DNA of 29,667 nucleotides from Flavobacteriaceae bacterium UBA3179 (GTDB lineage: Bacteria; Bacteroidota; Bacteroidia; Flavobacteriales; Flavobacteriaceae). This document shows, in pieces, positions 1 through 29,667 of the stretch. The stretch's first letter is position 1; every line of letters begins with the position of its first letter. The stretch spans positions 148,129 to 177,795 of the forward strand of contig DEXR01000050.1 in NCBI GenBank assembly GCA_002364245.1, given 5' to 3'. The translations under genes were made by a program, and so were the position numbers. The notes under the pieces were generated by a model that was not told the origin of the DNA, ran no database searches, and saw only the letters and a list, made by a program, of their open reading frames with translations.

Positions 1-382
1 CGCAGATGGGAAATCTTCTTCTTTTGGCTGTTAAAAATTTTTCAGCAGCATCAAACAGGTTCATGTCACCGTCAATGGTATCAACTTCTTTAATCATATG
101 GTCTTCAACCTTAATATCTTCCATTGGGTGGTTGTAATAACGGCTATTGCTTATTTCTTTAATACAATCACCTTCACTTATTATACCCACCAATTCGTGA
201 TTGTCATTTACCACAGGGCCACCAGAAATTTTCTTTTTAATGAGCGTGTTCATTACCTCCAATACCGTTTGTTCCGGTTTAAAGGTTATAAGGTTTCTAC
301 TCATATAATCTGATACTTTTATATTTTCGGTAGAACCTTTTTTTGGTTTTGCTCGCTTTCCTATATAACTTTTAATTCCCAT
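1..382 (-). CDS. CBS-domain protein (partial, 3' end cut by window)
   Basis: Reading the minus strand from ATG at 382 gives at least 127 residues beginning MGIKSYIGKRAKPKKG and running off the left edge. Two CBS-like units are visible: residues about 22-65 (VSDYMSRNLITF, then GGPVVNDNHELVGIISEGD) and about 85 to the edge (VEDHMIKEVDTIDGD, then AAEKFLTAKRRRFPI). The DYMSRN/DHMIKE openings and the V-G-I-I-S-x-G-D strand are typical of paired CBS modules, which sense adenosine nucleotides in stand-alone regulators or as parts of enzymes and transporters. The basic N-terminal leader (KRAKPKKG) suggests a short cytoplasmic protein. It is divergent from the peptidase gene at 506 across a 123-bp gap. 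The ligand is not inferable from sequence. Confidence 0.85.
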   Translation of the reverse strand, partial: MGIKSYIGKRAKPKKGSTENIKVSDYMSRNLITFKPEQTVLEVMNTLIKKKISGGPVVNDNHELVGIISEGDCIKEISNSRYYNHPMEDIKVEDHMIKEVDTIDGDMNLFDAAEKFLTAKRRRFPIC

Positions 383-505
383 ATTCTTAGTTTTTTAGCT
401 TTCCTAAAGATAGTCATTTTTATAACATGCTCTTTTATGTTTTTTCTAGAAAAAAGGCAATCCCATTAAAAATTGTACTTTTAGAACACCAAAAAAAACA
501 ACTAA

Positions 506-2866
506 ATGAAACGAATAAGCACCGTTCTTTCCCTCTTGATCATCTTAGGATTGATCTACTATTCTTTTTATAGCTTGATGCCCAGAAAAGGCACTTCAAA
601 AAATATTGCAAAAACCGAATTTTCAACCGAACGCGCACTTGAAAAACTTCAGAATATAGCTCAAAAACCACATTATCACGGTTCGCGAGAACACGGAAAT
701 GTTAAAAATTATCTAACTGCTGAGTTAGAAAAGTTAGGGTTACAAACACAGACCCAAGAGGGATTTGTTTATAGTACACAAAGTAGAACCATGAACCGTC
801 CTATAAATATTGTAGCTAGTATGGAAGGAACTGGAAGTGGCAAAGCTCTTTTATTGCTTTCGCACTACGATAGTGCGTTGGTTCCATCACCTGGAGCTAG
901 CGATGCCGGTAGTGGTATTGTAACAATTTTAGAAACGCTACGTGCTTATAAAGCTAGTGAGAAAAAGCCTAAAAATGATATCATTATACTCTTTACCGAT
1001 GCTGAAGAAATTGGCCTGGATGGCGCCAAGCTTTTTGTAAATGAACATCCTTGGGCAGATGATGTAGGACTCGTACTCAATTTTGAAGCCCGCGGAAGTG
1101 GTGGTCCCAGCAATATGATTTTGGAAACCAACGGTGGAAACGAAAAATTAGTTAAAGCTTTTATTGAAGCAAACCCTGACTACCCTGTTGCTTCATCTTT
1201 AATGTACAGCGTTTATAAAATGTTGCCAAATGATACGGATTCTACCATATTTAGAGAAGACGGCGATATTCCCAGTTATTTTTTCGCTTTTATAGACGAT
1301 CATTTTGACTATCATACTGCCAACGATACCATTGAAAACCTAGATATAGAAACATTACAGCATCAAGGAAGTTATCTCTTACCGTTACTGCACTATTTTG
1401 CCGATGCCGATTTAACGAACTTAAAATCTGATGAAGAATATGTGTACGTAAACTTTCCTTTTTTAAAAATGATCTCATTTCCATTCTTGTGGATCTTACC
1501 TTTATTGTTGGTCGCCACTGTCTTATTTGGAATTCTTATTTTCTACGGTTTCAAAAAAGAAAAGATAACAGGTAAAGGAATTGCCAAAGGTTTCGTCCCA
1601 TTTTTATTGTCATTGGTTATTTGTGGGGTTATCGGTTTTTTTGGATGGAAATTGCTGCTTGCCATCTACCCACAATACAACGAAGTACAACACGGATTTA
1701 AATATAATGGACACGCTTATGTGGCATTTTTCGTGTTTCTTACTCTTTCCATTACGTTCTATTTTTACAGGCGATTTGCAAACAGACAGCAAGTGGCCTC
1801 AATTTATGTGGCACCACTTATTTTTTGGATTCTTGTAAATGTAGCTGTATTTGTAATTTTAAAAGGTGCCGCCTATTTTATAATACCTGTTTTCTTTGGA
1901 TTAGTATCATTTTGGGTGCTTATAAAACAAAAGAAACCCAATTTAATATTGATGGCTTTATTGGCTGCACCCGCCCTGTTTTTCTTTTCACCACTTATTC
2001 AGTTTTTTCCAGTTGGTTTGGGGTCAGAAATGGTCGTGATAAGTTGTGTGTTTACTGTTTTGTTATTTGGTTTATTGTTACCTGTATTTGGTTTTTATAG
2101 TTGGAAAAAAATGCTTTCTATTCTTTGCTTTCTGTTTGCATTTGGATTTTTCATCAAAGCACATTTAACGAGTAATTTTTCTGAAACCCGCCAAAAACCC
2201 AACAGTTTAGTCTTTTATCAAGATGCCGATACTGAAAAGTCGTATTGGCTTACCTACGATAACATTTTAGATGATTGGTCCAGAGGGTATTTAGGAGAAA
2301 ACCCTACTGAAGTCCCTTCAGAAATATTAAGTGCCTCGGGCAGTAAATACAGTACCGGATATACATATGCTGCAAAAGCACCTAAAAAAAATATCGCCCC
2401 TTTTGAAATTATTCTGAAGAAAGACACAATTATAAATAACCTAAAAAAAATAACGTTTACCATTGCCCCAAAGCGAAACATCAACCAATTAAATTTGTAC
2501 GCAAATACAGAAGCTACATTTAACTCACTTTCGTTTAATGGTCAAGAAGCTTTGAAGGACAGCACGGGTTTAGTGTACGGACATAGAACTAATGAGCTGT
2601 TGCTTCGGTATTGGGTGAACAACAATGACTCGCTAGAGGTTTCATATACAACCGAAATGAAGGATGCAATATCATTTACAGCTTTAGAATTTTCGTATGA
2701 TTTAATGGAAAATGAAAAATTCAGTATTAGTAAACGTCCCAAAGACATGATGCCAAAACCTTTTGTAGTTACCGATGCAGTAGCGATAAAACACAGTTTC
2801 ATTCCTGAAAATCTACCCAAAAAAGAACAAGATTCAATACAAACCTTACCTGAAAAAGTACAATAA
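506..2866 (+). CDS. Membrane-anchored M28-family zinc exopeptidase
   Basis: A 786-aa protein with an N-terminal membrane anchor (residues about 5-25), a peptidase domain (about 40-310), a bundle of hydrophobic segments (about 325-590) and a soluble C-terminal domain (about 600-786). Candidate di-zinc M28 residues are visible: H120 (SHYDS), D133 (ASDAGSG), the acidic pair E167-E168 (DAEEIGLDGA), E194 (NFEARG) and H270 (DYHTANDT). Family members release N-terminal amino acids, with the catalytic domain outside the cytoplasmic membrane. The multi-TM architecture resembles eukaryotic Fxna/ERMP1-type M28 enzymes and their Bacteroidota relatives. The next gene follows 3 bp after the stop, suggesting cotranscription. 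Substrate unknown. Confidence 0.9.
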   Translation: MKRISTVLSLLIILGLIYYSFYSLMPRKGTSKNIAKTEFSTERALEKLQNIAQKPHYHGSREHGNVKNYLTAELEKLGLQTQTQEGFVYSTQSRTMNRPINIVASMEGTGSGKALLLLSHYDSALVPSPGASDAGSGIVTILETLRAYKASEKKPKNDIIILFTDAEEIGLDGAKLFVNEHPWADDVGLVLNFEARGSGGPSNMILETNGGNEKLVKAFIEANPDYPVASSLMYSVYKMLPNDTDSTIFREDGDIPSYFFAFIDDHFDYHTANDTIENLDIETLQHQGSYLLPLLHYFADADLTNLKSDEEYVYVNFPFLKMISFPFLWILPLLLVATVLFGILIFYGFKKEKITGKGIAKGFVPFLLSLVICGVIGFFGWKLLLAIYPQYNEVQHGFKYNGHAYVAFFVFLTLSITFYFYRRFANRQQVASIYVAPLIFWILVNVAVFVILKGAAYFIIPVFFGLVSFWVLIKQKKPNLILMALLAAPALFFFSPLIQFFPVGLGSEMVVISCVFTVLLFGLLLPVFGFYSWKKMLSILCFLFAFGFFIKAHLTSNFSETRQKPNSLVFYQDADTEKSYWLTYDNILDDWSRGYLGENPTEVPSEILSASGSKYSTGYTYAAKAPKKNIAPFEIILKKDTIINNLKKITFTIAPKRNINQLNLYANTEATFNSLSFNGQEALKDSTGLVYGHRTNELLLRYWVNNNDSLEVSYTTEMKDAISFTALEFSYDLMENEKFSISKRPKDMMPKPFVVTDAVAIKHSFIPENLPKKEQDSIQTLPEKVQ

Positions 2867-2869
2867 TAT

Positions 2870-3676
2870 ATGATTGAAACAATAGCAATTGCAGGCTTAG
2901 GTTGGTTAGGTTACCCTTTTTCCAGACATCTACAAAGCTTAGGATTTCAAGTTAAAGGTTCTGTTACGAGCATTGAAAAAGCAGGAACTATGCAACGTAA
3001 TGGAATACAAGCTTTTCCTGTTGAAATTTCAGAAAATGGAGTATCTGGTGAAATTGATGCACTTTTAAAAGATGTAAATTGTTTAGTTATTATGATTCCA
3101 CCAGGTTTACGAAAAAATACGGGTGCAGATCACGTTGCTAAAATGACTCATTTTTTGGCCGAAATAGAAAAGAATTCGGTGCCAAAAGTAATTTTAGTAA
3201 GCAGTACTTCTGTTTATAGTGATAAACAAGGTACAGTAAATGAGAAAGATATTCCTATTGCCGAAAATGATGCTGCTAGACAGTTAATTGAAGTAGAAAA
3301 ACTATTTTTTACTTCTGAAACATTACAAACCACAATCGTTCGCTTTGGAGGCTTAGTAGGTGGAAAACGGCAACCCGTACGTTATCTAGCTGGTAGAAAA
3401 GGATTAAACAATGGTAATGCACCTGTTAATCTCATCCACAGAGAAGATTGTATCGGGATTCTTTCAGAAATTATAAAACAAGATGCGTTTGGGCATATTT
3501 TTAATGCTGTGCCGCCTTTTCATCCTACAAAAAAGGACTATTATACCCAAAAAGCAAAAGAGTTAAACTTAGAGCCACCATCTTATTCTGAAGAAAAAGA
3601 AAACACCGTTTATAAAAAAGTAACCTCAACTAATATTTCAAAAGTATTAGGGTATACTTTTAAACAGCAACCTTAA
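2870..3676 (+). CDS. NAD(P)-dependent epimerase/dehydratase-like protein (YeeZ type)
   Basis: A 268-aa Rossmann-fold protein. The dinucleotide-binding start is seen at residues 5-30 (IAIAGLGWLGYPFSRHL), followed by a KGSVTS stretch at the usual cofactor-selecting position. VILVSSTSVYSD near residue 110 is the SDR-type strand with Ser/Thr and Tyr, and RFGGLVGG with HREDCIG is typical of the extended-SDR/YeeZ group. The usual YxxxK catalytic pair is not obvious, so activity as a classical epimerase is uncertain. It starts 3 bp after the peptidase stop codon. Substrate not inferable. Confidence 0.8.
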   Translation: MIETIAIAGLGWLGYPFSRHLQSLGFQVKGSVTSIEKAGTMQRNGIQAFPVEISENGVSGEIDALLKDVNCLVIMIPPGLRKNTGADHVAKMTHFLAEIEKNSVPKVILVSSTSVYSDKQGTVNEKDIPIAENDAARQLIEVEKLFFTSETLQTTIVRFGGLVGGKRQPVRYLAGRKGLNNGNAPVNLIHREDCIGILSEIIKQDAFGHIFNAVPPFHPTKKDYYTQKAKELNLEPPSYSEEKENTVYKKVTSTNISKVLGYTFKQQP

Positions 3677-3750
3677 CAATTTTGTAATTTTTTGAATGTT
3701 AAGCCAATATGTTTTTTCACTATCTTTAAATAAACAAAAAACTTACCATT

Positions 3751-4110
3751 ATGAACACAAAAGAAATTGCAGAAAACCTAGTAAATTGGTGTAATAGCGA
3801 TCAAGAAGAACGCTGTTATCAAGAATTGTACAGTCCAAATATTGTAAGTATTGAACCTACTGGTGATAACCCTGTAACTAATGGAATGGATGAAGTTGCT
3901 AAAAAAGGAGAATGGTGGCAAGAAAATTTCGAAGTACACAGCCGCCATACTAGCGAACCCATTGTAGCAGACAACTGGTTTAGTGTCCGTCACGAAATGG
4001 ACACCACCCATAAACCGAGTGGACAGCGCAGCCAAATGTCAGAAATTGGTGTTTACGAAGTTAAAGATGGGAAAATTGTGAAAGAGCAGTTTTTTTACGA
4101 TCAAGAGTAA
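3751..4110 (+). CDS. SnoaL/NTF2-like domain protein
   Basis: A 119-aa single-domain protein with the look of small SnoaL-like (NTF2 fold) polypeptides: an N-terminal helix pair (MNTKEIAENLVNWCN), EELYSPNIVSIEPTG-like cone-opening segments, a central WWQENFEVHSR and the terminal strands IGVYEVKDGKIVKEQFFYD, which is the characteristic C-terminal hairpin of the family. Such proteins are isomerases/cyclases or simply ligand-binding modules, so no reaction can be assigned. It lies 74 bp after the upstream stop and is followed by a strong inverted repeat. Confidence 0.75.
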   Translation: MNTKEIAENLVNWCNSDQEERCYQELYSPNIVSIEPTGDNPVTNGMDEVAKKGEWWQENFEVHSRHTSEPIVADNWFSVRHEMDTTHKPSGQRSQMSEIGVYEVKDGKIVKEQFFYDQE

Positions 4111-4113
4111 CTT

Positions 4114-4166
4114 CTAAAGATTTCAGTACAATCCTAAATATCATTGAATTGTACTGAAATCTTTAG
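4114..4166. terminator. Bidirectional terminator-like perfect 19-bp inverted repeat
   Basis: The arms 4114-4132 and 4148-4166 are perfectly complementary over 19 bp, with a 15-nt loop. The element sits between the convergent stops of the SnoaL-like gene (4110) and the thioesterase (4172). Each side is followed by short T-rich sequence. Position and symmetry fit a transcription terminator for both converging units. Confidence 0.8.
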
Positions 4167-4171
4167 TTATT

Positions 4172-4651
4172 TTATTCCTCTAAGTCTTCTGGAAATTGCC
4201 CGTGCATACGTGTATCCTCTTTAGTCAAGATTTTAAAGTCATCGGTTTTATCTATTCCATCTAAGAAACTGTAAAACTCTTCAGGTAACGGGACCAGTTT
4301 TCGTTCTCTAAGATCGATCCAAGCACCTAACATTTCGCAGCGACCTAAGTTTCGTCCTTTATGATCATAAAAATTGTGTCGGAACTCGAAAAAAGTTCCT
4401 TTTTCCGAAAGACCTTTTAATTGCAGGGAAACACGTAACGGTTTGCCTGGAAATGCTTCCTTAAAATAATACATCCGTTCGTATAATGCGACCGGACCAA
4501 GGTTCATTTCGGCTAAATGTTGTTGCCCAAACCCTTTTGAACCAAAATAACTCATTCGAGTGTGGCTCATAAAGTCTATATAGGCACTATTGCGTAAATG
4601 ACGGTTGGCGTCCACGTCGGACCATCGAATTTCAAATTCTTTTATGTACAT
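4172..4651 (-). CDS. Acyl-CoA thioesterase, 4HBT hotdog family
   Basis: A 159-aa single hotdog domain. The N-terminus (IRWSDVDANRHLRNSAYIDF) is the 4-hydroxybenzoyl-CoA thioesterase/YbgC signature, with the catalytic-type Asp in SDVDANRHLRN and then the long hotdog helix (SAYIDFMSHTRMSYF). Such enzymes hydrolyse acyl-CoA or acyl-ACP thioesters in the cytoplasm. It overlaps the upstream hydrolase gene by 10 nt (4642-4651), so the two are translationally coupled in a TetR-controlled minus-strand operon, consistent with a role in fatty acyl or aromatic acyl-CoA turnover. The exact acyl substrate cannot be read from sequence. Confidence 0.85.
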   Translation of the reverse strand: MYIKEFEIRWSDVDANRHLRNSAYIDFMSHTRMSYFGSKGFGQQHLAEMNLGPVALYERMYYFKEAFPGKPLRVSLQLKGLSEKGTFFEFRHNFYDHKGRNLGRCEMLGAWIDLRERKLVPLPEEFYSFLDGIDKTDDFKILTKEDTRMHGQFPEDLEE

Positions 4652-5505
4652 AGTTCTTCTTTATTTTTATGTGTATTTGTAATATGGTTTATAATGGTTA
4701 CAACTGTTTCTGTTTTGGTAAGATTATGATCTTGACCTGTTGTAAACCACGCTTTAATATTGTTTGTGCTGTTTTCAGCAGCTTTTTTTATTTCTGAAAC
4801 CGGCGTAACGGCATCAGATTCTTCATGAACGATAAAAACAGGTTCTTCCACTTGTTTAAAAAAATTACCTAAATTCAGATTTGAAGCTGGAATTTTCAAC
4901 ACCGAATCTACTTTGATTCCCAAATTATCAATGGTTCTGTTTGAAAGTTGAAGTGTATCCTTAAAAAATCCGAAAATAGCATCCATCCCAGACGGAGCTC
5001 CCATAATTACGTAATCTTTAACGGGAATTTCTTTATTTGCTAAAAAAGTATAAGCCCCTACCAAACTTCCTAACGAATGACATATTAAATGATCCACTCC
5101 GCCAATTTTAAGAATAATATCTTCGGTGGCTTTACGGTACATTTCAATATTCATCACTTTCCCCTTGGAAAGACCGTGTGCTGGTGCATCTAATGAGTAG
5201 ATTGAATATTCTGAAGTATCTAATTTATCTATATAAGGCTGCCATCTTTTTGAGTGGCTCATCCAACCGTGTAAAAAAAGTATTTTTTTGGACCCATCAC
5301 CCCATTTATGCACCGCAATTGAAGCTTGAGGCACTTCAATGTAAGATGTTTCAGCAGTACTAAAAAAATCGTAACCTTCTTTTGAAATAGGTACAGGCTG
5401 CACTTTGCACAACAATTTAAATGCCTGCTCCCTATTCAGTTTAGGGAATAAAGGTGCTGTTACGTTTAAGTATTTTCCTGTTAATTTGGTAAGTAACTTT
5501 TTCAT
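4642..5505 (-). CDS. Alpha/beta hydrolase
   Basis: A 287-aa alpha/beta-hydrolase. Visible motifs are the oxyanion loop HGWMSHSKRW (about residue 78), the nucleophile elbow CHSLGS (about residue 143; Cys replaces the usual Gly before His-Ser), the acidic-residue region EESDAVTPVSE near residue 230 and the catalytic His in TGQDHNLTK near residue 260. Probably a cytoplasmic esterase or thioesterase-like enzyme. It begins 9 bp after the TetR gene stop and overlaps the thioesterase by 10 nt, so the three genes form one operon that the TetR protein probably controls. Confidence 0.85.
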   Translation of the reverse strand: MKKLLTKLTGKYLNVTAPLFPKLNREQAFKLLCKVQPVPISKEGYDFFSTAETSYIEVPQASIAVHKWGDGSKKILFLHGWMSHSKRWQPYIDKLDTSEYSIYSLDAPAHGLSKGKVMNIEMYRKATEDIILKIGGVDHLICHSLGSLVGAYTFLANKEIPVKDYVIMGAPSGMDAIFGFFKDTLQLSNRTIDNLGIKVDSVLKIPASNLNLGNFFKQVEEPVFIVHEESDAVTPVSEIKKAAENSTNNIKAWFTTGQDHNLTKTETVVTIINHITNTHKNKEELCT

Positions 5506-5514
5506 AGGGAGCTT

Positions 5515-6105
5515 TTAGATTGAAATTTCAGCTACTATATTTCGCAAATGAGCAATGGTATATGTAATTGCTTTTTTATCTCGTTGTAAACGGCTCATCA
5601 TTATCCCACCTTCTAGTGTAGCAATAAATATGGTGCTATAAAAATCTACATCTGTATCAGATTTCACTTGGTTATTCTTAATGCCGTTCTTGATTAACGT
5701 AGACACCGCATCTTTAAATTGTTGTAACATAGCGCAGGCTTGTTCGCGTAAAACTGGATTTGCATCGTCTGCTTCTACAGCTGCATTCATTACGGGGCAA
5801 CCGCCTTCATATAAAGGTGTATTCATATAATTTTCAAAAAAAGAAAAGATCGCTTCGATTTTAGTTCTGAAATTCTTGGCCTCTTTAATAGTAGTCCCTA
5901 TCTCACGAAACATGACTTTAGACAATCGTTGCAATGCATGCTTTTCTAGATCGCCTTTGTTCTCAAAATGCCTGTAAATTGCTCCTTTGGTTAAGCCTGT
6001 CGCTTTGGTAATATCACTAATGGAAGTCGCCTTGTAACCCTGTGTATTAAACAAGTTTGCACTTTCATTAATGATCGTGTTTTTTGTTGCCTGCGCATTT
6101 CTCAT
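5515..6105 (-). CDS. TetR/AcrR-family transcriptional regulator
   Basis: A 196-aa regulator. Residues about 8-55 form the TetR helix-turn-helix (ESANLFNTQGYKATSISD, then TGLTKGAIYRHFENKGDLEKH). The remaining helical part would form the ligand-binding/dimer domain, including PLYEGGCPVMNAAVEADD, common in the TetR_C/YcdC-like group. It is first in a minus-strand operon with the hydrolase and thioesterase. A perfect palindrome overlapping its promoter (6112-6131) supports autorepression, probably relieved by a small ligand such as an acyl compound (inference). The start codon coincides with the expected transcription start, so the mRNA may be leaderless. Confidence 0.9.
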   Translation of the reverse strand: MRNAQATKNTIINESANLFNTQGYKATSISDITKATGLTKGAIYRHFENKGDLEKHALQRLSKVMFREIGTTIKEAKNFRTKIEAIFSFFENYMNTPLYEGGCPVMNAAVEADDANPVLREQACAMLQQFKDAVSTLIKNGIKNNQVKSDTDVDFYSTIFIATLEGGIMMSRLQRDKKAITYTIAHLRNIVAEISI

Positions 6106-6109
6106 ATCA

Positions 6110-6140
6110 CAAAGATACCGATTGGTATCTTAAATACAAA
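6110..6140 (-). promoter_or_regulatory. Promoter of the TetR operon (minus strand)
   Basis: On the minus strand a perfect Bacteroidota -7 box, TATCTTTG, lies at 6117-6110 and a -33 TTTG at 6140-6137, separated by 19 bp. Transcription should start at about 6105, the first base of the TetR start codon. Confidence 0.65.
6112..6131. promoter_or_regulatory. Palindromic TetR operator
   Basis: AAGATACC-GATT-GGTATCTT is a perfect 8-bp inverted repeat with a 4-bp centre. Its length and GATACCGAT-like core are typical of TetR/AcrR operators. It occupies the space between the -33 and -7 elements of the minus-strand promoter, so binding would block RNA polymerase. It is 47 bp from the plus-strand box of the divergent yheT-like gene, which may also be affected. 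Confidence 0.75.
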
Positions 6141-6177
6141 AAAGCACACATACATTAACTACAAATTAAGAATTGGG

Positions 6178-6185
6178 TACTTTTG
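6178..6185 (+). promoter_or_regulatory. -7 box for the YheT-like gene
   Basis: TACTTTTG matches TAnnTTTG and lies 20 bp before the preferred ATG at 6206. No convincing -33 TTTG is seen at the expected spacing. Its position makes the longer reading start (6173) unlikely because transcription would begin after it. Confidence 0.5.
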
Positions 6186-6205
6186 TAATTAAAACGAGCC
6201 TATTT

Positions 6206-7168
6206 ATGCCACTAATTGAATCTACTTATTCCCCTAGCGGTATTTTTAAAAACGAGCATGTTGCTACAATTTATTCGGCTAAGTTGCGCCCTGTTCCTAA
6301 AATAAAGCAGCATCGTGAACGCTTAGATCTTGAAGATGGTGATTTTTTAGATATTGATTTTTCCTTTGCAAAAAATAAAGCTTCAAAAGTGGCAATTATT
6401 CTGCACGGGTTAGAAGGAAATGCACAGCGCCGTTACATAAAAGGGCAAGCAAAAAGTTTAACCAAAGAAGGCTGGGATGCCGTAGCTGTTAATTTTAGGG
6501 GGTGTAGTGGCGAACCAAACAAGTTGTTTTCTTCATACAATGCCGGAAAAACAGAAGATTTACAAGCCGTTGTGGATTTTCTTCTGAAGAAAGAAACGTA
6601 CAATACCATGTCATTAATTGGTTTCAGTTTAGGGGGAAATTTAATGCTGAAATATTTAGGTGAACGAAACACACTTCCTAAGGAAATAGAAAGAGCCGTT
6701 GCCATTTCAACACCTTTAAATTTAAAGGGAACATTAGAATCGCTTTCAAATTTTGATAACTGGGTGTATCGAACTTCCTTTTTACACAACCTTCGAAAGA
6801 AATTAAAAATCAAAGTGCAACAATTCCCTGAAAAAATGAGCGCTTCAGATTTAAAGCAGGTAAAATCTTTACTGGATTTTGACAATTTATACACTGCCCC
6901 ATCACACGGTTTTAAAGATGCTTACGATTATTACAAGCAAAATAGTAGTGGTCAATTTTTACCCAATATTAGTATTCCGGTATTGATTTTAAATGCTAAA
7001 AACGATTCATTTTTAACCGAAGAAAGCTATCCCTATTCATTTGCAGAAAATTCTGAAAATATTTATTTAGAAACCCCTGAGTATGGTGGTCATGTGGGTT
7101 TCCATCAAACAAATGCAACATATTACAGCGAAAAAAAAGCGACTTCTTTTCTAAATAGCGATAAGTAA
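6206..7168 (+). CDS. YheT-type alpha/beta hydrolase
   Basis: A 320-aa hydrolase of the YheT/ABHD1-3 group. The N-terminus PLIESTYSPSGIFKNEHVAT and the IYSAKLRP stretch are typical. Motifs seen are HGLEGNAQRRYIKG (oxyanion), GFSLGGNLMLKYLG (nucleophile Ser), NAKNDSFL (Asp) and YGGHVGF (His). Family members are membrane-associated or cytosolic esterases of poorly known substrate. An in-frame ATG at 6173 would give 11 extra residues, but the -7 box at 6178 and family length favour 6206. Divergent from the TetR operon. Confidence 0.85.
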   Translation: MPLIESTYSPSGIFKNEHVATIYSAKLRPVPKIKQHRERLDLEDGDFLDIDFSFAKNKASKVAIILHGLEGNAQRRYIKGQAKSLTKEGWDAVAVNFRGCSGEPNKLFSSYNAGKTEDLQAVVDFLLKKETYNTMSLIGFSLGGNLMLKYLGERNTLPKEIERAVAISTPLNLKGTLESLSNFDNWVYRTSFLHNLRKKLKIKVQQFPEKMSASDLKQVKSLLDFDNLYTAPSHGFKDAYDYYKQNSSGQFLPNISIPVLILNAKNDSFLTEESYPYSFAENSENIYLETPEYGGHVGFHQTNATYYSEKKATSFLNSDK

Positions 7169-7221
7169 TATAAAAATGAGTCAGCAGGCTTTAATTGCTA
7201 AGCTACTATATTCTAATTTAC

Positions 7222-7229
7222 TACCTTTG
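7222..7229 (+). promoter_or_regulatory. -7 box of the yicC-gmk-nadD operon
   Basis: TACCTTTG matches TAnnTTTG 20 bp upstream of the yicC ATG at 7249. A TTG at 7195-7197 could be the -33 element, although the 24-bp gap is somewhat long. Confidence 0.5.
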
Positions 7230-7248
7230 CAACCATTAAATTGAAAAT

Positions 7249-8106
7249 ATGATTCAGTCGATGACCGGTTATGGCAAAAGCTTGGTGCAATTGCCTTCCA
7301 AAAAAATTACGGTTGAAATAAAATCGTTAAACAGTAAAAACCTTGACGTAAATGCGAGGGTTCCTTCAGCTTATCGTGAAAAGGAATTAGATATTCGTAA
7401 ACGTATTTCGAAATCTCTTTCTCGTGGAAAAGTAGATTTCAACCTTTATGTTGAGCAAACTGGTGAGGAAACCTCTACCGTCATCAACGAAGCAGCTGTT
7501 AAACAATACATGAAGCAATTGGCTCATATCACCGATGGCAATCCGGTAGAACTGATGAAAATGGCGGTTCGTTTTCCCGACGCGTTACAAACAGAACGCG
7601 ACGAAATTGATGAAACGGAATACAACAAAATAATTGAAGCGGTTGACGAAGCATTACAGTCCATCAACCAATATCGTACCGATGAAGGAAAAGCATTGGA
7701 AGCCGATTTTCAGAAACGAATTACTAATATTTCTACTTTATTAGATGAAGTTATGAAGCTCGATCCACAACGCATGGACAATGTAAAGGAGCGATTGGCA
7801 AAAGCTGTAAGCGATTTAAAAGAAACGGTTGACGAAAATCGTTTTGAGCAAGAACTGGTCTATTACCTTGAAAAGTACGATATCACCGAAGAGCAAGTGC
7901 GTTTAAGCAACCACCTTTCTTATTTTTCTGAAACGTTACAAAGCAAAACCAGTAATGGTAAAAAGTTAGGATTTATCTCTCAAGAAATTGGCCGCGAAAT
8001 TAATACCATTGGTAGTAAGGCTAATTTTGCTCCTATGCAACAAGTCGTAGTTCAAATGAAAGATGAACTGGAAAAAATTAAAGAACAAGCTTTAAATGTA
8101 TTGTAA
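7249..8106 (+). CDS. yicC: YicC-family endoribonuclease
   Basis: A 285-aa protein with both diagnostic ends of the YicC family: the N-terminal MIQSMTGYGKS and the C-terminal LGFISQEIGREINTIGSKAN followed by a helical tail. Family length is about 290 aa, so it is complete. In other bacteria YicC is an endoribonuclease involved in small-RNA turnover and stress/stationary phase growth. Its stop and the gmk start share one base (TAATG), giving translational coupling, and yicC-gmk adjacency is widely conserved. Confidence 0.93.
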   Translation: MIQSMTGYGKSLVQLPSKKITVEIKSLNSKNLDVNARVPSAYREKELDIRKRISKSLSRGKVDFNLYVEQTGEETSTVINEAAVKQYMKQLAHITDGNPVELMKMAVRFPDALQTERDEIDETEYNKIIEAVDEALQSINQYRTDEGKALEADFQKRITNISTLLDEVMKLDPQRMDNVKERLAKAVSDLKETVDENRFEQELVYYLEKYDITEEQVRLSNHLSYFSETLQSKTSNGKKLGFISQEIGREINTIGSKANFAPMQQVVVQMKDELEKIKEQALNVL

Positions 8107-8705
8107 TGGAAGGAGGGAAATTATTTGTTTTTTCGGCACCGTCTGGAAGCGGTAAAACAACCATTGTTCAATATTTGCTTGCTCAAGAAGAATTAAATTT
8201 AGACTTCTCAATCTCATGTACTTCCAGAGAACCAAGAGGTGATGAGGAGCACGGTAAAGACTACTATTTTATCAGTTTAAAAGACTTTAAACAACACATT
8301 AAAAACGGTGATTTTTTAGAGTGGGAAGAAGTATATCGCGATAACTTCTACGGAACATTAAAGTCTGAAGTAGAACGCATTTGGGCACAAGGTAAAAACG
8401 TGATTTTTGATATAGACGTTGTTGGCGGACTGCGAATTAAAAAGAAATATCCTGAGAAAACTTTGGCTGTTTTTGTGAAGCCACCAAGTGTGGATGAACT
8501 AAAGCGAAGGCTTAAAAAACGAAAAACTGAAAGTGATGAGCGTATTAATATGCGTATTGCAAAAGCTTCAGTAGAACTAGCGACGGCTCCACAATTTGAC
8601 TATATTATTAAAAACAACGATTTAGATACCGCATTGAATGAAGCGAAAGAACTAGTGACAGGTTTCATAAAAAACGGTCATCCAGAAAAAGAAGAAGAAG
8701 AGTAA
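8106..8705 (+). CDS. gmk: Guanylate kinase
   Basis: A 199-aa P-loop kinase converting GMP and ATP to GDP and ADP in purine nucleotide synthesis. The P-loop is APSGSGKTT at residues 11-19. The GMP-binding segment SCTSREPRGDEEHGKDYYF (about 38-56) and DFLEWEEVYRDNFYGT are classic for Gmk, as are VIFDIDVVGG and the arginine-rich lid RRLKKRKTESDERINMR. Length matches the family. It overlaps yicC by one base and abuts nadD with no gap. Confidence 0.96.
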   Translation: MEGGKLFVFSAPSGSGKTTIVQYLLAQEELNLDFSISCTSREPRGDEEHGKDYYFISLKDFKQHIKNGDFLEWEEVYRDNFYGTLKSEVERIWAQGKNVIFDIDVVGGLRIKKKYPEKTLAVFVKPPSVDELKRRLKKRKTESDERINMRIAKASVELATAPQFDYIIKNNDLDTALNEAKELVTGFIKNGHPEKEEEE

Positions 8706-9296
8706 ATGATTTCGTCAAAAAAAATAGGGCTTTACTTTGGCACCTTTAACCCCATTCATGTGGGTCATCTCATAATTGCCAACCACTTAGTTGAAAATAG
8801 TGATTTAGATGAAATCTGGCTAGTAGTAACGCCACATAATCCACATAAAAAAAAGAAAACGCTGCTTGAAGACCATCACCGTTTGGCTATGGTGCGTATT
8901 GCATTGGAAGACTATCCAAAACTAAAAGCCAGCAATATTGAGTTTGATCTCCCACAGCCCAATTATACGACCAACACATTAGCACATTTAGAGGAAAAAT
9001 ATCCTGAAAAGTCATTTTCCTTAATAATGGGAGAAGACAACTTAAAGAGTTTTCATAAATGGAAAAACTATGAAGTTATTTTAGACCGTTATTCCATTTA
9101 TGTATACCCTAGAATTTCCGAAGGAACTATTGAAACTCAATTTGATGGTCACCCTAAAATTACAAAAGTAGACGCCCCAATTATGGAACTCTCTTCCACT
9201 TTTATAAGAAAAGGGATACAATCGGGTATGAATATTCGTCCTATGTTACCGCATAACGTCTGGAAGTATCTAGATGAAATGAATTTTTATAAATAG
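8706..9296 (+). CDS. nadD: Nicotinate-nucleotide adenylyltransferase
   Basis: A 196-aa enzyme joining ATP and nicotinate mononucleotide to give deamido-NAD in NAD biosynthesis. The nucleotidyltransferase signature GLYFGTFNPIHVGHLIIA (residues 8-25) has the phosphate-binding GTFNPIHxGH, and the second motif LSSTFIRKGI (about residue 164) matches the ISSTxIR loop. Its ATG directly follows the gmk stop (TAA-ATG). It is the last gene of the yicC-gmk-nadD operon. Confidence 0.95.
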   Translation: MISSKKIGLYFGTFNPIHVGHLIIANHLVENSDLDEIWLVVTPHNPHKKKKTLLEDHHRLAMVRIALEDYPKLKASNIEFDLPQPNYTTNTLAHLEEKYPEKSFSLIMGEDNLKSFHKWKNYEVILDRYSIYVYPRISEGTIETQFDGHPKITKVDAPIMELSSTFIRKGIQSGMNIRPMLPHNVWKYLDEMNFYK

Positions 9297-9387
9297 GAAA
9301 CCTTTAAAACGAGAAACCGCCCCAACTGACTAAACTAAGCAGTGTAGGACGGCTTCTACTAACCAACCAAAAAAAGGGTTTATATAT

Positions 9388-10305
9388 TTAGAATTTACTT
9401 ATTTTCTTCATTTGTTTTTCAATTTCAGCATCTGATAATCGTAGTTTTCCTTCGTTATTTTTATACTGAATATAGCCTCTTCCTTTAAAGCGGTACAACG
9501 TTCCAGAATCTGAATGAAAGAGCTCTATCGTGTTGTCATTTACAACGGAAAGTTCAAAGTATTCATTGCCCAAGTAATCATAATCCAATGTTAAATATTT
9601 TAAATACGGGTCATTAGGGACATTGTCTACATTATAAATACCTGTATAATCCCAATAAATGGTATCAATATCTGTTCCGTATTCATCTTGTGAACTTCTA
9701 AAATTTCCATCGCCACCACCCGGCAAAAATTGAACAAAAGTTTCGTTGTCAAATTCATTTAAATTTCCATATTCGCTGGTAAAGGTCTTTTCCCAAGTAA
9801 CATATTCCTGTAAAAAATAATGGATGTTCTCGTAAAACAGTTTATTGTAATTAAAGTTACTACGCTGATACCCTACCAAAACATAGCTTGTATTATAATA
9901 CCTGTTGTACAGTTCAATTGTATTATCGCTTAACTGGGTAACTTCAAAAGTGTAAAGGCCATCAATATTGTGTGAAATATCTAATTCGAAATCGAACGTA
10001 TCATAATATCCCACTTCGATACCATAACCATATCCTTGGTCTCCAATCCCAACTAAATTATTATTTGCCGAAACTGTCCCGTGTAGAAAAGAAATGGTAA
10101 AAGCCTTTTGTAAAAAAGGAATGTGACCGTTTCCTGTGGTTCGCTCAATATCAACATACCATAACTCGTAAGAAGCTACTAATTCTGCCAGCGTTATAGT
10201 TTCAACAGGATCAATATACTCTTCCTCAACAACCGGCTCAGTATAACAAGATGTAAAAAGAATGGCAATTAAGCTAAAGCTGAATAAAAGTTTAAAGGGT
10301 TTCAT
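9388..10305 (-). CDS. Secreted lipoprotein of unknown function
   Basis: A 305-aa protein with a lipoprotein signal: basic start MKPFK, hydrophobic core LLFSFSLIAILF and lipobox TSC with Cys20 as the lipidation site, then an acidic linker (EEEYIDP). The mature part is rich in Tyr, Asp and Asn with repeated YxWDYT/LTLDYDY/YDTFDFELD strands, suggesting a beta-rich surface protein with two similar halves. No catalytic motif is recognised. It faces nadD on the opposite strand; database entries with a nucleotidyltransferase name for such neighbours would come from gene order, not from sequence. Confidence 0.8.
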   Translation of the reverse strand: MKPFKLLFSFSLIAILFTSCYTEPVVEEEYIDPVETITLAELVASYELWYVDIERTTGNGHIPFLQKAFTISFLHGTVSANNNLVGIGDQGYGYGIEVGYYDTFDFELDISHNIDGLYTFEVTQLSDNTIELYNRYYNTSYVLVGYQRSNFNYNKLFYENIHYFLQEYVTWEKTFTSEYGNLNEFDNETFVQFLPGGGDGNFRSSQDEYGTDIDTIYWDYTGIYNVDNVPNDPYLKYLTLDYDYLGNEYFELSVVNDNTIELFHSDSGTLYRFKGRGYIQYKNNEGKLRLSDAEIEKQMKKISKF

Positions 10306-10351
10306 ACCATTTCATTTTAAAATTATACTTCTGAAAATTCAAAAGACGTGC

Positions 10352-10359
10352 CAAAATTA
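10352..10359 (-). promoter_or_regulatory. Possible -7 box of the lipoprotein gene
   Basis: Read on the minus strand this is TAATTTTG, matching TAnnTTTG, 47 bp before the ATG at 10305. No clear -33 element accompanies it. Confidence 0.35.
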
Positions 10360-10496
10360 TAAATTATTACTATACAGATAGTTAAGTCCGTGCTATGGCA
10401 CGTAAAAAATTATATTCCTTTTACCCCCCTCAAAACAATTAATACATAAAAGGTTCATATAAAAAAGGTCGATTTTTCTTTTGTTTACAAGGCTTG

Positions 10497-10518
10497 AGCG
10501 CATAATAGCGCTTTTTTT
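10497..10518 (+). terminator. Rho-independent-terminator-like hairpin without an upstream gene
   Basis: AGCGC (10497-10501), loop ATAATA, GCGCT (10508-10512), then a run of seven T reading on the plus strand. No plus-strand gene precedes it (nadD ends 1.2 kb away), so it may end an unannotated small RNA or readthrough transcript. Confidence 0.4.
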
Positions 10519-10745
10519 AATGTAAATTCAAAAAGTACAATTTACCACTGTCTTATAACTTTTTAATACTGCGGACTAATATAGGTATTTACTATTAACT
10601 ACCACCAACCACCCTATTGATATTAAAAAGGCGTTAAAACTACTATTTAAAGGCTTTTGAATGCTGTTTTAAATGGTCATATTTCATAATTGACAAGGAT
10701 ATTTTTGGAATTGACTTTGGGAGGTATCCAACTGTAAAAAATCTC

Positions 10746-10781
10746 TTGGTTATTCAGTTGGTTATTCAGTTGGTTATTCAA
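10746..10781. repeat. Triple tandem 12-bp repeat TTGGTTATTCAG
   Basis: Three head-to-tail copies of TTGGTTATTCAG; the last base of the third copy is A instead of G. Units contain no spacer. Position near the presumed prophage left end suggests protein-binding sites such as transposase or regulator sites, but this is inference. Confidence 0.8.
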
Positions 10782-11014
10782 AATTGTAAGAAAAAACACG
10801 TTAATTATTTAATGAAAATACTATATTTATCGTCGTTAATTCAATAATATGACAAATTAAAAGGGGGTTAATACCATAACTTTTTATTAAAAAGCTTTGT
10901 TATCCCTTATAAACACTAATATTTTATGATTTCATATACGTAACACCCCTTCAAAATCGCTTCGTTTAAGTAAAAAAAAACCACTCCCCGGTCAATTTTT
11001 TAGCGTTATTTGCA

Positions 11015-11047
11015 AACTAATTTGTATTTTAGTCAAACGAATTAGTT
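11015..11047. promoter_or_regulatory. Inverted repeat resembling the phage early operator
   Basis: AACTAATTTG (11015-11024) pairs with CGAATTAGTT (11038-11047) with one G-T position. The segment 11013-11033 matches the early operator/promoter segment 12382-12402 at 17 of 21 positions, including CAAAC, TTTGTAT and the spacing between them. Confidence 0.5.
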
Positions 11048-11101
11048 AACATGATGTGTATAACTACCGTCCAATTTTATTAATATAAGGCATCAAATAG
11101 C

Positions 11102-11109
11102 TAAATTTG
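11102..11109 (+). promoter_or_regulatory. -7 box for the left-end cassette
   Basis: TAAATTTG matches TAnnTTTG 25 bp before the ATG at 11135. No good -33 element is visible, which is compatible with an activator-dependent or weak promoter. Confidence 0.4.
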
Positions 11110-11134
11110 AGATTGAACCATAAAACAATTTCAA

Positions 11135-11275
11135 ATGAAAAAAGTAGTATTCGCCATTATGGCAATTGCGTTACTTGCTGTTAGCTGTACGCCAGAAACA
11201 CTAAACAAAAATGACTATCAAGACGAAGTCGACAAAGACAAAATCGAACGACCCGGTAATCAGGGCGGCAATTAG
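11135..11275 (+). CDS. Small lipoprotein, 46 aa
   Basis: MKKVVFAIMAIALLAVSC is a clear lipoprotein signal peptide with lipobox AVSC (Cys18), followed by only 28 mature residues, highly charged (NDYQDEVDKDKIERP) and ending PGNQGGN. Acylation would place a tiny acidic/basic peptide on a membrane surface. Function unknown. Its last 65 nt overlap, in another frame, the start of the next membrane-protein ORF. Upstream are a -7 box and an operator-like repeat similar to that of the phage early promoter, so it is probably a phage gene; surface or superinfection-exclusion roles are possible but unproven. Confidence 0.6.
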   Translation: MKKVVFAIMAIALLAVSCTPETLNKNDYQDEVDKDKIERPGNQGGN

Positions 11276-11696
11276 AATTTTTGGTACGCTTGTTTTAACC
11301 TTATCCGGAATGATACTGTTCCTGGATAAGGTTTTTTATTTTGAGCTGTCCAATACACACGGGTTTGCGGACTCTCAAACCTACATCTGGGTATTAACAC
11401 AAAGCCTTTCACCACTATTAATCGTTGTGGGTTCAATTTTTAAACCTTACAAATCTGCATACCTAATACCGGTCTATTTTTACACCATTCAATTATACTG
11501 GGTGTTTGATACTTCATTAAAAATAGACGATGCTTTGCTACATCTCTATGCTTTAGGCGTAGTATTTTTTACTGCAATTACTGCATATTTTATTAATAAG
11601 TATTTCAGAAAAGCAATGCGTGATCGGGCTGATAAAATAACTTTATTAGAAGAGATGCTCGACCTTAATAGATTCATTAAAGACAAAAAGAATTGA
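11211..11696 (+). CDS. Membrane protein with about four TM segments
   Basis: A 161-aa protein with a Lys/Thr/Ser-rich cytoplasmic start (TIKTKSTKTKS), hydrophobic segments at about residues 17-40, 62-80, 83-100 and 108-128, and a basic helical tail (KYFRKAMRDRADKITLLEE). No family recognised. The first ATG overlaps the lipoprotein gene by 65 nt. The next internal Met (residue 34) lies inside the first TM segment, so the overlapping start is favoured. It is followed by a TTGA-coupled 71-aa gene. It may belong to a left-end immunity/exclusion cassette of the prophage (inference from position). Confidence 0.65.
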   Translation: MTIKTKSTKTKSNDPVIRAAIRIFGTLVLTLSGMILFLDKVFYFELSNTHGFADSQTYIWVLTQSLSPLLIVVGSIFKPYKSAYLIPVYFYTIQLYWVFDTSLKIDDALLHLYALGVVFFTAITAYFINKYFRKAMRDRADKITLLEEMLDLNRFIKDKKN

Positions 11697-11908
11697 GTAA
11701 ATACACAAACTTATTAGCAACGGTACGCGAAACCGCCAATCAATTAAAGAACGGGCAGATTAGCCCGGATGAGGCCGATACAATTCTTAAAAATATTGAG
11801 ATTGAGTACAAAGCTATTGCCACCTCTACTGGTGATCGTAAACTTACTTTAATGTTAGATGAATTGTTTGGAAGCGATGAGAACCCGAACCTCAGCCTTT
11901 TGTTTTAG
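11693..11908 (+). CDS. Small helical protein, 71 aa
   Basis: Starts with TTG overlapping the previous stop (TTGA). The sequence is helical and soluble (LLATVRETANQLKNGQIS, PDEADTILKNIEIEYKAIA). No known family. The last 17 nt overlap the 3' end of the convergent repressor gene, so the left-end cassette and the immunity region are tightly packed, supporting phage ownership. Confidence 0.55.
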   Translation: MSKYTNLLATVRETANQLKNGQISPDEADTILKNIEIEYKAIATSTGDRKLTLMLDELFGSDENPNLSLLF

Positions 11909-12365
11909 CAGCACCTTTATTTGAAATTTCACTTTTTAAGTCTTCAATTTCCTCTTTTAGTGAAATGCGATCGTGAAGCTCTTCCAGTTTTTTATCGTAG
12001 TTCTTTAAACGTGGCTCCAGTTCGTTAAATAGTTCTGCAGCTAATAACTTGAACAATCCTACTTCTTTGCTTCCGGATGTTTGATATTGATCCCCGGGTT
12101 CGGCTGCTTTGTCAAACTCGTTTGTATTTATTTTTTCAATACTTCCCTTTCCAGTGATAAACCACCGCAAATTCAAGGTATCAAAAGCACTTGCAAAGTC
12201 GCTTATCATATCAAATGATGGCCTTGCAGTTTCTGACCTATTCAACCTATACAGCTTTTCGGGGCTGTTATAGCCCAGTTTTTCAGCCAGTTCGGGAATA
12301 CCTTCCAAGCCATAGTGATCAGCAATTTTACTGATGCGTTCAAATATATTTGATTTTATATTCAA
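11892..12365 (-). CDS. Phage repressor with N-terminal HTH
   Basis: A 157-aa protein with a Cro/C1-type helix-turn-helix at about residues 8-65 (ISKIADHYGLEGIPELAEKL, then SPEKLYRLNRSETARPSFDM) and a C-terminal coiled coil (EPRLKNYDKKLEELHDRISL onward) likely used for oligomerisation. The best start is TTG at 12365; no ATG is available upstream. It is divergent from the Ner-like gene with an operator-rich 58-bp gap, the typical immunity-switch arrangement of Mu-like phages. It would repress the early promoter and perhaps the related site at 11013-11047. Confidence 0.8.
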   Translation of the reverse strand: MNIKSNIFERISKIADHYGLEGIPELAEKLGYNSPEKLYRLNRSETARPSFDMISDFASAFDTLNLRWFITGKGSIEKINTNEFDKAAEPGDQYQTSGSKEVGLFKLLAAELFNELEPRLKNYDKKLEELHDRISLKEEIEDLKSEISNKGAAKTKG

Positions 12366-12369
12366 ATGA

Positions 12370-12416
12370 GTTTGTTTAATTCAAACAAGTTTGTATATTT
12401 GTTTCAGATTTGAAAC
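12370..12416. promoter_or_regulatory. Immunity-region operator cluster
   Basis: Several overlapping inverted repeats: TTGTTT-AATTC-AAACAA (12372-12388), CAAAC-AA-GTTTG (12382-12393) and GTTTC-AGATTT-GAAAC (12401-12416), built from repeated GTTTG/CAAAC half-sites. They flank and cover the early -33/-7 promoter, as expected for repressor and Ner binding. Confidence 0.6.
12371..12401 (+). promoter_or_regulatory. Prophage early promoter
   Basis: -33 TTTG at 12371-12374 and -7 TATATTTG at 12394-12401, spacing 19 bp, the Bacteroidota consensus. Expected transcript start is about 12406, 18 nt before the ATG at 12424, which also argues against the TTG at 12391 as start. Confidence 0.65.
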
Positions 12417-12423
12417 CAAAACT

Positions 12424-12654
12424 ATGGAAAAAAATTTGAAATTCTCTGATTCGCAGATAAAAAAGATAAATAAAAGTGCCTTGGCTGAGAAGTATGAGTG
12501 TACCGAGCAGTACATAGGCCAAGTACTAAGAGGCGAAAAAGGGAAAAACAAAAAAGCGAAAGCCATTAGGAAAGATGCTCAAGCAGTTTTAAAAATTGTG
12601 GGAGACCCTATAATGGAAATAGAAGTAGTTGATCCAATAATTGTAAGCGCATGA
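12424..12654 (+). CDS. Ner-like small DNA-binding protein
   Basis: A 76-aa protein. Residues about 8-42 read as an HTH (SDSQIKKINKSALAEKYECT, EQYIGQVLRGEKGKN), followed by a short basic helix and an acidic C-terminus. It is the first gene of the early operon and divergent from the repressor, the position of ner in Mu and Cro in lambdoid phages, so it probably tunes early and repressor transcription. Start chosen at ATG 12424, downstream of the -7 box. Its stop overlaps the transposase start (ATGA). Confidence 0.7.
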   Translation: MEKNLKFSDSQIKKINKSALAEKYECTEQYIGQVLRGEKGKNKKAKAIRKDAQAVLKIVGDPIMEIEVVDPIIVSA

Positions 12655-14618
12655 TTTACGAAGTGTACCAAAATGTAATGTGCGTGCAAGGTGGCCTCCT
12701 TTATAAGGATGAGCAACCAGTTATGAAAATAACTGATTATAGAAACTTGATCAACCGCTACGCAAAAACGATCCGCACCGGTGGCAACGGTAGAACCGCC
12801 CTTATCGATTTTCAAACCATACCGAAAAGGTTTCGCGATAAAATAGTATCAAAATACGGCGATCCATTTAAAAAACAAACAACGCAGTATATCACCTCTT
12901 TACTGCAGCCCGATTTGGAAGCTTCAAAATACTTTGCAAACTTTAAATTGCAAGACGGTCGCAACCTTCCAGAGCCTACCCAACGCGAATACTTTACAAA
13001 TGCACAAATACTTAATATGTGCGATAAGTTGATCACCGACCAAAAAAGACGCACCCGTGTATTTGGCAAATCGAGAGTAACCGATACTTGGAAAAAATTA
13101 GCCGATGCCATTACAGAGCTCGACCCAAACTTATACCCTCACACCTTACCAAGCAATGCCCGATCCTTATCACGTAAACATAAAAAGTACATAGAAAAAG
13201 GCTACGCTGCTTTGGTACACAAAAACTTTGGTAATGGCCACGCCGCTAAAATTGAAGGCGAAGTCGCAGACTGGATACTTGCCATGTATGCACAGCCTCA
13301 TAAAATTACCATACCGGTGCTGCACCATACCTATAAAAATGTGGCGATAGACAACGATTGGCCTTCCCTTTCAGAAAGTGCTATTGCAATGTGGCTTGAT
13401 AAACCCGAAAACAAACGAGTTTGGACGTACGGTCGTCACGGGCGCGAAGCCTTTGTTAATGACTTTCAGCATCACCTTAAAAGAGATAGCTCGGCGTGGT
13501 TCCCCAATGCGTATTGGGCAATGGACGGTACCAAACTGGATTGGCTGCACCTTGAGGATAACAGCTTAGGTATGGCTGCTAATTTAAAAATGAACATCAT
13601 AATCGATGTGTATTCTGAAAAGATCATCGGTTGGAATTTCAGCGAAACAGAAAACCATACCGACCATTTTAAAGCCCTTAAAATGGCGTTTAAACAAGGC
13701 GAAAAACGTCCGTATTATTTAACCTATGATAATCAGTCCGGTCACAAATCCGGGCGCATGCAAGAGCTGTACTCAAAAGCAGTAGCCAAAGATGGCGGAA
13801 CCCACCACCCACACAAAGCATACGCGCACAATAACCCAATAGAGCAAGTATTTAACCGCTTTCAGCAACAATGTATTGGTCGTATGTGGTTTAGCGATGG
13901 GCAAGGTATTAAAGTACGAAACAAAGACAACCAACCCAATATGGACTTTGTTATGGCCAACCGCCATAAACTAAAAAGCAAAGAAGATCTGCTCAAAGCT
14001 TTTAGAATAGTGGTACAACAATGGAATAACGCTACGCACCCACATTTTGAAGCCTTAACACGTGCCGAGGTGTACAACCAAGAAGCACCACGTAGTGAAG
14101 CGGTTAACTTCTTAGATATGGTTGATCTGTTTTGGATTGAAAACCCGAAGCAAGTTACCTACAACCGTGGCGGCTTAACAATGACCGTTGCAAAACAACA
14201 GCACGAATACGAAGTGTACGATGCCGATAACCGTATCGATACCAACTTCCGTGTAAAATACACCGGTGCAAAGTTCACGGTTAAGTATGATCCCGAAGAT
14301 ATGGGCATCATTCGCCTGTACCGCAAACGTACAGATGGAAAACTTGAATATGTGGCCAATGCTGAAACAAAACGCGGTCATGAAAGCATCCCGGCATTAA
14401 TGCGCGAAGGTGCAAAAACGGCTTGGCAAGATGATTATGGTGTTCGTGCCAAAGAAATTAAAGATGTAGAGACCCAACTGGAAGAGCTGCGCAATAAAAC
14501 GGGTATCACTCCAGAAAGCGTGATACAAGAGCAAGACCTTCTTATAAAAATGGGCGGTCGCCTTCCAAAAGAAGAGCGTAGCCAAGTAGAAGCCAACGAT
14601 ATTTTAAACCGAATGTAA
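12651..14618 (+). CDS. MuA-type DDE transposase
   Basis: A 655-aa phage transposase that would bind the prophage ends and catalyse strand transfer. The integrase-like core has D292 (AMDGTKLDWLH), D360 (TYDNQSGHKSGRM) and E398 (HNNPIEQVFNRF), the three DDE metal-binding residues. The D360-E398 spacing is like rve cores. HTH-like DNA-binding regions precede the core, a beta-rich region (about 490-590, FRVKYTGAKFTVKYDPEDMG) corresponds to the MuA beta-barrel domain, and a C-terminal helical tail could contact the B ATPase. Length agrees with MuA (about 663 aa). It overlaps the Ner-like gene by 4 nt and is followed by the MuB-like gene after 13 bp. Confidence 0.92.
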   Translation: MIYEVYQNVMCVQGGLLYKDEQPVMKITDYRNLINRYAKTIRTGGNGRTALIDFQTIPKRFRDKIVSKYGDPFKKQTTQYITSLLQPDLEASKYFANFKLQDGRNLPEPTQREYFTNAQILNMCDKLITDQKRRTRVFGKSRVTDTWKKLADAITELDPNLYPHTLPSNARSLSRKHKKYIEKGYAALVHKNFGNGHAAKIEGEVADWILAMYAQPHKITIPVLHHTYKNVAIDNDWPSLSESAIAMWLDKPENKRVWTYGRHGREAFVNDFQHHLKRDSSAWFPNAYWAMDGTKLDWLHLEDNSLGMAANLKMNIIIDVYSEKIIGWNFSETENHTDHFKALKMAFKQGEKRPYYLTYDNQSGHKSGRMQELYSKAVAKDGGTHHPHKAYAHNNPIEQVFNRFQQQCIGRMWFSDGQGIKVRNKDNQPNMDFVMANRHKLKSKEDLLKAFRIVVQQWNNATHPHFEALTRAEVYNQEAPRSEAVNFLDMVDLFWIENPKQVTYNRGGLTMTVAKQQHEYEVYDADNRIDTNFRVKYTGAKFTVKYDPEDMGIIRLYRKRTDGKLEYVANAETKRGHESIPALMREGAKTAWQDDYGVRAKEIKDVETQLEELRNKTGITPESVIQEQDLLIKMGGRLPKEERSQVEANDILNRM

Positions 14619-14631
14619 ACACCCTTATACC

Positions 14632-15708
14632 ATGAGTTTAATACAACACGAAAAGGACTTAATTACAATTGAAGTAGCACGAAAAGTTGCAAGGTCGAGC
14701 CAAAACAAAGTAGCTCGAAATGCAAAAGTAAGCGGTGCCACCATTAACAAGATTGTCAATAGAAAATGGCATAACATATCCGAAGAGATGTGGCGCCGCG
14801 TTCGGGTGAACCTCCGTATCAATACCAAATGGAAAACCGCCGAAACCGTAAACTTCAAATTGGTGAACAATGCGTGCCGTATTGCAAAGTCTGAAGGCAT
14901 CACCTTAATGATTGCCGACAATGCCGGAAAAGGTAAAAGCGAAAGTTACAAGTACTTTGAACGCAACCATGACGAGGTCATTTACATCGAGTGCATGAAC
15001 GTATGGACGCGCAAAGAATACATAAAAAACCTTTGCCAAGCTGCAGGTGTAGATCGCCACGGAACGCTACACCAAATTGTAGACCGCTTTATAAAGCATA
15101 TTAAGGGATTGCGAAAGCCATTATTGATCATCGATCAGTTTGACAAGCTCAAAGACTCCCAATTAGACCTTTTTATGGATTTCTACAATGAAATGGACGG
15201 CAACTGCGGTTTTATTTTAAGTGGTGTTTTAGCACTCGAAAAACGCATTTTAAGAGGTGTTAACCGCGCCAAGATAGGATATGAAGAGTTATACTCACGT
15301 GGTGGCCGAAAATTTATAAGGCTCGACCCTATTAGCGAAAACGATGTGAAATTGGTATGCAATACCAATGGCCTACACGATGAGCAACGCATCAATACCA
15401 TTTACCACACCTGCGAGCAAGACTACCGCCGCGTAAAGCGCGAAGTAGAACGCTACCATTTAAGAACATTACAGCAAAAGGAAGTCATTTTTGAAGAAGT
15501 GAAAGCCGAAATGCCAAAAGGTGTTCGCGCTGAGATGCATTATATGCACGATGACGAAATAAGCAAAGCCCTCACAGCTTCAAACAATGATGTGCCTTCA
15601 GCAATAAGCAAGCTTAAAGAAGTGTACCGATACACCGCTTTAAAGGACAGTGAGATTAAACATTTAATAAACGTATTTCAAAAGAAACAAGAACCCGTAA
15701 CAGCATAA
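14632..15708 (+). CDS. MuB-like AAA+ ATPase, transposition target protein
   Basis: A 358-aa protein with an N-terminal HTH (residues about 15-50, KVARNAKVSGATINKIVN) as in MuB, a Walker A DNAGKGKS at 96-103, and Walker B LLIIDQ at 164-169 with a following DKL. MuB family ATPases coat target DNA, stimulate the transposase and give target immunity. The gene lies directly after the transposase and belongs to the same operon. Confidence 0.88.
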   Translation: MSLIQHEKDLITIEVARKVARSSQNKVARNAKVSGATINKIVNRKWHNISEEMWRRVRVNLRINTKWKTAETVNFKLVNNACRIAKSEGITLMIADNAGKGKSESYKYFERNHDEVIYIECMNVWTRKEYIKNLCQAAGVDRHGTLHQIVDRFIKHIKGLRKPLLIIDQFDKLKDSQLDLFMDFYNEMDGNCGFILSGVLALEKRILRGVNRAKIGYEELYSRGGRKFIRLDPISENDVKLVCNTNGLHDEQRINTIYHTCEQDYRRVKREVERYHLRTLQQKEVIFEEVKAEMPKGVRAEMHYMHDDEISKALTASNNDVPSAISKLKEVYRYTALKDSEIKHLINVFQKKQEPVTA

Positions 15709-15717
15709 AAAATCTGT

Positions 15718-16356
15718 ATGGCTAAAAGACGCGCTGTATCAGTAGATCAGCTAATAAAGAAAAAGTTCATTGACATACCCCTAACGGGAAGATTTAAAAA
15801 ATTGCTTGGCAATCCAGAGCGTTCCGGTTCTTGGTTTGTGTACGGCGAAAGTGCAAACGGTAAAACCACCTTTTTAATGCAATTGGCCAGAGAGTTGGCA
15901 ATGTTGCCAAAAACCAAAGTAGTGTACAACACACTGGAAGAAGGCGCACGCAAAAGTATGCAAGCTGCAGTAATCGATAACAATATGGATCAATGCCCAA
16001 AAGGCTCGTTTATGATCTTAGATCGTGAACCCATATCAGAATTACGCAACCGGTTATCCAAGCATAAAAGCCCAAACGTGATCTTTATAGACTCGGTACA
16101 ATATGCCGATCTCGATAAAGCGAGCTACAAGGCTTTAATTTCAGACTTCCCTAAAAAACTATTCATATTCAATAGTCATGCGCAAGGTAAACGTCCGGTG
16201 GGTGCTATTGGCCGCGATATTCTATTTGATGCAGATATCAAGATACGTGTGGAAGGCTTTAAAGCCTTTTCAAAGAGTAGAATGAGCAGGGGTAAGTTGA
16301 CAGACGATTATATAATATGGCACCAAGGCGCAGCCGATTATTGGGGCGATTTATAA
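15718..16356 (+). CDS. RecA-like P-loop ATPase
   Basis: A 212-aa ATPase with Walker A GESANGKTT (43-51) and Walker B VIFIDS (121-126), and a later GAIGRDILFDADIKIRVEG resembling the sensor/strand region of RecA/RadA-type (AAA_25-like) proteins. Lacks extra DNA-binding domains. Follows the MuB-like gene after 9 bp, so it is likely a phage replication or recombination accessory. It has no counterpart at this place in E. coli Mu. Confidence 0.75.
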   Translation: MAKRRAVSVDQLIKKKFIDIPLTGRFKKLLGNPERSGSWFVYGESANGKTTFLMQLARELAMLPKTKVVYNTLEEGARKSMQAAVIDNNMDQCPKGSFMILDREPISELRNRLSKHKSPNVIFIDSVQYADLDKASYKALISDFPKKLFIFNSHAQGKRPVGAIGRDILFDADIKIRVEGFKAFSKSRMSRGKLTDDYIIWHQGAADYWGDL

Positions 16357-16364
16357 ATAACATT

Positions 16365-16733
16365 ATGGAAGACGCAATAAAATACCTTCGAATTTCAACA
16401 GACAGCTACGAAAAGCTTGTCTTTAAACATTGGTTTCATTGGTGCGAACAATACGCTGCCAAAAAACTGGATGTTCCCACCCAACAATTAGAAACCGATA
16501 CCGATAACTTTCAGCAGCTATTGGCAAACACAGCATTGTTTAACTACTGGTTAAAAATGTACCGTGAATATGAAGTTGAATTTTGTATGTGTGCCTCTCA
16601 GCTTAAAGAATATCCGGGAGCTGAAGATATGAAAAAGCTCTACGAGAAGTACGTATGGAACGTAAAGCAATACTACAGCAAAAAGCTGATAGAAAACGCC
16701 ACAAAATTAACCTTAAACCCACAATTAAATTGA
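16365..16733 (+). CDS. Hypothetical early phage protein, 122 aa
   Basis: Starts at ATG 16365, 8 bp after the ATPase stop; an upstream in-frame ATG (16317) would overlap that gene and is unlikely. Helical, Tyr/Trp/Lys rich (SYEKLVFKHWFHWCEQYAAK, QLKEYPGAEDMKKLYEKYVW). No family recognised. TGATG overlap with the next gene. Confidence 0.7.
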   Translation: MEDAIKYLRISTDSYEKLVFKHWFHWCEQYAAKKLDVPTQQLETDTDNFQQLLANTALFNYWLKMYREYEVEFCMCASQLKEYPGAEDMKKLYEKYVWNVKQYYSKKLIENATKLTLNPQLN

Positions 16734-16987
16734 TGGAAATATCAGCCCAAGAACGATTTGATCAATTAACCGATGTGCTTGAATATGCCAACCGCCAAAA
16801 CCGTGAGAAGTTTACTGCCGGCGAAAAGATAATGATGCACCAAGAGCGCGCCGAATGCCTCACGGTATTAAACCAATTACGTACTGGCGAAAAAGTGAAG
16901 CCAAGAGAACGAATAGTATCAACAAAAATAGAAGTCAAAATACGCCAAGTAGTACAATGGCTCAATATTAAACCCTTAAACAACTAA
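16733..16987 (+). CDS. Hypothetical early phage protein, 84 aa
   Basis: Starts at ATG 16733 sharing one base with the previous stop (TGATG). Contains helical charged segments (SAQERFDQLTDVLEYANRQN, KIMMHQERAECLTVLNQL) and a basic tail. Function unknown; the context is the early operon. Confidence 0.65.
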   Translation: MEISAQERFDQLTDVLEYANRQNREKFTAGEKIMMHQERAECLTVLNQLRTGEKVKPRERIVSTKIEVKIRQVVQWLNIKPLNN

Positions 16988-16992
16988 TAACT

Positions 16993-17202
16993 ATGAATGC
17001 AGCACCTCCTATGAATGAAGATATCATCGCTTTAGAAATAGTAAAAGAATTACAACAAGCGATTAAAAACCACAACCGTGTACGCATACAGAATCTGTAT
17101 GACCAAGCGCAAGACTTAGATTGGGATAGCATACCAGATACCACCTTTCAAGAATATAACGCCCTGGTAGATCAAGCAAACGATATTTTATTAACTACAT
17201 AA
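16993..17202 (+). CDS. Hypothetical early phage protein, 69 aa
   Basis: Acidic helical protein (MNEDIIALEIVKELQQAIKN, DSIPDTTFQEYNALVDQAND). Internal Met at residue 8 is an alternative start. No known motif. 5 bp after the preceding gene. Confidence 0.6.
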   Translation: MNAAPPMNEDIIALEIVKELQQAIKNHNRVRIQNLYDQAQDLDWDSIPDTTFQEYNALVDQANDILLTT

Positions 17203-17213
17203 ACCCTATTGAA

Positions 17214-17456
17214 ATGGAAACACAAACATCAAAAATGCAAGAATTAAGAGCCAAACTAAATAAAATCTTCACTGAAGATTTTAATGATAAGACATCTTGG
17301 ACTGATACTCAGTTGAAAAAATTGAAGATAAATACAAACGAAACTTTAAGCAGTGGACAGTTATCAGAATTAGAGAAGATTGCTGATGAAAAAGAAATGG
17401 AATACTACATATCCCGTTCCGGTTCCGGACTTAAAATTGAGTTTGACCTAAAATAA
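17214..17456 (+). CDS. Hypothetical early phage protein, 80 aa
   Basis: Contains a helical N-terminus, a TSWTDTQLKKLKI stretch and a final strand pair (MEYYISRSGSGLKIEFDLK). Slightly more AT-rich than its neighbours. Function unknown. Confidence 0.6.
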   Translation: METQTSKMQELRAKLNKIFTEDFNDKTSWTDTQLKKLKINTNETLSSGQLSELEKIADEKEMEYYISRSGSGLKIEFDLK

Positions 17457-17464
17457 AAAATACG

Positions 17465-18124
17465 ATGGAAACCGCAACAAAAGAAAAAATGGACATCAGC
17501 AAACTATCTGCTGAAGAGTTACAAGCCGAGCTAAAACGCCGCGAAGAGACCGAAAAAAAGCAACGCCTTAAAGCCCGAAACGATTTTAATAAGGACAAAG
17601 AGGATTTTACGCTGCATGCAGCTTCAAAATTTAAGAGCCTACAAAAAGAGTTGGCCGAGCTAAAAGAATACACCATTCGTGAAGCGAATAAGCTGTACGA
17701 ACGTATGTATTTAATCAATGACAAAGAGCCAAAAGAAACCAAGAGCTTCAGCTTAAAAAATGAAGCTGACAATATAAAAGTGACCGTAGATCGTCAAGAG
17801 AAATTCGAGTTTACCGAAGAGGCAACGGTACATATTGGTGCTATAAAAGACATCTTTAAAGAGAAGTTTGAAGACCGCAACAAAGGGATGTACAAGATTA
17901 TGGACAACCTTTTGGTAAAAGGCTCAAAAAAGGAATACGACCCCAAACTATTGGCAAAAGCACGCCAAGCCGTTCGCGAGTTGGGCGATGATAAACTAAT
18001 GGCCGAGTTTGACAAACTCGAAGATTGCCAACGCGTAGTGGGTACTTCATTATACTGCCGTCTCTACGTTCGCGATGACAAACAAAAATGGCAGGATGTT
18101 TCACTTCAATTTTCAAGCTTATGA
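17465..18124 (+). CDS. DUF3164-family phage protein
   Basis: A 219-aa protein resembling the DUF3164 family found in the early region of Mu-like phages: a charged coiled-coil first half (KEDFTLHAASKFKSLQKELA, LKEYTIREANKLYERM), a middle FSLKNEADNIKVTVDRQEKF strand region, and a helical C-terminal half ending RVVGTSLYCRLYVRDDKQKW. Database copies are sometimes mislabelled as sulfate transporters; nothing here is membrane-spanning. Role unknown, possibly DNA binding. ATGA overlap with the next gene. Confidence 0.7.
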   Translation: METATKEKMDISKLSAEELQAELKRREETEKKQRLKARNDFNKDKEDFTLHAASKFKSLQKELAELKEYTIREANKLYERMYLINDKEPKETKSFSLKNEADNIKVTVDRQEKFEFTEEATVHIGAIKDIFKEKFEDRNKGMYKIMDNLLVKGSKKEYDPKLLAKARQAVRELGDDKLMAEFDKLEDCQRVVGTSLYCRLYVRDDKQKWQDVSLQFSSL

Positions 18125-18348
18125 GCCATAGAGAAAACCAAATAGCTGCAGATCAAGCAGCATCCGTAAAATATCACAGTGTAGCAACGCCCAGTGTAAC
18201 CATCTCGCAACCGCAAGATGATCAATATTTGGTAAACGGCAAGCTGTTGTATTTAGACAGCAACAATAAATGGATCACAACCGATGAGCTTACGTATAAA
18301 GAACGGCAAGCCTTCCGGAAAGAATTGCACAATGCAAAAGATGGGTAG
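18121..18348 (+). CDS. Hypothetical phage protein, 75 aa
   Basis: Starts at the ATG that overlaps the DUF3164 stop (ATGA); an earlier in-frame ATG at 18088 is less likely. Gln/Asp/Ser-rich first half (NQIAADQAASVKYHSVATP), then NGKLLYLDSNNKWITTDE and a basic helix. It is the last gene before the structured RNA block. Confidence 0.65.
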   Translation: MSHRENQIAADQAASVKYHSVATPSVTISQPQDDQYLVNGKLLYLDSNNKWITTDELTYKERQAFRKELHNAKDG

Positions 18349-18376
18349 CATCTCATTACCTGCGCCTGGCAAAAAA

Positions 18377-18567
18377 ACAGTTTAGACTGTAGGGAGCAGT
18401 AACACGCTGTAATGTGGTTACTACCGTTCCGCCCACCTTAATTAATGGGATAATTTAACGGTAGTTTCAAAAAAGATGGAGTGATGCTTAAAGGAAACAA
18501 CTCTTAATTACAGAAACGCCGTTGGCCACTACGATAGTGTGGCAGAAACTTCCGGGCAATCCCGGAA
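18377..18567 (+). ncRNA. Candidate structured RNA: five hairpins upstream of a tRNA-like element
   Basis: Within a 412-bp gap (18349-18760) these inverted repeats occur in tandem: ACAGT-TTAG-ACTGT (18377-18390); AGTAAC/GTTACT (18398-18403, 18417-18422); ACTACCGTT/AACGGTAGT (18420-18428, 18457-18465), enclosing CCCA/TGGG (18432-18435, 18446-18449); GCCACTA-CGA-TAGTG(T)GGC (18525-18543, one bulge); and TTCCGGG-CAAT-CCCGGAA (18550-18567). The second and third share 18420-18422 and so are mutually exclusive. No sensible ORF explains the region. It may be a stand-alone phage RNA or the processed leader of the tRNA-like element and of the gemA-like gene; the class is not known to me. Confidence 0.4.
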
Positions 18568-18573
18568 AGTCTC

Positions 18574-18680
18574 GACCGGGTGGCGAAATTGGTAAACGCG
18601 ATATGCACTCCTGGCTATTGAAACTGGTAGAACAGGAAAACGTACGAGGTTTCTTGCAGGTTCGAGTCCTGCCCCGGTCA
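18574..18680 (+). tRNA. tRNA-like element, class II-like (Leu-type D-arm), probably degenerate
   Basis: Acceptor arms GACCGGG (18574-18580) and CCCGGTC (18673-18679) pair over 7 bp. T8 follows, then a D-arm GCG...CGC (18583-18599) with a GG in the loop at the G18-G19 place. The T-arm GCAGG-TTCGAGT-CCTGC (18656-18672) is perfect and abuts the acceptor. The part between D- and T-arms is 56 nt, too long for a normal tRNA. It can form ATA(T)GC/GCTAT around a 7-nt loop ACTCCTG and then a large 34-nt variable hairpin (GAAACT/GGTTTC). Position 33 would be C, not T, and the apparent anticodon is uncertain. No CCA is encoded. Could be a decayed phage tRNA or a tRNA mimic. Confidence 0.5.
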
Positions 18681-18760
18681 CTAAATATGCATAAATGGTA
18701 TTTATACCTATTAAATAGCATAAAATCTAATGGTTAACATCTAATGTCTAACGTCTAATT

Positions 18761-19183
18761 ATGAAAGCAACCAAGTACCAAAAAAAACTGATCCACATGA
18801 ACGCGCCCAATCGCGATACAAAAGAAGAGTACGTGCAATGGGCAACTGGCGATGTGAGCAAAATAAGCTGCAACGATCTCAACTTTGAGCAAGCAAACGC
18901 AATAATCGAAAAACTTGGCAAACGTCCGGTAAAAGCCTTTAAAGAAGACACGCCCATGTATTGGGCATATTTTGACCGCTTTAACGGCCAACACAAATAC
19001 ATACAAAGCCTGTTGCATCAAGTAGGTTGGACAATGCCAAACACCAAATACGGACGTGTACCCGATCTACCACGCTTTGGCAATTGGTTGCAAAGCGATA
19101 AAAGCCCTGTAAACAAACCATTAAAAAAAATGAACCCAACCGAGTGCAGTAAAATAGTCGCTGCACTGGAAGGAATGTTATAA
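18761..19183 (+). CDS. GemA/Mu gp16-like regulatory protein
   Basis: A 140-aa protein with the layout of the phage GemA/gp16 (DUF1018) family: an N-terminal KATKYQKKLIHMNAPNRDTK like the RRKLYAKIHIAKKQL of relatives, a central NFEQANAIIEKLGKRPVKAF matching the LDAVLDEFKRLGF segment, and a C-terminal region ending NPTECSKIVAALEGML like the ALxxWL helix. In Mu, GemA affects host gene expression and DNA supercoiling. Preceded by the structured RNA block. Confidence 0.65.
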   Translation: MKATKYQKKLIHMNAPNRDTKEEYVQWATGDVSKISCNDLNFEQANAIIEKLGKRPVKAFKEDTPMYWAYFDRFNGQHKYIQSLLHQVGWTMPNTKYGRVPDLPRFGNWLQSDKSPVNKPLKKMNPTECSKIVAALEGML

Positions 19184-19195
19184 AACCGTCATAAT

Positions 19196-19387
19196 ATGGA
19201 TATAAAAACATTTAATAAGGCAAAAGATATACTTGAAAAAATTAATCAACTTGAAATTGATCAGCAAAAAATACAAAGCATCCAAAAACGCAGACATGAT
19301 GTTGATTTAAATTTTTTACGTGTTACAGCATATAATGCTTTAGAATTTCAAATAGGTGTTTATAAATCAGATTTTAAAAATTTATGA
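19196..19387 (+). CDS. Hypothetical phage protein, 63 aa
   Basis: A Lys/Ile/Gln-rich helical protein (FNKAKDILEKINQLEIDQQK). AT-rich relative to neighbours. The stop overlaps the next start (ATGA). Preceded by an AAAACCGTCA leader also found at 23.3 kb. Confidence 0.55.
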   Translation: MDIKTFNKAKDILEKINQLEIDQQKIQSIQKRRHDVDLNFLRVTAYNALEFQIGVYKSDFKNL

Positions 19388-19524
19388 AACCCTGCCCACA
19401 TTGTATGGAATATGTAGCTCCCCGCTTACGGGTAATTGAAGGGGCGGTTAATTGTGAGGTTACCGCCCTCTTTTGCCCAACATGTGAAACCCGATTAAGT
19501 GAACCAAAAACTGAATGCAGATGA
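19384..19524 (+). CDS. Small zinc-ribbon protein, 46 aa
   Basis: MKPCPHCMEYVAPRLRVIEG carries a CPHC knuckle (residues 4-7) and CPTC a second (31-34), making a complete four-cysteine zinc ribbon in 46 residues. ATGA overlaps at both ends (19384-19387 and 19521-19524) support that it is translated. Likely nucleic-acid or protein binding; role unknown. Confidence 0.65.
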   Translation: MKPCPHCMEYVAPRLRVIEGAVNCEVTALFCPTCETRLSEPKTECR

Positions 19525-19727
19525 AATCAATTGAAATCACAACACACGTAGACACTGGCAATCCATTAAAGCCAATTTCAAAAACACAAACCGTCAAATT
19601 TACCAAAGATAAATACGGTGTTTCTATGGAATTAAAATCTGAAGACTATTTCGATACAGGTGATTCTAAAATTTGCTTAGATAAAAAGGATCTGATTAAC
19701 GCTTTAATTTTTTTGACTGAACAATGA
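19521..19727 (+). CDS. Hypothetical phage protein, 68 aa
   Basis: Start taken at ATG 19521 (ATGA overlap with the zinc-ribbon stop) rather than 19515. Beta-strand-like sequence (MKSIEITTHVDTGNPLKPIS) with an acidic C-terminal half. No family recognised. ATGA overlap with the next gene. Confidence 0.6.
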   Translation: MKSIEITTHVDTGNPLKPISKTQTVKFTKDKYGVSMELKSEDYFDTGDSKICLDKKDLINALIFLTEQ

Positions 19728-20065
19728 CCTTTAAAGAAAAATACCAAGAAAACGAAGGCCACATTGAGCGGTACACAGACTTTTTGTTAAAAGACACCTA
19801 TCGGCATAAACAAAGCAACTTGGTGCCGCACAATTTGCCCCGTAAAAGCGAACACAAACTCATAGATGAAATTGCACGCCTGCGCAACGAAAATGTAAAC
19901 ATCCGCCTACGTGCTGTGTTGAACCCTAAAATATTAAACGATGAATACTATCAACCAACAATCAACTGTCCATCTCAACTTAATAGCACCGCTTACTTTA
20001 AGCCTTACAGTGCCAAAGATAAAGGCCTTGAGCTCATTGAGCGACAAGGAAATCTATTGTTTTGA
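19724..20065 (+). CDS. Hypothetical phage protein, 113 aa (3' overlap with next gene)
   Basis: MTFKEKYQENEGHIERYTDF followed by LLKDTYRHKQSNLVPHNLPR and a charged helix EIARLRNENVNIRLRAV. Starts by ATGA coupling. The last 125 nt lie in a second ORF in another frame (19941-20306), or at least 29 nt if that gene uses an internal TTG. Function unknown. Confidence 0.55.
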   Translation: MTFKEKYQENEGHIERYTDFLLKDTYRHKQSNLVPHNLPRKSEHKLIDEIARLRNENVNIRLRAVLNPKILNDEYYQPTINCPSQLNSTAYFKPYSAKDKGLELIERQGNLLF

Positions 20066-20306
20066 ATGCGGCGTGTGCCACCGAGCAATGTACAGCATTC
20101 TCCTGCAGGTATTTGAAAAAATACGAAAAAAGGAAATTGAAAAAACACTCAACCCCGGCAAGAAAAAGGAATTTGCCCATACCCTAAAGCCCTACGAAGC
20201 TATGTATCTGGAAAACCACATTCGTAACCATATGGATGAATACCAAACCAAAGAACGCACCCATCTGCTCGAAGTGGCCAATTACATAAACCAAAAATTA
20301 GCGTAA
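19941..20306 (+). CDS. Hypothetical phage protein with CxxC motif, up to 121 aa
   Basis: The well-formed part starts near residue 33: SLSDKEIYCFECGVCHRAMY contains Cys-x-x-Cys-x-x-Cys, then helices KKEIEKTLNPGKKKEFAHTL and YLENHIRNHMDEYQTKERTH. The ATG at 19941 gives a low-complexity N-terminus; in-frame TTG codons at 20028 and 20037 are plausible alternative starts with a shorter overlap. TAATG coupling to the next gene. Possibly a small metal-binding protein. Confidence 0.5.
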   Translation: MNTINQQSTVHLNLIAPLTLSLTVPKIKALSSLSDKEIYCFECGVCHRAMYSILLQVFEKIRKKEIEKTLNPGKKKEFAHTLKPYEAMYLENHIRNHMDEYQTKERTHLLEVANYINQKLA

Positions 20307-20452
20307 TGAAAATCACTTTTGAAGAAACCGTACAACGTGTAAAAGCAATAAACGAAACACTTATCCAAGATTGTGGCTTAACCTATGAGCAACTGGATGA
20401 GTTTTGGGCCGAAGTCTTTAAAAAAGTAGAAAAACAACAAAACAAGAAGTAA
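20306..20452 (+). CDS. Hypothetical phage protein, 48 aa
   Basis: MKITFEETVQRVKAINETLI, then a helical TYEQLDEFWAEVFKKVEKQQ. Overlaps both neighbours by one base (TAATG at 20304-20308 and at 20450-20454). This tight coupling is the main evidence for translation. Confidence 0.6.
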   Translation: MKITFEETVQRVKAINETLIQDCGLTYEQLDEFWAEVFKKVEKQQNKK

Positions 20453-20901
20453 TGGAAACCACGTACACTGTAAAAAGCATTCAAGACGGCTTTATATGGA
20501 CGTTTAAATACGATTTAAACGGCAATTTAACAGCCTTTATAATTGATGAAGGCATATTGAGTGGTAAGCAAATGAAATGGCTTTTCAGCTCTGGTAAATT
20601 CCCGGCACTTGAAACCATTATGAAAAACGTCTGGATGGTAAACCTCAAGAAAAACTTTGAAATCACCATTGGCGAACCCGATCTAAGCTTTGAAGCTTTC
20701 TGGAAGCTCTACAACCACAAAGTAAAAAAAGTGGCCAGTGAAAAAGCGTGGAAACGCCTCAGTAAAAAAGATAAAATGGAAGCCATCAAAGGCATAAAAT
20801 CATACAATGGCATGTTGAGCCGAAAACATCAACACAAAGCCCACGCATCAACCTATATTAATCAACGGTATTGGGAAGATGATCATAACTCAGTGCATTA
20901 A
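20452..20901 (+). CDS. Phage protein with a replication-initiator-like C-terminal domain
   Basis: A 149-aa protein. The first half resembles no known family. The second half (LSFEAFWKLYNHKVKKVASE, EKAWKRLSKKDKMEAIKGIK, HKAHASTYINQRYWEDD) matches the C-terminal helical module seen in many phage DnaT/replication-O-like proteins, where an FWxxYP..K stretch and the final (P/S)(T/S)xW/YINQRxWED motif recur. Exact role in a transposing phage is unclear. Confidence 0.6.
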   Translation: METTYTVKSIQDGFIWTFKYDLNGNLTAFIIDEGILSGKQMKWLFSSGKFPALETIMKNVWMVNLKKNFEITIGEPDLSFEAFWKLYNHKVKKVASEKAWKRLSKKDKMEAIKGIKSYNGMLSRKHQHKAHASTYINQRYWEDDHNSVH

Positions 20902-20918
20902 CCCTAAAACCCAAACCA

Positions 20919-21026
20919 ATGAGAATATTTATAATAATAATGATGATCATCGCCCTCTACATTGTCCTTATGGGCGATTGGGACGACTACGATGCCAACG
21001 ATGACGACTTTATGAATTTAACGTAA
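20919..21026 (+). CDS. Tiny membrane peptide, 35 aa
   Basis: MRIFIIIMMIIALYIVLMGD is a single hydrophobic segment followed by a strongly acidic tail (DWDDYDANDDDFMNLT). Short but with a good ATG and tight position between two genes. Could be an inner-membrane regulator or a lysis-related peptide; no evidence decides. Confidence 0.5.
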   Translation: MRIFIIIMMIIALYIVLMGDWDDYDANDDDFMNLT

Positions 21027-21054
21027 AATATAACCCTTAAAACCCGATACAAAA

Positions 21055-21492
21055 ATGAAACCCGTATTAGTAGAAAAAAAGAAAAACACCCGATACTCAA
21101 CCTTTGCAAAAGTGAGTGTATCAAAAACAAACGTCATGTATATCAATCAAAAAGCAGTAGAACTGTTAGGCGATATTGAAAAGAACAATCTCTTTGTTTT
21201 TAAAGACGAAGGTGATAAGCCAAAATGGTACTTGCAACTGTCTCCAAAAGGTTACATCTCGATTAACAAAAAGAATAACAAGTACGGTTCTTGTCAAGTA
21301 TCCCTCGGTGATATTGGCCAACAAATAAAAGACAGCTACGGTCACGAAGGCAAAAAAGCACTTGCCTTTAAAGTACTGGAAGCTGTTGAATATGAAGGTG
21401 AAAAATACTTCCCGTTGGATTTGATCAACGACACCCTTGAATTTCAAATGCCAAAAGAAAAACCGTACGAATTTGGAAAGAAAACCGGTTGA
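21055..21492 (+). CDS. Hypothetical phage protein, 145 aa
   Basis: A beta-rich soluble protein (VLVEKKKNTRYSTFAKVSVS, KTNVMYINQKAVELLGDIEK, DEGDKPKWYLQLSPKGYISI) with a C-terminal acidic KYFPLDLINDTLEFQM. Its stop (21492) is immediately next to the stop of the opposite-strand 55-aa gene (21493). Function unknown. Confidence 0.7.
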   Translation: MKPVLVEKKKNTRYSTFAKVSVSKTNVMYINQKAVELLGDIEKNNLFVFKDEGDKPKWYLQLSPKGYISINKKNNKYGSCQVSLGDIGQQIKDSYGHEGKKALAFKVLEAVEYEGEKYFPLDLINDTLEFQMPKEKPYEFGKKTG

Positions 21493-21660
21493 TCACTCAA
21501 CCACATCAAAGGAACGGTTAAGGTATGTGGCCTCCAGTGGGTCGGCACCAAGCTCACGCTCGAGCTTGTCAAAACACTCCTCAAGCGAATCTGCCACCAC
21601 CGCCGCATACCGATGACCGCCTCCTTCTGTGTACCGAAACCAATAAGCCGTTTTTACCAT
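21493..21660 (-). CDS. Lone minus-strand 55-aa gene inside the early region
   Basis: ATG at 21660 on the minus strand reads MVKTAYWFRYTEGGGHRYAA, then VVADSLEECFDKLERELGAD and PLEATYLNRSFDVVE, a compact strand-strand-helix-type sequence with no low complexity. Codon use fits coding DNA, and the plus strand here carries no coherent ORF except the unlikely 5' part of the next gene's frame. Convergent with the 145-aa gene (stops adjacent) and divergent from 21679. No family recognised. Confidence 0.65.
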   Translation of the reverse strand: MVKTAYWFRYTEGGGHRYAAVVADSLEECFDKLERELGADPLEATYLNRSFDVVE

Positions 21661-21678
21661 AACACAAAATTACGCACT

Positions 21679-21933
21679 ATGCCACAATTACAAAAAGTTT
21701 ACACCCTCGATATCACACCAGAGCAATTTTTAAACGCCTGCAGTCCGGAAGAGCTGCAAGAGGTCGATTTGCTTTTGAGTAAACCTTCCTATCAGCACCA
21801 CATGAATAGTAGCAATCAACTTAAAAAAAATGATTTTCATTGTATGGAAAGTGGTTTTGGTGGTTCTAAATGCGCAATACAATGTTCCGGTTGTAAGGAT
21901 AGTGAAAAAGAAAGAAATCAACTTAAAAGTTAA
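21679..21933 (+). CDS. Hypothetical phage protein, Cys-containing, 84 aa
   Basis: Start at ATG 21679 (MPQLQKVYTLDITPEQFLNA), a family-like opening; an upstream in-frame ATG (21613) would run antisense through the 55-aa gene. The first half is ordered (CSPEELQEVDLLLSKPSYQ); the second has four Cys (FHCMESGF, SKCAIQCSGCKD), perhaps a metal site. The second half is markedly more AT-rich than the first. Confidence 0.6.
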   Translation: MPQLQKVYTLDITPEQFLNACSPEELQEVDLLLSKPSYQHHMNSSNQLKKNDFHCMESGFGGSKCAIQCSGCKDSEKERNQLKS

Positions 21934-21935
21934 GT

Positions 21936-22109
21936 ATGGACACATTAGAAAATCGAATAAAAGAAGTATCCCGAATTATAGAGGATCTGAAATATGCTAA
22001 AGAGCGTGCACGATCCCCAAAAAGCAAGCGCAACCTTAAAAACACGCTTCAACTTTTTAGTGCGATACTGGACGACTTAAAGGAATTGCAAAAACTAAAA
22101 ACTCAATAA
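21936..22109 (+). CDS. Small coiled-coil protein, 57 aa
   Basis: MDTLENRIKEVSRIIEDLKY, then a basic SPKSKRN hinge, then NTLQLFSAILDDLKELQKLK: two amphipathic helices in an antiparallel coiled-coil pattern. The stop is directly followed by the next ATG (22110). Function unknown. Confidence 0.6.
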   Translation: MDTLENRIKEVSRIIEDLKYAKERARSPKSKRNLKNTLQLFSAILDDLKELQKLKTQ

Positions 22110-22325
22110 ATGCAAACCAAAAAAAACAGTTTAATCGAAGCCGTAACAAATACAGCTGTCGGGTTTGGAATCTCGTTGGTTTCCATCTTTATCATATTGC
22201 CATTATTAGGCATTGAAAGCACGCCAACAAAAAATGTAACCATAACCGTGTATTTTACTGTAATAAGCATTGTACGCAGCTATGTGTTGCGCAGGATATT
22301 TAATAAGAAAACAAACAATAGTTAA
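22110..22325 (+). CDS. DUF7220-like small membrane protein
   Basis: A 71-aa protein with two TM segments, about residues 15-35 (NTAVGFGISLVSIFIILPLL) and 43-60 (VTITVYFTVISIVRSYVL), joined by a short loop, and a basic C-terminal tail RRIFNKKTNNS. The motif SLIEAVTNTAVGFGISL matches small phage membrane proteins classed as DUF7220. Role unknown. Confidence 0.65.
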   Translation: MQTKKNSLIEAVTNTAVGFGISLVSIFIILPLLGIESTPTKNVTITVYFTVISIVRSYVLRRIFNKKTNNS

Positions 22326-22384
22326 TAACCAGAGGGCACTACCGCCACCAAGCAAGTATGTGCCCTCCTAAATCACGAATGATT

Positions 22385-22924
22385 ATGAAAACAAATGTAA
22401 CAATTTTAAAAATCGCAGTAACCTTGGTGTTGCTGTTGAACGTAGCAAGCCTTTTCGCACAAGATCGAATCACGCTTAACATTGCTCAAGACGCCAAATT
22501 TTTATTTATAGGCGATGACCGTGGCAACGATGCCGGAACCTTAGACTTACTCTTTAGAAGCGAATGGCAAGGCAAACAAACATCCGTTGGTTATATGCTA
22601 GTAGCACCCGAGTTTGAATACAGCAACCTTCAAGGCGGTGATTATAGACGGTATTCATTAAACCTTGGCTACACCTTAACCTTTGCAGCACCATTTGAGT
22701 TTACAGCCACCGCCGGGTATGGTGTAATAGACCGCAAACACGTGGGGGCCGATTTTAGTGCCGGCGCACAACTGGAAGCTGCATTTGCCATAAGCCCCAA
22801 TTTTAAACTGTACACCGCCTATCAATTTACAGAGCGTAGTGATCTATACGAATACGGAACCCCAACCAGAGGCAGTGGCTTTATTGGGATTAAAATAGGA
22901 TTGTTTAAAACCCGTGGAAGATGA
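22385..22924 (+). CDS. Outer-membrane beta-barrel-like protein
   Basis: Start at ATG 22385 gives a signal peptide (TNVTILKIAVTLVLLLNVAS, then LFAQ cleavage) and about 150 mature residues of alternating amphipathic strands ending in GFIGIKIGLFKTRGR. Aromatic girdle residues and turn Gly/Asp/Asn (YSLNLGYTLTFAAPFEFTAT, FKLYTAYQFTERSDL) suggest a small 8-strand barrel of the OmpX/porin type. A barrel in the prophage could alter host surface and phage adsorption (inference). ATGA overlap with the next gene. Confidence 0.65.
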   Translation: MKTNVTILKIAVTLVLLLNVASLFAQDRITLNIAQDAKFLFIGDDRGNDAGTLDLLFRSEWQGKQTSVGYMLVAPEFEYSNLQGGDYRRYSLNLGYTLTFAAPFEFTATAGYGVIDRKHVGADFSAGAQLEAAFAISPNFKLYTAYQFTERSDLYEYGTPTRGSGFIGIKIGLFKTRGR

Positions 22925-23220
22925 AAATACCAATACTAATAACAGTAGTCGCGCTTTTAACTGCAGGCTTAGGCGCGTTTATCGGTTGGATGCTTGCCAA
23001 GTATGGCCGACCATCCAAAACCAATTTAAAAGAACAATGCACCCATATCAATCACCAGTTGTTTGATATGGGTTTAAAAGAAGACCAGATCATCACCTTT
23101 TGGCAAGACACCATCGCTGAAGCTGAAATACGCCACCATTTGCCGAAATGCACCAATTGCGATGTTAACCAATGCGATGTATGGTGCCGTAGTAAAGCGC
23201 GGTTTAGTATGGACTCTTAA
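22921..23220 (+). CDS. Single-TM protein with Cys-rich tail, 99 aa
   Basis: N-terminal TM (ILITVVALLTAGLGAFIGWM), a soluble helical middle, and a terminal cysteine cluster (KCTNCDVNQCDVWCRSKA) with four Cys in 15 residues. Coupled to the beta-barrel gene by ATGA. If exported, the cysteines could be disulphide-linked; if cytoplasmic, a metal site. A spanin-like role together with an outer-membrane partner is a thought, not shown. Confidence 0.65.
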   Translation: MKIPILITVVALLTAGLGAFIGWMLAKYGRPSKTNLKEQCTHINHQLFDMGLKEDQIITFWQDTIAEAEIRHHLPKCTNCDVNQCDVWCRSKARFSMDS

Positions 23221-23237
23221 ATGACTAATAACGCAAA

Positions 23238-23265
23238 GCTAAAACCCGTTTCAATGGGTTTTAGC
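23238..23265 (+). terminator. Hairpin after the early gene string
   Basis: GCTAAAACCC (23238-23247), loop GTTTCAAT, GGGTTTTAGC (23256-23265), perfect 10-bp stem, flanked by AACG/CGTT which could extend it. T-rich sequence follows after about 16 nt, not directly. Just downstream of the 99-aa gene stop, so it probably ends or attenuates the early transcript. Confidence 0.55.
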
Positions 23266-23296
23266 GACCGTTATTCGGCGTTTTTCAAAAAAATGG

Positions 23297-23304
23297 TATA
23301 TTTG
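23297..23304 (+). promoter_or_regulatory. -7 box of the 23.3-24.2 kb gene set
   Basis: TATATTTG, perfect TAnnTTTG, identical to the early -7 box and to that at 24218. It lies 36 bp before ATG 23340 and behind the hairpin at 23238-23265, consistent with a new transcription unit. No clear -33. Confidence 0.5.
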
Positions 23305-23339
23305 TTGTACTCCCCAATATTTTAAAACCGTCAACTATT

Positions 23340-23513
23340 ATGGAAAAATTAGAACCCGGCGATGTAGTTCGTTTCAAACACCAAGAAAACAAAAGTGGAT
23401 CATTCACTTATGGAGGCACTGACTCTTATGGTAAAGCGATAATTTATTGGTTTTATCAAGGGGAGGTAAAAAAAACAACGGTAGAAAAAGAAGTATTAAA
23501 AAAAGTAGAATGA
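23340..23513 (+). CDS. DUF2158/YodC-like small protein, 57 aa
   Basis: MEKLEPGDVVRFKHQENKSG opens like DUF2158 proteins (GDVVxLK), followed by a beta-rich GGTDSYGKAIIYWFYQGEVK and a basic tail KEVLKKVE, similar to the WFdg strand of that family. ATGA overlap with the next gene. Function unknown. Confidence 0.5.
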   Translation: MEKLEPGDVVRFKHQENKSGSFTYGGTDSYGKAIIYWFYQGEVKKTTVEKEVLKKVE

Positions 23514-23977
23514 AAAAACTACTCCTATTATTCGTATTGATCACAGCGCCGTTGTTTGCGCAAACTGGTAGTACTGCATATAACCAACTTACCGGTAGTG
23601 ATCTTAATGAGGTGACCTATAAAATAGACAGCTTTACCAGCAAAAGTATGCGCCTTACCAAAAAAGGCGATCAAAAATTTAAGCATACCGATACCGGGGT
23701 GATCGTGACGCAGCACTTTCAAAAATTCAATGCGCCCGAAAAAACAATGGCCATTACTTACAGCACCACGCCCAAAGGCAATCGCTTATACGTAAACGAT
23801 ATCACCGTAACCGGAAACCAAGAGCTGCTCATTGACTTTTACGTGAAGTTTTGGGATACCACCATCCAACTGGATACCACCAAAAGCGATCTCTTAGCCA
23901 ATAGCCGCTACTTAAATGATCAAGTAAAGCTGTACGCCGGGAATACCCAAAAAATAACGGTAACGGGCTCCAAATGA
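23510..23977 (+). CDS. Exported protein, 155 aa
   Basis: Start at ATG 23510 (ATGA coupling) gives a clean Sec signal peptide (KKLLLLFVLITAPLFAQ, cleavage after LFA). An upstream in-frame ATG at 23447 would bury this signal. The mature part is beta-rich (LTGSDLNEVTYKIDSFTSKS, TMAITYSTTPKGNRLYVNDI) without known motifs. Probably periplasmic or secreted; role unknown. Confidence 0.65.
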   Translation: MKKLLLLFVLITAPLFAQTGSTAYNQLTGSDLNEVTYKIDSFTSKSMRLTKKGDQKFKHTDTGVIVTQHFQKFNAPEKTMAITYSTTPKGNRLYVNDITVTGNQELLIDFYVKFWDTTIQLDTTKSDLLANSRYLNDQVKLYAGNTQKITVTGSK

Positions 23978-24156
23978 AAATAAGATACGATTTGCACTCA
24001 GCTTATGAAGCTGGCCATACCGAACATCCTCAAAAGGAAATGAAAAAATTAGGATTTGAAGTATTGTCTTTTGAAGGTGTGCCAATTGCAGATTGCGCAA
24101 TAATGGAAATAATGCCAACTTCTAATGATTTACCTTCTTTTTTAGAAGTAATTTAA
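23974..24156 (+). CDS. Hypothetical protein, 60 aa
   Basis: Coupled by ATGA to the exported protein. MKIRYDLHSAYEAGHTEHPQ, then LGFEVLSFEGVPIADCAIME: a mixed alpha-beta sequence. No family recognised. Confidence 0.55.
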   Translation: MKIRYDLHSAYEAGHTEHPQKEMKKLGFEVLSFEGVPIADCAIMEIMPTSNDLPSFLEVI

Positions 24157-24194
24157 CTGTTAACAACCCGTTAACTTCGACCATATGCAAAGGG

Positions 24195-24225
24195 TTGCGT
24201 GGTATATAATTTGCTGTTATATTTG
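24195..24225 (+). promoter_or_regulatory. Promoter upstream of the 65-aa gene
   Basis: -33 TTG at 24195-24197 and -7 TATATTTG at 24218-24225, 20 bp apart. The ATG at 24241 is 15 bp beyond the box. Confidence 0.6.
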
Positions 24226-24240
24226 TTAAAACCGCACCCT

Positions 24241-24438
24241 ATGCCCGTAGTTTCCAACCCAAACACCGCCCGAAAACACAAAGATGCCATCCGTGAGTAC
24301 AACCGATTATCTGCCATTACCGAAAAAATAGGAAATGCAGTAGTCAAAAAATTCACAAACGAATATTGCTTGGCCAAAGCGGCACATAAGCATTATTTAA
24401 GTGCCGCCACCCTTGAAGATGTTATGTACCGGAGGTAG
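24241..24438 (+). CDS. Hypothetical protein, 65 aa
   Basis: Start at ATG 24241, after the promoter at 24195-24225 (an earlier ATG at 24199 lies within the promoter). Basic, helical (NTARKHKDAIREYNRLSAIT, CLAKAAHKHYLSAATLEDVM). Its last 17 nt overlap the 3' end of the convergent late gene. It is the last plus-strand gene; with its own promoter next to the late module it could be a late regulator, but no HTH is evident. Confidence 0.6.
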   Translation: MPVVSNPNTARKHKDAIREYNRLSAITEKIGNAVVKKFTNEYCLAKAAHKHYLSAATLEDVMYRR

Positions 24439-24988
24439 GTAGTTTATAGCTTTCGTCATTAGGTTCTACAATGGGTACCGTTCCTTTAATCACATCTACA
24501 TCGCCCGGCGTGAAGGTATTAAACTCATCCATCGCGCTAAGATCACGTAATTGACACACAAAGCTTTGCCGATATAAGTTTCCGGCATCGCCAGTATCAA
24601 CCGGTGTAAATGCAATACGGCGCATACCGCTGTAACTTTCGCCATTGGTGCTGTGAAATAGTTGGTATACCTTTTTACAATTCTGAAGAAAAGCGAGCGC
24701 GCTCTCTTGGTTGTAACTACCAACATAGGTATCTGCAAAGGTTTCAAAATAGTGGTACATATCCACTTGCACATTACAATCTTGCGCTTTTTCTGAAAGG
24801 TCATCCACATCTATAATACGAATGGCATAAAACAATGCCGGCGTAGGGAATGGATGCTCGTCTTGCAAAAAATTAACTTGATTGTGCCAAAGGTCTTGCC
24901 ACGCTATTTCTTCAATATTGGCCGTTACTTTTTCGCAAAGCTCTTTGTACAGCTCGGTAAAATCTTGAATATAGTTTTCTGCTACCAT
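24422..24988 (-). CDS. Putative tail-terminator/tail-completion-like structural protein
   Basis: A 188-aa protein downstream of the gpG-like gene. The order of an N-terminal helix pair, ALFYAIRIIDVDDLSEKAQD, CNVQVDMYHYFETFADTYVG, then a QLFHST...MRRIAF region and a final SFVCQLRDLSAMDEF strand recalls small tail-terminator proteins (strand-rich, with internal RIIDVDD strand). No family signature is decisive, so the call is mainly from gene order and fold-like pattern. Starts one base after the gpG-like stop (24990), i.e. cotranscribed. Confidence 0.5.
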   Translation of the reverse strand: MVAENYIQDFTELYKELCEKVTANIEEIAWQDLWHNQVNFLQDEHPFPTPALFYAIRIIDVDDLSEKAQDCNVQVDMYHYFETFADTYVGSYNQESALAFLQNCKKVYQLFHSTNGESYSGMRRIAFTPVDTGDAGNLYRQSFVCQLRDLSAMDEFNTFTPGDVDVIKGTVPIVEPNDESYKLPTSGT

Positions 24989-24989
24989 T

Positions 24990-25508
24990 TTAAAGGGTTT
25001 TAAATCGTTTTATAATAGTGTTTAAAAGCCATTCGTCCAGATCATCCATCAAGGTTTCACTATGGCCTATAAATTGTCGTTGTGGTATCACTACCGTAAA
25101 TTGGTTTTTTTTGGTCAATGCCATGCCTTTCCATTTTCCTTGGCCGGTGGCTTTGTACATATACCAAAAGTACTTGCGGCTTTTTTCAGTAATACGAATG
25201 TTGAGCGTACCGCCGTTGTTATGGATATCGGCATACTCAGCATCGCTAAAAAAGGTTATTTTGCTCTTACCGTCATCTTCCACATCCAAGCTGTTGAGCA
25301 AATGCGAGCTTTTAACCAGTATTTTACGTCCGGGGTCAATATCACCTTTTCGGTTTTCCCACTTTTCAAACCCTTTATCGGTAAACCCTTGATTGTAAAA
25401 ACTATCTTGAAAAAAGTTTAACCCGGTCACACGCGCATAGCGAATGGCATCCTTTTTAAGGGTGCGTGCCATTTGTAAAAAATCGGGGTTCTTTTCAATT
25501 TTACTCAT
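24990..25508 (-). CDS. Mu gpG-like virion morphogenesis protein
   Basis: A 172-aa protein of the phage virion-morphogenesis type: DAIRYARVTGLNFFQDSFYN, DKGFEKWENRKGD, then KILVKSSHLLNSLDVEDDGK, and the DAEYADIHNNGGTLNIRI strand, whose YAxIHNxGG is diagnostic. In Mu gpG is involved in head/tail joining. Overlaps the minor head gene by 8 nt. Confidence 0.8.
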   Translation of the reverse strand: MSKIEKNPDFLQMARTLKKDAIRYARVTGLNFFQDSFYNQGFTDKGFEKWENRKGDIDPGRKILVKSSHLLNSLDVEDDGKSKITFFSDAEYADIHNNGGTLNIRITEKSRKYFWYMYKATGQGKWKGMALTKKNQFTVVIPQRQFIGHSETLMDDLDEWLLNTIIKRFKTL

Positions 25509-26238
25509 CGTCCGGGCGTTTCAGTTTTTTTAGTTTATCCAGTTCCTTTTTTGGAATGGCGAAATACGGATGATCTTCTTCATTAAACACCTTGCCGGTT
25601 TTGCCTACGTGGTTATCAAAGCCTTTATCAATTTTAACTTTTGGCGTTCCCTTGGTTGCCTTTTTAGAAGTCTGCTGCACCGAGCAACGGCACCGGAACC
25701 CATTAGGTGGGTAATGCGTATCCCAAAATTTGTCGTTTAGCGGTTTAATGATACCGTCCAGTTTGTCATGTTCATCGCGCACACGCTCATCGCCTACGGT
25801 TCTATACATAAGGTTGGGAAATAAATCGCTGTCTTTTTCAAACTTTTGCCATTGCTTGGCCGCTTGCGAGCTTCGTCTGGCGGTTTGATATTCTGCCTGA
25901 AGATAGTTTTGATTGTACGTTTTATGAACCGCTAACACCTTTCTACGGAAGTCTGTCCACTTGCGTATTTTACCATCATCGTCAACCAACAGCTCGTTAA
26001 ACTCCACCAATTGCTGATAGCTTTTAGCGGCACTAAACAAGTATAAGTTATTTTGAATTTCAGTAACGAGAAGGTCACCGTCTTTATTCAGTTTATCCCA
26101 TTCTTTGCCATAGCCTTTTTTCGCCCCTTTTTGAAGCTCTTCATAGGTTTTTAATAGCAACTCTTTGTCAAGGTCTTTTGGCTTGAGCTTTTTATCGAAC
26201 AATGCCCTGGCAATTCGGGTGATCAATTTATCCCACAC
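25501..26238 (-). CDS. MuF-like minor head protein (phage head morphogenesis)
   Basis: A 245-aa protein with the MuF domain: residues 150-185 read DERVRDEHDKLDGIIKPLND and then THYPPNGFRCRC, the conserved YPPNGxRCRC end. F proteins attach to the portal and are packaged or aid DNA ejection. The only start on this frame is GTG at 26238, but the frame is open upstream for another 32 codons to about 26334, reading a conserved-looking NNALKIAAFYNHEGCGHEHE segment. This begins at the A10 run of the portal gene, so the true product may be a portal-F fusion by -1 frameshift, or the gene may start there by an unseen mechanism. Confidence 0.8.
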   Translation of the reverse strand: MWDKLITRIARALFDKKLKPKDLDKELLLKTYEELQKGAKKGYGKEWDKLNKDGDLLVTEIQNNLYLFSAAKSYQQLVEFNELLVDDDGKIRKWTDFRRKVLAVHKTYNQNYLQAEYQTARRSSQAAKQWQKFEKDSDLFPNLMYRTVGDERVRDEHDKLDGIIKPLNDKFWDTHYPPNGFRCRCSVQQTSKKATKGTPKVKIDKGFDNHVGKTGKVFNEEDHPYFAIPKKELDKLKKLKRPDDE

Positions 26239-26303
26239 CGAGAGATCAATCGCCTGCGGTGGTTCGTGTTCGTGGCCACAGCCTTCGTGGTTGTAAAATG
26301 CGG

Positions 26304-27647
26304 CTATTTTAAGGGCGTTGTTGGGCTTTTTTTTTTACTGTTGCCTTTGTCGTCCTCTTCCGTAGGATTGTTTGAAAATGGGCGGTTATATCCGGTAATG
26401 GTAATACCACTACGTTGGCTCAGCTCGTCCACGTCCAATTCAAAACCTGCAGTAGCTAATTTAACTGCGCTTTCCACGTACTCTTTTTGATCAAGTTCGT
26501 CACTCTCATCCCAATCAAACTGAAGGTTTGCCAACGGCGTGTAAAAACTTGAAATTTTAGGAAGCCTTGGCAATAGCTCTTTATTGATAATGTACTTTAC
26601 AAAAAGCTTATCGCTTTCGTGGCGATCGTCTGCCACTTCGGCCATAACTTTTAAGCTGCCATACGTACCGGCATTTTCTTTATTTTGAGTGGTACCATCT
26701 TGCCCCAGTACACGTTTGGATATTTCAGAATTTAGTAAATCCAGAAACTCCTTAAATACCCGGAAGGCATCCGTTTGCGGAACCGCACCCAAAGTAAACT
26801 CTTCATTGCCTTGCAGCACCATGACGTGGTTGCTATGCATTGCCAATCCCATTTCGAGTAACTCCTCTTGGCGGCCGGTCGTCATATTATCGGTATTGAT
26901 AATAATAGGCGGTACACCAAACTTATGCAAGTGATCGAGCCAAGCACCCATTGCTTGCTTTTTGGCAAGGATATAGGTTGCTATTTGGCTTAAAATACCA
27001 AGGTCGCCATTGTTGCCAATCTCAATGTAATAGTTGGCAAGGTTACCAGATACATACGAGGTTCCTTTTTCGCCACCGGCTTCTTCAGCAATCTCTTGGC
27101 GGTGTGGTAAAATATGCGCCATTGGCATTGGCGTGCATTCCATTAATTCGCCATTCTCATCGGTATCAAAAAGCTCCAGTACTTTAATGCCGGTAAACTT
27201 GCTCATTACCGTTTGGTATAAAAAGGTTTCAAACCACGGTTGCTCGAGTAAGTTTTTTACATCGGGATTGGTATCGCCGCTTTCGGTCACTAAATCCCAT
27301 TTACTGCGTACTACACGTAAAATACGGCTTTCCATCACACTCATAAAGTGCGCATCGAGCATTAAGTTTTCGTACAATTCTGATAAAAATAGTAAGCTTG
27401 GCCGTTCGGGGTCGGTCGCTAACGAAACGGCATCGTTCCAATCTTTGATCTCTTTGGGTACAAAGAAAGTATTCGACTTTTTAACCTTTCCGGAAAGTGA
27501 TTTTTTACCACCTCTGGATGAGTCGCGTGAAACCATTTCCACCCGAAGCCTATCCTCCGGTATGCCTTTCAGCACTCGATTTGAAATAGAGCTGTTTGCA
27601 ATGGCAATTGCAGCTGTTTGTTTTCGTATCCAATTTCCTAATCCCAT
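26304..27647 (-). CDS. DUF935-family (Mu gp29-like) portal protein
   Basis: A 447-aa portal. Characteristic segments are LFLSELYENLMLDAHFMSVM near residue 75, YILAKKQAMGAWLDHLHKFG and the VPPIIINTDN region, then VMVLQGNEEFTLGAV and the KRVLGQDGTTQNKENAG loop typical of DUF935 portals. Twelve copies would form the head's DNA gate. The C-terminus is a low-complexity charged tail (EEDDKGNSKKKSPTTPLK) encoded across an A10 run on the minus strand, 26336-26327. It lies one base from the gp36-like gene. Confidence 0.9.
   Translation of the reverse strand: MGLGNWIRKQTAAIAIANSSISNRVLKGIPEDRLRVEMVSRDSSRGGKKSLSGKVKKSNTFFVPKEIKDWNDAVSLATDPERPSLLFLSELYENLMLDAHFMSVMESRILRVVRSKWDLVTESGDTNPDVKNLLEQPWFETFLYQTVMSKFTGIKVLELFDTDENGELMECTPMPMAHILPHRQEIAEEAGGEKGTSYVSGNLANYYIEIGNNGDLGILSQIATYILAKKQAMGAWLDHLHKFGVPPIIINTDNMTTGRQEELLEMGLAMHSNHVMVLQGNEEFTLGAVPQTDAFRVFKEFLDLLNSEISKRVLGQDGTTQNKENAGTYGSLKVMAEVADDRHESDKLFVKYIINKELLPRLPKISSFYTPLANLQFDWDESDELDQKEYVESAVKLATAGFELDVDELSQRSGITITGYNRPFSNNPTEEDDKGNSKKKSPTTPLK
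26327..26336 (-). promoter_or_regulatory. A10 slippery run, candidate -1 frameshift site
   Basis: Ten consecutive A on the minus strand, read in the portal frame as AAA-AAA-AAA-A. A -1 slip on A-AAA-AAA moves ribosomes into the minor-head frame, which is open from here to 25501. The portal-frame stop is at 26304-26306, 24 bases beyond the run. Confidence 0.4.
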
Positions 27648-27648
27648 G

Positions 27649-28077
27649 TTATAAATAGTTATTTGGGTTTTTATTATTTCCGTAAATCACTCTTGGCTTT
27701 ACTTCGCCCTCTTCATCTTTTCGAGATGGCAACCCGGCATAGGCGTTTCCGCTTTCAAGTTTATCCAGTTCTTTAAGTGCCCACTCATAATCGGTGCGGA
27801 TATCATCGGTTATTTTTCGAGCTGCATTACGCCGTAAAAATTTGTATAAAACTAAGTTCATTAATATTTGAAGGATCACTCCATTACGATCGTCATCCTC
27901 TTCAGCAAAAACCGTTTCCATATCATACCTTCCGGAAAGCTTTGATGTGATATAATCAATTTGCCGCTTTTCAATTTTTTCAAGTGTATATGAAGCTCCT
28001 GCTGTTGAGTTTGCCTCGAGCAAGCGGCTTTGGATATCCGCTTCAAAATCTTCTTCAGTAAGAAATATATAGGCCAT
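27649..28077 (-). CDS. Mu gp36-like protein (DUF1320), head-tail adaptor type
   Basis: A 142-aa protein opening MAYIFLTEEDFEADIQSRLL as DUF1320 proteins do, with IDYITSKLSGRYDMETVFAE and RNGVILQILMNLVLYKFLRR in the middle, the usual helical bundle of head-completion proteins. In Mu gp36 sits after the major capsid gene; here it is between terminase and portal. It shares one base with the terminase stop and is one base from the portal start. Confidence 0.75.
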   Translation of the reverse strand: MAYIFLTEEDFEADIQSRLLEANSTAGASYTLEKIEKRQIDYITSKLSGRYDMETVFAEEDDDRNGVILQILMNLVLYKFLRRNAARKITDDIRTDYEWALKELDKLESGNAYAGLPSRKDEEGEVKPRVIYGNNKNPNNYL

Positions 28078-29588
28078 TAGAAATGTGCTTTACGTTTAAT
28101 TTTTGCTGTTAATGTATTTTTAGGGTTGGATGTATAAATCCAACTGCTTAACCATCGTATGGCTTGCTCATCGGCATCTGGCGCATCATCGTGCGTTTTA
28201 TAACCGGGTTCAATACCCAAAAGCTGACTAATACCTTCCTGTGTGCTGTGGTGGCTTCGTTTGGCTTCGTTGTAATAGATACGCTCGTTTTGATAATACG
28301 GCTGCAGGGATAAAATACGATCGTACTTTTTGGTGCGTGGAGTATCCACTTTTACCAAATTGAGGTGAATGCGATACGCATCTTGCACATCGCGAATGGT
28401 GCGTTCCACTTCATCATTCCAAAATTGTGCTTCAAACTTCCAATGGATGATTACCGTTTCCGGTAACGAAAGTTGAAACTCGGCCATCCAGTTTAAGGCT
28501 TCACGCATTTTGCTTTGGCGCACAAAGCTATCGATGTAATAAAACTCTTTACCATGCAATCCCCACACCCGTACCGCATTAAAATCGGCTGTGGACGTTC
28601 CTGCATAGGCAACATCCCAAAAACCAGTGATTGCTTTAAAGTGATTGAGCGGCGGTAGTTTTTTCCATTGGATATCCTCATTTTTGAAAATAACACCCTC
28701 TGTATGAGGTTCGTTATTATATTCTGCTTTTGCCGCTAAAATTCCAATATCATCAACTACTTCTTTATAATAATCATTAGAATACTTTTCAATCCAAGTA
28801 GGTTTATAATCTACCGGATTAAATGCCTTTACTTCGTGAACCTTCCAGTTTGGATGAGATTTCTGAAGCATCGTCATAATCATGTCGGGTTCAAAACGAT
28901 TGTTAGCATATACAAACCTTCTTGGATATCCATCCATTGTAGGAATCAAATCACGTTCAATCCATTTTGCATATTTTCTTTGTCGCTTTGGATTAGCACT
29001 AACTTCTTTAGTCTCTAAATCATCAACCACAATATAGTCTGGTCTTTGATTTTGTTTCCTTAAACCTCTAACTGATTGCCCAACCCCTTGAGCTTTTCCA
29101 ATAAAACCACTTTTGGTTTTCCAATCACCAGACTCCCAATTACCGGGATTCATTTGTTCACCAAAATCGTTAATGATGCGTTGGTTCGCTTCAAATTCGG
29201 CACGAAGATCTTCTAAAAGTTCTGAAGCACGGTCTTTACTTGTAGTGCAAATAACAAAATAATTTGCATCATCATTAATCGAAAGCCAAAACGGGATAAT
29301 GATATCTGCCCAAACGGATTTCGCCAATCCACGACCCCATTGAAAAAAGACTCTTGCAAGTTGATCATTCTTAATCAAATTTGCGCCTTTAATATGAAAA
29401 TCATTTGCTGGACTCGTGCAATAATGAGGGAAGTAATACTCCGCACAAAAGCGTGGGTCATTCTTAGCTTTGGTAATACGTTGCTTTTTATCCGCTTCGG
29501 TTTCATAGGTATTTACACCTCCACCGGAACGGGCAAACTGCAGCCGTTTTTTATATGCCTCTAAGGCTTTTTTGTCTGCAGCTTTCAT
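28077..29588 (-). CDS. Terminase large subunit
   Basis: A 503-aa packaging motor. The ATPase has a Walker A-like WGRGLAKS at 84-91 and Walker B YIVVDD at 185-190 with E192. The nuclease half has D325 (GFWDVAYAGTSTAD), D335 and the late acidic cluster THDDAPDADEQAIRWL near residues 465-485, which together suit an RNase H-like nuclease. Mu-like phages package by headful using this enzyme. The start overlaps the stop of the preceding partial gene (ATGA). Confidence 0.9.
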   Translation of the reverse strand: MKAADKKALEAYKKRLQFARSGGGVNTYETEADKKQRITKAKNDPRFCAEYYFPHYCTSPANDFHIKGANLIKNDQLARVFFQWGRGLAKSVWADIIIPFWLSINDDANYFVICTTSKDRASELLEDLRAEFEANQRIINDFGEQMNPGNWESGDWKTKSGFIGKAQGVGQSVRGLRKQNQRPDYIVVDDLETKEVSANPKRQRKYAKWIERDLIPTMDGYPRRFVYANNRFEPDMIMTMLQKSHPNWKVHEVKAFNPVDYKPTWIEKYSNDYYKEVVDDIGILAAKAEYNNEPHTEGVIFKNEDIQWKKLPPLNHFKAITGFWDVAYAGTSTADFNAVRVWGLHGKEFYYIDSFVRQSKMREALNWMAEFQLSLPETVIIHWKFEAQFWNDEVERTIRDVQDAYRIHLNLVKVDTPRTKKYDRILSLQPYYQNERIYYNEAKRSHHSTQEGISQLLGIEPGYKTHDDAPDADEQAIRWLSSWIYTSNPKNTLTAKIKRKAHF

Positions 29589-29667
29589 TTACGTACGGTG
29601 TGAGGTTTATCGGTATAGCTTACCGTTATTTTATTAAGGCCGAAATTGAAAAAGATATTCTTGATGT
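29585..29667 (-). CDS. C-terminal end of an upstream phage gene (partial)
   Basis: Minus-strand frame open from the right edge to TGA at 29585, reading IKNIFFNFGLNKITVSYTDK and then PHTVRK. It overlaps the terminase start by 4 nt (ATGA), like other genes in this prophage. The small terminase/gp27-type subunit would be expected here, but 26 residues are too few to say. Confidence 0.5.
   Translation of the reverse strand, partial: IKNIFFNFGLNKITVSYTDKPHTVRK

Follow-up and report, generated by a model that had tools for sequence, protein, structure and literature searches.

A tRNA-like element in a gene gap of a Mu-like Flavobacteriaceae prophage is one of many tRNA-like tags spread across virus operons

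What is the role of a block of several hundred nucleotides devoid of genes within the early operon of a prophage? The question is raised by a DNA stretch of 29,667 nucleotides from Flavobacteriaceae bacterium UBA3179, hereafter named the window. The prophage that it carries is Mu-like, with a transposase (phrog_310), a DNA transposition protein (phrog_296) and a Mu-type portal, and the block lies inside its early operon on the + strand. Upstream are a DUF3164 gene (17465-18124, +; Pfam PF11363, 27.9 bits with a cut-off of 23.7; phrog_846) and, 3' of it, a small ORF (18088-18348, +) known from the ORF listing and devoid of Pfam match, whose end abuts the block. Downstream is a GemA-like gene (18761-19183, +) assigned to phrog_286 (E 5.5e-5), a family of unknown function in PHROG. 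Its product has no Pfam match of its own, but among the relatives of the protein one carries PF06252, the GemA family, and another is named phage gp16-like. An earlier note on this DNA had described the block as lacking a sensible ORF, and this held true: the 412 nt between the flanking ORFs correspond exactly to positions 18349-18760 (+) and contain only ORFs of at most 77 aa. The block consists of a structured 5' domain, a tRNA-like domain and the AT-rich leader of the GemA-like gene (18681-18760, +). A direct search of phages with the block DNA gave no match, and a search of 99 genomes returned the genome of origin and three short matches of 25-32 letters. A fast Rfam search of the whole window at gathering scores yielded nothing, including no GOLLD or ROOL. 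A stretch of the leader (18735-18759, TAACATCTAATGTCTAACGTCTAAT) was also found in a related bacterial genome (L004), with 96% over 25 nt.

The five hairpins of the earlier note were all found, between 18377 and 18569 of the + strand. Hairpin H1 (18377-18390) has a 5-bp stem, and hairpin H2 (18398-18422) pairs 18398-18403 with 18417-18422 at pair probabilities of 0.97-1.0. The third one is an alternative helix that excludes H2, pairing 18420-18428 with 18457-18465 (9 of 9 pairs); it was the only one of the five returned by an inverted-repeat search with arms of at least 8. Hairpin C (18526-18542) is closed over TACGATA, and hairpin E (18549-18569) stands immediately 5' of the tRNA-like domain. 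The minimum-energy fold also contains a helix between 18456-18468 and 18513-18524 around a small hairpin (18479-18503), and a further possible helix between 18407-18413 and 18507-18513 was drawn by hand after related RNAs, with the energy not in its favour. Taken singly, the short hairpins of the block are within chance. The entire stretch 18370-18685 has a lower folding energy (-98.1 kcal/mol) than any of 100 dinucleotide shuffles, whose mean is -80.5 kcal/mol (z -3.7).

The sharing of 18420-18422 by two competing stems, which we could verify for the second and third hairpin, had led to the proposal of an attenuator or riboregulator with mutually exclusive stems. The best fold has an energy of -54.6 kcal/mol versus -47.0 kcal/mol with the 18420-18465 helix enforced, and the probability of this helix rounds to 0 in the single-sequence ensemble. 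No terminator-like site (GC hairpin followed by a T run) is listed in 18300-18800. With the two folds 7.6 kcal/mol apart and no such site, the idea of a switch is weakly supported; an attenuator-type reading of the block is unlikely, and we give the riboregulator proposal as a whole very little credence. The earlier interpretation is thus retained for a structured stretch with a tRNA-like element, but not for the attenuator-type switch. The evidence points to a probable cis-acting tRNA-processing signal rather than to a riboregulator.

The tRNA-like fold suspected at the end of the structured stretch is present at 18574-18680 (+), hereafter named the tag. It scores 41.2 bits to RF00005 (gathering score 29) in a sensitive search of 501 bases, is absent from the fast whole-window listing and ranks 19th of the 20 tRNA-model matches in its own genome. 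Its anatomy is that of a tRNA in the acceptor stem, whose 5' strand (18574-18580) forms 7 of 7 pairs with 18673-18679, in the D arm (18583-18599, GG in the loop), which has the look of a tRNA-Leu, and in the T arm (18656-18672, 5 of 5 pairs, loop TTCGAGT). The discriminator A is followed by CTA (18680-18683), as behind host tRNAs, so that a C stands directly behind it. An irregular hairpin (18609-18637) replaces the anticodon arm: no 5-bp anticodon stem with a 7-nt loop is found there, and ARAGORN without introns finds no tRNA. With introns allowed, ARAGORN proposes a tRNA-Phe(gaa) with an 11-nt intron at the tag; neither this mode nor the tmRNA mode yielded a tRNA or tmRNA that was convincing. 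Among the traits of RNase P substrates, the tag has the 12-bp acceptor/T stack, the T loop and the D-loop GG, and at its 3' end ACTA in place of RCCA. Since 21 of 200 shuffles fold as well as or better than the tRNA-like part alone, its support comes from sequence and comparison and not from energy. A 7-bp acceptor combined with a 5-bp T arm and a C behind the discriminator is seen a single time in the window and never in 100 shuffles of 2-base blocks, both strands being scanned. The same rule finds no such element in Mu, in line with the earlier note, which knew of none at this place in Mu. Between the end of the tag and the start codon of the GemA-like gene there are 80 nt, a greater distance than in most tags described below.

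To compare the locus, 52 loci were collected through relatives of the GemA-like protein and 59 more through relatives of DUF3164 and a Pfam search, giving a total of 111 in which the window phage is counted twice and some phages were fetched via both genes. When the 52 GemA loci, near-duplicates among them, were scanned for T arms, 37 were located in the 1.2 kb 5' of GemA; beyond these there were one on the + strand and two on the minus strand. In 20 of these 52 loci, again with near-duplicates, no arm precedes GemA; in L012, L013 and L016 the place of the tag is occupied by other small ORFs or short spacers. Over all 111 loci, a tRNA-type T arm is present on the + strand in 50 (57 arms, 45 distinct), and the mark is therefore dispensable, as 61 loci lack it. 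In each of the 45 distinct arms the discriminator is immediately followed by a C when two spacings are allowed for, an outcome with a chance expectation of about 44%. The same C was found in 43 of 43 distinct host tRNAs, taken from three genomes of the genus or family of the window (loci L070-L117; the T-arm rule dropped none), most commonly as CAA (21) or CTA (9), CCA being encoded in only 4 of the 43 genes. The tags therefore carry the 3' signal that marks the tRNAs of their hosts.

In the Mu-like loci, 27 of 44 tags end 8-30 nt before an ATG. The acceptor and the T arm stay paired in relatives while the anticodon region varies freely; the segment between them is hypervariable and can be as short as about 11 nt or exceed 120 nt, with large inserts in L020, L034 and L049. 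ARAGORN assigned four-base anticodons to the tags of L032 (2033-2107), L033 (2913-2986) and L039 (2241-2314), and the tag of L050 (2008-2086) has a C-rich anticodon region; these four tags are reminiscent of frameshift-suppressor tRNAs. By eye, a G/T-rich leader like GTTAGGTTAATTGGT stands immediately 5' of the tag in L030, L032, L033, L039, L050, L052 and L056, phages that lack the upstream RNA described below. Non-canonical tRNA-like domains with acceptors like that of the window were also seen in six viral contigs (L185, L188, L191, L210, L215 and L218), several of them 3' of a GACAGCCGGGAAAGACCGGC hairpin. Among viral contigs there is a second copy of the window phage; being identical across 6657 nt, it is uninformative for comparison.

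The RNA 5' of the tag was well aligned in five relatives, from which a covariance model (R1) was built. R1 matches L025, L026, L047 and L019 with E values between 2.5e-11 and 1.8e-6. It next matched L151 (E 4e-9) and Peternella_1, a phage in culture (E 2.5e-8). In an alignment of eleven upstream RNAs, which was fitted to the model and leans towards it, 91.3% of the cells are paired and two-sided changes occur in 19 of 22 pairs; the covariation score is 0.794, versus 0.194 after shuffling and at most 0.136 after sliding. A second model (R2) matches L139 with E 6.2e-5; this phage is closely related to that of the window, with 73% in DUF3164. R2 has eight further matches with E values of 0.12-1.8, of which those in L175, L049 and L034 directly precede a tag; since the other five do not, these three are suggestive only. 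R2 misses further tRNA-like loci of the GACCGG type. No Rfam family for the upstream RNA was found in the 18 loci searched.

The earlier note had made compensatory changes in homologous prophages a touchstone of its structured RNA. Related phages do show such changes in RNAs found at the corresponding position, and the 5' domain of the window shows no statistically significant membership in this covarying family. Against R1, this domain scores 6.5 bits where the match is expected (E 0.021 in 501 nt, the best of 12), which is not significant; against R2 it scores 3.8 bits, 16th of 53 in 4 kb, and is unlisted at E 2. Enforcing the family fold on it costs 12.8 kcal/mol. Given these scores and this cost, the window RNA is alike in plan and position and not a proven family member. 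In Peternella_1 and L151, the upstream RNA is present and the tag absent, so the RNA does not need a tag in every case. The Peternella_1 RNA is an unannotated covarying RNA located between genes 10 and 11 (L179, 4826-4985). Each of the two RNAs finishes with a long hairpin, and by eye a run of five T comes after it in Peternella_1 only. We considered this hairpin as a terminator, but the terminator scan, which has a loop limit, does not list it, and it was dropped as evidence for an alternative 3' end. Among bacterial genomes, R1 gave 5 matches in 395 genomes of the order (E up to 0.1). R2 gave 4 in 397 family genomes (E up to 0.01); by eye, the neighbouring ORFs are unlike phage genes, and these matches were attributed to chance.

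Comparison with known systems places the block near several of them. RAGATH-36 (RF03104), found in phages, shares with the window a hairpin with ACTACGANAGT located 5' of a tRNA and a comparable order of parts. The hairpin at 18526-18542 matches the RAGATH-36 terminal hairpin; the tRNAs behind RAGATH-36 are ordinary, whereas the downstream element in the window is merely tRNA-like. The window scores 17.7 bits (E 0.27), below the gathering score of 70, and therefore resembles RAGATH-36 in plan but fails the score. Counterparts of hairpin C precede the tRNA-like domain in L139, L019 and L034, and counterparts of the RAGATH-36 type precede tRNAs in L005, L007 and L009, the last being above the RAGATH-36 threshold (70.6 bits). 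A scan of viral contigs with the hairpin pattern matched six, i.e. the phage of the window and five contigs with tRNA arrays (three nearly alike), in which the hairpin precedes an ordinary tRNA; a scan of genome contigs gave 0. The pattern also matched in L014 and L015, which were dropped as the other parts are missing around it.

GOLLD and ROOL are likewise structured phage RNAs near tRNAs, and tRNAs lie at times inside GOLLD, according to PMC12286853. They differ from the block by their much larger size and their true tRNAs, and the window has no Rfam match to either. A tRNA-like domain without anticodon arm recalls tmRNA, in which the extra RNA lies inside the acceptor stem, whereas in the window it precedes that stem; ARAGORN found no tmRNA in the window.

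The tags are not confined to this large form. A short form of about 42 nt consists of a 5-bp acceptor, an 11-nt loop with GGC, a 6-bp T stem, the discriminator and a C. It occurs in gene gaps of Bacteroidota phages, Streptomyces phages, a mycobacteriophage and a haloarchaeal virus. Large and short tags have in common the stacked acceptor/T arm, an elbow formed by GG with TTCRA, and a C that follows the discriminator, all of them features that RNase P and tRNA 3' processing recognise. In 11 short tags, 121 of 121 cells are paired, where the pairing of the T stem was partly used to find the arms and the acceptor was picked by pairing at a fixed distance. Two-sided changes occur in 8 of 11 pairs, and the covariation score of these 11 sequences is 0.866 versus at most 0.144 after sliding. 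A pattern scan of viral contigs returned 110 stretches, and the 80 that were examined contain 101 matches, 79 of them distinct. The acceptor is paired at 5 of 5 positions in 78 of the 79 and the T stem at 6 of 6 in 78, the pattern having left the 5' acceptor and four T pairs unconstrained. Short tags begin 2-15 nt behind a stop codon in 60 of the 79 cases, and G+C is at least 55% in 57 of the 80 stretches. With one element of the Streptomyces phage Endor1 as query, 189 phage records gave matches at E values up to 1, some of them weak, mainly from Streptomyces (113), Mycobacterium (30), Halorubrum (19) and Gordonia (10); among the matches listed (40), 37 have no annotated feature underneath. 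A phage search with one short Bacteroidota element gave no match. A model of the short form (R3) had one match in 296 Bacteroidota genomes, which lies inside an ORF and was discarded as chance.

Single phages, among them the actinobacteriophages Endor1, Joe and Thumb with their series of unannotated short tags, give a picture of the arrangement. Endor1 (L329) carries nine at 797-5909 in the 25.7 kb read, 9 of 9 in gaps. None arises in 20 shuffles of 2-base blocks of Endor1, and from locus position 1254 to 5957 a short tag is present in 8 of 8 same-strand gaps of at least 80 nt. Joe (L331) has seven by the strict rule (43055-47337), all between annotated genes. When gaps of Endor1 and Joe are matched by gene order and size, the element is kept while stem pairs are changed on both sides. 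Thumb (L334) has eight in 18 kb, located at 2728-9042, none on a gene. They occupy 8 of its 15 gaps of at least 80 nt. In the haloarchaeal tailed virus HRTV-8 (L335), one short tag lies in a gap (2500-2540) of the 5 kb that were read. The strict rule finds none in Mu, Peternella_1 and phiC31. An unannotated perfect tRNA-type T arm was seen in phiC31 (L330) at 31486, in the gap between genes 13 and 14.

The window element is one member of a set of tRNA-like tags that is widely spread among virus operons. The best explanation, which we hold to be probable from the sequence comparisons, is that the block acts as a processing cassette in the early phage transcript, with host tRNA-processing enzymes cutting at the tags. 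The tag appears to have kept the processing cues, namely the 12-pair acceptor/T-arm stack, the D-loop GG with the T-loop TTCGA and the discriminator with its C, and to have lost the decoding parts. Host RNase P would cut before 18574 and give a defined 3' end to the structured RNA (about 18370-18570), and the enzyme that matures tRNA 3' ends, either RNase Z or an exonuclease, would cleave behind 18680, creating a fresh 5' leader for the GemA-like transcript. Cutting at tags would thereby trim the upstream message or RNA and leave the next gene a short open leader. What the sequences show is the tRNA-like anatomy of the tag, its repeated presence in gene gaps, the covariation among relatives and a 3' signal of host type; we infer that the tags are cut, by which enzymes and to what advantage, as well as any role for the RNA upstream. 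As the mark, often of about 42 nt, divides many neighbouring genes in other phages, it can be regarded as operon punctuation. In mitochondrial transcripts, tRNAs located between genes are cut out and the mRNAs are thereby freed (tRNA punctuation). The virus tags differ in not being working tRNAs and can be as short as 42 nt.

According to PMC11143913, RNase P cleaves hairpins made only of acceptor, T stem and T loop (the AT1 model), and the phage RNAs M3 and C4 are RNase P substrates. The likeness to the tags is that an acceptor/T-arm stack suffices and that phage RNAs can be cut; AT1, C4 and M3 are synthetic or single cases and not a repeated gap mark, and cleavage of the tags would be an extension from them. 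The same source, treating T4, states that RNase P prefers CCA, and CCA is not encoded in the window tag (A-CTA), which counts against processing; it is absent from most of the host tRNA genes as well. Also weighing against processing are the 61 loci that have no arm, the 80-nt distance of the window tag from its start codon, and the upstream RNAs of Peternella_1 and L151, which have no tag. The D arm and the large inserts in L020, L034 and L049 also exceed the needs of a cut site.

One rival is a tag acting in trans, as a decoy or stand-in tRNA that is excised, receives CCA, is perhaps charged with leucine or serine and titrates host defence nucleases or other tRNA-binding proteins. The leucine and serine synthetases do not read the anticodon. 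The tag has A73, the D arms of L034, L048 and L049, like that of the window, look tRNA-Leu-like, the tags of some relatives look tRNA-Ser-like, and the middle part is hypervariable in the style of an arms race. The short forms, however, have neither D stem nor anticodon arm, and similar copies stand in successive gaps; a cis mark therefore fits better, and we regard the decoy as unlikely. The tRNA-Phe(gaa) with its 11-nt intron proposed by ARAGORN would fit a tRNA gene in decay or a tRNA interrupted by a short intron. Decay would strike all parts, but relatives keep the acceptor/T-arm pairing and leave the anticodon region free, and the four-base anticodons that ARAGORN gives for L032, L033 and L039 also speak against this reading, which is barely credible.

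The position of 60 of the 79 short tags just behind stop codons would also be expected of a transcription terminator or an mRNA 3'-end stabiliser that uses the tRNA-like stack by chance, and the actinophage elements could be terminators instead. Peternella_1 has, by eye, its long hairpin and five T at the place of the tag, but the terminator scan lists none in this phage, the similar hairpin of L151 has no T run, and the window block has no terminator-like site. A terminator or stabiliser would not need the conserved T loop, the D-loop GGC and the C behind the discriminator, and terminators in eight gaps of one Endor1 operon should leave its downstream genes short of transcripts. We consider this explanation improbable as well, a little more so than the decoy, and retain processing at the tags as the preferred one.

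On a wider scale, we propose tentatively, with somewhat less than even confidence, that many tailed viruses whose hosts are Bacteroidota, Actinobacteria or haloarchaea use tRNA-like tags as punctuation in polycistronic messages and borrow the tRNA processing of the host to release the messages of single genes. The tag would mostly be a 42-nt acceptor/T-arm minihelix, and the window would hold a large member ending a structured RNA. Literature searches returned no report of such tags; most subscription journals were outside their scope, and we claim no priority. ARAGORN skips most tags, and gene finders see the gaps as empty. Should the proposal hold, bacterial and archaeal viruses would possess a code for cutting messages that genome annotation overlooks. 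Gaps in well-studied phages would then be explained, RNA-processing studies would gain a compact target, and the prediction would be testable in cultured phages by existing transcript-end methods.
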